A stretch of 64,000 nucleotides of DNA, taken from NCBI RefSeq assembly GCF_014199305.1, contig NZ_JACIJK010000004.1:124001-188000 (forward strand), written 5' to 3'. This document shows, one piece after another, positions 1 through 64,000 of the stretch; within the stretch, counting starts at the first letter, position 1, and the number at the start of each line of letters is the position of its first letter. This DNA comes from Sphingomonas aerophila (GTDB taxonomy: Bacteria > Pseudomonadota > Alphaproteobacteria > Sphingomonadales > Sphingomonadaceae). Made by a program: the position numbers and the translations under genes. The notes under the pieces were generated by a model. It ran no database searches. It had not been told where the DNA came from and saw only the letters and a program-made list of their open reading frames with translations.

Positions 1-2
1 TG

Positions 3-1061
3 CCCGAAAACTCGAAGCCGACTCTTGAGCGGATCACGATAGCCGGCGCGCCTGACGGCACGGACGCTGCCTGGGGCGCGCAGTCGGCGGTGACCGACGG
101 CATGGCGCTGACCCGCACGCTGGTGAGCGAGCCGCCAAACATCCTGTATCCCGAAACCTTCGTCGAGCAGGTGCTGGCGAGCGTCGAGGGCCTGGGGATC
201 GAGGCAACGGTGCTCGACGAAGCGGCAATGCGGGAGCTTGGGATGGGCGCGCTGCTGGGCGTCAGCCAGGGTTCCGCGCGGGAGGGACGGCTGCTTGCGC
301 TGAGGTGGAACGGCGCTGGCGAGGGCGACCCCGTCACCGCGCTGGTCGGCAAGGGCGTGACCTTTGACACGGGTGGTATCTCCATCAAGCCGGCGGCCGG
401 CATGGAGGACATGAAGTGGGACATGGGTGGCGCCGGGGCGGTTGCCGGGACCATGAAGGCCCTCGCGCTGCGCAAGGCGAAGGCGAACGTCGTTGGCGTC
501 ATGGGGCTGGTCGAAAACATGCCGGACGGCAACGCGACGCGTCCGGGCGACGTGCTGACGTCCATGTCCGGCCAGACCATCGAGGTGTTGAACACCGACG
601 CCGAGGGGCGGCTTGTGCTGGCCGACGCCGTCACCTGGGTTCAGCGGACCCACAAGCCGACCACGATCGTCGACCTCGCCACCCTGACCGGCGCGATGAT
701 CGTGGCGCTGGGCAACGAGAATGGCGGCCTGTTCAGCAACGATGACGGACTTGCCGAACAGTTAATCGCGGCGGGCCTGGCCAGCGACGACAAGCTGTGG
801 CGGTTCCCGCTGTCGGCAACCTACGACAAGATGATCGATTCGCCCATCGCCGACATGAAGAACATCGGCGGCAAGGGCGCAGGATCGATCACCGCAGCGC
901 AGTTCATCGGCCGCTTCATCGAAGAAGGCGTGAAGTGGGCACACCTCGACATCGCCGGCATGGTCTGGTCCGACAAGCCGGGCACCCACCATGACAAGGG
1001 CGCGACCGGTTACGGTGTGCGCCTGCTCGATCGCTTCGTGTCCGAGAACCTGGAAGGCTGA
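3..1061 (+). CDS. pepA: Leucyl aminopeptidase (M17 family), 5' end outside window
   Basis: Cytosolic M17 aminopeptidase that removes N-terminal residues from peptides using two metal ions. The open frame runs from the window edge, so the N-terminal domain is mostly missing; 352 residues are visible of a usual 480-500. The catalytic domain is intact. It shows the metal-binding lysine/aspartate segment GKGVTFDTGG near position 350 and the family signature NTDAEGRL at about 590-615. It also keeps the C-terminal segment with the conserved SxxADMKN and GSITAA motifs. A GTG at 90 lies inside the domain and is not the true start. It sits 10 bases upstream of holC, the order commonly seen in alphaproteobacteria (pepA-holC). 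Confidence 0.95.
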   Translation, partial: PENSKPTLERITIAGAPDGTDAAWGAQSAVTDGMALTRTLVSEPPNILYPETFVEQVLASVEGLGIEATVLDEAAMRELGMGALLGVSQGSAREGRLLALRWNGAGEGDPVTALVGKGVTFDTGGISIKPAAGMEDMKWDMGGAGAVAGTMKALALRKAKANVVGVMGLVENMPDGNATRPGDVLTSMSGQTIEVLNTDAEGRLVLADAVTWVQRTHKPTTIVDLATLTGAMIVALGNENGGLFSNDDGLAEQLIAAGLASDDKLWRFPLSATYDKMIDSPIADMKNIGGKGAGSITAAQFIGRFIEEGVKWAHLDIAGMVWSDKPGTHHDKGATGYGVRLLDRFVSENLEG

Positions 1062-1071
1062 GGGGCGGGCG

Positions 1072-1512
1072 GTGCAGGTCGATTTCTACCACCTCACCGC
1101 CATGCCGCTCGACCGGGCGCTGCCGAAGATCGTCGAAAAGGTGATCGGGAGCGGCGCCCGTCTGCTGATCGTGTCGGAGGATGCGGGCCAGCGAACCGGC
1201 CTCGACCGGCTGCTGTGGAATTACGCTCCCGACTCTTTCCTGCCCCATGCGCAACTGGGGGCGGGTGACGATCGTGCCCAGCCCGTGCTGATCGCGCCTG
1301 ACGTCAACGCCGCCAATGGCGCGCGTTTCATCGCACTGGTGGACGGCATTTGGCGCGATGAAGCGCTCGATTTCGACCGCGCTTTCCACTTCTTTGATGA
1401 AGACGCGATCCGCGCGGCGCGTGCGGCCTGGAAGGGGCTGGGCGACCGTGACGGCATCGAGCGGCGCTATTGGAAACAGAACGAGGCCGGGCGCTGGGAA
1501 CAGGCGGCCTGA
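1072..1512 (+). CDS. holC: DNA polymerase III chi subunit
   Basis: Small clamp-loader accessory subunit that in other bacteria links the polymerase III holoenzyme to single-strand binding protein. The 146-residue protein begins VQVDFYHL, the typical chi N-terminus, and has the internal LLIVSEDAGQ and SFLPHA segments of the family. The open frame extends upstream into pepA, but the GTG at 1072 follows a GAGGGGCGGG ribosome site and gives the expected length. It lies just downstream of pepA and is probably cotranscribed. Assignment rests on sequence pattern and neighbourhood. Confidence 0.9.
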   Translation: MQVDFYHLTAMPLDRALPKIVEKVIGSGARLLIVSEDAGQRTGLDRLLWNYAPDSFLPHAQLGAGDDRAQPVLIAPDVNAANGARFIALVDGIWRDEALDFDRAFHFFDEDAIRAARAAWKGLGDRDGIERRYWKQNEAGRWEQAA

Positions 1513-1603
1513 CCAGCGGCCCGGCGTGGCGGTTGCATCCGCCGGACCCGCCGACTAGAGGCGCGGCGACTTCCCACACCAGAGCAGGAGCAGCGTGACC
1601 GTC

Positions 1604-2026
1604 ATGGCCGCGAACCGTACTTTTTCGATCATCAAGCCCGACGCGACCCGTCGCAACCTGACCGGTGCGGTCACCAAGATGCTGGAGGAAGCCGGCCTCC
1701 GCGTTGTCGCGTCCAAGCGCATCCAGATGTCGCGCGAGCAGGCCGAGGGTTTCTACGCCGTTCACCGCGAGCGCCCCTTCTTCAACGACCTGGTCGAGTT
1801 CATGATCTCGGGCCCCGTGGTCGTACAGGTGCTCGAGGGCGAGGACGCCGTGAAGCGCAACCGTGACATCATGGGCGCGACCAACCCCGCCAATGCCGAG
1901 CCGGGCACGATCCGCAAGGAGCTGGCCGAATCGATCGAGGCGAACAGCGTCCACGGTTCCGACAGTGACGAGAATGCGGCGATCGAGATCGCCTATTTCT
2001 TCCAGCCGAACGAGATCGTCGGCTGA
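1604..2026 (+). CDS. ndk: Nucleoside diphosphate kinase
   Basis: Transfers the gamma phosphate from ATP to nucleoside diphosphates through a phosphohistidine. The ATG at 1604 gives a 140-residue protein starting [14 protein letters not shown] and puts the catalytic histidine (in SVHGSDS) at position 117, as in E. coli. A GTG at 1595 in the same frame sits only 4 bases after the AGGAG at 1586-1590, which is too close. The ATG is 13 bases away, so the start is not fully settled and either could be used. The stop codon overlaps the next gene's ATG by one base (TGATG). Confidence 0.96.
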
Positions 2027-2544
2027 TGTCCTGGCGGCTGCGGCGCGCGTCGGTCGACGACGCCGCCGCGGCCGCGCTGGTCGCGGCGGCTACTTTCCTC
2101 GACACGTTTGCCGGTGTGCTCGCCGGCCCCGACATCATCGCCCATGTCGCGCGCAAGAGTTCGACGGACGCTTTCGCGGCGTGGATTTCGGACCCGGACA
2201 GCGTCGTCACGCTTGCCGAGCATGAACATGGCGCGGCGCCGCTGGGCTATTCGGTCCTGACGCGACCCGACCTGCCGATGCAGCTTGGTCCGCAGGATAT
2301 CGAACTGCGACGTATCTATGCTCTGTCGCGTTGCCAGGGGCAGGGCCTTGGGGCGCAGCTGATGGAGCGGGCGACCGAGGATGCGCAGACGCTCGGCGCA
2401 CAGACTTTATGGCTTGGGGTACTTGCCACCAATGCGCGGGCGCGGGCCTTTTACGAGCGGCAGGGCTTCATGCTGCGCGGCGAGCGCCGGTTTCTGGTCG
2501 GATCGACCTGGTTCGACGATGTCGTCTACGCGCGAGAGATCTAG
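2026..2544 (+). CDS. GNAT-family N-acetyltransferase
   Basis: Predicted acetyl-CoA-dependent N-acetyltransferase of 172 residues. The acetyl-CoA binding loop is visible as RCQGQGLGAQLM (residues about 103-114), preceded by the beta strand ELRRIYAL and followed by WLGVLATNARARAFYERQGF, the typical motif B. The pattern resembles PaiA/RimI-like enzymes, but the substrate cannot be read from sequence. The start overlaps the ndk stop by one base, which suggests translational coupling with ndk. Confidence 0.85.
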   Translation: MSWRLRRASVDDAAAAALVAAATFLDTFAGVLAGPDIIAHVARKSSTDAFAAWISDPDSVVTLAEHEHGAAPLGYSVLTRPDLPMQLGPQDIELRRIYALSRCQGQGLGAQLMERATEDAQTLGAQTLWLGVLATNARARAFYERQGFMLRGERRFLVGSTWFDDVVYAREI

Positions 2545-2574
2545 GAGCTACAGGCTTTTGCGCTGACCGGCCGG

Positions 2575-3153
2575 TCAGGGCCTGGTCCACAAGCGATCGA
2601 GCTCGGCCTGGCTTCCGCCCGCATGGCGCAGACGGAAGTTGGCGATGGTAAGCCGGCGGCCCTGCAGCGGCAGGGTGCCGGGCCTGGTCTGCCAGATCAC
2701 ATCATAGATGCCGCTGGCGCGATGTTCCCCGTCGGCGTCGTTGTATGTGTAGGTGATCAGCACCGGGAGGCGGCCGGTCCGATCGTCGGGACCGCCATCC
2801 GTCAGCTTGAGCAGCGGCTTCGCGAACCAGTCGGCGTTGATCGAGTCCGCCAAGGCGTCCTGCGGACCGACGCCGAGCGCTTTGGGAAAGCTGACCCGTG
2901 CTTCGCTGAGCGGGTGATTCTCATCACGGGTCAGCTTGACCGACTTGTCGGACGCCACCTCACCCTTCAGCACGTAGCGGGACTTCTTGGCCGCATCCTG
3001 CGCGGCCTGCGCCCGGTCGGCCTGCGCGTCGCGGCGTTCCGACCAGCTGTTCCAGAAGCCGAGGGCGGCGATGATCAGACCGGCGACCGCCACAAACTCG
3101 GCCAGGCTGATCCAGCGGCGGCGAGTGCGCGCCTGATCCGCGCTTTCGCTCAC
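2575..3153 (-). CDS. Hypothetical single-pass membrane protein in the purM-purN operon
   Basis: 192 residues. After a basic N-terminus (RTRRRW) there is one hydrophobic helix at about 15-33 (FVAVAGLIIAALGFW), then a charged alanine-rich segment that could be helical. A soluble beta-rich domain follows that would face the periplasm if the positive-inside rule holds. I recognise no family. The frame extends further upstream, but the GTG at 3153 overlaps the purN stop as GTGA, so translation is probably coupled to purN. A role in purine metabolism is not implied by anything in the protein itself. Confidence 0.75.
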   Translation of the reverse strand: MSESADQARTRRRWISLAEFVAVAGLIIAALGFWNSWSERRDAQADRAQAAQDAAKKSRYVLKGEVASDKSVKLTRDENHPLSEARVSFPKALGVGPQDALADSINADWFAKPLLKLTDGGPDDRTGRLPVLITYTYNDADGEHRASGIYDVIWQTRPGTLPLQGRRLTIANFRLRHAGGSQAELDRLWTRP

Positions 3154-4067
3154 CGGCCGCCTGCTTCCAGCAGAGCCTTGGGCGCAGCAAGCTCCCAGCT
3201 TTGCGCCACCCGATCCTCCACGAGCTGCCAGTCTGGATCGACGAGGTTGAGCCCGACCCATTCGGCCCGGAAATACGCCACCTTTGAATAAAGGTCGGGC
3301 GCCGCCTCGATCAGCATGGAAGCTTCGTTCGGGGAGCTTGCCTTGACCGCGACGACCGTGCGACCGTCGCCATGGTGGTCGTCACGAAACTGAGCAAACA
3401 TCTTGCCCTCGACGAAGAAGGTCGGCTGTCCGTGGCTCGGGCGCTCTTCCGTACCCGGCAAGGCATGGGCGAGGTCGCGAAGGCGAGGCAGGGCGGGGTG
3501 GTCGGTCATGGCTCGGCTGAACTCCGACAAGACGCGGGGATAAAGCTGATGTTCCGCCACCAGCACGCGGGCGGCGAGGCTGTCGGGCGTATCACCTGGC
3601 TCGATCGGCACCTCCGCCTGACCGAGCAGTTCCCCCCCGTCCAGTTCCTCAGTGACCAGGTGCACCGAACAGCCCGCAACCGCATCACCCGCCGCGATTG
3701 CGCGGGCGTGGGTGTCGAGCCCCTTGTACTTGGGCAAGAGGGAAGGGTGGATGTTGATCATTCGCCCGCGCCAGCGATCCACAAAGGCGTCGGACAGCAG
3801 GCGCATGTACCCAGCAAGCGCAATCACCTGCACCCCGGCCTGGCACAACGCAGCATCCAGCGCCTCTTCATAGGTCTGCTTGCCGATCCCGCGCGGGCTG
3901 AGAGCGAATGTAGCGATGCCCTGCTCCGCGGCCCAGGCGAGCCCGCCAGCATCCGGCTTGTCTGACGCGACCAGCACGACGCGATAGCCCTGCGCTCCTT
4001 CGACTAGGGCGCGCAGGTTGGACCCGCGGCCGGACAGAAGCACAGCGACCCGCGCCGGATCAGCCAT
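3150..4067 (-). CDS. purN: Phosphoribosylglycinamide formyltransferase fused to an MmcQ/YjbR-like domain
   Basis: The 305-residue protein has two parts. Residues 1 to about 185 are a complete GAR transformylase (third step of purine synthesis, formyl-tetrahydrofolate dependent). It has the phosphate loop SGRGSN near 12-17, the catalytic asparagine/histidine in MINIHPSL (N105, H107) and the aspartate in ELDGGELL (D143). Residues about 187-303 match the MmcQ/YjbR (DUF419) fold pattern: [34 protein letters not shown]. PurN alone is normally 190-220 residues. The ATG at 4067 gives the usual start; the upstream extension overlaps purM. An in-frame methionine at 187 (start 3509) could allow separate translation of the second domain. 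Confidence 0.92.
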
Positions 4068-5163
4068 GGTGCGTAGCGCTCCAGTCCGACCGCGCGCTCC
4101 AGACATCGGTGCTGCCACGCACGGTGCAACCGCGGGGGCCGTCCTCGACATAACCAATCCGGTGCACCGTCTCGCCAGCGTCGGTCAGCGACGCCGTGAC
4201 GCGTTCTACCTCGTGCGGGCCCGCGATCACGACCATGCCGATGCCGGTGTTGAAGGTGCGCGCCATCTCCTCGGGCTCAATCGCTCCCTGAGCCTGGAGG
4301 AAGGCCATCAGGCGCGGCAAGGGCCAGCTGTCCGCGTCGATCACGGCGTGCGTGTCGCGCGGCAGCACGCGGGGCACGTTCTCCAGCAATCCGCCGCCGG
4401 TGATATGTGCGAGGCCCCGGATCCGCCCGGCGCGCAGCAAGGGCAGCAAGCTGGCGACATAGATGCGGGTCGGCGCCATCAGCCAGTCGATCAGCAGGCG
4501 GTCGGCGTCAAACAGAGCCGGGCGATCGAGTCGCCAACCCTTGTCGGCCGCAAGCCGGCGCACGAGCGAGAAGCCGTTGGAGTGCACTCCCGAGGAGGCG
4601 AGGCCGAGAATGACGTCACCGGGCGCGATCTGCTGACCGGTCAGCAACTGGTCGCGCTCCACCGCGCCGACGCAGAAGCCGGCGAGGTCATAATCACCCT
4701 CCGCATACATGCCGGGCATTTCCGCGGTCTCGCCCCCGATCAGCGCGCAGCCGGCCTGCTTGCACCCCTCTGCAATGGAGGCGACCACCCGCTCGGCGAT
4801 CGCACCATCCAGCCGGCCGCTCGCGAAATAGTCGAGGAAGAACAGCGGCTCTGCGCCTTGCACGATCAGGTCGTTCGCGCACATCGCGACGAGGTCGACG
4901 CCGACCCCCTCGTGCCGGTCCCATTCGATCGCGAGCTTCAGCTTCGTGCCGACACCGTCATTAGCGGCAACCAGCAACGGATCCTTGAAGCCTGCCGCCT
5001 TGGGATCAAAGATGCCGCCAAAGCCGCCGAGGTCAGCATCAGCGCCTGGACGGCGGGTGGCGCGCGCGAGCGGGGCAATGGCGCGCACCAGCGCATTGCC
5101 GGCCGCGATCGACACGCCAGCGTCGGCATAAGTGTAGGATGCGGGGGAGGTGTCTTCGGCCAT
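4060..5163 (-). CDS. purM: Phosphoribosylformylglycinamidine cyclo-ligase (AIR synthetase)
   Basis: ATP-dependent closure of the imidazole ring in purine synthesis. 367 residues, full length for the family. Diagnostic stretches are YADAGVSI near residue 13, the nucleotide-binding [10 protein letters not shown] at about 69-78, [11 protein letters not shown] and [11 protein letters not shown]. The N-terminal AGFKDP is also typical. It overlaps purN by 8 bases, and the ATG is preceded by CAGGA. It is divergent from the DUF2066 gene with about 60 bases between them, which must hold both promoters. purM followed by purN is a standard pairing. Confidence 0.97.
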
Positions 5164-5223
5164 TCCTGGCGACTAACCACAACGCGCTTGGATTTCCACG
5201 TCTGCTTCGCCAAAAGGCGGGCA

Positions 5224-6486
5224 ATGCGTTTCCGTTCCATCCTTGCCGCCGGCGCGGCTGTCGCGCTCGCCATGGGGGCAGGGCACAGCACATCGGCGCA
5301 GGTCGATACGGCTCGCGGCGTCGCGCCGGTCGACAGTTCCGGCAGCTACGAGGTGTCGGGCGTGACCGTCGACGTGGCCGCGCCCACTGCCGACCAGGCG
5401 CGCTATGGCGGCTGGCGCCTCGCCCAGCGCAAGGCATGGGTGCAGCTTTCCAACCGCCTGGGCGGAGGCGGCGCAGCGATCGGCGACGGCACGCTGGACC
5501 AGATCGTGTCGGGCATCGTGGTCGAGAACGAGCAGATCGGCCCGAAGCGCTATGTCGCGCGGCTTGGCGTGCTGTTCAATCGGTCGCGGGCCGCGAGCCT
5601 GCTCGGCATCAGTGCCTATGCCGATCGGTCCCCGCCCATGCTGGTCATTCCGGTACAATGGTCGGGTGGAGTCGGCACGGTTTTCGAGCAGACCACCGAT
5701 TGGCAGCGCGCCTGGGCCCGGTTCCGCACCGGCAACAGCGCGATCGATTACATCAGGCCGGCCGGCACCGGTGCCGATTCGCTTCTCCTCAACGTTGGCC
5801 AGGTTCAACGCCCGGGTCGCGGCTGGTGGCGGACGGTCATCGACCAGTATGGCGCATCGGACATCCTGATCCCGGTGGTCAGGCTGTATCGGCAATGGCC
5901 CGGTGGCCCGGTCATCGGTGTATTCCAGGCACGGCATGGGCCTGACAATCGATTGATCGGCAGCTTCACGTTGCGGGTCGGCAGTTCCGCGGGCATCGCC
6001 CAGCTGCTGGACGCGGGCGTCAAGCGCCTGGACGACATGTATGCCCGGGCTCTGCGCGGAGGAATGCTGTCGGTTGACCCGACCCTGTCACCGCCGCCAG
6101 CGCCAACCCCCGTCGAAACGGATGAAGGGGATGCGGTCGATTCGGCAGACGGCGTCATCAACGACCCGAACAACCCGGCGACCCTATCGAACTCGCCGGG
6201 TATCGCGATCACGGTGCAGGCCGACACGCCCTCCGCGTCGGCGGTCGCCAATATCGAATCGATCTTGCGCGGAGTACCGGGTGTGCGGTCGGCCCAGACG
6301 ACCAGCCTTGCACTGGGCGGCGTGTCGGTGCTGCGCGTCACCTTTGACGGCGATCCCGACGGGTTCCGCGCCGCCATGGAAGCGCGCGGTTATCAGGTAC
6401 TCGGCAGCGGAACCGCCATTCGGATCCGGCGGGTGCCGCAACTGCTGCCGCCAGACCTGTCGCGCGACAATGTGACGGGGGGCTGA
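5224..6486 (+). CDS. Secreted DUF2066-type protein with a C-terminal HMA-like fold lacking CxxC
   Basis: 420 residues with a cleavable signal peptide (hydrophobic stretch ending near THSTSAQ, residues 1-24). The central part resembles DUF2066: GWRLAQRKAWVQLSNRLGG, then repeated beta strands. Residues about 325-410 follow a beta-alpha-beta-beta-alpha-beta spacing like heavy-metal-associated domains (VANIESILRGVPGVRSAQ) but have no metal-binding CxxC. The function is unknown. The open frame extends far upstream through the purM antisense; the ATG at 5224 is chosen because the signal peptide starts there. It lies 8 bases before hdaA, so it probably heads the hdaA-ppk-ppx operon. Confidence 0.85.
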   Translation: MRFRSILAAGAAVALAMGAGHSTSAQVDTARGVAPVDSSGSYEVSGVTVDVAAPTADQARYGGWRLAQRKAWVQLSNRLGGGGAAIGDGTLDQIVSGIVVENEQIGPKRYVARLGVLFNRSRAASLLGISAYADRSPPMLVIPVQWSGGVGTVFEQTTDWQRAWARFRTGNSAIDYIRPAGTGADSLLLNVGQVQRPGRGWWRTVIDQYGASDILIPVVRLYRQWPGGPVIGVFQARHGPDNRLIGSFTLRVGSSAGIAQLLDAGVKRLDDMYARALRGGMLSVDPTLSPPPAPTPVETDEGDAVDSADGVINDPNNPATLSNSPGIAITVQADTPSASAVANIESILRGVPGVRSAQTTSLALGGVSVLRVTFDGDPDGFRAAMEARGYQVLGSGTAIRIRRVPQLLPPDLSRDNVTGG

Positions 6487-6494
6487 GGAGCGGA

Positions 6495-7115
6495 ATGAGC
6501 CAGATCGCCTTACCGCTGGCCTGGCCCGCGGTGCCGCGTGACGACGCTTTTCTGGTTTCCCCGTCCAATGCGCGGGCCGTTCACCTGCTGGATCATTGGG
6601 GGACGTGGTCAGTGCGAGCGGCGCTGCTCGTCGGTCCCCGCAAATCCGGGCGCAGCCTGCTGGCCCGCATCTTCGCCGCGAAAAGCGGGGGCACCATCAT
6701 CGACGAAGCGGAGCAGGTGCCCGAAGCAGAGCTGTTCCACGCCTGGAACCGCGCGCAGGCGGAACGGATGCCGCTGCTGATGATCGCGGACGCCGCACCG
6801 CCGGTGTGGACGATAAAACTTCCCGATCTTCGGTCGCGCATAGCGGCCAGTAACGTTGCCGTCATCGAACCACCCGATGACGCGCTGATGCGATCCTTGC
6901 TTGAACATCTTTTCGCCCGGCGCGGGCTCGACGCCCGACCCGACCTTCTCGATTGGCTCGCGAGCCGGATCGAACGCAGCCACCTGGCCGTTATGCGCAC
7001 GGTGGATCTGCTGGACCAGGAAGCTTTTGAGCGGCGCAAGAGGTTGTCGATTCCCTTTGCGCGCAACGCCCTGCTCGACGCGGGGCTGATCGCGCCCCGA
7101 AGGGACGTGGCATGA
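6495..7115 (+). CDS. hdaA: HdaA/Hda-type regulator of replication initiation (DnaA-related AAA+)
   Basis: 206-residue DnaA-like protein without the DNA-binding domain. In Caulobacter and E. coli the homologues bind the sliding clamp and stimulate ATP hydrolysis by DnaA to prevent re-initiation. The sequence shows a clamp-binding motif QIALPL at residues 3-8 and a degenerate P-loop (GPRKSGRSLLA). It also has an acidic Walker B-like IIDEAEQ and a C-terminal lid helix region. The lysine in the P-loop is kept. It overlaps ppk by four bases (ATGA), so regulation of initiation is coupled at the mRNA level to polyphosphate metabolism. Confidence 0.87.
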   Translation: MSQIALPLAWPAVPRDDAFLVSPSNARAVHLLDHWGTWSVRAALLVGPRKSGRSLLARIFAAKSGGTIIDEAEQVPEAELFHAWNRAQAERMPLLMIADAAPPVWTIKLPDLRSRIAASNVAVIEPPDDALMRSLLEHLFARRGLDARPDLLDWLASRIERSHLAVMRTVDLLDQEAFERRKRLSIPFARNALLDAGLIAPRRDVA

Positions 7116-9274
7116 GCCGGCCTGCGCACCTGACCCGCCTTGCCGCGCGCGACGATGATCCCTTTGATGGCGCGGGAGGGGACCGGTACTTCAATCGCGA
7201 ACTGTCCTGGCTCGCCTTCAACCGCCGCGTGCTGGAGGAGGCCTGCAACACGGCGCACCCCCTGCTCGAGCGACTTCGCTTCCTGTCGATCTCCGGTTCG
7301 AACCTCGACGAATTCTTCATGGTCCGCGTTGCCGGGCTGAAGGGGCAGCAGAAGCAGGATGTGGACCAGCGTTCTGCCGACGGGCTGACCACCACGCAAC
7401 AGCTTGCCGCCATCACAGCGGAGGCCGATCGGTTGATGGACAGCCAGCAGGCGGTGTGGGGCGACTTGCGCGTGGCTCTCGATGAGGCGTCCTTGTTCGT
7501 GTTGCGCCGGGACGCGATCGACGACGAGACGTCCAAGTGGCTCGAGACGCATTTTCTCGAGCAGATCTTCCCGACGCTGACACCGCAGGCGCTGGACCCG
7601 GCGCATCCGTTTCCGTTCATCCCCAATCGCGGCCTCAGCGTCATTTTCGACCTGGTGCGCCGGTCGGACGATGAGCCGATTCGCGAACTGGTGATGCTAC
7701 CCGCCTCCACGCCGCGCTTTGTCCGGCTTCCGGGTGAGGTCGCCCGCTATGTAGCCGTGGAGACGATCCTGAAGCGGTTCGCGCCGCTGTTGTTCCCCGG
7801 CTATGACGTGGGCGGGGCCGCAAGCTTTCGCGTGCTGCGCGACAGCGACATCGAGATCGAGGAAGAAGCGGAGGATCTGGTCCGCTACTTCGCCAATGCC
7901 ATCAAGCGCCGCCGCCGTGGCCGGGTGATCCGGCTGGAGTTGGAGACAGGCATCTCCGACGCGCTCGCCGCGGTGTTGAAGGAGGAACTGGGTGGCGCCG
8001 ACGCGATCATCACGGAAAGCGGCAACCTGCTCGGCATCGCCGACCTGTCGATGTTGGTTGACGAGGGCCGGCCCGACCTGAAGTTTCCGCCCTTTACTCC
8101 TCGCTTTCCCGAGCGGATCCGGGAGTTTGGGGGCGATTGCTTTGCCGCGATCAAGTCCAAGGACCTTGTCGTCCAGCATCCCTACGAGACTTTCGAGGTG
8201 GTGCTCGCCTTCCTGAAACAGGCGGCGAACGACCCTGACGTGGTCGCGATTAAACAAACGTTGTATCGCGCGGGTAAGCAGCCGGCCGTTATCAACGCCC
8301 TGATCGCTGCGGCGGAGGCGGGCAAGTCCGTCACGGCGGTGGTCGAGTTGAAGGCGCGCTTCGACGAGGAGCAGAACCTCGCCTGGGCCAGCGCGCTGGA
8401 GCGTGCGGGCGTCCAGGTCATCTATGGCTTCATCGACTGGAAGACGCACGCGAAAGTAGCAATGGTGGTCCGCCGAGAAGGGCAGGGCTATCGCACATAC
8501 TGCCACTTTGGCACCGGCAACTATCACCCGGTCACGGCCCGAATCTATACCGATCTCAGCTTCTTCACCGCCGATCCCAAGATCGGGTCGGATGCGGCGC
8601 AGATGTTCAACTACATCACCGGATACGTTGAGCCATCGTCCATGGCGCGCGTCAGCCTGTCCCCGCGCGACCTGCGTGACCGACTGGTTGACCTGATCGA
8701 TACGGAGATCGCCACGGCCAAGGGCGGCGGACCAGGCGCGATCTGGGCCAAGATGAACTCCCTTGTCGATCCTGCGATCATCGAAAAGCTTTACGAGGCG
8801 AGTGCGGCGGGGGTGAAGGTCGAACTGATCATCCGCGGAATCTGTTGCTTGAGGCCGGGCGTGGAGAACATGTCGGAAAACATCCGCGTTCGATCCATCG
8901 TCGGCCGTTTCCTGGAGCATAGCCGCATCTGGGCCTTCGGAAACGGGGCTGCACTGCCCAACGACGGCGCGGCTGTGTTCATTTCCTCTGCCGACTGGAT
9001 GCCGCGGAACTTCGACCGCAGGGTGGAATACATGCTGCCACTGTTGAACCCGACGGTGCACGACCAGGTGCTGGACCAGGTGATGGTCGCGAACCTGATC
9101 GATACCGAACAAAGCTGGGCACTGAACCCGGACGGTAGCTACACCCGGCTGTCGCCAGGTGAGCGGCCGTTCAACCTGCACCGCTATTTCATGACGAACC
9201 CGTCGCTGTCGGGCCGGGGTGCGGCGCTCGATTCCCCTGCCCAGGTGCCAACGCTGACGATCGGTTCCGCCTGA
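7112..9274 (+). CDS. ppk: Polyphosphate kinase 1
   Basis: Makes inorganic polyphosphate from ATP at the membrane via a phosphohistidine. 720 residues, normal for PPK1. The N-terminal FNRELSWLAFN signature is at about 27-37. The catalytic phosphohistidine lies in CHFGTGNYH at about residue 465, and the second conserved histidine in LEHSRIWAFG at about residue 600. Arginine-rich metal and phosphate sites (SSADWMPRNFDRRVE) are also present. Start is the ATG in the ATGA overlap with hdaA. It is followed two bases later by ppx, so synthesis and breakdown of polyphosphate are cotranscribed. Confidence 0.97.
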   Translation: MSRPAHLTRLAARDDDPFDGAGGDRYFNRELSWLAFNRRVLEEACNTAHPLLERLRFLSISGSNLDEFFMVRVAGLKGQQKQDVDQRSADGLTTTQQLAAITAEADRLMDSQQAVWGDLRVALDEASLFVLRRDAIDDETSKWLETHFLEQIFPTLTPQALDPAHPFPFIPNRGLSVIFDLVRRSDDEPIRELVMLPASTPRFVRLPGEVARYVAVETILKRFAPLLFPGYDVGGAASFRVLRDSDIEIEEEAEDLVRYFANAIKRRRRGRVIRLELETGISDALAAVLKEELGGADAIITESGNLLGIADLSMLVDEGRPDLKFPPFTPRFPERIREFGGDCFAAIKSKDLVVQHPYETFEVVLAFLKQAANDPDVVAIKQTLYRAGKQPAVINALIAAAEAGKSVTAVVELKARFDEEQNLAWASALERAGVQVIYGFIDWKTHAKVAMVVRREGQGYRTYCHFGTGNYHPVTARIYTDLSFFTADPKIGSDAAQMFNYITGYVEPSSMARVSLSPRDLRDRLVDLIDTEIATAKGGGPGAIWAKMNSLVDPAIIEKLYEASAAGVKVELIIRGICCLRPGVENMSENIRVRSIVGRFLEHSRIWAFGNGAALPNDGAAVFISSADWMPRNFDRRVEYMLPLLNPTVHDQVLDQVMVANLIDTEQSWALNPDGSYTRLSPGERPFNLHRYFMTNPSLSGRGAALDSPAQVPTLTIGSA

Positions 9275-9276
9275 TA

Positions 9277-10749
9277 ATGAACAACACCACGCAGCCGCGC
9301 ACGGCCATTATCGACATCGGTTCGAATTCGATCCGGCTTGTGGTGTACCAGGGACCGCCCCGGCTTCCGGCGGTACTGTTCAATGAAAAGGTGCTGGCGG
9401 GCCTTGGCCGCGACCTGTCCGCGACGGGCGCGATCGATGAGGCCGGCATGGCGTCAGCGAAGATCGCGCTGGCCCGTTTTGCCGCAGTGGCGCGGGAGAT
9501 GAGGGCGGAACAGGTCCGCACGGTAGCGACCGCTGCGGTACGCGATGCCTCCAATGGCGGTCGCCTGATCGAAGCTGCACGCGACCTTGGCTTGACGGTG
9601 GAACTGCTGACTGGGGAAGAGGAAGCGACCGCGGCCGGCAACGGGGTGCTGTCGGCGATACCCGGGGCCGATGGCATCGTGGGAGACCTGGGCGGCGGCA
9701 GTTTGGAACTGGTCCGCATTAAGAAAGGGTCGGTCGCCGCGCGCGTATCCTTCCCCCTTGGCGTGTTGCGGCTGGCGGCGTTGAAGGAACGGCGCGGCAA
9801 GGGCTTCGAGCGTCATGTCGGCGCGCTGGTGGAGGCGGCGGGGTGGCTGAACAAGGGACAAGGCCTGCCCTTGTACCTGGTCGGCGGGTCATGGCGCGCA
9901 TTGGCCCGGCTCGACATGGGCCTGACCGGATACCCCCTGCCCGTGATCCACCAATATGGCCTGACGCCTGATCGGGTAGCGCATCTGTGCCGGGCCCTGC
10001 CGCGAATGGACAAGGCGACCCTGCGCCACGTGCCAGGCCTTTCCGCCGGACGCTCAGCCACGCTGGCCGATGCGGCCGCGCTGCTGGATGTGCTGTTCCG
10101 GTTGCTGGGGAGCCGGGTCGCTATCGCATCGGCTTTCGGGCTGCGCGAAGGGTTGCTGCACGCCGCCCTGGACCCACAGACGCGTGCGCTCGACCCGCTG
10201 ATCGTAGCCGCGCGCGATGAAGGGCGGCTGCTTGGACGGTTCGCGGAACATGGTGACCTGCTCGACCGATGGGTCCAGCCGGTCTTCGCGGGAGAGCCGG
10301 GCTGGGCGACGCGCATCCGGCACGCGGCCTGCCTGCTGGCCGATGTGGGCTGGCGCGCCAACCCAGAGTTCCGGGCCGAGCGCGGCGTTGAGATCGCCTT
10401 GCATGGCAACTGGGTAGCGATCGAGGCACATGAGCGTGCGATGCTGGCCCAGGCATTGTTCACCAGCCTGTGCGGGCGCACGGACAGCCCGCCTCCCTTG
10501 CCGGCCCTGGCAAGCGCGGCGGAGTTGAAGATGGCAAGCGCGTGGGGACTGGCCATGCGGCTTGGCCAGCGGTTGTCCGGCGGTCTTGCGGGCCCGCTGG
10601 AGCGATCGTCGCTGCAGCGCACACCAGGCGAGGTCGCCCTTGCGCTCGCGCCCACCGACCGGGCCTTGTACGGTGAGGCAGTTGAAAAGCGGCACGGCGC
10701 CCTGGCGGCCGCCTGGAACGCAGCCGCCAAGCTGAAGGTCAGCGATTAA
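9277..10749 (+). CDS. ppx: Exopolyphosphatase / guanosine pentaphosphatase (Ppx/GppA family)
   Basis: 490-residue member of the sugar kinase/actin superfamily that releases phosphate from polyphosphate or pppGpp. The phosphate-1 loop IIDIGSNSIRLVVY (residues 10-23), the catalytic glutamate region (LLTGEEEA) and phosphate-2 loop GDLGGGSLEL are all present. A C-terminal HD-like helical part follows. Sequence alone does not separate Ppx from GppA; the ppk neighbour favours exopolyphosphatase. It is probably the last gene of the DUF2066-hdaA-ppk-ppx operon. Confidence 0.94.
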   Translation: MNNTTQPRTAIIDIGSNSIRLVVYQGPPRLPAVLFNEKVLAGLGRDLSATGAIDEAGMASAKIALARFAAVAREMRAEQVRTVATAAVRDASNGGRLIEAARDLGLTVELLTGEEEATAAGNGVLSAIPGADGIVGDLGGGSLELVRIKKGSVAARVSFPLGVLRLAALKERRGKGFERHVGALVEAAGWLNKGQGLPLYLVGGSWRALARLDMGLTGYPLPVIHQYGLTPDRVAHLCRALPRMDKATLRHVPGLSAGRSATLADAAALLDVLFRLLGSRVAIASAFGLREGLLHAALDPQTRALDPLIVAARDEGRLLGRFAEHGDLLDRWVQPVFAGEPGWATRIRHAACLLADVGWRANPEFRAERGVEIALHGNWVAIEAHERAMLAQALFTSLCGRTDSPPPLPALASAAELKMASAWGLAMRLGQRLSGGLAGPLERSSLQRTPGEVALALAPTDRALYGEAVEKRHGALAAAWNAAAKLKVSD

Positions 10750-10960
10750 GCGGCGGCACCGACAGGCTCACCCGTGATCGGCCGCGACCCGCCGGGGCGA
10801 CGGAGCCGGACGTGAGTGACCTGGGCACCCGACGGGGAGTCGGACGCAATGCGCGTAAGGGCGCCGGCGACCGACGAGGCTAAGGCGTTCAGTCGTGGCA
10901 GTCAGCCCTGGTACGACGGCCACGCGCAAAGGCGAAGCTCCAACCGCCGTTGCGCACCGT

Positions 10961-10984
10961 TAGGGGCAGGGCTGCCCACCCCTA
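10961..10984. terminator. Hairpin between convergent ppx and rnd
   Basis: Inverted repeat TAGGGG...CCCCTA with an inner GGG/CCC pairing and a three-base loop, just before the rnd stop codon on the opposite strand. It could end ppx transcription, rnd transcription, or both. There is no T-run, so it is only a candidate. The rest of the 236-base gap from 10750 shows no gene that I can support. Confidence 0.4.
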
Positions 10985-10985
10985 C

Positions 10986-12173
10986 TCACGCAGCGGCGTC
11001 GACAGCCTCGTCGGCCCTGGTCATCTTCAGCTTGCCGCCCTTTACGGCGAAGCCAAGCCGCCCTTCCACCAGGTCGAGCGCGTCGCGGCCGAACTGGTCG
11101 AAACGCCAGCCTTCCAGCATCGGCAATCCGCCGCGCACGCCTGCGGCGAGTGCCTCCAGTTCCTCGGATCGCGCGAGAAGGCGTGGGGCCACGTCGATGT
11201 CGCGCGCACGAATCTTGAGCAGCAGCTTCAGCAAGTCCGCCACGAGGGAGCCGTCCTTGCCCAATCCGGGCTTGCGATCGTCGCGGGGCGGCATCTCGTC
11301 GGCCGGCAGCGGGGTTGCCGCTTCCAGGGTCGCCATCAGCCGCGCGCCGATGTCGTTGCTGGCCCAGGTCGCGGACAGTCCGCGCACCTTGGCAAGGTCG
11401 GCCTGCTTGCGTGGGGAATGGCCGGCAAGATCCGCAAGCGTTTCATCCTTCACGATCCGGCCGCGCGGGAGATCCTTGTTGCGCGCTTCCAGCTCGCGCC
11501 AGCGCGCCAAGGCCTTCAATCGGCCGAGCACGTCGGCCTTGCGGCTCGGCACGCGAATCCGCTTCCAGGCGAGGTCAGGATCGTTGGCATAGTTTGCGGG
11601 ATCCGCCAGACGCTCCATTTCCTGATCCAACCAGGCACCGCGACCAGTCTTTCGCAGCCGCTCAAGCATTCTCGGGAAGATATTCGCGAGGTGTGTGACG
11701 TCGCCGATGGCATATTCGATCTGGCGCGCATCGAGCGGGCGACGAGCCCAATCCGTGAAGCGGGCGCCCTTGTCGATGCTGATGCCCAGCCAGCTATCGA
11801 CCAGGTTCGAATAGCCGATCTGTTCGCCTTGCCCCAGCGCCATCGCGGCGACCTGAGTGTCGAACAGCGGGTGAGGAGTCTTGCCGGTCAGGTTATAGAT
11901 GATCTCGATGTCCTGCCCACCGGCATGGAATATCTTCAGCACTTCCTCGTTGTTCACCATCAGGTCGAGAAGCGGCTGGAGGTCGAGGCCGGGCACCATT
12001 GGATCGATGGCGGCAGCCTCTTCCGTATCCGCGACCTGGATCAGGCAGAGTTCGGGCCAGTACGTGCTTTCACGCATGAACTCCGTGTCGACGCAGATGA
12101 AGTCGGCTTGCGCCCAGCGGTGGCAAAGGTTGGCGAGCGTTACGCTGTCGGTGACCAGGGGGTGGATGTGCAT
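10986..12173 (-). CDS. rnd: Ribonuclease D
   Basis: 3'-5' exoribonuclease of the DEDD family that trims tRNA precursors. 395 residues. The Exo I motif VDTEFMRE lies at about residues 27-34, Exo II in FHAGGQDIEII and Exo III in YAIGDVTHL. A following HRDC-like helical domain contains RWRELEARNKDLPRGRIVKD. The frame extends 23 codons upstream, but MHIHPLVTD at 12173 matches the family N-terminus and sits right behind a promoter, with no Shine-Dalgarno, so the mRNA is likely leaderless. It is divergent from aspS. Confidence 0.95.
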   Translation of the reverse strand: MHIHPLVTDSVTLANLCHRWAQADFICVDTEFMRESTYWPELCLIQVADTEEAAAIDPMVPGLDLQPLLDLMVNNEEVLKIFHAGGQDIEIIYNLTGKTPHPLFDTQVAAMALGQGEQIGYSNLVDSWLGISIDKGARFTDWARRPLDARQIEYAIGDVTHLANIFPRMLERLRKTGRGAWLDQEMERLADPANYANDPDLAWKRIRVPSRKADVLGRLKALARWRELEARNKDLPRGRIVKDETLADLAGHSPRKQADLAKVRGLSATWASNDIGARLMATLEAATPLPADEMPPRDDRKPGLGKDGSLVADLLKLLLKIRARDIDVAPRLLARSEELEALAAGVRGGLPMLEGWRFDQFGRDALDLVEGRLGFAVKGGKLKMTRADEAVDAAA

Positions 12174-12179
12174 CGGCCC

Positions 12180-12208
12180 GCTGTAGCGCGGCGCTTCCCG
12201 GTTGACAA
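12180..12208 (-). promoter_or_regulatory. Promoter of rnd, leaderless type
   Basis: Reading on the minus strand: TTGTCA, 17 bases, TACAGC, then six bases (GGGCCG) and the rnd ATG at 12173. A transcript would start at or next to the A of the start codon. This supports the chosen start and explains the missing ribosome site. Confidence 0.6.
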
Positions 12209-12331
12209 AAGGGGGTTGAGGAGGGGAGGGCGACGCCTTCATTCAATCACGTCCTCGCGATGAGCGGGGGCATAGCGCGTGGTGTCCGGAACCCTTCGGG
12301 GTCCAGCCTGCGCGGGAATACGGACCAGACG

Positions 12332-14152
12332 ATGCACGCCTATCGCACTCACACCTGCGCCGCGCTGAACGCTTCGGCGGTTGGCGACACTGTTCGCCTG
12401 TCGGGCTGGGTGCATCGCAAGCGCGATCACGGCGGCGTGTTGTTCGTCGACCTGCGCGACCATTATGGAATCACGCAGGTAGTGGCGGACAGCGACAGCC
12501 CGGCGCTGGCAACCTTGGAAGCTGCCCGCGCCGAGTCGGTGATTACCATCGATGGCGTCGTGAAGGCGCGCACCCCTGCCACGGTGAACCCGAACCTGCC
12601 GACCGGCGCGATAGAGGTGTTCGCCCGCGCGGCGACCGTCCAGTCCACCGCGCAGGAACTGCCCATGCCGGTGGCAGGCGATGCCGAATATCCGGAGGAC
12701 ATACGCCTTCGTTATCGCTTCCTCGACCTGCGTCGTGAGAAGCTGCACGCCAATATCCTGCTGCGGTCGAACGTCATCGCTTCCATCCGCCGCCGCATGG
12801 TGGACAGCGGCTTCACCGAATTCCAGACGCCGATCCTGACCGCATCAAGCCCCGAAGGTGCCCGCGACTACCTCGTCCCCAGCCGCGTCCATCCGGGCAA
12901 GTTCTATGCGCTCCCCCAGGCGCCGCAGATGTTCAAGCAGCTGCTGATGGTGGCGGGCTTTGACCGTTATTTCCAGATCGCGCCCTGCTTCCGTGACGAG
13001 GACGCGCGAGCGGATCGTTCACCGGGTGAGTTCTACCAGCTCGACTTCGAAATGAGCTTCGTCACGCAGGAGGACGTGTTCCAGGCAATCGAGCCGGTGC
13101 TCCACGGCCTGTTCGAAGAGTTCGCCGATTGGCAGGGCAAGGGGCGTCAGGTTTCCGCCCTGCCGTTCCGCCGCATCCCGTATCGCGAGTCGATGCTTAA
13201 GTACGGCAATGACAAGCCCGACCTGCGCAATCCGATCGAGATCTCCGACGTGTCCGACCACTTCCGAGGCTCCGGCTTCGGGCGCTTCGCCTCGATCGTC
13301 GATGGCGGAGACGTGGTGCGCGCGATCCCGGCGCCCGCCACCGCAGAGAAGAGCCGCAAGTTCTTTGACGACATGAACGCCTGGGCGCAGAGCGAGGGGT
13401 TCGCGGGGCTTGGCTATGCGACCCGCAAGGGCGGCGAATGGGGTGGTCCGATCGCCAAGAACCATGGCGAGGACAAGATGAACGCCCTTGCCGACGCGCT
13501 GGGACTTGGTCCGGATGACGGATTGTTCTTCGCAGCGGGCAAGGAAGCGCAAGCGGCCAAGCTGGCGGGTCTCGCCCGCACCCGAGTCGGCCACGACCTG
13601 GGCCTGATCGATCCCAAGCGTTTCGAGTTCTGCTGGATCGTCGACTTCCCGATGTTCGAATATGACGAGGACGCGAAGAAGATCGACTTCAGCCACAACC
13701 CGTTCTCGATGCCGCAAGGCGAGCTGGAAGCGCTGGAAACCAAAGACCCACTCGACATCCTCGCCTACCAGTACGACATCGTCTGCAATGGCATCGAGCT
13801 GTCGTCGGGCGCGATCCGGAACCATCGACCAGAGATCATGTACAAGGCGTTCGAGATCGCGGGCTACAGCCAGGCGGACGTGGACACCAATTTCGCGGGC
13901 ATGATCAACGCCTTCAAATTCGGCGCCCCGCCGCACGGTGGCTCGGCGCCAGGCATTGATCGCATGGTCATGCTGCTCGCCGATGAGCCGAACATCCGCG
14001 AGGTCATCACCTTCCCGATGACGCAAAAGGCGGAGGACCTGATGATGGGCGCGCCAAGCTTCGTGTCGGCCAAACAGTTGCGCGAGCTGAACCTGCGCTC
14101 AACGGCAGAGGTGAAGGACGTGGACAGGGCGGTTGCACCCTCTGCCGGGTAA
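12332..14152 (+). CDS. aspS: Aspartyl-tRNA synthetase, probably non-discriminating (Asp/Asn)
   Basis: Class IIb synthetase of 606 residues with the bacterial GAD insertion. The anticodon-binding OB fold occupies roughly the first 110 residues. Motif 2 is seen as [24 protein letters not shown] (in two parts, near 225-250) and motif 3 as [12 protein letters not shown]. Residue 33 (in RKRDHGG) is histidine. In known non-discriminating enzymes this site is histidine, while E. coli has leucine. That suggests the enzyme also charges tRNA-Asn and depends on GatCAB. The ATG at 12332 gives the normal N-terminus; an upstream in-frame ATG-less extension from 12260 is not conserved-looking. No clear Shine-Dalgarno is visible. 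Confidence 0.97.
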
Positions 14153-14213
14153 CGTGCTGGGTCGAGTGTGCCGCGTCAGCGGACGCACAGGCTGAGAAAC
14201 GAGGGAAAAGGGC

Positions 14214-15611
14214 GTGCTCGACGACCAGCTGCGACCGGCAGCGCCCACCGCGCTGACGCGCAGCCTGGGCGTCGCGGGCGTATTGTTCCTGACCCTGTCG
14301 GTCGCGACGCCTGCCTCGTCGGTGTTCGTGATCGTGCCCGGCATGTTCCAAGTCGCCGGCACGGGCGCGGTCTGGGCGATGATCATCGCCGGGTTGGTGT
14401 GCGTGGCGACCGCCTTCATCTATGCAGAGCTGTCGTCCGCATGGCCGGTCGCGGGCGGTGAGTATGTAGCAGTGGCGCGCACCCTGGGGCCGCTTGCCGG
14501 CTTCGTGATGCTGGGCGTCAACGCCTTCGACAATCTGCTCTTTCTGCCTGTGGCTGGGCTTGGCGTAAGCGAGGTTCTGGCCGGCGTGGTGCCCGGACTG
14601 CCGCCGCGTGGCACCGCCATCGCGGTTGTCGGGGCGTGCACTCTGGTCGGGCTGTTCAACATTCGCGTGAATGCGGTGCTGACCGGACTGTTTCTGGCCG
14701 TGGAGGTGCTCGCGCTCGCGGTTGTCGGCATGCTTGGCTTTGGTCACCTGAGTCGTAACCCCGCCGCGTTCCTTACTGCGCCGGTGGTCGCCGCCGCCGG
14801 CGAGCTGAGGCCAGCCGACCTGGCTTCGGTCGGCCTGGCGACCACGATCGCGATCTTCGCTCTTAACGGCTACGGCGCGGCCGTTTATTTTGGCGAGGAG
14901 ATGCACCAGGCGCCCCGCCGGATCGCTCGCGCCATTCTGATCGCACTTGTCGCGACACTGGTGTTGGAAGGCGTGCCCGTCGTGGCGGCGCTGTCTGGAG
15001 CGCCAGATCTTCCGCCGACGCTGGGGAGCGAGGACCCGTTCGGGCTGCTGGTCCGCCAATGGGCGGGACCCACCGCCGCGCATTGGCTTGCCTGGGGCGT
15101 GGTGCTGGCCATCGTCAACGCGATCATCGCGTGGGTGCTTGCCTGCGCTCGCTTCTTCTACGGCACTGCACGGGACGGTTCATGGGGTCGCCCGCTCGAT
15201 TCATGGTTGCAGGCGATCCATCCGCGCTGGGGCTCCCCCTGGCTCGGCACGATGCTGATCGGCGTGACGGGCATGGCGCTCTGCTTTCTGCCGCTCAGGC
15301 TGCTGCTGATCTGGAGTGGGGCAGGGCTGATCGCCATCTACGCCGGCATTGCGCTGGCGGCGATGGTCGGGCGCCATACGGGCGCGACGGACGGGGCGGG
15401 TTACCGCATGCCCCTTTATCCCCTAGCGCCGCTGCTGACACTGGCGGCACTCGGGTACGTTACCTGGACGAGCTGGCTCGATCCCGCCGAGGGCCGGCCC
15501 GCCCTGATCGCGACGGCGTTCCAGATAGCTGGATCGGCCGCGTACTACTGGCTGGTGCTGCGTCGGCGGGGCTGGGCGGCAACCTTGCCGCAAATCGACC
15601 AACCCGCCTGA
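14214..15611 (+). CDS. APC-family amino acid permease
   Basis: 465-residue inner-membrane transporter with about 12 hydrophobic segments. The first helix carries the GVLFLTLSVATPASSVFVI stretch with the small-residue break typical of APC substrate sites. ELSSAWPVAGGEYVAVAR follows helix 2, the family's conserved region. The substrate is not readable; amino acids or polyamines are likely. It starts with GTG at 14214, preceded by GAGGGAAAAGGG. It is a single gene between aspS and the convergent carbonic anhydrase, only 9 bases from the latter's stop. Confidence 0.88.
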   Translation: MLDDQLRPAAPTALTRSLGVAGVLFLTLSVATPASSVFVIVPGMFQVAGTGAVWAMIIAGLVCVATAFIYAELSSAWPVAGGEYVAVARTLGPLAGFVMLGVNAFDNLLFLPVAGLGVSEVLAGVVPGLPPRGTAIAVVGACTLVGLFNIRVNAVLTGLFLAVEVLALAVVGMLGFGHLSRNPAAFLTAPVVAAAGELRPADLASVGLATTIAIFALNGYGAAVYFGEEMHQAPRRIARAILIALVATLVLEGVPVVAALSGAPDLPPTLGSEDPFGLLVRQWAGPTAAHWLAWGVVLAIVNAIIAWVLACARFFYGTARDGSWGRPLDSWLQAIHPRWGSPWLGTMLIGVTGMALCFLPLRLLLIWSGAGLIAIYAGIALAAMVGRHTGATDGAGYRMPLYPLAPLLTLAALGYVTWTSWLDPAEGRPALIATAFQIAGSAAYYWLVLRRRGWAATLPQIDQPA

Positions 15612-15620
15612 AGCGGATTG

Positions 15621-16250
15621 TCAGACCGGCTCAAAGCGGCCGTTCTCCTGCAATGCCCGCAGCTTGCCGTCGGCGATCGCGAACACGGCGCCGTGGATCG
15701 TGAGCGCGCCCGCATCCAACGCCTCGCGGATGAATGGGAAGGTCTTCAGGTTCTCGATCGAGACCTTCACCCCTTCCTGCTCCAGCGCTCGCTGCCCTTC
15801 GGCTCCGTCGCCATGTTCTGCCACGACCCGATCACGAGCCTCATCAAGCAGGCCGATCCATCCCGCCACAAAGCCGCCGTTTCCGGGCTTTGCATCAGCA
15901 AGACTGCGAGTCAGAGCTGCACTGACACCGCCACAGGCGCCGTGGCCGAGCACCAGGATTTCATCGACCTTCAACTTGGTCACGGCAAACTCGACCGCGG
16001 CCGATACGCCATGCAAGCCACCCGACGCGTCGAACGGGGGCACCAACGCCGCCACGTTGCGGACCACAAACACCTCGCCCGGGCGTGAGCCGAAGATGGT
16101 GGCCGGATCGACGCGGCTGTCGGAGCAGCTGATGATCATGACCTTGGGTTCCTGCCCTTCAGCCAGTTCGCTCCAGCGCTCCCGCTCCTGCAGCCATTCG
16201 CCGCCGCGAAACCGGTAATAGCCGTCGATCAGGTCGGAAAAGTGAGTCAT
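15621..16250 (-). CDS. Beta-class carbonic anhydrase
   Basis: Zinc enzyme interconverting carbon dioxide and bicarbonate. 209 residues. Zinc ligands C42, H103 and C106 are visible in SCSDSRVDP and LGHGACGG. The D44-R46 dyad that gates the metal in beta-class enzymes is also there. The C-terminus (TIHGAVFAIADGKL) is typical. The ATG at 16250 is preceded by GGGACTCC on the coding strand. It is divergent from lipA with a gap of about 100 bases. Confidence 0.95.
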   Translation of the reverse strand: MTHFSDLIDGYYRFRGGEWLQERERWSELAEGQEPKVMIISCSDSRVDPATIFGSRPGEVFVVRNVAALVPPFDASGGLHGVSAAVEFAVTKLKVDEILVLGHGACGGVSAALTRSLADAKPGNGGFVAGWIGLLDEARDRVVAEHGDGAEGQRALEQEGVKVSIENLKTFPFIREALDAGALTIHGAVFAIADGKLRALQENGRFEPV

Positions 16251-16316
16251 TGGAGTCCCGTGTTCTCGGTGTTCGCCTGAAAACCTAATCTAGCAGGGGG
16301 CAAGCGGTTCCCACCA

Positions 16317-16345
16317 TTGCTCCATGCCCGGCGCATGTCTATCTG
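16317..16345 (+). promoter_or_regulatory. Promoter of lipA, leaderless type
   Basis: TTGCTC, 17 bases, TATCTG, then seven bases to the ATG at 16353. The predicted transcript begins at the start codon and there is no ribosome site, so the ATG at 16353 is favoured over the upstream TTG (16317) and ATG (16335), which lie inside the promoter. Confidence 0.6.
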
Positions 16346-16352
16346 CGCCACC

Positions 16353-17252
16353 ATGAACGAGATGACGCCGCTCGCCCGTCCTGAGCGCCCCCGCAAGCCC
16401 GACTGGATCCGGGTCAAGGCGCCGACCAGCCTTGGCTTTTCGGAAACCAAGGGTTTGATGCGGCGGCTGGGCCTTGCCACCGTGTGCGAGGAAGCGGCGT
16501 GCCCGAACATCGGTGAGTGCTGGACCAAGAAGCACGCCACCGTGATGATCCTGGGTGACACCTGCACCCGTGCCTGCGCCTTTTGCAACGTCAAGACGGG
16601 GATGCCGCGCGCGGTCGACCCGCTGGAGCCCGAGCACGTAGCGGTTGCGGCGGCCGAGCTGGGCCTGGAGCATATCGTTGTCACCAGCGTGGACCGCGAC
16701 GACCTGCCCGATGGCGGCGCGTCCCAATTCGTGAAGGTGATTGAGGCGCTTCGTCGGAACACGCCCAAGACAACGATCGAGATCCTGACGCCAGACTTCC
16801 GCAACAAGGCACAGGCGGCGATCGAGTCGATCGTGACGGCCCGGCCCGACGTGTACAATCACAATCTGGAAACCGTGCCGAGGCTGTATCCGACAATCCG
16901 CCCGGGCGCCCGTTATTACGCGTCGCTGCGGCTGCTGGAGAGCGTGAAAAGGCACGATCCATCGATCTTCACCAAGTCGGGCGTGATGCTGGGCTTGGGC
17001 GAGCAGCGGTTGGAAGTGCACCAGGTCATGGACGACATGCGCTCCGCCGACATCGATTTCCTGACCATGGGCCAGTATCTGCAGCCCACGCCGAAGCACG
17101 CCAGGGTCGAGGAATTCGTCACTCCCAAGGCGTTTGACGCCTATGCCGGTATCGCCCGCGCAAAGGGCTTTCTGCTGGTCGCCGCATCGCCGCTGACCCG
17201 GTCGAGCTACCATGCAGGCGACGACTTTGCCCGCCTGCGCGCCGCGCGGTAG
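16353..17252 (+). CDS. lipA: Lipoyl synthase
   Basis: Radical-SAM enzyme inserting sulfur at C6 and C8 of protein-bound octanoate. 299 residues. The auxiliary cluster cysteines are in [12 protein letters not shown], and the radical-SAM cluster cysteines in CTRACAFC. The C-terminal serine ligand of the auxiliary cluster is in LTRSSYHA. The conserved GDTCTR and DDLPDGG stretches are also present. It lies 19 bases before the RatA/COQ10-like gene and is probably cotranscribed with it, a common alphaproteobacterial pair. Confidence 0.97.
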
Positions 17253-17271
17253 GCGAAGCTGGGGCTGGTTC

Positions 17272-17754
17272 GTGCCTAAGCACACCGAGACCCGGCATCT
17301 GCCCTATAGCGCGACGCAGATGTTCGACCTGGTGGCCGACGTGAAGCGCTATCCGGAGTTCCTGCCCTGGGTCAGCGCCATGCGGGTACGCCGGGACGGG
17401 CCGACGGAGACGATCGCGGACATGATCGTCGGTTTCAAGGGCCTGCGTGAAAGCTTCACGTCCAAGGTCGACAAGGAACGACCCACTCGCATCCATGTCG
17501 ACTATGTCGATGGACCGCTGAAGTACCTGCGCAACGACTGGGTGTTCCGCGACGAAGACAGTGGCTGCACCGTCGACTTCGCGGTCGACTTCCAGTTCAA
17601 GAACCGAGTGTTCGAGGCCTTGGCCGGCCAGGTGTTCGGCGTCGCCCTGCGCCGCATGATCGGTGCGTTCGAGGCGCGCGCGATAGCGCTTTATGGATCG
17701 AGCGACGCCGCGGGTTCCGGCAACAGCAACTCGAGCGCACACAGCGCCGCCTGA
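17272..17754 (+). CDS. RatA/COQ10-type START-domain protein
   Basis: 160-residue polyketide-cyclase/START domain protein. The N-terminal TRHLPYSATQMFDLVADVKRYPEF segment (read in two halves) is diagnostic of the COQ10/RatA group, and the end is a helical FEALAGQVFG region. Homologues bind ubiquinone (COQ10) or, in E. coli, are named RatA; which role applies here is not shown. Start is the GTG at 17272, giving VPKHTETRHLPYS. The last 64 bases overlap the end of the convergent pncC/cinA gene. Confidence 0.88.
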   Translation: MPKHTETRHLPYSATQMFDLVADVKRYPEFLPWVSAMRVRRDGPTETIADMIVGFKGLRESFTSKVDKERPTRIHVDYVDGPLKYLRNDWVFRDEDSGCTVDFAVDFQFKNRVFEALAGQVFGVALRRMIGAFEARAIALYGSSDAAGSGNSNSSAHSAA

Positions 17755-18221
17755 AGGCGGATCTCACCGCGGCCGAGTTCGCCGAATTGCTTCTTGTCGG
17801 CATGAACGTCGGACGAGTCGCCGCCCTTCTCCGCGCGAGCGAAGACAACCGTTCCGACCGGCTTCTTGACCGTACCTCCGCCTGGCCCCGCCACGCCGGT
17901 GATCGCGACCGCAACGTCGGCGCCGCTCATCGCGAGCGCTCCTTGCGCCATGCTCCAGGCGACCGCGACGGAAACGGCGCCAAAGGTTTCGAGCACGTCG
18001 CCGCTGACCCGCAGCATGGCCGTTTTCGCGTCGTTGGAGTAGGTTACGAACCCGGCCTCGAACACGTCTGAAGATCCGGCGATCTCCGTCAGGGCGGCGG
18101 AGACCAGGCCACCCGTGCAGCTTTCCGCGACCGCAACACGGCGGCCCGCCTCGCGATTGGCCGTGATCACGCGCTGGGCCGCTTCAACCAGTTCAGACGG
18201 CAGGATCGTATCGGCGTTCAT
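17691..18221 (-). CDS. pncC: CinA C-terminal-type nicotinamide-nucleotide amidohydrolase (PncC)
   Basis: Converts NMN to nicotinic acid mononucleotide in NAD recycling. 176 residues, the stand-alone CinA_C domain without the N-terminal competence domain. Family motifs seen: AESCTGGLVSAALT near 33-46 (catalytic serine/threonine region), FEAGFVTYSN, and the glycine-rich AITGVAGPGGGT. Its ATG overlaps the stop of the upstream secreted-protein gene by four bases. Its 3' end overlaps the RatA-like gene on the other strand by 64 bases. Confidence 0.93.
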   Translation of the reverse strand: MNADTILPSELVEAAQRVITANREAGRRVAVAESCTGGLVSAALTEIAGSSDVFEAGFVTYSNDAKTAMLRVSGDVLETFGAVSVAVAWSMAQGALAMSGADVAVAITGVAGPGGGTVKKPVGTVVFARAEKGGDSSDVHADKKQFGELGRGEIRLQAALCALELLLPEPAASLDP

Positions 18222-18742
18222 GGCTGATCCTCTCGGCAAAGCGGCAATTCGGGCACGTCGACCTGCTTGCCCTTGGCCCTCTGCTTGTTGACGTATTGAA
18301 GCGCCGTCACGACCACCCCTGCCGTATTGCGAGCAGGCAGGGGTGCGAGCTGGGTCACCAGCCGGTCAAGCATTCCGCAGTCGCCTGGCGCGATCCGTCC
18401 GACCAGCAACGGAACCAACAATGTGGTGAGGAGCGGCCGCGCATAAGAGGAGTCCAGTAGCAGGTCCGCTGCGGGATTGCTGAGCTTTACAATGGCGCCG
18501 CGGGCCGCGGGCCAGGCGAGGTCGGCCGCGGCGCGATACTTGGCCAGAAACGGCCCGTCCTGCCGGCGGAGCAGGCTGGTCGTGGGCAGCCGCGGCGCGC
18601 AAACAACGCCCGTTTCGCTCAGGATTTCGGGCAATGCGACCAGCGCGATATCCTCGGCCTCCGACCCGGACAGGCAGGGCCGTTGCGCCGCCGCTGGCGT
18701 TGCCACCATCAGCGTTGCAGCGACAATGGCGGCTGCCTTCAT
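18218..18742 (-). CDS. Hypothetical secreted protein with four cysteines
   Basis: 174 residues with a clear signal peptide ([20 protein letters not shown], cut after about residue 20). The mature part is mostly helical and has four cysteines (23, 48, 122, 169) that could form two disulfides in the periplasm. I recognise no family. It overlaps both ispDF (ATGA) and pncC (ATGA), so it is translated between an isoprenoid enzyme and an NAD-recycling enzyme, without an evident functional link. Confidence 0.75.
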   Translation of the reverse strand: MKAAAIVAATLMVATPAAAQRPCLSGSEAEDIALVALPEILSETGVVCAPRLPTTSLLRRQDGPFLAKYRAAADLAWPAARGAIVKLSNPAADLLLDSSYARPLLTTLLVPLLVGRIAPGDCGMLDRLVTQLAPLPARNTAGVVVTALQYVNKQRAKGKQVDVPELPLCREDQP

Positions 18743-19896
18743 GCGAACACTCCGCCAAATCTGACCGTTGCCGCAGCCTGCACCGCTATTCCCTCGCCAC
18801 GGCCGGTGAACCCCAGGCGCTCGGTTGTGGTCGCCTTGATGCTGACCCGATCGGGCGTGATGCCGACCAATTCCGCGATGCGCGCCGCCATGGCGGCACG
18901 ATGCGGCCCAATCTTGGGCGCTTCACAAAGGATGGTCAGGTCCGCGAACGTCACCGTACCGCCCTTGGCACGCACCAGCCCGACTGCATGCTGGAGGAAC
19001 TGACCGGATTCCGCGCCGCGCCACTGCGGATCGCTCGGCGGAAAGTGAGTCCCGATGTCGCCGGCGGCAATGGTGCCGAGCAGGGCGTCCGTAAGGGCGT
19101 GGAGGGCGACATCGGCATCGCTATGCCCGGACAGCCCCTTGTCATGGGGGATCAGCACACCGCCCAGCCACAGCTCCTCGCCAAGCTCCAGACGATGAAC
19201 GTCGAAACCAGTTGCGGTGCGGTACTCGGCACCGACCCGTGCCTCGGCAGCGGCGATGTCGGCGGGGTGTGTGATCTTTTCCAGCACCGCATCGCCCTGC
19301 ACCACCGCGACGCTGACGCCAAGCCGCCGCACCATCTGGGCGTCGTCGGTCGCTTCCTCGCTCGCGGGCCAGGCGGCATGGGCGTCACGCAGCACGGAGA
19401 GCCGGAACGCCTGTGGTGTCTGGATGCGGACCAGCCCGGCGCGCGGCACCGTTGCCCCGAGCTTCCCGTCAGGAGCAGCGGCAAGTGTATCTGCGACTGG
19501 CAGGGCAGGGCTCGCCGCATCGGTCTGGTCGAATGACGCAAGCAGTCGGTCGATCACCGCTTTGGGAAGGAACGGGCGCGCGGCGTCATGAACCAGCACG
19601 TGGGTGGCCCCGAGTTCGGCCGCAGCATCCAACCCGCGTGCAACCGACTCCCGCCGTGTTGCGCCACCATGGGTCCAGCGCACCTCTCGCAACGTATGTA
19701 ACAGCCGCTCTTCCTCGCCCTGCGCGACGACAACAACCGTGTCGGTGACGCCCGGGTGGCGGGTGAGCGCGGCATGGGCGTGGGCCAGCATCGGCCGGCC
19801 AGCAACGGAAAGAAACTGCTTGGGCATGCCTCCGCCGATCCGGCTACCGGAGCCGGCGGCGACCAGGATCGCGACTACGCGCCGAGCTTCGGTCAT
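18739..19896 (-). CDS. ispDF: Bifunctional IspD-IspF (MEP cytidylyltransferase / MEcPP synthase)
   Basis: Two enzymes of the non-mevalonate isoprenoid pathway in one 385-residue chain. Residues 1 to about 228 are IspD, with the nucleotide loop [19 protein letters not shown] and VHDAARPF. Residues from about 229 are IspF, with the zinc site [16 protein letters not shown] and the terminal [14 protein letters not shown]. The fusion is known in alphaproteobacteria. IspE, the step between the two, is also in the window at the far end. The ATG at 19896 directly follows a leaderless-type promoter. It overlaps the next gene by four bases. Confidence 0.97.
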
Positions 19897-19902
19897 CGCC
19901 GT

Positions 19903-19932
19903 CGCCTAGCCCATGCCAGCCAAGGTTGCCAA
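19903..19932 (-). promoter_or_regulatory. Promoter of ispDF, leaderless type
   Basis: On the minus strand: TTGGCA, 18 bases, TAGGCG, six bases, ATG at 19896. It lies back to back with the candidate dusB promoter; the two -35 boxes are two bases apart, so RNA polymerases could interfere. Confidence 0.5.
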
Positions 19933-19934
19933 CC

Positions 19935-19963
19935 TTGTCGCCGCGGGGCCGATCGGGTATGTG
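19935..19963 (+). promoter_or_regulatory. Candidate promoter of the dusB-ntr operon
   Basis: TTGTCG, 17 bases, TATGTG, giving a transcript start near 19970 and a short leader. The -10 box partly overlaps the left arm of the inverted repeat at 19961-19979, so a protein bound there would block transcription. Confidence 0.45.
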
Positions 19964-19979
19964 CCTGTTTTTCAGGCAC
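19961..19979. promoter_or_regulatory. Perfect inverted repeat abutting the dusB start codon
   Basis: GTGCCTG, five T, CAGGCAC: seven-base arms, one base before the dusB ATG. It could be an operator for the operon's regulators or an RNA hairpin masking the start codon. It is not the classical NtrC site (TGCAC...GTGCA), whose arms have the opposite order. Confidence 0.5.
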
Positions 19980-19980
19980 C

Positions 19981-20979
19981 ATGCAGATGCTCAAACATAT
20001 CCAGGTCGGTCCGGTGAGGATTGAGACCCCCGTCGTGCTCGCGCCCATGACCGGCGTCAGCGATCGGCCGTTCCGTACCCTTGTCCGCCGATACGGCTCT
20101 GGCCTCAACGTGACCGAGATGATTGCCACGCAGGCAGCAATCCGCGAAACTCGACAGTCGTTGCAGAAAGCGGCCTGGGATCCGGTGGAAGAGCCGGTCT
20201 CGATGCAGTTGGTCGGGTGCGAGCCGTACCAGATGGGGGAGGCGGCAAAGCTGAACCAGGATCGCGGCGCTGCGATCATCGACATCAACATGGGGTGTCC
20301 TGTTCGCAAGGTCACCAATGGGGACGCAGGCTCTGCGCTCATGCGTGACCTGAAGCTGGCGGCGGCCATCGTTGAATCGACGGTCAAGGCCGTCTCGGTG
20401 CCGGTCACGCTCAAGATGCGGATGGGCTGGTGCCATGACAGCCTGAACGCGCCGGAACTTGCGCGTATAGCCGAGGATCTGGGGGTCAAGATGATCACCG
20501 TTCACGGCCGCACCCGAAACCAGATGTACAAGGGACAGGCCGACTGGGGGTTTATCCGTCGGGTCAAGGATGCCGTAAGCGTGCCGGTAATCGCAAATGG
20601 CGACATCTGCGGGATCGACGATGCAGCAACTGCGATCGAGCAATCGGGTGCCGATGGCATCATGATCGGTCGTGGCGCTTATGGTCGTCCCTGGTTGTTA
20701 GGCCAGGTGATGCATTGGCTGCGCACGGGCGAGCGACTGCCTGACCCAGACCTCGACGAGCAATACCGAGTGATCACCGGCCATTATGACGCAATGCTGG
20801 AGCATTATGGCACCTTTACCGGCGTCAACATGGCTCGCAAGCACATCGGCTGGTACACCAAGGGGCTGACCGGATCCGCCGAGTTCCGCAATGCGGTGAA
20901 CCAGGAGCCCGACCACCTTCGCGTCAAGGCCATGCTGGCCGACTTCTATGCTCCATGGCGGCAGCTTGCCGCGGCCTGA
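19981..20979 (+). CDS. dusB: tRNA-dihydrouridine synthase (NifR3/DusB type)
   Basis: FMN-dependent reductase of uridines in the tRNA D-loop. 332 residues. Shows the N-terminal [15 protein letters not shown], the catalytic cysteine in [10 protein letters not shown], and FMN-binding [10 protein letters not shown] and [12 protein letters not shown]. In alphaproteobacteria this gene (nifR3) heads the ntrBC operon, exactly as here. The frame continues upstream to 19756, overlapping ispDF; the ATG at 19981 gives the normal N-terminus, with a second ATG at 19987 possible. No Shine-Dalgarno is seen. Confidence 0.95.
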
Positions 20980-22045
20980 GCCCAGGCTGTCGGTGGCGGC
21001 CGGACGGGGTGGCCCCAGCCTTGGCGCGTTGTTCGGCGCCTTGCCAGTCGCAATCGTAGTGGTCGACCCGGATGAACGCATCCAGCAGGTGAATGCGGGT
21101 GCGGAGCAGATGTTGAACCTGTCCGAACGGCTGATGGTGGGCCAGCCGCTATCCGCAATCCTGCCGGTGCCGGAGGGCGAGCGCAGCCGGGATGGGCAGA
21201 ATGTCGCCCTGTACGATGTTGCTATCGAGACATCGCGCGGCGTTCGTATCCGTGTCGACTTCATCGAGGCCGAATTGGCCGACCATCCGGGCTGGCGGGT
21301 CATCGCGCTGCACGGCGCCGCGTCCTCCCGCCGCCTCGGCCACGGAGCCGATCGCGCCGCCGCCGCTCGAGCCGCGACGGGCGCGGCGGCGATGCTGGCG
21401 CATGAGATCAAGAACCCGCTTTCCGGCATCCGCGGTGCCGCCCAACTGATCGGCGCGTGCGAGCTGACGGACCTGATCACGCGTGAGGTCGACCGCATCG
21501 CCGCCCTGATCGATCGCATGCAGGACTTCAGCGACACACGCCCCCGGCCGGTCGCGTCGGAGAATATCTACCCCCTGCTCGACCACGCCCGGCGCCTGGC
21601 GCTTGCGGGCTTCGCGAGGGGGATACCGATCGAAGAGCGTTTCGATCCCTCGTTGCCGCCGGCCCTGATCGATCGGGACGCGTTGCTCCAGATCTTGATA
21701 AACCTTCTGAAGAATGCGCGGGAAGCGGTGCGCAACGAACGCCAGCCACGGCTGGCCATCGCCACGGCTTATCGCCACGGAATGGCGGTCAGCGCCACGG
21801 CGGGGCGTCCTCGGGTGGCTCTGCCGATCGAGATCAGCGTGCTCGATAATGGACCCGGAGCGCCCGACGATCTTGTCGATCATCTTTTCGATCCCTTCGT
21901 GTCCGGTCGGCGTGACGGACAGGGGCTCGGGCTCGCGCTGGTCGACAAGCTCGTCCGGGACATGGGCGGGATCGTGCAATATGCCCGTGAGGGATCGCCG
22001 CCGATGACCGTGTTCCGGCTTCTTCTGCCGAGGGCCGCGTCATGA
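20948..22045 (+). CDS. ntrB: Nitrogen regulation sensor histidine kinase NtrB
   Basis: Cytosolic kinase that phosphorylates or dephosphorylates NtrC, controlled by PII. 365 residues: a PAS domain (about 25-120, [15 protein letters not shown]), the H-box [10 protein letters not shown] with H152, then an ATPase domain. The ATPase domain carries the N-box [19 protein letters not shown] and [11 protein letters not shown]. No membrane segment is present. The ATG at 20948 overlaps dusB by 32 bases; a GTG at 20993 would remove the overlap and is a real alternative. The stop overlaps ntrC by ATGA. Confidence 0.94.
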
Positions 22046-23469
22046 GCCGGGTTCTCGTCGTTGAGGATGATGATGCGATTCGCACAGTGATCGTGCAGGC
22101 ACTGCGCCGTGCCGGGTACGACGTGACTGCGGTGGGTACGCTTGCCGCGCTCGACCAGGCGCTTGGGTCTGGCACGCCCGATGTCCTGGTCAGCGATGTC
22201 AAGCTACCCGACGGCGACGGCCTGGAACACCTTGCCCTCATTGCCGAGCGTTGTCCCGGGCTGCCTGTCATCATCCTGTCCGCGCAGAATACACTGACAA
22301 CCGCGGTCCGAGCCGCGGAAGCCGGCGCCTACGACTATCTTCCCAAGCCGTTCGACCTGGAGGCGCTGGTACGGGCAGTCGCGGGTGCAGCCGGACGAAG
22401 CGCGTTAACGGCGGATCCGGGGCTGGGCGGCGAAGAGGACCGCTCGCTGCCGCTCATCGGGCGCTCGCCCGCGATGCAGGACGTGTACCGCGTGATCGCG
22501 CGCGTCGTGTTCAACGACCTTACGGTATTGATTCAGGGGGAGTCAGGGACGGGCAAGGAATTGGTTGCCCGCGCGATCCATGACCTTGGCCCGCGCCGCC
22601 ACGCTCCCTTTGTGGCGATCAACATGGCCGCGATCCCGCGCGAGTTGATCGAAGCGGAGCTGTTCGGCCATGAACGCGGGGCCTTCACGGGCGCTGGCGC
22701 ACGTAGCGCGGGGCGGTTCGAGCAGGCGGCGGGTGGCACGCTGTTCCTGGACGAGATCGGCGATATGCCTCGCGACGCACAGACCCGCCTGTTGCGGGTC
22801 CTGCAATCGGGTGAGTTTACCACCGTCGGCGGTGCGCGTCCGATCCGCGCCGACGTCCGCATCGTCGCGGCAACCAATCGCGACCTATCCCGGGAAGTGA
22901 CCGAAGGTCGTTTCCGCGAAGACCTGTTCTACCGGCTGAACGTCGTGCCAGTCGCCCTGCCTGCCCTGAGGGGGCGGCGGGCGGACGTGCCGCTGCTCGC
23001 CCGGCATTTCCTGGACCGGGCCGCCGCGCAAGGGCTTCCACGCCGGCAACTCTCGACGGAGGCGCTGGGCTTGCTGGAAGGGCAGGACTGGCCAGGCAAT
23101 GTGCGCGAACTCGAAAACTTAATGCGGCGACTTGCCGTGCTTGCTCGCGACGAGGTGATCGGGGCCGACGCGATCCGCTCCATTATGGGACAGGAGTCCC
23201 TGCCAGCCGAGCTGGCCGATCCCGATCTTGCTGCCGGAGTCGCTGCCCTGGTCGAGCGGATCGCCCGCAACACGCCGGCTGCTCTGGAAGACGGAAGCTT
23301 GTACGATCGGGTCATCGCCGCTGTCGAGCGGCCCTTGATTGAGGTCATGCTGGCCCGACACGCGGGTAATCAGCTGCGGGCAGCGCGCGCGATGGGTATC
23401 AATCGCAATACCTTGCGCAAACGACTCGACGCGCTTGGGATCGATGCAGAGCACTGGACTCGACCGTAG
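22042..23469 (+). CDS. ntrC: Nitrogen regulation response regulator NtrC (sigma54 activator)
   Basis: 475 residues in the classical three-domain order. The receiver (1-115) has phospho-acceptor D52 in LVSDVKLPDG. The AAA+ domain has Walker A GESGTGKELV, the sigma54-contacting GAFTGA loop in HERGAFTGAGA, Walker B TLFLDEIGDM and the arginine-finger region FREDLFYRLN. A C-terminal Fis-type helix-turn-helix follows (NQLRAARAMGINRNTLRKRL). All the parts needed for sigma54 activation are present. ATGA overlap with ntrB. Confidence 0.97.
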   Translation: MSRVLVVEDDDAIRTVIVQALRRAGYDVTAVGTLAALDQALGSGTPDVLVSDVKLPDGDGLEHLALIAERCPGLPVIILSAQNTLTTAVRAAEAGAYDYLPKPFDLEALVRAVAGAAGRSALTADPGLGGEEDRSLPLIGRSPAMQDVYRVIARVVFNDLTVLIQGESGTGKELVARAIHDLGPRRHAPFVAINMAAIPRELIEAELFGHERGAFTGAGARSAGRFEQAAGGTLFLDEIGDMPRDAQTRLLRVLQSGEFTTVGGARPIRADVRIVAATNRDLSREVTEGRFREDLFYRLNVVPVALPALRGRRADVPLLARHFLDRAAAQGLPRRQLSTEALGLLEGQDWPGNVRELENLMRRLAVLARDEVIGADAIRSIMGQESLPAELADPDLAAGVAALVERIARNTPAALEDGSLYDRVIAAVERPLIEVMLARHAGNQLRAARAMGINRNTLRKRLDALGIDAEHWTRP

Positions 23470-23539
23470 ATCACGTTGCCCTGACGAAATTGTCGGATTG
23501 TGGTTTCCCGGCAACAGATAATCGCGTAGCAGCGCCGCA

Positions 23540-25744
23540 ATGACCGCAGTCGCGACCCAACGACCGGACGGGCCGCAGCCGCGACGCCGCGGCGTCACGG
23601 CCGCCCTGGAAGTGCTGGTTCTCGCGGTCGCTGTCGGGGTAGCGTTGGTCAGCTATTTGACCGTCAGCCGCGCGCCGAACCCGCAGCAATTGCTAGCGCC
23701 GCCGCTCGTCGCTTTGCTTCTCGTGGCAAACCTGGTGTGCGATTCAGCCGTGATCGTGCTGATTGGCCGCGCCATCGCGCGTCGCCGCGCCCGCAAGTCA
23801 CCCGTCGGCGGCGAGGGGTTGTTGCACGTCCGGCTGGTCGCGCTCTTCTCTGTCGTGGCTGCTGTTCCGATGCTGCTGGTCACGATCGCAGCATCGCTGT
23901 TGTTCCAGTACGGCGTACAGTTCTGGTACTCCGATCGCGCGCGTGCTGTGTTCGAAAACGCGACCACGCTTACCCGCCAGTCCTACAATCAGCTGCTACA
24001 GCGTTGGGAAGAGGCGACAGTCACGACCGCCGCAGACATCGCGACCGAGCTTCAACGGCGGCCGATCTCTGGCGACGCACTTTATAATTACCTTGGCACC
24101 CAGCTCTACGTCCGGAGCATGAGCGAGGGCGCGCTGATGTCGGTCGACCAGAATTATCGCGTCCGCGTCGTCATCAGCGTCAACCCGTACGGCATCGATC
24201 CGGTACGCCAGCTCAATCGGGAAATGCTCACCGACCTGCGGAAGGGACAGCGCAGCGTCGTCAACGTCACGCGGGACCGGATCCAGACCGTGACGCCCGT
24301 GCCAGGCACCGACCTGGTCTTGTATGCAGCGCGCCTGACCGACCCGAGCGAGATGCAAAAGCAGACCGCGCGAGCCGAAGCGTCGTTGGCGAACTATCAT
24401 GCCCTGCTCGTTCGCGCTCGCTCGCTTCAGGTGCGCTTCAACACGGCCCTGCTGGTCCTGTCGCTTCTGATCGTCGCCTTTGCCGTTTGGATTGCGCTGG
24501 CCCTGGCCGACCGGCTGGTCCGTCCGGTCGGTGAACTGGTCGATGCGGCGCGGCGGGTGGCCGGTGGGGACCTTACCGCGCGCGTGACCGATCCACGTCG
24601 GCGTGATGAGTTCGGCACGCTAGCCAACGCCTTCAATCAGATGACCGAACGGCTGCAGCTACAGAACTCGGCTCTGGTATCGGCCAACGACCAACTCGAC
24701 AGCCGGCGTGCGCTGATCGAGGCAGTGATGGCCGGGGTGTCCGCGGGTGTGGTCGCGACGGGCGAGGATCGCACGATCCGAATCGCAAACGCCTCCGCGG
24801 TTCGCCTTGTCGGCGCTGGCGAGGAACTGGTCGGCCGCACGCTGGGCGATGTCGCGCCGGAACTGGACGCCATGGTTGCGGAACGCCAGCGCGAGGCGAT
24901 CATCCAGGTGGGCGAGCGCACGCTGGCCGCCCGGCTGGCACGAACCGAGGCAGGGCCGATCCTGACTTTCGACGACATTACCCAGCAGCAACAGGACCAA
25001 CGACGCGCCGCCTGGGCCGACGTCGCACGGCGGATCGCGCACGAGATCAAGAACCCGCTGACCCCCATCCAGCTTGCCGCGGAACGATTGCAGCGTCGCT
25101 ATGGCAACAAGGTCGACGAGGGGGACACCACCTTTGGCCGTTTGACGGAGACGATTGTGCGGCAGGTCGGCGACCTCAGGCGAATGGTGGACGAGTTTTC
25201 GTCCTTTGCCCGTATGCCAAAGCCGGAGTTCAAGCACGAGGCCCTGCTCGACACCGCAAGGCAGGTGATGTTCCTGCATGAAGTTGCATACCCTTCGATC
25301 ACCTTTGACCTGCGCGTCGACGAACCTGGCCCCATGCTGGTGTGCGACCGCCGACAGATCGGTCAGGCACTGACCAACATCGTCAAGAACGCGGCCGAAG
25401 CGGTGGAGGAGAAAAAGGTTTCTGATGGCCACATCGTCATGGCTGTTCGCGAGGAGCCGGACGAGGTCGTGGTCGAGGTGGAGGACAATGGAATTGGCCT
25501 GCCCGCGGAACGGGACCGGATTGTTGAGCCTTATATGACCACCCGGGCTCGCGGGACTGGTCTGGGGCTCGCAATAGTTAAGAAGATCATCGAGGAACAT
25601 CATGGAACCATTAGCTTTGATGATCGGGAAGGGGGCGGAACGAGGGTGACCATGCGCTTCGACACCGTTGCGCTGGCGGCGTATGATGATGGCGTACCGA
25701 TCGAGCCGGGCCAGCTCGCAACGCTTACACTAGGCAGGACTTGA
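23540..25744 (+). CDS. ntrY: Membrane sensor histidine kinase NtrY
   Basis: 734 residues. Three hydrophobic segments lie in the first 130 residues and a fourth near 305-325, flanking a periplasmic or extracytoplasmic loop of about 160 residues. Then come HAMP (DRLVRPVGELVDAARRV), PAS, the H-box [14 protein letters not shown] with H501, and the ATPase motifs NIVKNAAEAV, DNGIGLP and GTGLGLAIVKK. It is the partner of NtrX. It is separated from ntrC by 70 bases with no obvious hairpin, so it may have some independent expression. Confidence 0.95.
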   Translation: MTAVATQRPDGPQPRRRGVTAALEVLVLAVAVGVALVSYLTVSRAPNPQQLLAPPLVALLLVANLVCDSAVIVLIGRAIARRRARKSPVGGEGLLHVRLVALFSVVAAVPMLLVTIAASLLFQYGVQFWYSDRARAVFENATTLTRQSYNQLLQRWEEATVTTAADIATELQRRPISGDALYNYLGTQLYVRSMSEGALMSVDQNYRVRVVISVNPYGIDPVRQLNREMLTDLRKGQRSVVNVTRDRIQTVTPVPGTDLVLYAARLTDPSEMQKQTARAEASLANYHALLVRARSLQVRFNTALLVLSLLIVAFAVWIALALADRLVRPVGELVDAARRVAGGDLTARVTDPRRRDEFGTLANAFNQMTERLQLQNSALVSANDQLDSRRALIEAVMAGVSAGVVATGEDRTIRIANASAVRLVGAGEELVGRTLGDVAPELDAMVAERQREAIIQVGERTLAARLARTEAGPILTFDDITQQQQDQRRAAWADVARRIAHEIKNPLTPIQLAAERLQRRYGNKVDEGDTTFGRLTETIVRQVGDLRRMVDEFSSFARMPKPEFKHEALLDTARQVMFLHEVAYPSITFDLRVDEPGPMLVCDRRQIGQALTNIVKNAAEAVEEKKVSDGHIVMAVREEPDEVVVEVEDNGIGLPAERDRIVEPYMTTRARGTGLGLAIVKKIIEEHHGTISFDDREGGGTRVTMRFDTVALAAYDDGVPIEPGQLATLTLGRT

Positions 25745-25748
25745 GCTG

Positions 25749-27119
25749 ATGGCCCTCGACATTCTCGTCGTCGACGACGAGATCGACATTCGCGAATTGG
25801 TAGCCGGCGTCCTGGAGGACGAGGGCTATGAGACACGCTCTGCGGCGAACAGCGATGCGGCCCTGGACGCGATCGCCAACCGTAGGCCCTCGCTCGTACT
25901 GCTGGACGTGTGGCTGCAAGGGTCACGTCTCGATGGGCTTGAACTGCTTGACGAGATCAAGCGGCGCGATCCTTCCATCCCCGTGTTGGTGATCTCCGGC
26001 CACGGCAACCTCGACACGGCGGTGGCGGCCATCCGCCGCGGCGCTGCCGATTTCATTGAAAAGCCGTTCGAGGCGGAGCGGCTGCTATTGATGGTAGCGC
26101 GTGCCACGGAAACCGAACGGCTCCGCCGTGAAGTGGCATCGCTGCGCGCCTCCGTGGGGCGCGATACTGACCTGACCGGCAGCTCCACCGCGATCAACAG
26201 CGTCCGCGCCACGTTGAAACGCGTCGCAGGCACCGGCAGCCGTGTCCTGATCATGGGCGGAGCAGGGGTCGGCAAGGAAGTCGCTGCGCGCCTGCTCCAT
26301 GCCTGGAGCCAGCGTGCCGACTCACCGTTCGTGATCGTCAGCGCGGCGCGGATGACGCCGGAGCGTGTCGACGAGGAGCTGTTCGGGGTGGAGGAGGGGG
26401 GTGACCTCGTCCGCACCGGCCTTTTGGAACAGGCGCACGGGGGCACGCTTTTCCTGGACGAAATTGCCGACATGCCCGTTGCTACCCAGGCGCGGATCCT
26501 GCGCGTGTTGACGGATCAAAGCTTTACCCGCGTGGGCGGCACGCGCGTGGTCAAGGTGGACGTCCGCGTCGTCTCCGCCACGGCCCGTGACCTGACAGAA
26601 CTGATTTCCGAGGGCCGCTTCCGGGAAGACCTGTACTACCGGCTGAACGTCGTGCCGGTGCTGCTGCCTTCGTTGGCCGAGCGGCGCGAAGATATACCGC
26701 CGCTCGTGCAGCACTACATGGCCCACTACGCGTCTGAACGGCGCGTCCCAACCCCGGAGATTGCGACCGACGCCATGGTTGCGCTGCAATCCTACGACTG
26801 GCCGGGCAACGTCCGACAGTTGCGCAATGTGGTGGAGCGAACCATCATCCTCGCGCCAGGGGACAGGATTGGCCGCATCGACCTGGACCTTTTGCCGGCA
26901 GAGGTGCTGGGCGATGGCGGCGACAGCGCGGCGAGCAGCGCAATCATGGGTGCCCCGCTGCGCGAAGCCCGCGAGTCGTTCGAGCGCGAATATCTGCGCG
27001 TCCAGATCCGCCGTTTTTCCGGCAATATCTCGAGAACTGCGAGCTTCATCGGGATGGAACGCTCCGCTCTCCATCGCAAGTTGAAGCTGTTGGGAATAAC
27101 CGAACCGCGCGACGAGTGA
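25749..27119 (+). CDS. ntrX: Response regulator NtrX without the sigma54 GAFTGA loop
   Basis: 456 residues: receiver with phospho-acceptor D53 (VLLDVWLQG), AAA+ domain, C-terminal helix-turn-helix (ISRTASFIGMERSALHRKLK). The Walker A is altered (GGAGVGKE instead of GESGTGKE). The segment where GAFTGA should follow ELFG reads VEEGGDLVRTG, so contact with sigma54 is not expected, although Walker B TLFLDEIADM is kept. It probably acts as a sigma70-type repressor or activator, as described for other alphaproteobacterial NtrX. It starts four bases after ntrY. Confidence 0.95.
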   Translation: MALDILVVDDEIDIRELVAGVLEDEGYETRSAANSDAALDAIANRRPSLVLLDVWLQGSRLDGLELLDEIKRRDPSIPVLVISGHGNLDTAVAAIRRGAADFIEKPFEAERLLLMVARATETERLRREVASLRASVGRDTDLTGSSTAINSVRATLKRVAGTGSRVLIMGGAGVGKEVAARLLHAWSQRADSPFVIVSAARMTPERVDEELFGVEEGGDLVRTGLLEQAHGGTLFLDEIADMPVATQARILRVLTDQSFTRVGGTRVVKVDVRVVSATARDLTELISEGRFREDLYYRLNVVPVLLPSLAERREDIPPLVQHYMAHYASERRVPTPEIATDAMVALQSYDWPGNVRQLRNVVERTIILAPGDRIGRIDLDLLPAEVLGDGGDSAASSAIMGAPLREARESFEREYLRVQIRRFSGNISRTASFIGMERSALHRKLKLLGITEPRDE

Positions 27120-27259
27120 GTGATAGCCCAACATACGGCTATGGACGGACAGCTGCCGCGACCATAGATTATTGGAGCTTTCATCCGGAGGCATCCGACG
27201 TCGGACAACGACGCTCTTGCGGGGCATGCTCCCGCCAACAATGAAAGGGATGACACCCC

Positions 27260-27751
27260 ATGGCCGATAAGCAAGGTTCGCTCCAGGACCTCTTCCTCAA
27301 CGCGCTCCGCCGTTCCAAGACCCCGGTCACGATGTTCCTGGTGAAAGGCGTGAAGCTGCAGGGCATCGTGACCTGGTTCGACAACTTCTCCGTGCTGCTG
27401 CGGCGGGACGGGCAATCTCAGCTGATCTACAAGCACGCCATCTCGACCATCATGCCGACCGGGCAAATGGACCTCGCCGCGATCGTCGACGCGGCCCAGG
27501 ATGCGCCTCGTAAGCAGCCGCTGTTGCAGGACATCTTCTTGAATGCCGTCCGCCGGTCTGGTGACAGCGTCACCATGTTTCTTGTGAATGGGGTGATGCT
27601 CCAGGGAGCCATCGCCGGCTTTGATCTGTTCTGCATGCTCCTGCAGCGCGAAGGGTTGGTGCAGTTGGTGTACAAGCACGCGGTTTCGACCATCCAGCCA
27701 GCCCACGCCCTGAACTTGGCCGAGGAAACGGCCGGATCGGATGATGATTGA
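27260..27751 (+). CDS. hfq: RNA chaperone Hfq, two Sm domains in tandem
   Basis: 163 residues made of two complete Hfq cores: 7-66 and 88-147, joined by a linker of about 21 residues, with a short acidic tail. Each copy has the LQDxFLNAxRR start, the Sm1 strand region and YKHA (Y57-K58-H59 and Y138-K139-H140). The copies differ at the distal face (VKLQG against VMLQG) and at the loop FDNF against FDLF. A normal Hfq has 70-110 residues and forms a hexamer; here three chains could form a six-lobed ring. Shine-Dalgarno GAAAGGGA precedes the ATG. It follows ntrX and precedes hflX, the usual order. Confidence 0.96.
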
Positions 27752-29046
27752 GCACGAATTCCGGATTTGAGCGCGACAAGGGTGAGTTCACCCGGGGTGC
27801 ACGTGCCCTGATAGTGTTGCCCGACCAGGGTGGATCGAGCCGCGATGCTGACGCACGGCTGGACGAGACCGCTGGTCTGGCTGCCGCGATCGGCATCGTC
27901 GTCGCGGAGAAAGTCGCTCTGCGCGTCCGCCAGCCGCGCCCAGCGACCCTGATCGGCAGCGGGCAGGTTGAACAGCTCGCAGCAACCGCGCGCATGGAAG
28001 AAGCGGACCTCGTCGTCTTCGACGCGAGCCTGACGCCCGTACAGCAGCGCAACCTGGAAACCGCGCTCGAAGCCAAGGTGATCGATCGAACCGGCCTGAT
28101 ACTCGAGATTTTCGGGGAACGGGCAGCCACAGCCGAGGGGCGACTGCAGGTCGAACTTGCCCACCTCGACTATCAGGCTGGCCGGCTCGTACGCAGCTGG
28201 ACCCACCTTGAGCGGCAACGGGGCGGCTTCGGCTTCCTGGGCGGCCCTGGCGAAACGCAGATCGAGGCCGACCGCCGATTGATCCGCGACCGCATGGCTC
28301 GGCTTCGTCGCGAGCTCGAGGGCGTCAGCCGTACGCGCGGGCTTCATCGGGAAAGACGACAGCGCGCGCCATGGCCCGTGATCGCGCTGGTTGGCTATAC
28401 CAACGCTGGAAAGTCGACCTTATTCAATCGGCTGACCGGCGCTGACGTCATGGCGGAGAACCTTCTGTTCGCGACGCTAGACCCGACATTGCGTCAGATT
28501 GCGCTTCCGGGTCTCGACAAGGCGATCTTGTCGGACACGGTGGGGTTCGTGTCGGAACTGCCGACCCAATTGGTGGCCGCGTTCAAGGCGACGCTGGAAG
28601 AGGTCGTCTCAGCCGATCTTCTCATCCACGTCCGCGACGTCGCGCATCCGGACACCGAAGCTCAACGTATCGATGTCGAGGGCGTGCTCGCCGATATCGG
28701 CGTATCCGAACAGACACCGGTGATCGAGGCCTGGAACAAGCTCGACTTGCTGGACGACGAAGCCCGCGCCGCTCGCCTTGCCGAGGCTGCTCGCCGGGAG
28801 GTCGTCGTCGCCATTTCGGCGCTGACCGGGGAGGGGGTCGACAATCTTCGCACCGCCGTGGCCGATCGCCTGACCGAGGGACATCGGCGTTACACGATCA
28901 CGCTTGCTGCGGGCGACGGGGCCGGCGCGGCATGGCTCCACGCGCATGGTGAGGTGTTGGCAAGCGAAGTCCAAGGCGAACAGGCGTCATATGACGTGCG
29001 GATGTCGCCGGCCGATTTCGAGCGGTTCGAGCAGAGGCACGGTTAA
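27748..29046 (+). CDS. hflX: Ribosome-splitting GTPase HflX
   Basis: 432-residue GTPase that acts on stalled or stress-arrested ribosomes. It has an N-terminal HflX domain, a glycine-rich linker ([14 protein letters not shown]), and the G domain with G1 [13 protein letters not shown]3 DTVGF and G4 NKLD. Start is TTG at 27748, overlapping the hfq stop as TTGA. No ATG is available before conserved sequence, so a rare TTG start coupled to hfq is the best choice. Confidence 0.94.
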
Positions 29047-29060
29047 CGGTCATTTACCAT

Positions 29061-29086
29061 CTATCCGGGCAAGCGCGCCCGGATAG
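29061..29086. terminator. Bidirectional terminator between hflX and mazG
   Basis: Perfect ten-base inverted repeat CTATCCGGGC / GCCCGGATAG with a six-base loop (AAGCGC), placed between two convergent genes 48 bases apart. No T-run on either side. Confidence 0.7.
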
Positions 29087-29094
29087 CTCCGCAA

Positions 29095-29826
29095 TCAACG
29101 CTGTTCGGTATCTTTGACGCCCCGCCAAAGGGCTTCCTGCTGCTCCAGGGTCAATGTCGGGAACGCAGGACCGGCGGCCTCCATCGCCCTGAACCGCCGC
29201 TCGAACTTCTTGTTTGCCGCGCGAAGGGTAGCTTCGGGATCCAGCCCGAGGTGCCGAACATAGTTGACCACCGCGAACAAAAGATCACCCGCTTCCTCTG
29301 CCAGCTTATCTGGCGAGGATTGAGCAATCTCTTCCAACTCCTCGATAATCTTGGCGCGGGGCCCATCAGCGTCAGGCCAGTCAAAGCCGGTGCGGGCAGC
29401 GCGCTTCTGTAACTTCTCTGCCCGCAACAGCGCCGGCAAGGCTAGCGCGACGCCAGCAAGCGCACTCGTGTCCGACCGGTCGTCACGCTCACTTGCCTTG
29501 ATCGCCTCCCAACCGGGCGATGTTGCCGCGTCGCCGAAGATGTGGGGATGCCGCCGTTCCATCTTGTCGCTGATCGAAGCCACCACGTCGGCCAGCGTGA
29601 ATTGGCCGGCTTCTTCAGCGATCCGGCTATGGAACACGACCTGAAGCAGCAGGTCGCCCAATTCGTCCTTGATGTCGGCCGGATCGTTGCGTTCGATCGC
29701 ATCCGCAACTTCATACGCTTCTTCAATCGTGTAAGGCGCGATCGTGGCGAATGTCTGCGCACGGTCCCAGTCGCAACCATCAGAGCCGCGAAGCCGCGCC
29801 ATGATAGCCAACAGCCGCTCAATCAT
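29095..29826 (-). CDS. mazG: Nucleoside triphosphate pyrophosphohydrolase MazG
   Basis: Hydrolyses (d)NTPs to monophosphates and pyrophosphate, clearing aberrant nucleotides. 243 residues with two MazG repeats. The metal-binding EExxE-type motif is seen near the N-terminus (TIEEAYEVADAIE) and again around the EEAGDLLFAVVNYVRHL stretch in the second half. CDWDRAQTF near residue 18 is characteristic. It is a single gene, with 46 bases to the upstream protease gene on the same strand, which could be cotranscribed. Confidence 0.95.
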   Translation of the reverse strand: MIERLLAIMARLRGSDGCDWDRAQTFATIAPYTIEEAYEVADAIERNDPADIKDELGDLLLQVVFHSRIAEEAGQFTLADVVASISDKMERRHPHIFGDAATSPGWEAIKASERDDRSDTSALAGVALALPALLRAEKLQKRAARTGFDWPDADGPRAKIIEELEEIAQSSPDKLAEEAGDLLFAVVNYVRHLGLDPEATLRAANKKFERRFRAMEAAGPAFPTLTLEQQEALWRGVKDTEQR

Positions 29827-29872
29827 TGGGAGACCACCCCACCCAGCACGGCTGTGAGATCGATAATATACA

Positions 29873-30487
29873 TTATGTAAAGTCCTGCGGATGGTGGGGG
29901 GTCAGGATCAGCGTGTTGTTCTCCACCCGCCACGTTTTAAGCCGCGACAGAAAGTTCATGCCAAGGACATCCGAGTCGCCGAACGCCGGCGAAACGACCA
30001 CGGGCAGCTTTCGAGCGACAATGGTGCCGAACCGCAGTTCATCCACGCTGGCCGTTTGCGCCTGAACCGTCCCGTTCGCGGTTCGAAGCAGCACCGGGAT
30101 AAGGCTCTCCTCCACCTTCAACCCGGCAGCATCTGCGGTTGAGGTTGAGAGAGCTGTGATCGTGGCACCGCTATCGACGAGCATCCGACGCTTCACGCCA
30201 TCGACGGTCACCCGCGCCCAGAAATGGCCGTCGGGCGACATGCGTATCCGGACTTCCTCGCCGACAACGGTCTGATCGTCGAGCTTCAAAGCTTGTGCGA
30301 TCTGGCCCAGATATGGGTCGAACTTCTCTCGCTGGGCGAGCACGAACAGACCGACGCCAAAGATTGCAGCCCAGCTCAACAGATTGAGAGCGATCCTAAG
30401 AACCGGAACGCGTCGTGCGATCAACGCCGACAGGGGCAGAAGAATCAATAGTCCGAGAAGCAGCGCATGAACGCCGTCCAGCGTCAT
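29873..30487 (-). CDS. Membrane-anchored retropepsin-like aspartic protease (clan AA)
   Basis: 204 residues. Two hydrophobic helices fill the first 52 residues (ALLLGLLILLPLSALIA and a second ending VGLFVLAQ), followed by a soluble domain. That domain has the retroviral-type active site MLVDSGATITALS at about 101-113 and the second signature VLGMNFLSRL. This matches the TIGR02281 group of single-domain aspartic proteases that act as dimers. Substrate is unknown; the active site may face the periplasm. ATGA overlap with the MBL hydrolase gene. Confidence 0.85.
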   Translation of the reverse strand: MTLDGVHALLLGLLILLPLSALIARRVPVLRIALNLLSWAAIFGVGLFVLAQREKFDPYLGQIAQALKLDDQTVVGEEVRIRMSPDGHFWARVTVDGVKRRMLVDSGATITALSTSTADAAGLKVEESLIPVLLRTANGTVQAQTASVDELRFGTIVARKLPVVVSPAFGDSDVLGMNFLSRLKTWRVENNTLILTPHHPQDFT

Positions 30488-31248
30488 AGGTGATATTCCA
30501 GCCCGTCGTAACCTGGCTCCACGCCGGCGGGCAGCGTCGCGCAGAGTGTGGCATAGTCCATGGATTGGTCCATATGTACCAGCGCTGACCGCTTGGGGCC
30601 GAGCTCCGCGATCCAGCCCAAAGCCGCATCCAATGTCGGGTGACTTGGATGTGGTTGCTTTCGCAGCGCATCAATTATCCACAGGTCCAGATCGCGGTAC
30701 AATGCTCGCATGGCCGGGGTCAGATCATGGAAGTCGGTCGCGTAGCCGACACGCACCCCGCCCGCTTCGAACCGGAGCCCTGACGATGAGATGCGTCCGT
30801 GCGGCTGGTCTACGACGCTGATATCGATCGCGCCGATCCGCTGCTGATCATGCAGCGTCCGTCGTTCAACCGTAGCCGGGTACCCGCCCCGCCCTTCGAA
30901 TACATATGCAAATTGTGCCGTAAGTACCTGAAAGGTCTCGTCGCGAGCATAGCCGGGCACGGCATGTCCAAGTGCGTGGTAGATCTGCCGGACATCATCG
31001 ATCCCATTCGTGTGATCGGCATGGCCATGGGTCCAGATGATCGCGTCAACCGCGCCCACCTGCGCGGCAAGCAATTGTTCGCGCATGTCGGGACCGGTAT
31101 CTACAAGGATCCGGGTATCTTCATGCTCCACGAGGATGGCGGCACGAGTGCGTCGGTTGCGGGGCTCGGTTGGATCACATGCGCCCCAGTCGTTGCCGAT
31201 CCGCGGCACACCCGACGACGTGCCGCTGCCAAGGATCCGCACCTTCAC
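30484..31248 (-). CDS. MBL-fold metallo-hydrolase (PhnP-like phosphodiesterase)
   Basis: 254-residue metallo-beta-lactamase fold hydrolase. The N-terminus KVRILGSGTSSGVPRIG is typical of the PhnP/RNase Z-like group. The metal site THGHADHTNGIDD (HxHxDH) is complete, and downstream metal ligands are in YATDFHD and SALVHMDQSMDY. Probable cyclic or nucleotide phosphodiesterase activity is inferred from PhnP. The frame extends upstream over tatD, but the GTG at 31248 in a GTGA overlap with tatD gives the normal N-terminus. It follows tatD as in many proteobacteria. Confidence 0.9.
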   Translation of the reverse strand: MKVRILGSGTSSGVPRIGNDWGACDPTEPRNRRTRAAILVEHEDTRILVDTGPDMREQLLAAQVGAVDAIIWTHGHADHTNGIDDVRQIYHALGHAVPGYARDETFQVLTAQFAYVFEGRGGYPATVERRTLHDQQRIGAIDISVVDQPHGRISSSGLRFEAGGVRVGYATDFHDLTPAMRALYRDLDLWIIDALRKQPHPSHPTLDAALGWIAELGPKRSALVHMDQSMDYATLCATLPAGVEPGYDGLEYHL

Positions 31249-32021
31249 GCCTGGGTTTTCGCGAACAGACTGTGGAAGTTGTAGGCGGTACGCTCTTGAA
31301 GAAAGGCGATATCTTCTCCGCGGAGCTTCGCAAGGAATTCGGCGGTGTCGGCGACAAAGGCAGGCTCGCCGGGTCTTCCCCGATGCGGAACCGGGGCCAG
31401 AAACGGGCTGTCCGTTTCGACCAGCAGCCGCTCGATTGGTAGCCGCGCAGCGGTTTCCTGTAGGTCGCGCGCGTTTTTGAACGTCACGATGCCCGAGATG
31501 GAGATGAAGAAGCCCAACTCCATAGCCCGATCCGCGAATGCGCCAGTGCCGGTAAAACAATGGATGACCCCGGTGAAGGCCCCCTGCTCCATCTCTTCGG
31601 CCAGGATCGCGGCTGTGTCGTCCTCGGCATCCCTGGTATGGACAATCAACGGTAGTCCCGTCTCCCGCGCGGCCGCGATGTGGGCCCGGAAGCTTGCCTG
31701 TTGCCGGGTGCGATCGGAGTGGTCGTAGAAGTAATCTAGCCCGCTTTCGCCCAGACCGACGACCCGTGCGTGTCGTGCCCGGTCGACAAGCGTCGCCGTC
31801 TGCATGTCTGGATGCTGGTCGGCTTCATGCGGATGGATGCCGATGCTGGCCCAGACGTCCGGCTCGCGCTCTGCGGTCGCGATCACGTCGTCCCATTCGC
31901 TTTCGCGGGTCGAGATGTTGAGCATCGCCGTCACGCCCCGCGCCCGCGCCCGGGCAAGCACCTGCGCCTGCTGCTCGGCAACGCCCTTGTAGTTCAGATG
32001 ACAGTGACTGTCGGCGAGCAT
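31245..32021 (-). CDS. tatD: TatD-family metal-dependent DNase
   Basis: 258-residue TIM-barrel nuclease. The metal-binding DSHCHLN is at residues 4-10. E92-region LGESGLDY, then LIVHTRDAE, GVIHCFTG and the closing VETDSPFLAP are all present. Homologues degrade DNA and may act in repair or apoptosis-like decay. Stop and start overlap with the neighbours (TGATG with metG, GTGA with the MBL gene), so it is part of the holB-metG-tatD operon. Confidence 0.95.
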   Translation of the reverse strand: MLADSHCHLNYKGVAEQQAQVLARARARGVTAMLNISTRESEWDDVIATAEREPDVWASIGIHPHEADQHPDMQTATLVDRARHARVVGLGESGLDYFYDHSDRTRQQASFRAHIAAARETGLPLIVHTRDAEDDTAAILAEEMEQGAFTGVIHCFTGTGAFADRAMELGFFISISGIVTFKNARDLQETAARLPIERLLVETDSPFLAPVPHRGRPGEPAFVADTAEFLAKLRGEDIAFLQERTAYNFHSLFAKTQA

Positions 32022-33592
32022 CAGGCCCCCGCCTCTGCGTCGACGGGCATGTTAAGCCGCGGGAAGATGGGCACCGGCGGGGAAAGACGAAACGCGCTTT
32101 CCGCCAGCCGGTTATACCAGCCATCATCGTCAATGGCAGCATGGTCCCGTTCATCCGGACCGGCGCCGAGCTGGTCGAGCAGCCGGTTCGCCGAACTTGG
32201 CACCACGGGAAGGATGGCGATCGCCAGCATCCGGATCGCTCGTACCAGCGTCCGCAATACCGCGTGCATCCGCTCGGGGTCGGACTTGCGCAAAGCCCAG
32301 GGCGCCTGTGTGTCGATGTAGCCGTTGCAGGCGAACACGCCGCGCATCCACGCCTCTATACCCTGGCTGAGCGCGAGATCGCCGAACGCGGCCTTCAGCC
32401 CCGCGCAAGCAACAACGACCTCCTCGATCAGCATGGCATCGGCTGGATCCGACCTGCCAGCCTCAGGAAGAACGCCGTCCAGGTTCTTGGCAATGAACGC
32501 CAATGTCCGCTGGGCAAGGTTGCCGAAGCTGTTCGCGAGTTCGGCATTCACGCGCAGCACGATCGCCTCGGGCGAGTAGCTGCCGTCCTGGCCGAAGCTG
32601 ACTTCCCGCAGAAAAAAGTAGCGCAGGGCATCAACGCCAAAGCTGTCGGCCAGCGTCATGGGATCGACGACGTTGCCCAGTGACTTGGACATCTTCTCAC
32701 CACCACGGGCGAGCAGGAATCCGTGGCCGAACACGGACCGGGGCATCGGAACGCCCGCCGACATCAGAAAAGCTGGCCAATACACGGCGTGAAAACGGAC
32801 AATGTCCTTCCCGATAAGATGCAGGTCGGCGGGCCAGAACCGGGCATTGGCCGCGTCCTTGTCAGGATAGCCGGTCCCCGTCAGGTAGTTGGTCAGCGCG
32901 TCGACCCACACGTACATCACGTGCCCTGGGCTACCCGGCACCGGCACGCCCCAGTCAAAGCTGGTCCGCGACACCGACAAATCGGAAAGGCCGCCCTCAA
33001 CGAACCGCATCACCTCGTTGCGCCGGCTTTCGGGGCGGATGAAGTCCGGATTGGTCGAATACAGGTCCAGCAGCGGCTGTTGATACCGGGACAGGCGGAA
33101 GAACCAAGTCTCCTCCGCTGTCCACTCAACAGGCGTTCCCTGCGGCGACAGCTTCTCGCCGCCCTCACCCGCAACCAGTTCGCCCTCGTCGTAAAAGGCC
33201 TCATCACGGACCGAGTACCAGCCCTCATAGCGATCAAGATACAGGTCACCGCGATCGGCCATGGCCTGCCAGATCGCCTGGCTGGCACGGTGGTGATCAA
33301 CCTCCACCGTGCGGATGAAGCGATCATAGCCGACATTAAACTTGTCCGCCATCTCGTGGAAATGGCGCGACATCTCGTCGGCAAAGGCCCGCGTCTCGAT
33401 CCCACGCGCCCGGGCGGCCTGCGCCATTTTCAGCCCATGCTCGTCGGTCCCCGTCTGAAACAGGACATCCCGGCCAGCCTGACGCTGAAATCGCGCGATC
33501 GCGTCGGCGGCAACCATCTCATAGGCGTGGCCGATATGCGGCCGCCCGTTGGGATAGTGGATTGCGGTGGTGATGTAGAAGGGGTCGCCCAT
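32021..33592 (-). CDS. metG: Methionyl-tRNA synthetase, no C-terminal tRNA-binding domain
   Basis: Class I synthetase of 523 residues. HIGH motif is PHIGHAYE near residue 18, KMSKS is intact in KMSKSLGN, and the active-site WVDALTNYLTG is present. It ends after the anticodon-binding helices, without the extra C-terminal EMAP domain. No knuckle cysteines for zinc are seen in the connective peptide, as in the MetG2-type enzymes. The open frame runs 60 codons upstream over holB; the ATG at 33592 gives the typical start MGDPFYITTAI. It begins 11 bases after the holB stop. Confidence 0.97.
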   Translation of the reverse strand: MGDPFYITTAIHYPNGRPHIGHAYEMVAADAIARFQRQAGRDVLFQTGTDEHGLKMAQAARARGIETRAFADEMSRHFHEMADKFNVGYDRFIRTVEVDHHRASQAIWQAMADRGDLYLDRYEGWYSVRDEAFYDEGELVAGEGGEKLSPQGTPVEWTAEETWFFRLSRYQQPLLDLYSTNPDFIRPESRRNEVMRFVEGGLSDLSVSRTSFDWGVPVPGSPGHVMYVWVDALTNYLTGTGYPDKDAANARFWPADLHLIGKDIVRFHAVYWPAFLMSAGVPMPRSVFGHGFLLARGGEKMSKSLGNVVDPMTLADSFGVDALRYFFLREVSFGQDGSYSPEAIVLRVNAELANSFGNLAQRTLAFIAKNLDGVLPEAGRSDPADAMLIEEVVVACAGLKAAFGDLALSQGIEAWMRGVFACNGYIDTQAPWALRKSDPERMHAVLRTLVRAIRMLAIAILPVVPSSANRLLDQLGAGPDERDHAAIDDDGWYNRLAESAFRLSPPVPIFPRLNMPVDAEAGA

Positions 33593-33602
33593 GTCGGGCT
33601 CC

Positions 33603-34583
33603 CTACCCCGCCGTCGCCGCCGATGAAAGCCGCGCGACGAGCCCTGCCATCTCGAACACGGTCGTCGCAGGATCGAGGGACAGGCCGATGGCTGCACCGG
33701 ACAGGTCGCGGGCAGCCGCATAAGCGTCGAGTGCGACCCGCAGCGCCTCGCCCTGCCGCTCACGCGCGGCATGGGCGATCAGCGCCGGTGCGCGGTCAAG
33801 AAACAGCTCATATCGTGGCTGGGCTGCTTTTCCCGCCAGCGCGCGACCCAGGGTGAGCCGTTCGCGATGATCGCGGTCACCCGATCGCGCAATAGCGTCC
33901 AACGCCCGATCCAGCCCGGCAACGTCTAGCCCGGCATAGCGCACCCCCCGCCCTGGCGCACCCTCACTGGCAGTGACGAGGGCCTGCATTTCACCGCTGT
34001 CAGCACCCGGCAACACCGTCCCGAGCACCTTTGCAACATCGGCATCGCTCAATCGGGAAAACCGCAGCAGGCGGCACCGCGAGCGGATGGTGGGCAGCAG
34101 CTTGCCCGGCGCATGACTGACCAGGAAGAACACGGTGCCTTGCGGCGGCTCTTCCAGGCTCTTCAGCAGGGCGTTCGAACCTTCACGCTCCAGATCGTCG
34201 ATTGCGTCGATGATGACGGCGCGACGCGATGAAAGTGCCGGAGGGGTCGCCAGCTGTCCGCGCAAGGCTCGCACCTGTGCGATGCGGATGCTGCGGGCCG
34301 GAGCGTCGTCGTCCTTGCGCTGGTCATAAGGCACGATGCGCGGCGGCGAGGATTTGTCCCATACCTCCCGCGTGACAACCTGGTAATCGGGGTGGCTACG
34401 CGCTTCCACCAACGCGCGGCTACGCGCATCGTCACCGATCAGGCGCAGGGCGGCTTCACGGGCGAAGGTAGCCTTGCCGACGCCCTCCGCCCCGGCAAGC
34501 AGCCAGGCATGGTGAACCTGGCCGCCCGCCAACGCGGCGTCGAACTCGGCCTGCGCGGCGGCATGCCCCACCAATGACGTCAT
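33603..34583 (-). CDS. holB: DNA polymerase III delta' subunit
   Basis: Clamp-loader subunit, 326 residues. It shows a P-loop GAEGVGKATFA near residue 33, the VIIDAIDDLEREGSNALLKSLEEPP stretch (split motif of the family) and the sensor-like RSRCRLLRF. The ATG at 34583 is favoured by an AGGTGG ribosome site seven bases before it; an upstream GTG (34592) is possible. In related genomes tmk lies between the carboxypeptidase gene and holB; here only 14 bases separate them, so tmk must be elsewhere. Confidence 0.93.
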   Translation of the reverse strand: MTSLVGHAAAQAEFDAALAGGQVHHAWLLAGAEGVGKATFAREAALRLIGDDARSRALVEARSHPDYQVVTREVWDKSSPPRIVPYDQRKDDDAPARSIRIAQVRALRGQLATPPALSSRRAVIIDAIDDLEREGSNALLKSLEEPPQGTVFFLVSHAPGKLLPTIRSRCRLLRFSRLSDADVAKVLGTVLPGADSGEMQALVTASEGAPGRGVRYAGLDVAGLDRALDAIARSGDRDHRERLTLGRALAGKAAQPRYELFLDRAPALIAHAARERQGEALRVALDAYAAARDLSGAAIGLSLDPATTVFEMAGLVARLSSAATAG

Positions 34584-34597
34584 GCCGCCCACCTGGC

Positions 34598-35761
34598 TCA
34601 GATGAGCGAGGTCAGTCCCGCCCAGGCGCGGCCAAAAAAGCCTGCTTCGCCAACGTCCTTGTCGGCCACCAGCGGCAGGCGCTGTTCGGGGGTGTCTGCC
34701 GAGGTGATCACGAGTTCGGCGATCTTGTCGCCTGCCTTGATCGGCGCCTTGATCGGGCCCTTGTAGACGACCTTGGCCGAGACGGCGGGTACAGCCCCGG
34801 CTGGCATGGTCGCCTTCAACGTCGTCGGTGCCACCAGGCCGACTGTGTTCGACGATCCGAGTTGCACTTCGGCATCGGCGACCTTGCGCCCCTGCGCGAC
34901 AAGCGGCTTGGCCTGCCAGGCGCGGAAGCCCCAGTCCATGAAGCGGACCGACTCATCGGCGCGGCCGTTGAAGCTGGTCAGTCCGGCGACCACCATAACC
35001 ATACGGCGGCCGGACTGCTCTGCGGACCCGGTAAAGCCATAGCCAGCCTCATCCGTGTGCCCGGTCTTCAGTCCGTCGGCGCCGGCGACCCGACCGAGCA
35101 ATGGGTCGCGATTGGCCTGAGTGATGTCGCTCCCCGCACCCAACGTCTTGCCCCAGGTGAAGTTCGGGAGAGAGTAGAAGCGCTTGTACAGCGCAGGATG
35201 ATCCTGGATCGTCGCGGATGCCAGCTTAGCAAGGTCACGCGCGGTGACATACGTCACGCCATTGTCCGGCCAGCCGTTGGACGTGCCGAAATGGCTGTTC
35301 GTCAGTCCCAGCTTGCGTGCCGCATCGTTCATGCGGTCGGTGAAGCTCTGCTCCGTGCCCGAGATCCCCTCCGCCAGGACAACGCAAGCGTCATTGCCGG
35401 ACAGAGTCACGATCCCCTTCAGCAGGTTCTCAACGCTAACACTCTCCCCGGCGGACAGGAACATGGTGCTGCCGGCCGCAGGACCGTGCCATTGCTTCCA
35501 TGTCTCGGGCCGAACGGTGAACTGCTGGTTCAGCTTCAGGTCGCCGCGCTTGATCATGTCAAATGCGACATAGACCGTCATCATCTTGGCCATCGACGCC
35601 GGCGGCATGCGGCGGTCCGCATCGCGCTCATACAGCACCGCGCCGGTCGACAGGTCCTGCATATAGGCGATGGGCGCCGTTCCCTGGAACTGCGGCGCGG
35701 CTGCCGTCGAGGATGTCGCGAGGGCGGCAGCGATAAGCGGTGCGGCAAAGAACTTGTTCAT
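34598..35761 (-). CDS. dacC: D-alanyl-D-alanine carboxypeptidase (DacC/PBP5-6 type)
   Basis: Periplasmic serine enzyme trimming the peptidoglycan stem pentapeptide. 387 residues with signal peptide (1 to about 23, cut near STAAAP). Active-site motifs: SxxK in PPASMAKMMT, SGN in TLSGNDACVV, KTG in DGLKTGHTDE. The C-terminal beta-rich domain and final hydrophobic/aromatic helix (GFFGRAWAGLTSLI) may anchor it to the membrane. The ATG at 35761 begins at the signal peptide; upstream frame extension is not needed. It lies just upstream of holB, the usual alphaproteobacterial order. Confidence 0.95.
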   Translation of the reverse strand: MNKFFAAPLIAAALATSSTAAAPQFQGTAPIAYMQDLSTGAVLYERDADRRMPPASMAKMMTVYVAFDMIKRGDLKLNQQFTVRPETWKQWHGPAAGSTMFLSAGESVSVENLLKGIVTLSGNDACVVLAEGISGTEQSFTDRMNDAARKLGLTNSHFGTSNGWPDNGVTYVTARDLAKLASATIQDHPALYKRFYSLPNFTWGKTLGAGSDITQANRDPLLGRVAGADGLKTGHTDEAGYGFTGSAEQSGRRMVMVVAGLTSFNGRADESVRFMDWGFRAWQAKPLVAQGRKVADAEVQLGSSNTVGLVAPTTLKATMPAGAVPAVSAKVVYKGPIKAPIKAGDKIAELVITSADTPEQRLPLVADKDVGEAGFFGRAWAGLTSLI

Positions 35762-35915
35762 GGGATGTCCGTTGCTGGTTGTCGGTCGTACGGGGAAGGT
35801 CAGGGCACTGCCATAGCCACGTGCCACCGCCGCGTCACGCGGGATGCGCTGCCAAGGTAAATTGCAGTTACAGGCGCGAGTTTAGGGTGCGCGTCGGCGA
35901 ACGACGCGGTCTGGC

Positions 35916-36965
35916 TCAACCCTCCACCGCATCAGCGAGCAGCCCGACCGAGAGGGCATAAAAGTTCGAGCAGTTATAGTCGAGGATGACGCGATAATTG
36001 CCGGTCAGCAGATAGGCAGTCTGCCCCGGCCCGTCCGGCTCCATCAACGTCGCCAGGACGTTGTCCGCTGGCCAGCTACGCGACTGCGGCACTACGCCCA
36101 TGGCGCGCCATTCGGCCACCGTTCGCCAGCCACTGTGTCGCGAAAACACCCGTGGACAGCGGGGCGACACCAGTCGATTGCGCACGATGCTGCGGTCAAA
36201 GCTTGCGGGCAGGCTGACAGCCAGGCCCCATGGCTGGCCTGCACGCCATCCGGCATCGGTGAAATAGCGAATGATGGAGGCAAGCGTGTCGGCTTCGCTG
36301 GTCCAGATATCGGCTCGCCCGTCCCCGTCCCCATCGCGGGCCAACCGCAGATAAGCTGAAGGGAGGAATTGCGGGTTGCCGGTCGCGCCCGCCCAACTTC
36401 CCTTCAACCGCTCGCGCGGGACGCCGCGGTCGATCATCTTAAGCGCCGCAATGAACTCGCCCGCGAACAGGTCGCGCCGTCGGCCCTCATAGGCAAGGCT
36501 GGCAAGGCTGCGGAGAAGGTCGAAGTTGCCCGTGTAACTGCCGTAATTCGTTTCGTGGCCCCAGATTGCGACCGCAATCGCCTCTGGCACCCCGCTTGTC
36601 CGCTCCACGGCCGCGAGCCGCCCCCGAGTGCGCTGGTAAACGGCGCGGCCCCGTGAGATGCGGCCCGCATCGACATGCTGGATCCGGTATGGGGCGAAAG
36701 GGGAGAAGGAGGTGGGCGTTTCCGTGTTGCCCGGCTGCGCGCGGTCGAGCGCCACCACGCGAGGGTTGAAGGTGAGCGTGGGCAGCACGGCATCCAGCGT
36801 TGCCGCTCTTACCCCCTGCGCCAGCGCCTGGCCACGCAGACCGGCAAGGTAGCTTTGAAACCCGGCTTCGTCCTGGGCGCCCGCTGGCGACAAGCCGGCC
36901 AGCGCCAGTGCGGCTGCGGCACCAATATTGCGAATGTACCGGGCGAGTTTCTGTGGCTTTCCCAT
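35916..36965 (-). CDS. Lytic murein transglycosylase (MltB family)
   Basis: 349 residues, periplasmic. Signal peptide 1 to about 30 ends with LSPAGAQ; no lipobox cysteine is present, so it is probably soluble rather than a lipoprotein. The catalytic glutamate is in AIWGHETNYG near residue 138. The SWAGATGNPQFLPSAYL stretch is the family signature, and it continues with DGDGRADIW. It cleaves glycan strands to form anhydromuropeptides. It lies 154 bases upstream of dacC. Confidence 0.93.
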   Translation of the reverse strand: MGKPQKLARYIRNIGAAAALALAGLSPAGAQDEAGFQSYLAGLRGQALAQGVRAATLDAVLPTLTFNPRVVALDRAQPGNTETPTSFSPFAPYRIQHVDAGRISRGRAVYQRTRGRLAAVERTSGVPEAIAVAIWGHETNYGSYTGNFDLLRSLASLAYEGRRRDLFAGEFIAALKMIDRGVPRERLKGSWAGATGNPQFLPSAYLRLARDGDGDGRADIWTSEADTLASIIRYFTDAGWRAGQPWGLAVSLPASFDRSIVRNRLVSPRCPRVFSRHSGWRTVAEWRAMGVVPQSRSWPADNVLATLMEPDGPGQTAYLLTGNYRVILDYNCSNFYALSVGLLADAVEG

Positions 36966-37058
36966 CGTCCGCTAGGTGCCACAGGGGCGGCGACGCCGGA
37001 ACCCCAAACATCGCGCCTCTTGCACAGGCGGGCTTACCGGCTCTAACGGGGGGCGAGC

Positions 37059-37148
37059 GGAGAGATGGCCGAGTGGTTTAAGGCAGCGGTCTTGAAAACC
37101 GCCGTGGGTTCACGCCCACCGTGGGTTCGAATCCCACTCTCTCCGCCA
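37059..37148 (+). tRNA. tRNA-Ser (anticodon UGA)
   Basis: The sequence folds as a class II tRNA with a long variable arm. The acceptor stem GGAGAGA pairs with TCTCTCC, and the D-arm starts GCCGAGTGG. The anticodon TGA is at 37093-37095 in loop CTTGAAA, the variable arm is GTGGGTTCACGCCCAC, and the T-arm loop is GTTCGAATC. CCA is encoded at the 3' end. It reads UCA and probably UCG codons. Confidence 0.97.
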
Positions 37149-37256
37149 GTTCTTGCCGGGCGTCACTGGCCAACGATCGGCAGCATCGTCTCGCTATCGC
37201 CGGGGCTGAACGGCTGTGCCCGCTCGCGATGCGCGGCTCGGCCGCTGGAACACTGC

Positions 37257-37292
37257 CAAGCAAAACCGGCGCACGCTGAACGCGGCGCCGGT
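37257..37292 (-). terminator. Rho-independent terminator of rpmE
   Basis: On the minus strand an eight-base stem ACCGGCGC / GCGCCGGT (plus-strand 37265-37272 and 37285-37292) is followed directly by TTTTGCTT. It lies about 68 bases after the rpmE stop. The rest of the 210-base gap down to the tRNA shows no gene. Confidence 0.7.
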
Positions 37293-37359
37293 CTGGCCTT
37301 GCTGAGTCGAGATCGACGGCAACCACGGGCACCGACCTGCGGCACCCATGCAACAGACT

Positions 37360-37590
37360 TTAACGGCCCTTGAGGCTGAGCCCGCCGAAACGCTTGTTGA
37401 AGCGTGCAACCTGGCCGCCCGCATCGAGCAGTCGCTGGTTGCCACCGGTCCAGGCCGGATGCGCCAGCGGATCGATGTCGAGCAGCATCGTTTCGCCTTC
37501 CTTGCCCCAGGTGGAGCGAGTTTCGAACACGGTGCCGTCCGTCATCTGCACCTTGATGGTGTGATAATCGGGATGAGTATCTTTCTTCAC
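37360..37590 (-). CDS. rpmE: 50S ribosomal protein L31, zinc-free type
   Basis: 76 residues starting [10 protein letters not shown], the typical L31 N-terminus. The CxxC zinc knuckle of the C-plus form is missing; there is no cysteine at all, so this is the C-minus form. The GTG at 37590 follows an AGGAG eight bases upstream. It is located after the fabZ operon with its own terminator; it may also be reached by read-through from fabZ. Confidence 0.96.
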
Positions 37591-37608
37591 GTCACAAACT
37601 CCTGAAAT

Positions 37609-37656
37609 GGCCGGTTTCCGACCGGCCGGAGGAAGGCGCGCCCGTACACGCGCCTT
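37609..37656 (-). terminator. Two hairpins between fabZ and rpmE
   Basis: Seven-base stem GGCCGGT / ACCGGCC (37609-37627) and eight-base stem AAGGCGCG / CGCGCCTT (37633-37656). They could end the long rpsB-to-fabZ operon or lie in the rpmE leader. There is no T-run, so termination would be partial or Rho-dependent. Confidence 0.4.
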
Positions 37657-37694
37657 GGGTCCAAGTCAAAGTACGCGTTGGGCGCCCACCGGGA

Positions 37695-38177
37695 TCAAGC
37701 CTTGGGCGGATCCGCGATCATGGCGGTGAACTGCGCCTCGGCGACCAACTGACCGTCAACCTTGGCCTGGCCAACGAACTTGCACACCGTCGCCCGCTTC
37801 TGCACAAAGCTGACTTCCAGGCGAAGAAGAACGCCGGGTTCGACCGGCTTCCTGAACTTCGCGCCGTCGATGGCCATAAAGTAAACGAGCTTTCCCGAAC
37901 CAGCGAGGCCCAGGCTTTCCACCGCGAGCACGCCGGCCGCCTGGGCCAGCGCTTCCACAATCAGTACGCCCGGCATGATCGGGCGACCAGGGAAGTGCCC
38001 CTGGAAGAACCCTTCGTTGATCGTCACCGCCTTGATCGCGGCGATGCGCTCGTCGACCACGAGTTCCTCCACCCGATCCACCAGCAGCATCGGGTAGCGG
38101 TGCGGCAGCGCCGCCATTACTCGCCCGATGTCGAGCGAGTAAGGCGCGCTGGTCGCAGGAGAAGCGGCGTCCGTCAC
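37695..38177 (-). CDS. fabZ: 3-hydroxyacyl-ACP dehydratase FabZ
   Basis: Removes water from beta-hydroxyacyl-ACP in fatty acid synthesis. 160 residues. The hot-dog fold active site is visible: catalytic histidine in [14 protein letters not shown] and the glutamate in [12 protein letters not shown]-terminal [13 protein letters not shown] is diagnostic. GTG start at 38177 in a GTGA overlap with the skp stop. Normally lpxD lies before and lpxA/lpxB after this gene; both are missing here. Confidence 0.96.
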
Positions 38178-38845
38178 CGGCTCTGGTTGCGGCGATTGTT
38201 GGAGGCCGGCGCCGTGGCCGCAGGGGCCGGCGTGCCTGCCGCTGCCGGTGCTGCACCCGCGCCCTGCTGGCCGGGCTGCCAGTTCGCCGGCGGCGTCGTA
38301 TTCACGCTAGGAACCAGCCGGTCGAGCTCGGCAGTGATCGCCGAGGTGATGTCGGCCGTTGGCTGTGCGAACAGTGCCGCCTGCGGGTTGAGCAGCACGG
38401 TGACGTTCTTCGCGCGAACGGCATTCTGCACCGCGGTGCCAAGCTGCGCCTGGATCTGCTCAAGCGCATAAGCCTGAGCGCGCTGTGCCGGCAGGGTCAG
38501 CCGATCGAGATCCTGCTGCGCCGTCGCCTGGCGGCTCTGGATCGCTTGCGCTTGGCTCTGCAAAGACGCCTGGTTGGCGTTCGGAGCCGCACGAGCGGTG
38601 TTGAACGCGGTGATCAGCGGCTGAAGCTCTCGCTCAGCAGTCTGACGACGCGTTTCGGCCTGGTCGATCTGGGCCTTGTAGGTAGTCTGGATCTGCGTGC
38701 GCGCGGCAGTCCAGGCGCGCGTGTTCACCATGGCTGCCTGCGGATCGGCAATCGCGACGCCCGCAACCTGAGCGGTCGCGGTGGTGGCGGCGAGGGTTGC
38801 CGGCGCGATCAGGGCGGCGGCAAGAATCATGGACTTCAGGGTCAT
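38174..38845 (-). CDS. skp: OmpH/Skp-family periplasmic chaperone
   Basis: 223 residues. Signal peptide at 1-26 (ending TATAQ). The mature part is glutamine- and alanine-rich and largely helical, as in the tentacle arms of Skp ([22 protein letters not shown] and so on). A Pro/Ala tail of about 35 residues ends [10 protein letters not shown] and is longer than in E. coli. It carries unfolded outer-membrane proteins to BamA. The start overlaps the bamA stop by one base, and the stop overlaps fabZ. Confidence 0.88.
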
Positions 38846-41625
38846 CAGAACTGGGTTCCCACATTAAAGGTTATAAGCTTTTTATCATCACCGGGCTGCG
38901 AAAGCAGGGCCTTGGCGACGTCGATACGCAGCGGGCCGAACGGCGAGTTCCAGTTGACGCCGACGCCAACCGACACGCGCGGCTTGGCCGTGCTGCCGTA
39001 ATAGACTTCCTTGAACGCCGGGATCGGACTGTTCTGCGCGATCGCGTTGGTCTCTCCACCCGCGCACGCGCCGCCATACGTCGCCGAGAAGCCGATCGCG
39101 CACGTTGTGTACCGGCTGACGGCCGCGGTATCTCCCGTCTGGGTGCTGTTGTTGATATAGAGCTGGCGGCCCTGCGTATCGGTCAGCAGCGATGTCAGCG
39201 GCAGCACGGTGACGTTGCCGTTGGCATCGGTCGTCGTCGGGAAGTTGGCGGTCGGCAGCGGCCGCGTGATCGAGAACAGGCTGCCCGCCTGGATGTAGAT
39301 GGACGGCCGCAAACCAAGCTCGCGGGCACCTGCGCCGAGCGGGATTTCAAGCTCCGCGCGGGTCAGGTAGTAAGCGTTGCCGCCCAGTGCGTCGTCGACG
39401 ATCTGGTCGCGGTCGGTGACGGGTGTCTGCACGCCGTTGGCGACCGTGAACGGAATGCGCTGCACGCGCGGACCAACACCGCGAATGTCAAATCCGCGGA
39501 ACTGGGGCTCGCCGAGATAGAAGCGGTCGGTAATCCGGATCCGATCGACACCGGGCCCACGATCCTTCTCCAGCGAACGGATGTAGCCACCCTCCCCGAC
39601 CAGCGAGAAGATGAAGCCGCTGCCGACATTGTGGAACTTGGACGCTTCCAGGCGGGTACGGATATACTTCACGTCGCCGCCCAGGCCCGCGAAGTCCTGG
39701 CTGAACGCCAGCCGCTGGCCCGCTGTTGGCCGCAGACGGCTGTTCAGGCTGTCATAAGCGATCGTGTAGCCGACCGACGAGGTTATACGATTGCCGATCG
39801 CCTCGCACAGGTAGCGCCCGGCCTTCAGCGGGTCGCAGACGCCATTGGTATAGAAGCTTCCCTCGTCGAGGGAGACCTTGTCATACGAGAAGCCGTACCG
39901 GCCTGCGAGCGTCCAATATTCCGTCAGCGGCACGCCCGTGCGAATCTGGAAACCCGTCGAGACCTGCTGATAGGTCGTGTTCCGATTGCTGCCAATATAG
40001 TTGAACGAGTTGTAGTCGCGGCGGAACAGGTCGACGCCCAACGCGATGTTCTTGTCGAACAGATATGGTTCGGTGAAGCCCAGCTCGACCGACTTGGAAT
40101 AACTCGAATAGTTGACGCCGAAGCGAGCAGTCTGCCCCTTACCGCGGAAATTGTTCTGGGTGACGTTGGCCTGGATGATGAACCGCTCCAGGCTCGAATA
40201 ACCGGCCGACAGCTGCAGCTCGCCCGTCGACTTTTCTTCCATGTTCGCTTCGAGCACGATCCGGTCGGGCGCGGAGCCCGGGGTCTGCTTGATCTCGAAC
40301 TTGTCCTGGAAATAGCCGAGCGAGTTGATGCGATCCTGCGAGCGCTTGACCTGGAAGCTGTTGAACGCATCGCCCTCGGCCAAGCGGATCTCTCGACGGA
40401 TCACCTTGTCTTGGGTCTGCGTGTTGCCGGTGATGTCGATACGCTCGACATAGGTCCGCTTGGCTTCCGCGATATGGAAATTAACCGACATGGTCAGGTT
40501 TTCGCGGTCCGGCTGGAAATCCGGGCTGACGTCGGTGAACGCATAGCCGAACAGGCCCGCGGCCTCGCTCAACTGGTCAACCGAATCCTCGACCTGCTTG
40601 GCGTTGTACCAGTCGCCCTTTTTCTCGGGCAGCGACGCCGCCAGCTTCGCGTTATCAAAGTCGCGGATCTCACTGTCAACGGTGATATCGCCGAATTTGT
40701 AGCGCGGCCCTTCCTCGACGACATAGGTGATGATGAAGTCACGCTTGTCCGGCGTCAGTTCGGCAACTGCGCTCGTCACCCGGAAATCGGCATAGCCGTT
40801 GGTCAGGTAATATTGGCGCAGCTTCTGCTGGTCATATGCCAGCCGGTCCTGGTCATAGGTGGTGTTCGACGAGAGCAAGCGGAAAGCGCGTGCCTGCTTT
40901 GTAGCCATCTGCTCGCGAAGCTTGTCGTCCGAGAAGACGGTGTTGCCGATGATGTTGATCTGCCGGACCTTGGACTTCGGCCCCTCCGTCACCTCGAACA
41001 CCACGTCCACGCGGTTCTGGTCGAGGCTGACCATCTTCGGCTCGACCACCGCGCCAAAGCGGCCCTGGCGGCGATACAGCTCGACGATCCGCGCCACGTC
41101 CTGCCGAACGGCGGTGCGCGTGAAGATCTGACGCGGCTTGAGCTTGATCTCCTTGTCGATCTTATCCTGCTTAAGGCGCTTGTTGCCCTCGAAGATCACG
41201 CGGTTGATGATCGGGTTCTCACGAATCCGGATCACGATCTCGCCGGTCTGCGCGCCCTCGATCTGGGCATCAGCGAACAGGTCGCTGGCCAACAGATCCT
41301 TGATGGCCTGGTCCAGAACCTCGTTGGTGTACCTATTCCCGACCCGCAGCGTCGTGTACGACAATACCGTCTCGGGCTCGATGCGCTGCGACCCTTCAAC
41401 GCGGAGCGTCTTGATGGTCAGCGCATTAGGATCGGTGATGGGCGCTGCTTGGCGCGGTGCCGGCGCAGGCAGGTTCTGCGCAGGGCCCGTCACGGCAGCG
41501 CGGGGACGGCCGCCGCCACGCGGACCACGTTGTGCATCCGCATGGCCCGCCAAGCCGGCGATCATGGTGCCGGTGAGCAGCACCGCCGTCGTGCGAACGC
41601 CAAAAGAAGACTTGGTTACCAACAC
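38845..41625 (-). CDS. bamA: Outer membrane protein assembly factor BamA
   Basis: 926-residue Omp85 protein that inserts beta-barrel proteins. Signal peptide 1-32 (cut near GHADAQ), a Pro/Arg/Ala-rich linker, about five POTRA repeats (from TIKTLRVEGSQRIEPETV, through IRENPIINRVIFEGNKRLK, to YVERIDITGNTQTQDKVIRRE). The barrel domain follows from about residue 470. Conserved barrel strands include the VRGF-type FRGFDIRGVGPR in loop 6 and the C-terminal LITFNVGTQF, ending in phenylalanine. It has 118 bases before rseP, room for its own promoter. TGATG overlap with skp. Confidence 0.97.
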   Translation of the reverse strand: MLVTKSSFGVRTTAVLLTGTMIAGLAGHADAQRGPRGGGRPRAAVTGPAQNLPAPAPRQAAPITDPNALTIKTLRVEGSQRIEPETVLSYTTLRVGNRYTNEVLDQAIKDLLASDLFADAQIEGAQTGEIVIRIRENPIINRVIFEGNKRLKQDKIDKEIKLKPRQIFTRTAVRQDVARIVELYRRQGRFGAVVEPKMVSLDQNRVDVVFEVTEGPKSKVRQINIIGNTVFSDDKLREQMATKQARAFRLLSSNTTYDQDRLAYDQQKLRQYYLTNGYADFRVTSAVAELTPDKRDFIITYVVEEGPRYKFGDITVDSEIRDFDNAKLAASLPEKKGDWYNAKQVEDSVDQLSEAAGLFGYAFTDVSPDFQPDRENLTMSVNFHIAEAKRTYVERIDITGNTQTQDKVIRREIRLAEGDAFNSFQVKRSQDRINSLGYFQDKFEIKQTPGSAPDRIVLEANMEEKSTGELQLSAGYSSLERFIIQANVTQNNFRGKGQTARFGVNYSSYSKSVELGFTEPYLFDKNIALGVDLFRRDYNSFNYIGSNRNTTYQQVSTGFQIRTGVPLTEYWTLAGRYGFSYDKVSLDEGSFYTNGVCDPLKAGRYLCEAIGNRITSSVGYTIAYDSLNSRLRPTAGQRLAFSQDFAGLGGDVKYIRTRLEASKFHNVGSGFIFSLVGEGGYIRSLEKDRGPGVDRIRITDRFYLGEPQFRGFDIRGVGPRVQRIPFTVANGVQTPVTDRDQIVDDALGGNAYYLTRAELEIPLGAGARELGLRPSIYIQAGSLFSITRPLPTANFPTTTDANGNVTVLPLTSLLTDTQGRQLYINNSTQTGDTAAVSRYTTCAIGFSATYGGACAGGETNAIAQNSPIPAFKEVYYGSTAKPRVSVGVGVNWNSPFGPLRIDVAKALLSQPGDDKKLITFNVGTQF

Positions 41626-41743
41626 TCGTTTACCCCAACCCGCTCGCGCCAGCCCTGTATGTCTCGATTGCGGCTATTTGTCGTCCGTGCGACATTCTGT
41701 TGCCAGGCCCGCTCCGCCGCGCGTCTGCCCTGCCCCACTCCGC

Positions 41744-42877
41744 TCAGCCGATCAACCCAGCCAAGCTTTTCCAAAGCCCCGCTGACCCCAGATCGTTGAA
41801 CGTCACGACCAGCATCAGCGCCAGTATCGCGGCAAGCCCGCCGCGAAATGCCCATTCCTGCACCCGCGGCTCAACCGGACGCCGCCGGACCGCCTCGATC
41901 GCATAGAAGAACAAGTGACCGCCATCCAGCATGGGAACTGGCAGCAAATTGATGAACCCCAGATTGATGGACACCAGCGCGACCAGATACACCAACGCGG
42001 GCACGCCAAGGCTGAGGAACTGGCCGGAGATGCGCGCCATGCCAACCGGGCCGTGCAACTCCTTGACTGGAGCCTGCCCAATGACGAGCTGGCGCAGCTT
42101 GCTGATCGTCAGGGAGACGATGTCACCAACCTGACGCGCAGCGACCACGGGCGCGCGCCAAGGTGCGACCGGAACCAGCTTGGACGGCCCTGGCGAAATC
42201 CCGAGCAGACCGGAGCTTTCGGTGTTCCCGAACCGATCACGCATCACCTGCCGCTTCAGGGTCGCCGTCCGGGTGAACGTTGCGCCGCTGCGCTCGGCGA
42301 CCACCTCCACCCGCTCGCCCGCACGCGGGTTCACGAACACCAGCATGTCGCCAAAGGTGTCCATGCGTTCACCGCCCAGCGACACGATCCGGTCGCCCGC
42401 CTGCAGCCCGATCGCCTGCGCGGCGCTACCCGGGACAACCGCGCCCACGGTCGCGGGCGTCCGGTCCTCGCCATAGGCCATCGCAAAGCCGGCCAGGATG
42501 AAAATCGCGAGCACGAAGTTCACGACCGGTCCCGCCGCAACAATAATCGCACGCTGCCACAAACGCTTTGCCTGGAAGGTGCGGTTGCGTTCCTCGGCGG
42601 GCAGAGCCAGCCAGGCTGCATCCGGCTGGCTGGCCGGGTTCATATCACCGGCAAACCGGACATAGCCGCCCAATGGCAGCCAGCCGAGCTTCCAGCGCGT
42701 GCCGCGCTTGTCGGTCCAGCCGGCAATCTCCCGACCAAAGCCGATGGAGAACGCCTCCGCCTTCACCCCGAACATCCGGCCTGCAAGGTAGTGGCCCATT
42801 TCATGAACGAACACGAGCGGCCCGATGACTAGGGCAAATGCCAGGAGAGTAAGAAGAAGGCCGGGGGACTCGATCAC
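41744..42877 (-). CDS. rseP: Site-2 intramembrane metalloprotease RseP
   Basis: 377-residue membrane zinc protease that cleaves transmembrane anti-sigma factors. Active-site VHEMGHYLAGR is in the first helix and the third-helix LLPVPMLDGGH supplies the aspartate ligand. Only one PDZ domain is visible (VVPGSAAQAIGLQAGDRIVSLGG and after), unlike the two of E. coli RseP, and the length fits the short alphaproteobacterial form. Start is GTG in a GTGA overlap with dxr. Confidence 0.96.
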   Translation of the reverse strand: MIESPGLLLTLLAFALVIGPLVFVHEMGHYLAGRMFGVKAEAFSIGFGREIAGWTDKRGTRWKLGWLPLGGYVRFAGDMNPASQPDAAWLALPAEERNRTFQAKRLWQRAIIVAAGPVVNFVLAIFILAGFAMAYGEDRTPATVGAVVPGSAAQAIGLQAGDRIVSLGGERMDTFGDMLVFVNPRAGERVEVVAERSGATFTRTATLKRQVMRDRFGNTESSGLLGISPGPSKLVPVAPWRAPVVAARQVGDIVSLTISKLRQLVIGQAPVKELHGPVGMARISGQFLSLGVPALVYLVALVSINLGFINLLPVPMLDGGHLFFYAIEAVRRRPVEPRVQEWAFRGGLAAILALMLVVTFNDLGSAGLWKSLAGLIG

Positions 42878-44049
42878 GCTACAGGATCCTTTACGCGCCC
42901 CTTTTGCACCCGCTCGCCCGCAATGGACCTCGCCTCGGCATCGATCGCGAGAACGGCGTCGAGCGTTTCCGGGGCGGGCGGGTCGTAGCGACTAAGTGTA
43001 TCGTCCACAATTGCGGCGATTTCGAGAAAGCCGATCCGGCCTGCCAGGAACGCTGCCACCGCTATCTCGTTGGCGGCGTTGAGAATTGCCGGCCTGGCGC
43101 CCCCCGCTTCCACCGCCGCCCGCGCAAGCCACAAGCTGCGGAATCGCGTCTCATCAGGCGCCTCGAAATCAAGCCGACCAAGTTTCACCAGGTCGAGCGG
43201 CTCCATCGGGGTCGCCATCCTGTCGGGCCAGGCAAGCGCATGGGCGATCGGCACCCGCATGTCGGACGGGCCAAGCTGTGCCAGCACGGACCCGTCGATA
43301 TAATCAACCAGGCTGTGGATCACCGACTGGCGATGGACCACGATCTCGATCCGATCTGAGGGAACGGGAAACAAGCGGGCCGCTTCGATCAGTTCGAGCC
43401 CTTTGTTCATCATGGTGGCGCTGTCGACCGAGATCTTGGCGCCCATCGACCAGTTGGGATGCGCAACCGCCTGGGCCGGGGTGACCCGCGCCATGTCGTC
43501 GAGCGCCCAGTCACGGAAAGGGCCACCGCTTGCGGTCAAGATGATGCGCCGCACCTCATGCGGCCGATCGACGCTGAGGCACTGGAATATCGCGTTGTGC
43601 TCGCTGTCGACGGGCAGCAGGGTTGCGCCATACTGGCGGACGGCGGCCATCACCACCTCACCCGCGGATACCAGCGCTTCCTTGTTGGCCAGAGCGACCG
43701 TGCCGCCCGCCTCTACCGCGGCCATGACAGGTTCCAGCCCGGCGCAGCCGACGATCGCGGCCATCGTCCAGTCCGCGCCCAGCCTGGCCGCCTCGACCAC
43801 GGCACGCGCGCCCCCGGCCGTTTCCACGCCCGTTCCGGCAAGGGCGGACCTGAGAGCTGGCAGGCAGCCCTCGTCCGCTACAACCGCCAGTTCGGCGCCG
43901 GTCCGGATGGCGGCAGCAGCCAGTCCCTCGACATCGCAGTTCGCGGTCAACGCGCGGACGCGAAACCGCCCGGGCTCGCGCTCGACAAGGTCGAGGGTCG
44001 ATGTGCCAACCGAGCCGGTCGCACCAAGGATCGAAACCGTCTTCACCAC
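42874..44049 (-). CDS. dxr: 1-deoxy-D-xylulose-5-phosphate reductoisomerase
   Basis: NADPH-dependent second step of the non-mevalonate isoprenoid pathway. 391 residues. The Rossmann start VSILGATGSVGTSTLDLV, the metal/substrate-binding PVDSEHNAIFQ, the catalytic flexible loop region (LTASGGPFRDW) and HPNWSMGAKISVDSAT are all present. Two adjacent GTG codons (44049 and 44046) can start it; the second makes a GTGA overlap with the cdsA stop. Confidence 0.97.
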   Translation of the reverse strand: MVKTVSILGATGSVGTSTLDLVEREPGRFRVRALTANCDVEGLAAAAIRTGAELAVVADEGCLPALRSALAGTGVETAGGARAVVEAARLGADWTMAAIVGCAGLEPVMAAVEAGGTVALANKEALVSAGEVVMAAVRQYGATLLPVDSEHNAIFQCLSVDRPHEVRRIILTASGGPFRDWALDDMARVTPAQAVAHPNWSMGAKISVDSATMMNKGLELIEAARLFPVPSDRIEIVVHRQSVIHSLVDYIDGSVLAQLGPSDMRVPIAHALAWPDRMATPMEPLDLVKLGRLDFEAPDETRFRSLWLARAAVEAGGARPAILNAANEIAVAAFLAGRIGFLEIAAIVDDTLSRYDPPAPETLDAVLAIDAEARSIAGERVQKGRVKDPVA

Positions 44050-44867
44050 GGTGCGTAGGTATACAGCCAGGGTACGGCCACGGCGAGGAATGCAGCGACC
44101 GGCGCCACCGGTACCACGCCGTCCAACCGGTCAAGCACGCCGCCATGGCCCGGCAGGATGTTACCCGAATCCTTTACCCCGGCCCGCCTCTTGAGCGAGC
44201 TTTCGAACAGATCGCCTCCCTGGGCAAGCACCGCGAGTGCCGGCGTCGCCAGCGTCATTCGCAACGGCAGGCCGTAAAAGGCGTGAAAGCCCGCCCCCAG
44301 TGCCGACGCCAGAACAACACCACCGATCAGCCCGGCCCACGTCTTGGAAGGGCTGAGCTTGGGCGCGAGCTTGGGCCCGCCGATCGTACGGCCCGCGAAG
44401 TACGCGCCGATGTCGGTCGCCCACACAAGCGAAAGCGCCCAAAGGGTCCAGACAATGCCTTCATGCTGGTGCCGCAGTAGAAGCAAGGACAGGATCGGCA
44501 GCCCGACATAGATGGTACCGGCCGCCAGTTCTCGTCGTGCCGTAACGATCACGATGAAGAACGCTGCGCCCGCAAGCACGCCCAGCACAAAGAAGTGCGG
44601 CCCAGCGCCCGGCGGCGGACTCATCAGGGCGAGCGAGACGAAAAGGCTATACTGGGCCAGCCGCTTCTGCCGCGGCGCAATGCCGTGCAGGTCCGACCAT
44701 TCCGCCATCATGAACAGGCCGGCGACGACGCACAGCAGCCAGAAAAGGTAACCGCCAATGGCCAGCGCGACGATCGCGACTGCGACCATGCCGATCCCAG
44801 CAACCGTTCGAACCGCAAGCCCGGACGATCGCGCAGGCACCGGGCTACCCGGAGGAGTGTCGGTCAC
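44043..44867 (-). CDS. cdsA: Phosphatidate cytidylyltransferase (CDP-diglyceride synthase)
   Basis: Membrane enzyme making CDP-diacylglycerol for phospholipids. 274 residues with about 7-8 hydrophobic helices. The family signature SSLKRRAGVKDSGNILPGHGGVLDRLDG lies at about 219-246 (read here in two parts, SSLKRRAGVKDSG and LPGHGGVLDRLDG). LSPSKTWAGLIGG is also typical. It feeds PssA, which is also in the window. GTG start in a GTGA overlap with uppS. Confidence 0.95.
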   Translation of the reverse strand: MTDTPPGSPVPARSSGLAVRTVAGIGMVAVAIVALAIGGYLFWLLCVVAGLFMMAEWSDLHGIAPRQKRLAQYSLFVSLALMSPPPGAGPHFFVLGVLAGAAFFIVIVTARRELAAGTIYVGLPILSLLLLRHQHEGIVWTLWALSLVWATDIGAYFAGRTIGGPKLAPKLSPSKTWAGLIGGVVLASALGAGFHAFYGLPLRMTLATPALAVLAQGGDLFESSLKRRAGVKDSGNILPGHGGVLDRLDGVVPVAPVAAFLAVAVPWLYTYAPW

Positions 44868-45586
44868 AGGCCCCCGTACCGGCGCTGCCGCGAACCGAAC
44901 GCGGTAATCGCCTCAGCGAGCGCGCCCTCGTCGAAGTCGGGCCAGAGCGTGTCAACGAACAGGAGCTCGGCATAAGCTGCCTGCCAGAGAAGGAAGTTCG
45001 ACAATCGCTGCTCGCCCGAGGTGCGGATCAGCAGGTCGAGAGGAGGCAGGCCTTGGGTTTCGAGCTCCGCCTCGATTGCCGCCTCGTCGATGGCGTCGGC
45101 GGGCAACCGTGCCGCGAGCCGCCGCGCGGCGGCCGCCAGTTCGGCCTGAGCACCATAGTTCAGTGCAATCGCGAGGATCGGGCCACTATTCGTTGCGGTC
45201 CGGGCAACCGCGTCGTCGATCATCTCCACCAGGTCCGGCGCGAACCGGCGATAGTCGCCGAGGATACGCAGGCGGACATTCTCGCGCGCGAGCTCGTTGA
45301 GGTCCGAGCGGATGAAGATCCGGAGCAAGCCCATCAACTCGCCGATCTCGGCTTCGGGCCGACGCCAGTTCTCCGACGAGAACGCATACAGCGTCAGTGC
45401 CTCGATCCCCATTGCGCGAGCCGCTCGCGTCACACGGCGCACCGCCTCCACCCCGGCCTTGTGCCCGAAGATCCGGGGACGGCCGCGCTGTTTCGCCCAA
45501 CGACCGTTGCCGTCCATGATGATGGCCACATGGCGCGGGATCGCCGCCGCCTCCGCGACCGGAGTAAGGATGGGAGCGGAACTCAC
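44864..45586 (-). CDS. uppS: Undecaprenyl diphosphate synthase (cis-prenyltransferase)
   Basis: Makes the C55 lipid carrier for peptidoglycan and other glycans. 240 residues. Conserved motifs: MDGNGRWAKQRG near the N-terminus, LTLYAFSSENWRRP, and the closing RTSGEQRLSNFLLWQ with the metal-binding region. The frame extends 43 codons further upstream through the frr end; the GTG at 45586 (VSSAPILTP) gives the normal length. It is 73 bases after frr. Confidence 0.95.
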   Translation of the reverse strand: MSSAPILTPVAEAAAIPRHVAIIMDGNGRWAKQRGRPRIFGHKAGVEAVRRVTRAARAMGIEALTLYAFSSENWRRPEAEIGELMGLLRIFIRSDLNELARENVRLRILGDYRRFAPDLVEMIDDAVARTATNSGPILAIALNYGAQAELAAAARRLAARLPADAIDEAAIEAELETQGLPPLDLLIRTSGEQRLSNFLLWQAAYAELLFVDTLWPDFDEGALAEAITAFGSRQRRYGGL

Positions 45587-45659
45587 CAGCCCCGACGCCC
45601 CGTGGTGCCGGCCAACTCCGCTGCGCAAGGAGCGCAGGAGAACAGGGGCCGGACGACGA

Positions 45660-46217
45660 TCACTTGCCCAGGATTTCCTTTTCCTTCGCCGACGCTGCTG
45701 CGTCCAGATCGGCAATGGTCTTGTCGGTCAGCTTCTGGATCTCTGTTTCGTGGCGCTTGCGCTCGTCCTCGCCAAACACGCCCTTCTTTTCATCGACCTT
45801 CAGGCTGTCCATGCCATCGCGGCGCACGTTGCGAACCGCGATGCGCGCCTTTTCGGCGTACTGGCCGGCCAGCTTGGCGAGTTCCTTGCGGCGCTCCTCG
45901 GTCAGGTCGGGGATGGGCAGGCGAAGCGTGTTGCCATCGTTGATCGGGTTTAGGCCGAGACCCGCCGAGCGAATCGCCTTTTCCACCGGCCCGACATTCG
46001 ACTTGTCCCAGACCTGCACCGACAGCATCCGCGGCTCGGGCGCAGACACGGTTGCGACCTGGACCAGCGGCATGTGGCTGCCATAGACCTCTACCGTCAC
46101 CGGATCGAGCAACGCGGTCGAGGCGCGCCCGGTCCTCAGGCCCGCCAGGTCGCTCTTGAGCGAATCGACGGCGCCGACCATGCGGCGCTCCAGGTCTGAC
46201 TTGTCATAGGCGGGCAT
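45660..46217 (-). CDS. frr: Ribosome recycling factor
   Basis: Splits the post-termination ribosome together with EF-G. 185 residues, the exact family length. Shows [39 protein letters not shown] and EERRKELAK. The ATG at 46217 starts [12 protein letters not shown]. It overlaps the pyrH stop by 14 bases, so translation is coupled. Confidence 0.97.
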
Positions 46218-46944
46218 CGGCCATCTCCTGGGTCTGAACGATGGTGGACGTCCCTTCCCCGGCCAGCACGGCGGCGAAATTGCCATGCTCACGGATGTTG
46301 AACACCACGATCGGGATGTTGTTATCGCGGCACAGGGCCACGGCGGACGCGTCCATGACCTTCAGGTCATCGGACAGCACCCGGCTGAATGTCACGGTTT
46401 CATAGCGCTTGGCAGTCGGCACCTTTTTGGGGTCCGCATCGTACACGCCATCGACGCTCGTCCCCTTGAACAGGGCGTCGCACTTCATTTCGGCGGCGCG
46501 GAGCGCTGCGCCTGAGTCGGTGGTGAAAAAGGGAGAGCCGACTCCTGCGGCGAAGATCACCACACGCCCCTTCTCCAGGTGGCGCTCGGCGCGGCGGCGG
46601 ATGAACGGCTCGCATACGCTTGCCATGGGGATCGCCGACTGAACGCGGGTTTCAACCCCGATCTGCTCCAGCGCGTTCTGCACGGCCAGGGCGTTCATCA
46701 CGGTTGCCAGCATGCCCATGTAGTCGGCGGTGGCGCGCTCGATGCCCTTGGCTGCGGCGGACAGGCCACGGAAGATGTTGCCGCCCCCGACCACGATGCA
46801 GAGCTGATACCCCTCGGCACGCACATCGGCGATCTCCTGGGCGACGCGGGCGGTCACCTCCGGATCGATCGCGAGCTTGCCATCACCCATCAGCACCTCG
46901 CCCGAGAGTTTGAGGAGAATGCGTTTGAACTGGGGAGCCGTCAT
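46204..46944 (-). CDS. pyrH: Uridylate kinase (UMP kinase)
   Basis: Hexameric UMP kinase of the amino acid kinase fold, unrelated to eukaryotic UMP kinases. 246 residues. It starts [15 protein letters not shown], with the glycine-rich [10 protein letters not shown] and the ATP/UMP segment [14 protein letters not shown] all present. It is separated from tsf by 136 bases that contain two hairpins. Confidence 0.97.
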
Positions 46945-47025
46945 GGGGTGCGGAGGTACTCGGGGTCGCGCGCAGGGGCAATGCCTTGCACGAAATCTTC
47001 AATACATGTGCGGCCGGTGCCGCGA

Positions 47026-47074
47026 TCACCCCGGGCGCCTGCCCGGGGTGACTGGCCGCCACTGATCGTGGCGG
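47026..47074 (-). terminator. Two hairpins between tsf and pyrH
   Basis: An eleven-base perfect stem TCACCCCGGGC / GCCCGGGGTGA with a four-base loop (47026-47051) and a seven-base stem CCGCCAC / GTGGCGG (47056-47074) right after the tsf stop. The long stem should at least attenuate transcription between the rpsB-tsf and pyrH-frr parts of the cluster. No T-run. Confidence 0.6.
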
Positions 47075-47080
47075 TGCGGA

Positions 47081-48025
47081 TCAGGCCGCGGTGGCGCTCT
47101 GCGGCACACCGGAGACGGCAGCCACTTCGGCCGCGAAGTCGGACGACTCCTTTTCGATGCCCTCGCCGAGCTGGAAGCGGACATAGTCCTTGAGCACGAT
47201 GGCCGTGCCTGCATCCTTGCCCGCTTTGGCAACGACGTCGCTGATCTTGGTCTTGCCGTCCATCACGAACAGCTGGCTGACCAGCGCGTGCTCCTTGCGG
47301 TACTTGGCGATTGAACCTTCCACCATCTTGGCGATGATGTCGGCAGGCTTGCCGCTCTCGGCTGCCTTCTCGGTCGCGATCGCGCGCTCACGCTCGATCT
47401 CGGCCTCGTCGAGGTCCGCTTCGTTCAGCGCCTTGGGGAATGCGGCGGCGATGTGCATCGCCAGCTGCTTGCCCAGGCCCTGCAGGACATCGTCAGCCGC
47501 GTCCGACTCGAGCGCAACCAGCACGCCGATCTTGCCCAGGCCCGCCGATGCGGCGTTGTGAACATAGGACACAACCGCGCCCTTCTCGACCTCAAGGCGC
47601 TTGGCGCGGCGGATCGACTGGTTCTCACCGATCGTGGCGACGTTGTTGGTCAGCACTTCGGCGACCGTGGTGCCTGACGGCATCTGCTCCTTCTTGAGCG
47701 CCTCAACGTCGTCGCCGGTCGCGAGCGCGATCTGGACGACCTCACGCACGAAGCCCTGGAACTGATCGTTCTTGGCGACGAAGTCGGTTTCGGAGTTGAC
47801 CTCAACCGCTGCGCCCTTCGTGCCGCTGGTGGCGACGCCGACCAGGCCCTCGGCCGCGGTGCGGCTGGACTTCTTCTGCGCGGCCGCGAGGCCCTTCGTG
47901 CGCAGCCAGTCCATCGCGGCATCCATCTCGCCAGCGGTTTCGTTCAGCGCCTTTTTGCAGTCCATCATGCCCGCGCCGCTCTTTTCGCGCAGGTCCTTGA
48001 CCATCGCTGCCGTGATGTCGGCCAT
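47081..48025 (-). CDS. tsf: Elongation factor Ts
   Basis: Nucleotide exchange factor for EF-Tu. 314 residues. It shows the N-terminal UBA-like domain with [19 protein letters not shown], then [12 protein letters not shown] (Tu-contacting TDFV motif). Two core repeats follow, the first with [12 protein letters not shown]. The ATG at 48025 starts [10 protein letters not shown]; the frame reads further upstream into the rpsB-tsf gap but without conservation. It is probably cotranscribed with rpsB. Confidence 0.97.
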
Positions 48026-48051
48026 GTTCTTGATCCTCTTGGAATGTGAGT

Positions 48052-48087
48052 GCGGGCGGGGCGGAGCGCTTGCCCTACCCCGCCCGC
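48052..48087 (-). terminator. Hairpin between rpsB and tsf
   Basis: Ten-base perfect stem GCGGGCGGGG / CCCCGCCCGC with a 16-base loop, in the 81-base gap between the rpsB stop and the tsf start. No T-run, so attenuation rather than full termination is likely, adjusting the ratio of S2 to EF-Ts. Confidence 0.5.
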
Positions 48088-48106
48088 TGACAGTCAATCG
48101 TGACGA

Positions 48107-48931
48107 TTACGCGTCGATCGCGCGCTCGGTCTCTGCGCCAGCGCCCTCAACGGTTGCAGCGCCGGTGTCCTCGGCGGGAACGGTCAGCGCTTCTTCGGTC
48201 GGAGCCTCTTCAAGGGCGCCAACGTCAACGCCGCGCTGCTGCTGGCCCTGCTGGTTTCCGCGGGTCGCCGCAATCGCGATGGCTTCGCAATACAGGCGGA
48301 TCGCGCGGCTCGCGTCGTCGTTCGCGGGAACCGGGAAGGCGATGCCGTCGGGCGACACGTTCGAGTCAAGGATCGCGACGACAGGGATGCCGAGCGTGTT
48401 GGCTTCCTTGATCGCCAGCTCTTCCTTGTTGGCGTCGATCACGAACATCACGTCCGGAATGCCGCCCATGTCGCGAATGCCGCCGAGGCTGAGCTCAAGC
48501 TTGTCGCGCTCACGGGTGAGCTGGAGCACCTCCTTCTTGGTCAGGCCGGCGGTGTTGCCGCTCAGCTGCTCTTCGAGCGACTTCATGCGCTTGATCGAGT
48601 TGGAGATCGTCTTCCAGTTGGTGAGCATGCCGCCCAGCCAACGGTGGTTCACGAAGTGCTGGCCCGCACGACGCGCCGAATCAGCGATCGGCTCCTGCGC
48701 CTGGCGCTTGGTGCCGACGAACAGGACCTTGCCGCCGCCGGCGACAGTCTGGCTGACGAATTCGAGAGCGCGGGCGAACAGCGGCACCGTCTGCGACAGG
48801 TCCAGGATGTGGACGCCGTTACGATCGCCAAAGATGTACGGCTTCATCTTCGGGTTCCAGCGGTGAGTCTGGTGGCCGAAGTGCGCGCCGGTTTCGATAA
48901 GCTGCTGCATGCTGACGACTGGTGCCGCCAT
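48107..48931 (-). CDS. rpsB: 30S ribosomal protein S2
   Basis: 274 residues. Typical [22 protein letters not shown] start, [17 protein letters not shown] and [19 protein letters not shown] are all present. It has a C-terminal tail of about 45 residues rich in Gln, Glu and Ala that is longer than in E. coli. The ATG at 48931 is preceded by GGAAGGAATT. First gene of the large minus-strand cluster. Confidence 0.97.
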
Positions 48932-49033
48932 GGAGTAATTCCTTCCGGTTGAGCCTCTGGGAAGCGGATGACGCGTGGCTAAGAAGCCGGCGCACCGGGT
49001 TATGATGCTTCCCATGCGGGGTTTAGGGGCGCG

Positions 49034-49062
49034 CCCTTAGCCGATCGCGGTGCACCAGGCAA
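49034..49062 (-). promoter_or_regulatory. Candidate promoter of rpsB
   Basis: On the minus strand: TTGCCT, 17 bases, TAAGGG. It would give a leader of roughly 95 bases before the rpsB ATG, long enough for S2 feedback regulation, but no specific structure was recognised. Confidence 0.35.
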
Positions 49063-49077
49063 CACCACCGAATTACC

Positions 49078-49106
49078 TTGACAGCGGAACATGAAAGGAA
49101 CATATG
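49078..49106 (+). promoter_or_regulatory. Candidate plus-strand promoter with perfect -35 TTGACA
   Basis: TTGACA, 17 bases, CATATG. The -35 is the full consensus; the -10 is weak. It could serve a short RNA (49113 to about 49180) or, by read-through, the small membrane protein at 49257. Confidence 0.4.
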
Positions 49107-49144
49107 GGGATCACAGCTGGTCCAGAGATCTGACGGCGGCGATG

Positions 49145-49178
49145 AAAACCGGGAAGTAGCTCTAAGTTATCGGTTTTT
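49145..49178 (+). terminator. Weak T-run hairpin downstream of the plus-strand promoter
   Basis: AAAACCG pairs with CGGTTTT (49145-49151 and 49171-49177) across a 19-base loop and ends in TTTTT. The stem is AT-rich and weak. Confidence 0.3.
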
Positions 49179-49256
49179 CTGAGGCGTCCGGAACCTGTGG
49201 ATAACTTGTCGGTTTGGGCTTGCGGAACAATGAGTTCGCAAGAGTAGGGAGCGAAC

Positions 49257-49496
49257 ATGTCGGCAGTTTTCGGGATCGTGGTTTTTGTCGGCGCGTTCGC
49301 CGCATCCGTTTCAGTCATCTACGCGTCGGTTGCGCCGCAGTGGCAGCGCATCACGCGTCTTGCCCGCGGTCACGCCGAGGCTGGATTCGCACCACTTGCT
49401 ACGTTGGCAGTCGCCGAACGTCGCATCGCTGTCAGGCGCTGGTCGGCGGCAAATCCGGTACCCGCGGCAGTGCGCCGGTTGCGCGCAGCCGCCTGA
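49257..49496 (+). CDS. Small hypothetical membrane protein
   Basis: 79 residues: one N-terminal transmembrane helix (VFGIVVFVGAFAASVSVIYASV) and a basic, alanine- and arginine-rich tail with no recognised domain. An AGGGAG ribosome site lies five bases before the ATG. It is convergent with pssA and overlaps its 3' end by 65 bases. Ribosome site and membrane segment support a real gene, but no homolog family is named here. Confidence 0.6.
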   Translation: MSAVFGIVVFVGAFAASVSVIYASVAPQWQRITRLARGHAEAGFAPLATLAVAERRIAVRRWSAANPVPAAVRRLRAAA

Positions 49497-50238
49497 TGCG
49501 GGTGTAGCCTATCATGCTGAGCGGGATCGTCAGCAGGTAGGCAATGCAGACAACGGTGAGGGTCTGCCATGGCGCGGTAACCAGAGCCGCGCCGAGCAGC
49601 ACTACCAGGGCGAGCGCTTCAAACCGGATGTTGCGGCGCAGCCGAAGCGACGACCAGCTATAGGTCGCAACGCTGGACACCATCAGGAGCGCAACAAAGG
49701 CCGCCCAGGGCGCAACCAGATAGGGCGAGGCAGCCAAGGGTTCGTCCGACCAGAACCAGATGAACATTGGCAGCAGGGCCAGGCCAGCCCCGGCGGGCGC
49801 CGGGACACCCGTCAGGAAGCCGGCGGATTTGTGAGGCTGGTCGCTTTCGTCGATCTTTGCATTGAAGCGCGCCAGACGAAGGGCGCAGAACACCGCCAAG
49901 ATCAATGAACAGATCCAGCCCATCCGTGGCAGTGCCTGAAGCGACCAAAGATACAGGATCAGAGCTGGTGCTACGCCGAAACTGATCGCATCCGACAATG
50001 AGTCCAGCTCTGCGCCAAAGCGGCTTTCACCGTGGAGCAGCCGGGCGATGCGGCCGTCGATACCATCCAGTACGCCCGCGACCATGATCATTGCCACTGC
50101 CTGCTGCCATTCGCCGCCGATGGCGAAGCGAACGCCGCTCAGCCCGGAGCACAGGGCAAGAGCCGTGACGGCGTTAGGCGCCACTGCCCGTAACGGCAGG
50201 CCGCGAACGGGACGGCGCGGACGTGGACCCAGCGACAT
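49432..50238 (-). CDS. pssA: CDP-diacylglycerol-serine O-phosphatidyltransferase
   Basis: Joins CDP-diacylglycerol and serine to phosphatidylserine in the inner membrane. 268 residues with about seven hydrophobic helices. The CDP-alcohol phosphotransferase signature is at about 59-84: DGIDGRIARLL...SRFGAELDSLSD, with all aspartates in place. It is downstream of psd, which uses its product; the two give phosphatidylethanolamine. A 91-base gap separates them. Confidence 0.95.
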   Translation of the reverse strand: MSLGPRPRRPVRGLPLRAVAPNAVTALALCSGLSGVRFAIGGEWQQAVAMIMVAGVLDGIDGRIARLLHGESRFGAELDSLSDAISFGVAPALILYLWSLQALPRMGWICSLILAVFCALRLARFNAKIDESDQPHKSAGFLTGVPAPAGAGLALLPMFIWFWSDEPLAASPYLVAPWAAFVALLMVSSVATYSWSSLRLRRNIRFEALALVVLLGAALVTAPWQTLTVVCIAYLLTIPLSMIGYTRIRRLRATGALPRVPDLPPTSA

Positions 50239-50329
50239 CAGTTCTGGTCTCCGGCGCGGTAATCAGACCGGAGCCCGGGAGAGCCGAGGCTGAGGTTTGA
50301 GCCCGGCGGGAAGCAACCCCTCTGCCGCG

Positions 50330-51052
50330 TCACTGCGAGATACCGGTTACAGGCTGCCCGCCGACCCGGCCGATCACCGTTTCACCGGCGATTGAACGCT
50401 GCCCCAGCGTGACCTGCGGTGCGGTATCGTCGGGCAGGAACACGTCGACCCGGCTGCCGAAGCGGATGAGGCCGATCCGCTGACCGGTTGCCACCATGTC
50501 GCCAGGCTTGACGAAGCCGACGATGCGCCGTGCTACCAATCCCGCGATCTGGGTGAAGCCGATGCGGCGCCCGTCCCGGCCCTCGACAACGATGTGCTGG
50601 CGCTCGTTCTCGTCCGACGCCTTGTCGAGGTCGGCGTTGAGGAACTTGCCGGAAATATACACAACCTGCCGAATGGTGCCCGCGATCGGGGTTCGATTGA
50701 TGTGGACGTCGAACACCGACATGAAGATCGACACCCTGACCAGCGGCTCCGCCCCCAGATCGCCGACCAGCTCCCGCGGCACGGGCACGCGTTGGATCAT
50801 GGTGATGAGGCCGTCGGCCGGCGCGATCACCAGCCCCTCGCCTGTCGGGGTGGTGCGGATGGGGTCCCGGAAAAAGGCAGCGACCCAGATCGTCAGACCC
50901 ACGAACGGCCAGAACAGAACCTTTGTCACGATTGTCGCGAGCAACGTCAGCCCAACCGCGATCGCCGTGTACTTTCGCCCTTCGGGATGGACGGCGGGGA
51001 ATCTCCATTTGACCGTCGTGGTGGTTACAGGCGGCTTTTCGAGCGATGACAT
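50330..51052 (-). CDS. psd: Phosphatidylserine decarboxylase proenzyme
   Basis: Pyruvoyl enzyme turning phosphatidylserine into phosphatidylethanolamine. 240 residues, the short form. A hydrophobic pair of helices lies at about 28-60. [11 protein letters not shown] is the conserved histidine motif. The self-cleavage site is seen as FGSRVDVF near residue 200 (Gly-Ser, where the serine becomes the pyruvoyl group). Confidence 0.95.
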
Positions 51053-51277
51053 GGGCCCAGCCTAACCGTCCTGGCCCATTGTGACAATTGGAGGCGTCAG
51101 GATCGAGTCCGATGCTTATGCCAGATTCTGGCAGTGCGGCGCGGCACGGCTCTGCTGACGATCAGGGCTGGGTGACTAGCTTTGCTGTCGACTGCGCCGG
51201 ATCGGATTTGCCTCAGCGCTGCATGACAGGGCATCTCGGAAACGTATTGGCGGGCGGCTGCGTAGCCCGCGGTTCGC

Positions 51278-51306
51278 TTGATCGCTGCCGTCCCCTCCCC
51301 TAGACG
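51278..51306 (+). promoter_or_regulatory. Candidate promoter of icd
   Basis: TTGATC, 17 bases, TAGACG, about 32 bases before the icd ATG, leaving room for an AAGGAACAGG ribosome site. The rest of the 285-base gap from 51053 shows no supported gene. Confidence 0.45.
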
Positions 51307-51337
51307 CGCCTCAACCCCTTCCCAAGGAACAGGACAT

Positions 51338-52558
51338 ATGGCGAAGATTCAGGTGAAAACGCCCGTCGTGGAGATCGACGGCGATGAAATGACACGGATC
51401 ATCTGGGAATGGATCCGCGAACGCCTGATCAAGCCGTATCTCGACATCGAGCTCGACTATTATGACCTGGGCGTCGAGAAGCGCGACGAGACCAACGACC
51501 AGATCACGATCGATGCGGCCAACGCGACCCGCAAGCACGGCGTCGCCGTCAAGTGCGCGACCATCACGCCCGACGAAGCGCGCGTGAAGGAATTCAACCT
51601 GAAGGAAATGTGGAAGTCGCCAAACGGCACCATCCGCAACATCCTGGGCGGCACCATCTTCCGTGCGCCCATCGTGATCAAGAACGTTCCCCGCCTGATT
51701 CCGGGCTGGACCCACCCGATTGTGGTCGGTCGCCATGCCTTTGGTGACCAGTATCGCGCCACCGACACCCGCATCCCCGGCCCCGGCAAGCTGCGCCTAG
51801 TGTTCGAGGGTGAGGACGGCCAGGTCATCGACCGCGAAGTGTACCAGTTCAAGGGCCCGGGCGTCGCGATGGCGATGTACAACCTGGACGATTCGATCCG
51901 CGACTTCGCGCGCGCCTCGATGCACTATGGCCTGGACCTCAAGTGGCCGGTGTACCTGTCAACCAAGAACACGATCCTGAAGGCCTATGACGGCCGCTTC
52001 AAGGACCTGTTCCAGGAGGTGTTCGAGGCCGAGTTCGCCGACAAGTTCAAGGAAGCGGGCATCGTTTACGAGCACCGCCTGATCGACGACATGGTCGCGT
52101 CGGCGCTGAAGTGGAACGGCGAGTTCGTCTGGGCCTGCAAGAACTATGACGGCGACGTGCAGTCGGACCAGGTCGCACAGGGCTTTGGCTCGCTCGGCCT
52201 GATGACCTCCGTGCTGCTCACCCCCGACGGCAAGACGGTGGAGGCCGAGGCCGCCCACGGCACCGTCACGCGCCACTATCGCCAGCATCAGCAGGGCAAG
52301 GCGACGTCCACCAACCCGATCGCGTCCATCTTCGCCTGGACCGGCGGCCTGAAGTATCGCGGCAAGTTCGACGACACCCCAGACGTCACGCGCTTTGCCG
52401 AGACGCTGGAGCAGGTGTGCATCGAAACCGTCGAAAGCGGCAAGATGACCAAGGACCTGGCGATCCTGATCGGTCCCGACCAGCCCTGGATGACCACCGA
52501 GCAGTTCTTTGAGGCGATCCGCGAGAACCTCGAGACCCGGATGGCGAGCTGGGCCTGA
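51338..52558 (+). CDS. icd: Isocitrate dehydrogenase (NADP+)
   Basis: TCA-cycle enzyme converting isocitrate to 2-oxoglutarate. 406 residues of the homodimeric, eukaryote-like type II group ([23 protein letters not shown] at the start). Substrate and metal site: [32 protein letters not shown]-binding [11 protein letters not shown] is present, consistent with NADP rather than NAD. The ATG at 51338 follows a good ribosome site; an ATT-based upstream frame extension is not used. 2-Oxoglutarate links it to the NtrB/PII nitrogen signal, though the genes are far apart. Confidence 0.97.
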
Positions 52559-52565
52559 ACCAATA

Positions 52566-52592
52566 CCGGGCGGCCGTCGATCGGTCGCCCGG
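52566..52592. terminator. Terminator after icd
   Basis: Eleven-base stem CCGGGCGGCCG / CGGTCGCCCGG (one G-T wobble) with a five-base loop, 8 bases after the icd stop and 5 bases before the convergent secreted-protein gene's stop. It can serve both genes. No T-run. Confidence 0.6.
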
Positions 52593-52597
52593 CCTTG

Positions 52598-53104
52598 TCA
52601 GCGGCGGCGCAGCTCCACGACCAAGCCACCGTCGCCGTTGAGTGTCACGGTCTGGCCCGCGGGCAGGCTGACCGATTGCCGAAGCTCCACCGTTCGGGAG
52701 CCGAGTTCGGCGCATCCCTGGCCAGCCGGGCGGATCCAGCGGACAGTGACGTTGGCCCTTGCCGGATCGGCGGGGGAATTGAACTGATTGAGGTCGACAT
52801 TGACCTCATTGACCCGCTGCGTGCCGAAGCTCGAAATGCCGGCGGCGAGGCAGGCCGGATCACCCGGCTCGCTACGGGACTGGCGGAGGTTCGTCGGGCC
52901 GGCGTTGCTGACCCAGACCCTGCCCTGCCACAGCGGGCCTTCAGGCCCGCGTACGATCAGATCGACCGGAAACCGAACACGCTCCACGCCGGCGCTCGAT
53001 ACAATCACGCCTGGGTATAGTGCCGGTGGCCTCGGCGGCGATGGGGGAGCGGGCGGTGCGATTGCCTGAACCACTGCAACGGCTTGCACAAAGGTGATGA
53101 TCAA
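52598..53104 (-). CDS. Hypothetical secreted protein
   Basis: 168 residues. A short hydrophobic N-terminus (ITFVQAVAVVQAIA) leads into a proline-rich stretch, then a beta-rich domain with two cysteines (in DPACLAAG and GQGCAELG) that could form one disulfide. I recognise no family. It starts with TTG, supported by an AGGGAGAG ribosome site four bases upstream and no ATG in the region. It is divergent from the Kef-type antiporter gene. Confidence 0.65.
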   Translation of the reverse strand: MIITFVQAVAVVQAIAPPAPPSPPRPPALYPGVIVSSAGVERVRFPVDLIVRGPEGPLWQGRVWVSNAGPTNLRQSRSEPGDPACLAAGISSFGTQRVNEVNVDLNQFNSPADPARANVTVRWIRPAGQGCAELGSRTVELRQSVSLPAGQTVTLNGDGGLVVELRRR

Positions 53105-53188
53105 CGCGCTCTCCCTGGTGGATACCCCTTCAAAGCGGCCCGATCATTAACACCTCGCGACAGAACATGGCTGTTGGGCTGGTAACTG

Positions 53189-53216
53189 CTGACATGGCGG
53201 CTGACAGCGGTACAAG
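53189..53216 (+). promoter_or_regulatory. Promoter of the Kef-type antiporter, leaderless type
   Basis: CTGACA, 16 bases, TACAAG, six bases, then the ATG at 53223. No ribosome site precedes the ATG. Confidence 0.5.
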
Positions 53217-53222
53217 CGTGTC

Positions 53223-55022
53223 ATGGCGATCACACTATCCAATCAAGGCTTGTCCGACACCCTGGTGATCCTGGGCGCGGCCGGGCTGGTCATTCCCGCG
53301 TTTGCCCGATTTCGTATCAGCCCGGTCATCGGCTTTATCCTGGTCGGGATGCTGGTAGGGCCATCGGGCCTCGGCAGTCTGGTGACAAGCCAGCCCTGGC
53401 TCTATCACATCACCATCTCCAACCCGCATGCCATCGAACCGTTTGCGGAGTTCGGCATCATCCTGTTGCTGTTCGCAATTGGGCTGGAACTCTCGTTCAA
53501 GCGGATATGGTCACTGCGCCGCCTGGTATTCGGAACCGGGGCGGCGGAGCTTGGCGGGTCCGCCCTGTTGATCGGGGCGGGCCTGATCGTGCTGGGGCAG
53601 GACTGGCAAGGCTCGCTCGGCCTCGGGCTGGCGCTTGCCCTGTCGTCGACGGCGCTGGTGCTGCCGCTGGCGGGGACAACAAGCCCGGTCGGCCGAGCGG
53701 CGTTCGCCATGTTGTTGTTCGAAGACCTGGCATTGGTCCCGATCATCTTCCTGCTCAGCGCCATCGGCCCTGCGGGCGGAAACGGGCTTGCCGGCGTCGG
53801 CTTCGTCGCGCTGATGGGCGCGCTGACGATTGCCGCCCTGTACGTCGGGGGGCGGTTCATATTGCCACGCCTGTTCGCGCAGGCGGCCCGCACCAAAAGC
53901 CCGGAGGTGTTCCTGGCCGCCTCGCTGCTGGTCGCGATCGTCGCCAGCGTCGCGACCAGCGCTGCGGGCCTGTCCCCGATCGTGGGTGCACTGCTGGCGG
54001 GGTTGCTGATCGCCGAAACCGACTATCATCACGAGGTGGAGACGATCACCGCGCCGTTCCGTGGTCTGGCGTTGGGCGTGTTCCTGATCACGGTCGGGAT
54101 GGGTGTGGACCCACGCGCGTTGTGGGCGAGCGGCCCATCGCTGTTGCTGGCGGTGGTGGGCGTGGTTGCCGTGAAGACGGTGGTGACGTTTCTGCTGCTT
54201 CGAGTCGCCAATGCCCGTCCGGGAGTGGCCGCGGAAACAGGATTGCTGATGGGCAGCCCGTCAGAGACGACGTTGATCGTGCTCGGCACCGCCACCGCAG
54301 CCGGGCTGATCTCCCAACCCACGGCAGCGTTCTGGCAGGCGGTAACGGCGATCGGGCTGACGCTGACGCCATTGCTGGCCCGGCTGGGCAGCGTCGCCGC
54401 GCGTCGCATCGAACGGTCCGGCAAGGACAAGGAAGAGCCGGCCATCCCCGACACAGGGCCGGGCGCGGTGATCATCGGCTTTGGCCGGGTGGGCCGTATC
54501 GTGGCGGATATGTTGTCGGCCCATGATATATCGTACCTGGCCGTTGAGGCTGACGTGGACGCCGTGGCCGCAGCGCGGCGCGATAAATATCCGGTGGTGT
54601 TCGGCGACCCCGCACGGCGCGGCATGTCGGAGAAGCTGCGCCTGGCCCAGGCGCGGGCGCTGATCCTGACGATGGACGATCCCGTCCTGACCGTCCGGCT
54701 GACGCGCCAGATGCGCGCGCTCGCCCCCGACCTGCCGATCATCGCCCGTGCGCGCGACCCCCGGCATGCGGCCGAGCTGTACCGGGCGGGCGTGACCGAC
54801 GCGGTACCAGAGACGCTGGAAAGCTCGCTTCAGCTGTCGGAAGCGGTGCTTGTGGACATGGGCATGGCAGTGGGGCCGGTGATCGCCTCCATTCACCAGA
54901 AGCGGGACGATCTGCGCCAGGCGATCCGGCGGGAGGCTCGGCTGGACCGGGAGCCCCGGATCCGGCGCATTCGCCTGCGCAGCCAGGCGCCGTCCAGCAC
55001 GCCGTCAACAGCCAGCGAGTAA
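53223..55022 (+). CDS. Kef/YbaL-type cation:proton antiporter with TrkA-N domain
   Basis: 599 residues. Residues about 1-385 are a CPA2 antiporter with about 12 helices (ISPVIGFILVGMLVGPSGLG; conserved glutamine/aspartate region AMLLFEDLALVPI). Residues from about 410 form a Rossmann TrkA-N domain (VIIGFGRVGRIVADML) that binds nucleotide and gates transport. It resembles E. coli YbaL and KefB. The exported ion (K+ or other) is inferred, not shown. It is transcribed from its own promoter and ends at a strong terminator. Confidence 0.93.
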   Translation: MAITLSNQGLSDTLVILGAAGLVIPAFARFRISPVIGFILVGMLVGPSGLGSLVTSQPWLYHITISNPHAIEPFAEFGIILLLFAIGLELSFKRIWSLRRLVFGTGAAELGGSALLIGAGLIVLGQDWQGSLGLGLALALSSTALVLPLAGTTSPVGRAAFAMLLFEDLALVPIIFLLSAIGPAGGNGLAGVGFVALMGALTIAALYVGGRFILPRLFAQAARTKSPEVFLAASLLVAIVASVATSAAGLSPIVGALLAGLLIAETDYHHEVETITAPFRGLALGVFLITVGMGVDPRALWASGPSLLLAVVGVVAVKTVVTFLLLRVANARPGVAAETGLLMGSPSETTLIVLGTATAAGLISQPTAAFWQAVTAIGLTLTPLLARLGSVAARRIERSGKDKEEPAIPDTGPGAVIIGFGRVGRIVADMLSAHDISYLAVEADVDAVAAARRDKYPVVFGDPARRGMSEKLRLAQARALILTMDDPVLTVRLTRQMRALAPDLPIIARARDPRHAAELYRAGVTDAVPETLESSLQLSEAVLVDMGMAVGPVIASIHQKRDDLRQAIRREARLDREPRIRRIRLRSQAPSSTPSTASE

Positions 55023-55065
55023 GTCGGCCGAGATCGGGGCGATCTGGTCCGGCGCGCGTTCATTA

Positions 55066-55100
55066 CCGGGCGGGGCGGCAGCAAGAGCCGCCCCGCCCGG
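55066..55100. terminator. Strong bidirectional terminator between antiporter and alaS
   Basis: Fourteen-base perfect stem (CCGGGCGGGGCGGC and its complement) with a seven-base loop AGCAAGA, in an 84-base gap between two convergent genes. No T-run on either strand. Confidence 0.75.
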
Positions 55101-55106
55101 CTGAAC

Positions 55107-57764
<2,658 letters not shown>

Positions 57765-57770
57765 GGCGGG

Positions 57771-57799
57771 GACTTAGGCGAGCACGCGCGGCCGCTCAA
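57771..57799 (-). promoter_or_regulatory. Promoter of alaS, leaderless type
   Basis: On the minus strand: TTGAGC, 17 bases, TAAGTC, six bases (CCCGCC), then the alaS ATG. No ribosome site. Confidence 0.55.
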
Positions 57800-57905
57800 G
57801 GAGAAGCGCTGCCCGTGTCGCACACCAATGCGCCACCCGTGCCGCGAGCGCTGGATCAGAGATAGCCAATCCGGCGGTGATCAGCGCGGAGGGACCGCGC
57901 GCCCG

Positions 57906-59159
57906 TCAGATCGGTCGATCAATGCTGGTCGGGGGCGTCGAGAACCACTTCGGTCCAGCGGCAGTCAGGTGGAAGCAGTCCTCCAGCCGTACCCCGAACT
58001 TGCCCGGCAAATACAGGCCAGGTTCGTCCGAGAAGCACATGCCCGGCGCCAGCGGGGTCGCCTCTCCGCGCACCAGGTTCACCGGCTCATGCCCGTCGAG
58101 GCCAATGCCATGGCCGGTGCGATGCGACAGGCCGGGCAACGCGTAATCAGGACCATAGCCGAGGCCTGTATAGTAGCGCCGCACCGCGCCATCGACGCTG
58201 CCGGCCGGCGCCCCCAGCTTGGCAGCCGCAAACGCGACCTGCTGACCCTTCGCCACCTGATCCCAGACGGTGCGAACCTCACGCGAGGCGGTGCCGATGG
58301 GCACCCAGGTGCGCGACACGTCCGACTGGTAGCCCTGCACCGTGCAGCCGCAGTCCATCAGCAGCACCTGCCCTTCGCCGACCCGGTGCACTTCGCGGCT
58401 GCCGTGCGGCAGCGCCGCGGCGGGACCGATCAGGGCAAGTGTGAACTCCGGACTGCCCCCGAGCTTGGTCGTCGCCGCGTTCATCAGGGCGGAGATCTCG
58501 GGCCCCGCCATGCCCTTCTCGATTCGGGAATGGGTCCAGCGATAGGCCGCCAGCGTAACCTCGGTCGCAAGCTGCATCAGCGCGATCTCGGGCGCGGTCT
58601 TCACCATCCGGCACCCGCGCACCACGGGGTTGGCGGGCCGTTGCTGAAGGTCCGGCGCCGCGCGGGCGAGCGCGGTGGGGATGAAGCTGCGCACCGTTTC
58701 CTCGATGCCGATCGGTCCCCGGAGCCCCCGCTCGCGGAGCCATCCGGCAACCACGGCCAGCGCGTCGCCGTCCTCCTGCCAGGTCCGCACCGTCGCCGGA
58801 ACGGCAAGCGTCTCGCGGACGGAGGGCTCTTCGAAAAAGGGCGTGACGATCAGCGCGTCACCCTCGACCGGCAGCACCGCGAGCGTCGGACGTTCGCTGC
58901 GGCCCCAGCGCACGCCGGTGAAGTAGATCATCGACGATCCGGGCTCCACCAGCACCGCAGACAGGCCATGTGCCCGCATCAAGGTTTGCGCCCGCGACAA
59001 GCGGCGCGCCCGCTCGGCGGCGTCGATCGGCTTTGCATCACCCGTCATGTTCTGGAGCGCCGACAGGTCCGGCTCGGCCGCGCGAAGGACGGCAGAGGCC
59101 GTAATCGGCAGCGCTGCGGCGGCTGCAAGAATGTGGCGGCGGGTCGGAAGGAAGTGCAT
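57906..59159 (-). CDS. Tat-exported M24-family metallopeptidase (Xaa-Pro type)
   Basis: 417 residues with a twin-arginine signal ([24 protein letters not shown] motif), so it is probably folded before export to the periplasm. The N-terminal creatinase domain is followed by the pita-bread domain with metal ligands: [15 protein letters not shown] (two aspartates), [12 protein letters not shown] (histidine), FSDEPGLY (glutamate), GVRLEDCF (glutamate). It is annotated as Xaa-Pro aminopeptidase or dipeptidase type; specificity is inferred. The ATG at 59159 is where the signal starts. It is upstream of alaS on the same strand but ends 141 bases before it, a gap with nothing but the alaS promoter. 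Confidence 0.9.
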
Positions 59160-59166
59160 GGCGAAA

Positions 59167-59196
59167 GGACTAGGTCCCTTGACCCGGCGGCCGCAA
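59167..59196 (-). promoter_or_regulatory. Promoter of the M24 peptidase, leaderless type
   Basis: On the minus strand: TTGCGG, 18 bases, TAGTCC, seven bases, ATG at 59159. It lies in the short gap shared with the divergent symporter gene. Confidence 0.4.
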
Positions 59197-59221
59197 TCCC
59201 CTTCGCTCAACCAACAAGTGC

Positions 59222-60553
59222 GTGAGGGTGACGGGTTTGGGCAAGCGACTGACGTGGTGGATCATTGGCGCGCTGGTGGCGGGCGGTTTGCTCGGCTGGG
59301 GATTGAACGTCGCCTATGCCGATCAGGGCGCTGCGGGCGCCGAGTCGCTGGAACGGCTGGGCTATTGGTTCGACATTCCGACCCAGATGTTCCTGCACCT
59401 GATCAAGATGATCATCGCGCCGCTGGTCGTCTCCACGCTGGTGGTGGGCATCGCCCATATGGGCGGCACGGGAGCGATCGGGCGCGTCGGCTTGCGCGCC
59501 TTTGCCTGGTTCGTAGGCGCCAGCCTGGTATCGCTGACGCTCGGACTGATACTGGTAAACCTGCTGCAGCCGGGCGTCGGGCTCGACCTGCCGCTGCCGC
59601 CCGTGACGCAGGCGAGCGGCGTTGACCGATCCGGCTTCGATGCGGCCAAGTTCTTCACGCACATCATCCCGACCAGCGCGATCGACGCGATGGCGACGAA
59701 TGACATTTTGCAGCTCGTCATCTTCTCGCTGTTCTTCGGCGTGGCAATGGCGGCGATCGGCGAAAAGGCCAAGCCGCTGTTGAGTGGCTTGGAAGCGCTG
59801 GTCAGCGTGATGCTGACGGTCACCGGCTATGTGATGCTGTTCGCGCCGGTGGCGGTGTTCTTTGCGGTTGCGCGGACGCTGGCGACCCGTGGGGTCGGCG
59901 TGGTCGGCGATCTCGCCTATTTCATGGGCAGCTTCTACATCGGCCTTGCGGCGTTGTGGGCGGTGCTGCTGGGCGCGTGCTTCCTGGTTGTCGGCCCACG
60001 CACGCGTGAGCTGATCCGCTACCTGCGCGATCCCGTTCTGCTCGGCTTCTCGACCGCGTCGTCGGAGGCGGCCTACCCCCGCACGCTGGAAGCGCTGGAC
60101 CGGTTCGGCGTGCCACCGCGCATCGCCAGCTTCGTGCTGCCGCTCGGCTATTCGTTCAACCTGGACGGGTCGATGACCTACATGACCTTTGCGTCGATCT
60201 TCATCGCGCAGGCCTATGGCATCCACCTCGACTGGGGGACGATGATCACCATGCTGTTGATGCTGATGATCACCAGCAAGGGCATCGCGGGCGTGCCCCG
60301 CGCCAGCCTGGTGGTGATCACCGGCACGCTGTCCCACTTCAACATTCCGGAGGCAGGCATCCTGCTGATCCTAGCGGTGGACCACTTCCTGGACATGGGC
60401 CGGACCGCGACCAACGTGATCGGCAACGCGGTCGCCGCGGCGGTGGTGGCGCGGTGGGAGGGACAGCTCAACCGGCCGGAGCCTGCCGCCATCCCGGTCA
60501 CCCCCGTTCCCGCCGGTGCGCCCCAGGACGGCGACACGCTGCATCAGCTATAG
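59222..60553 (+). CDS. Dicarboxylate/amino acid:cation symporter (DctA/GltP family)
   Basis: 443 residues with about 8 transmembrane helices and two re-entrant loops. The serine-rich loop is [11 protein letters not shown]. The substrate/ion-binding helix reads [16 protein letters not shown], and the conserved aspartate/asparagine helix is [16 protein letters not shown], as in GltPh. The substrate (C4-dicarboxylates, glutamate or aspartate) is inferred. Start is the GTG at 59222; another GTG at 59228 is equally possible. It overlaps the convergent glutathione transferase gene by 10 bases. Confidence 0.92.
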
Positions 60554-61176
60554 GCGTAAGGTCCGCCCGCCTGAAGCGCCCGCACATAAGCCGGGCGGGC
60601 GTGGATCTTGTCGAGCCAGGCGATCGTGGCCGGGCGAGAGGCGTCGAGGCCACCACGGCTGCGGGCGGCCTCCAACGGAAAGCTCATCATCACGTCGGCG
60701 GCCGTCAGCTCCTGCCCGGCAAACCAGGGACGCTGGCCTAGCTCCGATTCGACATAGTCGAGGTGTACGTCGATCATCGGCTGCAGCTTTTTCTGAGCAG
60801 GCTTGCCGAGCAGGGGCACGCGGCTGAGCACCAGCTTCGCGAACAAGGGCGGCATCAGCGACCCCTCGGCATAGTGGAGCCAAAAGCGGTAGCGCAGTAC
60901 ATCGGCCCGGTGCTGGGGCGGACCAAGGCGGCCATCGGCCTTCTCGACCAGATACTCCACGATCGCGCCCGTTTCCGCGACGATGCAGCCGGCGTCGGCG
61001 TCCTCGATCACCGGCGACTTGCCGAGGGGGTGGATGCGCTTCAACTCGGGCGGTGCGAGCATGGTCACTTTGTTTCGTTCGTAGCGGCGCACCTCGTATG
61101 GCAGCCCGAGCTCCTCCAGCATCCACAGCACCCGTTGCGATCGTGAGTTCTCGAGATGGTGGACGATGATGGTCAT
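60544..61176 (-). CDS. Glutathione S-transferase family protein
   Basis: 210 residues. N-terminal thioredoxin-like domain (MTIIVHHLENSRSQRVLWMLEELGL; the serine/asparagine in SRSQR is the likely catalytic position), with KSPVIED and VAETGAIVEYL binding the glutathione gamma-Glu. The C-terminal all-helical domain has the ELTAADVMMSFPLE cap. The frame extends 82 codons upstream through the methyltransferase end; the ATG at 61176 gives the normal start. ATGA overlap with the methyltransferase gene. Confidence 0.93.
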   Translation of the reverse strand: MTIIVHHLENSRSQRVLWMLEELGLPYEVRRYERNKVTMLAPPELKRIHPLGKSPVIEDADAGCIVAETGAIVEYLVEKADGRLGPPQHRADVLRYRFWLHYAEGSLMPPLFAKLVLSRVPLLGKPAQKKLQPMIDVHLDYVESELGQRPWFAGQELTAADVMMSFPLEAARSRGGLDASRPATIAWLDKIHARPAYVRALQAGGPYAYS

Positions 61177-61997
61177 GCTGGTTCCCCTGCCTGAGCGCGC
61201 CAGATCCAGCCCAGGGCGGGCAGGTCGACGGCGTCTACGGTGCGATAATGCGCAAGGGCGCTCGCCAGTGCCAGCCGCAGTGCGTCCGGCTCCGACGCTT
61301 CCCGCAGGGCGGCCGCGGCCGGGCCGATGCGGGAAAGGAAGCTGACTGCATCGGCGACCGGGTCGTCCCCGGCGCCCGCACGGTAGGCGAAGGGCACGCG
61401 CCTGGGAGCATCGGGCAGCCATCCAGCCCGCGTCAGGATGTCTGCAACCCGTTCCGGGTCGGCGAATGCAAAGGGGCCGGGTTCATCGGCCGCGACCGGC
61501 TCGGGCGGCACCAGTTCGTCTACCAATGTGGCGAACCGGTTGTCCCTTCGCGGCCCGAAGCAGGAGAAGATCAATGTCGCGCCCGGAGCAGCGGCGGCGC
61601 GCAGGGCGGCAAAGGCGGCGACGGGGTCCGCGAAAAACATTACGCCGTGGCGGGAGACGAGCAGGTCCGCGCGGATCGCCGCTGCCGCGACCAGGACGTC
61701 GCCCTGTTCAACGCGGCAATTCGACAGGCCAGCCAGCCGGTTACGGGCAACATCCACCAACGACTGGGAAAGGTCGACGCCGACCACCTCAGCGTCCGGG
61801 CGAGCGATGGCGAGCGCAAGGCTGGTTGCCCCTGCCCCGCATCCGATGTCGAGCGCACGAAATGGGCCCGGCGGCGCTGCGGCAAGGATTGCGGCCTCAA
61901 GCTGGTCCGTAAGGTTGGCGAAGCTGCGGTCGGTGCGCCGCCACTCGTCGGCCCAGACATCGCCGACAAAGCCCGTCCAGTCTGTTCCGGCGATCAT
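61173..61997 (-). CDS. Class I SAM-dependent methyltransferase
   Basis: 274 residues. The SAM-binding motif I ALDIGCGAGATSLAL is near residue 50, followed by motif II VVGVDLSQSLVDVA and the acidic DLLVSRHGVMFFADP. The C-terminal half is less conserved and decides the substrate, which cannot be read. The ATG at 61997 gives a compact start. It is translated in an overlap with the downstream glutathione transferase gene. A gap of 198 bases to recA contains recA's terminator. Confidence 0.88.
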   Translation of the reverse strand: MIAGTDWTGFVGDVWADEWRRTDRSFANLTDQLEAAILAAAPPGPFRALDIGCGAGATSLALAIARPDAEVVGVDLSQSLVDVARNRLAGLSNCRVEQGDVLVAAAAIRADLLVSRHGVMFFADPVAAFAALRAAAAPGATLIFSCFGPRRDNRFATLVDELVPPEPVAADEPGPFAFADPERVADILTRAGWLPDAPRRVPFAYRAGAGDDPVADAVSFLSRIGPAAAALREASEPDALRLALASALAHYRTVDAVDLPALGWIWRAQAGEPA

Positions 61998-62131
61998 GAC
62001 GCGAGCTCCAGTTGAGGATCGAGTAGTTCCAATACCCCGGCTCAAGCGCGCGGACACCCCGCGGCTAGCGAAAGCACAAGAACTCAAGAGGTCGCGCCGC
62101 GCACCACCGTCGCCGGGCGTCGTCGCATGCA

Positions 62132-62153
62132 AAGAAGGCCCGCCGTTGCGGGC
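62132..62153 (-). terminator. Rho-independent terminator of recA
   Basis: On the minus strand: GCCCGC, loop AACG, GCGGGC, then CTTCTTTGC. It is about 45 bases after the recA stop. Confidence 0.65.
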
Positions 62154-62195
62154 GAGCCTCCTGGTGTATCGGGCAGCCAGTCCGATCACGGTATC

Positions 62196-63266
62196 TTAAA
62201 TATCGTCTTCCTCGCTGGGACCGGCCATCATCTCCTCGGCGACCTGGTCGGTCCGTTGGCGAATGGCACGCTCCAGCCGGTCGGCGACCTCCGGATTTTC
62301 GCGGAGATAGTTCTTGGCGTTCTCACGACCCTGGCCAATGCGGATCGAGTCATAGGAGAACCACGAACCCGACTTCTCGACCAGCCCGGCCTTGACGCCA
62401 AGGTCCAGGATCTCGCCGATCTTGGAGATACCCTCGCCGTACATGATGTCGAATTCCACCTGCTTGAACGGCGGTGCGACCTTGTTCTTGACTACCTTCA
62501 CGCGGGTCGCGTTGCCGACGATGTCCTCGCGGTCCTTGATCTGGCCGGTGCGGCGGATGTCGAGGCGGACGGAGGCATAGAATTTCAGCGCGTTGCCGCC
62601 GGTCGTCGTCTCCGGATTGCCGTACATCACGCCGATCTTCATGCGCAGCTGGTTGATGAAGATCACCATGCAGCGCGAACGGCTGATCGAGCCGGTCAGC
62701 TTGCGCAGCGACTGCGACATCAGGCGGGCCTGAAGACCGACATGGCTGTCGCCCATCTCACCCTCGATCTCTGCCCGCGGCACCAGCGCGGCGACCGAGT
62801 CGACCACCAGAACATCGATTGCGTTGGACCGGACGAGAGTGTCGACGATCTCCAGTGCCTGCTCGCCAGTGTCCGGCTGCGAGACGATCAGTTCGTCGAT
62901 GTTAACGCCCAGCTTCTTGGCATAAACCGGATCCAGCGCGTGTTCGGCATCGACGAACGCTGCAGTGCCGCCGTTCTTCTGAGCCTCAGCGATCACATGG
63001 AGCGCGAGCGTGGTTTTGCCCGACGATTCAGGGCCATATACCTCGATCACGCGGCCGCGCGGCAAGCCGCCCACGCCCAGCGCGATGTCGAGGCCGAGCG
63101 ACCCGGTCGAGATAGCCTCAACCTGCATCGCTTCCTTTTGGCCGAGCTTCATCGCTGAGCCCTTGCCGAACGCGCGGTCTATCTGCGCGAGGGCGGCGTC
63201 CAGCGCCTTTTGACGGTCTGCGTTGGCGGTTGCCACGTTATCGATCACCTGCAGTTTGGCGGCCAT
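62196..63266 (-). CDS. recA: RecA recombinase
   Basis: 356 residues. ATP-binding Walker [10 protein letters not shown], Walker B-type [11 protein letters not shown], and the L1/L2 DNA-binding loops ([10 protein letters not shown] and [21 protein letters not shown]) are present. The ATG at 63266 (MAAKLQV) has the better ribosome context than the ATG at 63278. Its promoter carries an alphaproteobacterial SOS box, so it is LexA-controlled. It forms DNA filaments, drives recombination and triggers LexA cleavage. Confidence 0.98.
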
Positions 63267-63320
63267 TGTCCGTCCCATCGCTAGAGCATGCGCGCGATCC
63301 GATCAACGCGTCTGATCAGA

Positions 63321-63349
63321 CATGTACTCGATGTGTTCCGTCGGAACAA
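63321..63349 (-). promoter_or_regulatory. Promoter of recA
   Basis: On the minus strand: TTGTTC, 17 bases, TACATG, followed by a leader of about 50 bases to the ATG. The -35 box overlaps the LexA site. Confidence 0.6.
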
Positions 63350-63358
63350 GAGTGGAAC
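63344..63358 (-). promoter_or_regulatory. LexA (SOS) box of recA
   Basis: GTTC-N7-GTTC on the coding strand (GAAC-N7-GAAC on plus), the direct-repeat LexA site known for alphaproteobacteria. It covers the -35 box, as needed for repression. The downstream half is also part of the palindrome GTTCCGTCGGAAC. Confidence 0.85.
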
Positions 63359-63403
63359 GAGGATTTTTTCCTCGGCTCCGCTCGATGCGGCGGGTCCCAA
63401 CAC

Positions 63404-64000
63404 TCATGCCAGCGAGGTCGGGAGCGTCCACCAGCCCCTGCGCTCTGCAAGTCCTGCCGCAGCGTCGCGGTCGGCATCGGTTTCGAACAGGGCAAAGCAG
63501 GTCGCGCCCGACCCGGACATGCGCGACAGGATGGCGCCGGGCGCGGCGGCGAGCAGTTCCTCCACCTCTCCGATCAAAGGCGCAAGCAATCGCGCCGGAC
63601 CGGCCAGGTCATTGCGCCCCGCAAGTGCCCGCTCGATCAGGTTTCCATCGCGCAGTGCGCCGCGGTCTACGCCGTCCCAGGCGCGGAACACCGCCGCGGT
63701 CGAGACGGCCACGCCGGGGTTGACGAGCAGGAGCGGTATTCCCGGCCTGCCCTCGATCACGGCAAGCTCCTCGCCCGCGCCGGTGCCGATGCTGGTGCGG
63801 CCGAGCAGGCAGGCGGGCACGTCCGCGCCCAAGGGACGGGCCATGGCGGTGAGACGCGGGTCGCCTGATGCGACGCCGGCGATCCTTGCCAGCGCACGCA
63901 AGGTCGCCGCCGCATCCGCCGACCCACCCCCGATGCCAGAGGCAACAGGCAGGTGCTTGTCGAGCGTGATCGCCTGGGGCGGAATGTCGGGGAAGACGCG
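63404..64000 (-). CDS. ispE: 4-(cytidine-5'-diphospho)-2-C-methyl-D-erythritol kinase, 5' end outside window
   Basis: GHMP kinase that phosphorylates CDP-methylerythritol between the IspD and IspF steps. 198 residues are visible, the N-terminal third being beyond the window edge. The ATP loop PVASGIGGGSADAAATL begins about 17 residues into the visible part. The C-terminal GHMP motif SRMSGSGATCFALFE is complete. The frame is open to the edge (position 64000), so the ATG at 63901 is internal, not the start. It is 138 bases upstream of recA on the same strand. Confidence 0.95.
   Translation of the reverse strand, partial: RVFPDIPPQAITLDKHLPVASGIGGGSADAAATLRALARIAGVASGDPRLTAMARPLGADVPACLLGRTSIGTGAGEELAVIEGRPGIPLLLVNPGVAVSTAAVFRAWDGVDRGALRDGNLIERALAGRNDLAGPARLLAPLIGEVEELLAAAPGAILSRMSGSGATCFALFETDADRDAAAGLAERRGWWTLPTSLA

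Follow-up and report, generated by a model that had tools for sequence, protein, structure and literature searches.

The locus analyzed here raises the question of what kind of RNA-binding ring can be built from an Hfq protein that carries two Sm domains in a single chain, and whether the two domains have remained equivalent. In the window, that is, the whole stretch of 64,000 nucleotides that was analyzed, the hfq gene occupies 27260..27751 (+) as one open frame of 163 amino acids plus the stop codon. The genome search revealed it as the sole hfq match in the 4.0 Mb genome, and the focal gene encodes the one Hfq on the chromosome of this Sphingomonas-type bacterium.

Domain organization and locus of the focal Hfq

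A first-pass annotation of the DNA had described two complete Hfq cores in this frame (residues 7-66 and 88-147), both with the YKHA motif and joined by a linker of about 21 residues. The Pfam Hfq profile (PF17209) indeed matched the protein in two stretches, with a total of 188.6 bits against a cut-off of 27, and NCBIfam TIGR02383 also matched in two stretches (176.9 bits versus 61.7); membership in Hfq by profile score and in the double-Sm Hfq of Sphingomonadales, with two Hfq domains in a single frame, is thereby established. The HMM boundaries placed domain 1 at residues 8-67 (27281..27460, +), a linker of exactly 21 residues at 68-88 (27461..27523, +) and domain 2 at residues 89-148 (27524..27703, +), followed by an acidic C-terminal tail of 15 residues, 149-163 (27704..27748, +). 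Since the curated model NF010691.0 (RNA chaperone Hfq, 176 positions) covers residues 1-161 of the focal Hfq and scores 289.2 bits, above its cut-off of 270, the double form is an already recognized family; this model (PRK14091.1) evidently describes the double form, and no difference from the focal Hfq was apparent.

In the AlphaFold2 model, both domains adopted the Sm fold, with a helix and five strands each (H8-19 in domain 1 and H89-100 in domain 2). The proximal residues of E. coli Hfq (Q8, F42, Y55, K56 and H57) were found in both copies, as Q9, F43, Y57, K58 and H59 in copy 1 and as Q90, F124, Y138, K139 and H140 in copy 2, and YKHA is present in both, as the first-pass annotation had stated. 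According to the site table, the rim, distal and proximal residues of domain 1 are complete; in domain 2 the proximal Y-K-H is retained, the rim is eroded and the distal Lys is absent.

The gene lies downstream of ntrX, which encodes a response regulator (25749..27119, +; NCBIfam NF051870.1 NtrX, 740.9 bits versus a cut-off of 600), and upstream of hflX (27748..29046, +; NCBIfam TIGR03156.1 HflX, 456.7 bits versus 216.75). Also upstream on the same strand are ntrC (TIGR01818, 599.6 bits versus 558.6) and two sensor kinases, which are of the NtrB and NtrY type by position, with models below cut-off; mazG lies beyond hflX on the opposite strand. In the stretches fetched for 112 double loci, ntrX was on the strand of hfq in 109 and hflX in 110. 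We also observed that the TTG codon listed as the start of hflX shares bases with the stop codon of hfq (27748-27751), as in translationally coupled genes. No promoter was found in a scan of 26900-27900, beside which three terminator-like sites were listed, and an Rfam search of the 64-kb window returned one tRNA gene (37059-37145) only, at the gathering score.

Distribution of double-domain Hfq

Zymomonas mobilis ZMO0347 and six other Hfq proteins of Sphingomonadales have two Sm-like domains per chain, the same arrangement as in the focal Hfq, and a three-chain ring was raised for them as a question in 2010 (excerpts of PMC2877685). Because both have been in print since then, neither the arrangement nor the trimer idea is new. 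The available excerpts of that paper contain no residue-by-residue comparison of the copies and no date for the duplication; the portions of the Zymomonas hfq papers that were searched for ring terms contained nothing on domains, and no residue-level or structural study of double Hfq was found in open-licence PubMed Central. What is added here is that one duplication best explains the sampled doubles and that, in their sequences, the asymmetry between copies is fixed.

Among 397 genomes of the family Sphingomonadaceae searched for Hfq, 388 matched; 335 of these contained clear full-length doubles (E 1.1e-57 or better), as judged from the listed E-values, and 53 contained weak matches (E 8.4e-37 or worse). 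Thirty of the weak matches were read, and they comprised 23 single-domain proteins, 5 strongly diverged doubles and 2 that were cut short. The first-pass annotation had named a sequencing duplication artefact as one outcome that would overturn its reading. We rejected an assembly, sequencing or recent duplication artefact as scarcely credible: copy 1 and copy 2 of the focal Hfq share only 38 of 60 residues and 67% of bases, which argues against a recent duplication in the assembly, and the double form recurs in those 335 of 388 matching genomes.

Outside the family, no double Hfq was seen among the 65 matching genomes of 66 from other families of the order, where a match range was given for every one of the 65 matches. 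None was seen among 240 matching of 284 genomes in a sample of the class, or among 315 matching of 376 in a sample of the phylum outside the family, as judged from the ranges among the matches listed and from E-values for the rest. A few outgroup matches pass query residue 100 through stop codons, and the two that were read (L034 and L036) were single.

Of the 80 named loci, 69 encoded double-length Hfq. The best named matches were mostly from Sphingomonas, with 81-87% identity among the best eleven. The Novosphingobium loci in the named set carry double-length Hfq, and a 2002 paper is said to have dealt with a double-domain Hfq from that genus, for which the first-pass annotation had also mentioned one. 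Double-length Hfq was likewise found at the Sphingopyxis loci of the named set, which come from members of the genus other than S. granuli. According to excerpts of PMC6563040, thnR of Sphingopyxis granuli TFA is repressed by the sRNA SuhB, and this repression depends on Hfq.

Origin of the double proteins

In a FastTree phylogeny built from the flanking NtrX and HflX of 169 loci, 107 double loci fell into one clade with a support of 0.85, which is below the usual 0.95. The 22 single-domain family members in this tree formed a grade outside the double clade. The nearest single-domain locus (L061) joined the double clade with a support of 1.0. Among the genomes read, which take in 30 of the 53 weak family matches, none within the double clade had lost its second domain. 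The single-domain Hfq of the early family branches, as at L061, has ntrX before and hflX after it, as at the focal locus; its core is nearly the same as copy 1, and it carries N29 and K32 in one domain together with a full rim, without a second copy. At one other single-domain relative (L068, 1501-2166), there is no hflX in the fetched stretch, and the hfq frame extends to 221 residues and into the region that codes for MazG on the opposite strand.

The domains themselves gave a tree in which copy 2 formed one side of a branch with an SH-aLRT of 99, and of 97 when five fast lineages, which had been left out of the first domain tree, were restored in the second. The support for copy 1 was 77 only, and two changes were needed once the fast lineages were included; because 61 columns are few, the domain tree is a rough guide. 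There was no sign of exchange between the copies, as copy 2 remained one branch in the domain trees with or without the fast lineages. Taken with the weak support for copy 1, these trees indicate common descent from one event: a single tandem duplication within the gene is the probable and best explanation for all sampled double proteins, and it would have occurred inside hfq on the stem of a large Sphingomonadaceae subclade. Two loci were excluded from the domain tables, L059 because it is truncated close to the end of a contig and L085 because its frame stops prematurely; L068 was excluded from the tail table and, with hflX absent, from the flank-gene tree. Five double loci (112 less 107) and outgroup L171, each with one flank gene missing, were likewise left out of the flank-gene tree.

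Residue differences between the two copies

We compared 112 copy-1 domains, 112 copy-2 domains, 23 single-domain proteins of the family and 41 of other Alphaproteobacteria; the 112 double proteins had been collected by similarity, and no residue patterns were used. In addition to the published rim positions, R19 and K47 were taken by us to be rim residues. R19D is named as a rim mutant in excerpts of PMC7987339, which in part supports the choice of R19. The published lateral rim residues are N13, R16, R17, S38 and F39 (excerpts of PMC5379935), and the distal A and R sites were mapped in PMC6422490, of which excerpts were available.

The most strictly fixed difference between the copies was found at E. 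coli position 28, where all 112 copy-1 domains carry Lys and all 112 copy-2 domains carry Asn (K29, 27344..27346, +, and N110 in the focal Hfq). The position is basic in 0/64 singles, so that the Lys is a gain in copy 1 and N110 is the ancestral Asn. The first-pass annotation had held that copies evolving without any site-specific difference would speak against it, and such a difference, one that it does not mention, is present at K29/N110. It had also paired K32 of copy 1 with M113 of copy 2 and proposed an alignment to see whether this change in the distal face is conserved. The pairing was correct: K32 (27353..27355, +) is the equivalent of the distal-face E. coli K31, and Met stands in its place in copy 2 (N110 to M113 codons, 27587..27598, +). 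Moreover, the change is conserved, as this position is basic in 112/112 copy-1 domains and 64/64 singles but in 0/112 copy-2 domains, which carry Met in 109 cases, Ala in 2 and Leu in 1. When residues 29, 32, 110 and 113 were counted together, every double chain (112/112) had exactly two basic residues, and every single chain (64/64) had exactly one at 29 and 32; six domains therefore carry six basic residues either way. Judged from the aligned sequences, the total of basic residues at positions 28 and 31 per six domains is unchanged and has been shifted to copy 1.

The distal A-R-N base contacts were scored at E. coli Y25, L26, I30, L32, Q33, Q52 and T61, with conservative swaps allowed, and all seven were kept in 112/112 copy-1 and 107/112 copy-2 domains. 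The suggestion that the double protein changes which A-rich mRNAs are bound is accordingly not supported in that form. The proximal Q, F, Y, K and H were kept in 110/112 copy-1 and 111/112 copy-2 domains. The first-pass annotation had placed a second distal difference where FDNF becomes FDLF. The difference is real (positions 42 and 123), with Asn in 102/112 copy-1 and Leu in 97/112 copy-2 domains at the position of E. coli Gln41, but it is not distal, because the equivalent Aquifex Leu39 lines the proximal site (excerpts of PMC5379935).

The arginine rim, which had been described as retained in both copies, was found to be retained only in part in copy 2: R98 and R99 remain, while K20 is replaced by G101, R48 by Q129 and W39 by G120. 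Over the whole set, the mean number of basic rim residues at four positions was 3.96 in copy 1, 1.51 in copy 2 and 4.00 in singles. By position, the copy-2 rim was basic in 85/112 domains at R16, 55/112 at R17, 13/112 at R19 and 16/112 at K47, and 8/112 keep all four bases; with the Arg16 equivalent so often basic, the copy-2 rim is weakened but not gone everywhere. N13 was kept in 112/112 copy-1 domains, 25/112 copy-2 domains and 64/64 singles, and Trp at the S38 position (W39/G120 in the focal Hfq) in 107/112, 0/112 and 64/64, respectively. The mean net core charge was +4.75 in copy 1, -1.12 in copy 2, and +4.04 and +3.88 in the two groups of singles.

Additionally, the beta-5 position (E. 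coli V63; M65/Q146 in the focal Hfq) was Met in 104/112 copy-1 domains and Gln in 110/112 copy-2 domains. Q146 (codon 27695-27697) is as fixed as the changes at the RNA sites, and the change from Met to Gln may belong to the domain interface.

In a second set, consisting of the focal Hfq and 55 named or MAG loci, N110, M113, Q146, K29 and K32 were invariant; the named loci had been found via patterns including FLVKGVKL or QL[VI]YKHAI, so that K29 and K32 are partly built in, while N110, M113 and Q146 are not. Alignment A2 comprised the focal Hfq and 55 double-length named loci, with 13 unused for size and L215 dropped for a stop codon, and alignment A3 comprised the focal Hfq and 45 named loci. 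As far as residue conservation can tell, the asymmetry between the copies is fixed across all sampled double proteins: the distal charge and the rim have diverged, and the base-reading distal pockets and the proximal site are kept in both copies.

Selection on the domains, linker and tail

Within the focal genus (11 sequences, 55 pairs), pN was 0.024 for copy 1, 0.098 for copy 2 and 0.41 for the linker, and the corresponding pS values were 0.50, 0.61 and 0.57. These values indicate that purifying selection acts on both domains, with less stringency on copy 2, and that the linker sequence is nearly free. They bear on a reading in which three good rims were enough after the duplication and copy 2 lost its charge by neutral drift, without a new role. 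The faster change of copy 2 (pN 0.098 vs 0.024) and its variable rim positions are what such drift would produce; however, copy 2 is still under purifying selection, the copy-specific states K29 (112/112), N110 (112/112), M113 (109/112) and Q146 (110/112) are fixed, and K29 in copy 1 is a gain rather than a loss. On balance, we consider neutral drift rather unlikely.

The linker is 18-23 residues long in 109/112 double proteins, and the order of the domains within the chain is the same in 112/112. If the chain were cut in the cell, two single-domain Hfq proteins would mix in ordinary hexamers, an outcome that the first-pass annotation had named as contrary to its reading. This is very improbable: the linker length is held though its sequence is nearly free, so that no conserved cleavage site is apparent, and the covalent order is kept throughout.

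In E. coli Hfq, the acidic tip of the C-terminus acts on the rim. RNA binding by this protein is under the control of its disordered C-terminus (excerpts of PMC12262471, a preprint). A tail net charge of -2 or lower was found in 108/112 doubles, 22/22 family singles and 40/41 other singles, and a linker net charge of -2 or lower in only 19/112 double proteins. A ring of three chains would have three full rims and as many acidic tails.

One sub-clade, made up of five genomes from a single genus (L060, L062, L080, L087 and L088; 2.1-2.3 Mb), has a double Hfq that is fast-evolving in both domains. Their tails have 4-6 residues with little or no acidic charge, the Y-K-H of copy 2 has become F-K-H, and in L062 and L088 His59 of copy 1 is replaced by Gln. 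Nothing unusual was apparent in five further members of the genus. Since the acidic tail was lost in four or five of the five diverged doubles and two lost His59 of copy 1, the pattern is not indispensable.

Predicted structure and possible ring assembly

Two AlphaFold2 runs were performed, both on a single chain. The first, on the focal Hfq with 56 double proteins, gave a mean pLDDT of 89.7 and a pTM of 0.85, and the second, with a Novosphingobium protein leading, gave a mean pLDDT of 86.5 and a pTM of 0.81, with the linker at low confidence. If two domains of this size (about 60 residues each) were placed independently, we would expect a pTM of roughly one half; as both values exceed this, the predictor fixes the mutual placement of the domains. 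The models thus suggest a fixed packing of the two domains within the chain, and the packing surface is presumably the ring-neighbour contact.

Upon superposition, the copy 1 model matched Caulobacter Hfq with 0.9 Å over 71 residues, and the copy 2 model matched Aquifex Hfq with 1.5 Å over 69 residues. The Caulobacter crescentus protein (PDB 6gwk) is the best structural and sequence relative, with E 1.8e-30 to copy 1, and unlike the focal Hfq it has one Sm domain per chain. All of the best 50 matches listed per fold search were Hfq chains, and no solved chain with two Sm domains was among them.

Two assemblies can be set against these models. In one, a hexamer of copy 1 domains and a hexamer of copy 2 domains would be tied together by the linkers in a double ring of six chains, so that a ring that anneals RNA would be coupled to one of weak charge. 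We estimate that 18-23 linker residues suffice to span the distance to a second ring, and copy 2 differs as a set (mean core charge of -1.12 vs +4.75). In the other, three chains would close one ring of six domains, with copy 1 and copy 2 in alternation. The confident placement of both domains of a chain by AlphaFold2 better suits neighbours in one ring, and on these models we regard the tethered double ring as distinctly unlikely and the three-chain ring with alternating copies as likely. The first-pass annotation had proposed such a ring with unequal distal sites; the unequal domains, the pTM values of 0.85 and 0.81 and the conserved K-to-M change agree with it, but the A-rich pockets are kept, so that the inequality does not extend to them.

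Discussion

The explanation that we favor, with moderate confidence, is a double Hfq derived from one duplication that likely forms a three-chain alternating ring, in which copy 1 is complete and copy 2 is depleted in charge. Copy 1 is a complete Hfq site, with the full rim and the distal charge. In copy 2, as conservation shows, the pocket that reads bases on the distal face is kept along with the fold and the proximal site for uridine, but the basic residue of the distal face is absent, as are most of the other basic residues of the rim. A ring of this kind would hold six proximal and six distal base pockets, together with three full annealing rims and three weakened ones, and the basic residues of positions 28 and 31 would sit in pairs on every other domain, three in all. 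Such a ring would remain able to bind sRNA 3' ends and A-rich mRNA, and electrostatic capture and strand annealing would concentrate at three positions. The copies have diverged in the distal lysine, the net core charge and the rim, and this suggests a change in how RNA is captured and annealed, not a new base specificity; as its Arg16 equivalent is often kept, copy 2 may have a rim that still functions to a degree.

That the diverged residues matter is indicated by impaired E. coli mutants at K31, Y25 and R16. According to excerpts of PMC7987339, K31A leaves 26% and Y25D leaves 23% of Hfq mRNA-associated in cells. In excerpts of the preprint PMC12262471, R16A lowered significant chimeras about 100-fold and K31A almost 4-fold, and regulation was hit less than the chimera counts in both mutants. 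The more specific proposal of a three-fold ring, with the basic residues moved to alternate domains, every second rim weakened and one tail per full rim, is held only tentatively, at somewhat less than even weight; it was weighted down because the Arg16 equivalent is basic in 85/112 copy-2 domains.

The double Hfq can also be compared with other Sm proteins and with single-domain Hfq. Eukaryotic Sm/LSm rings are heteromeric, with seven non-identical positions that arose by duplication and are occupied by separate chains. Both they and the double Hfq have non-identical Sm positions in principle, but the domains of the double Hfq are joined in a fixed order. In a homohexameric Hfq, any mutation hits all six sites at once. 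With joined, unequal copies, the number of full rims, distal lysines and acidic tails that a ring requires becomes accessible to study, as does the need for them to adjoin one another, with K29/N110, K32/M113, W39/G120 and M65/Q146 as the residues for swapping. The copies also advise caution, in that site models from E. coli Hfq may not carry over to sphingomonads, in which Hfq-dependent regulation by sRNAs is a subject of research. If true, the three-fold ring would show, by an example from nature, that Hfq can do without six identical positions and that its rims and tails function in matched pairs, and much of the Sphingomonadaceae would run its RNA regulation on a three-fold rather than a six-fold Hfq.
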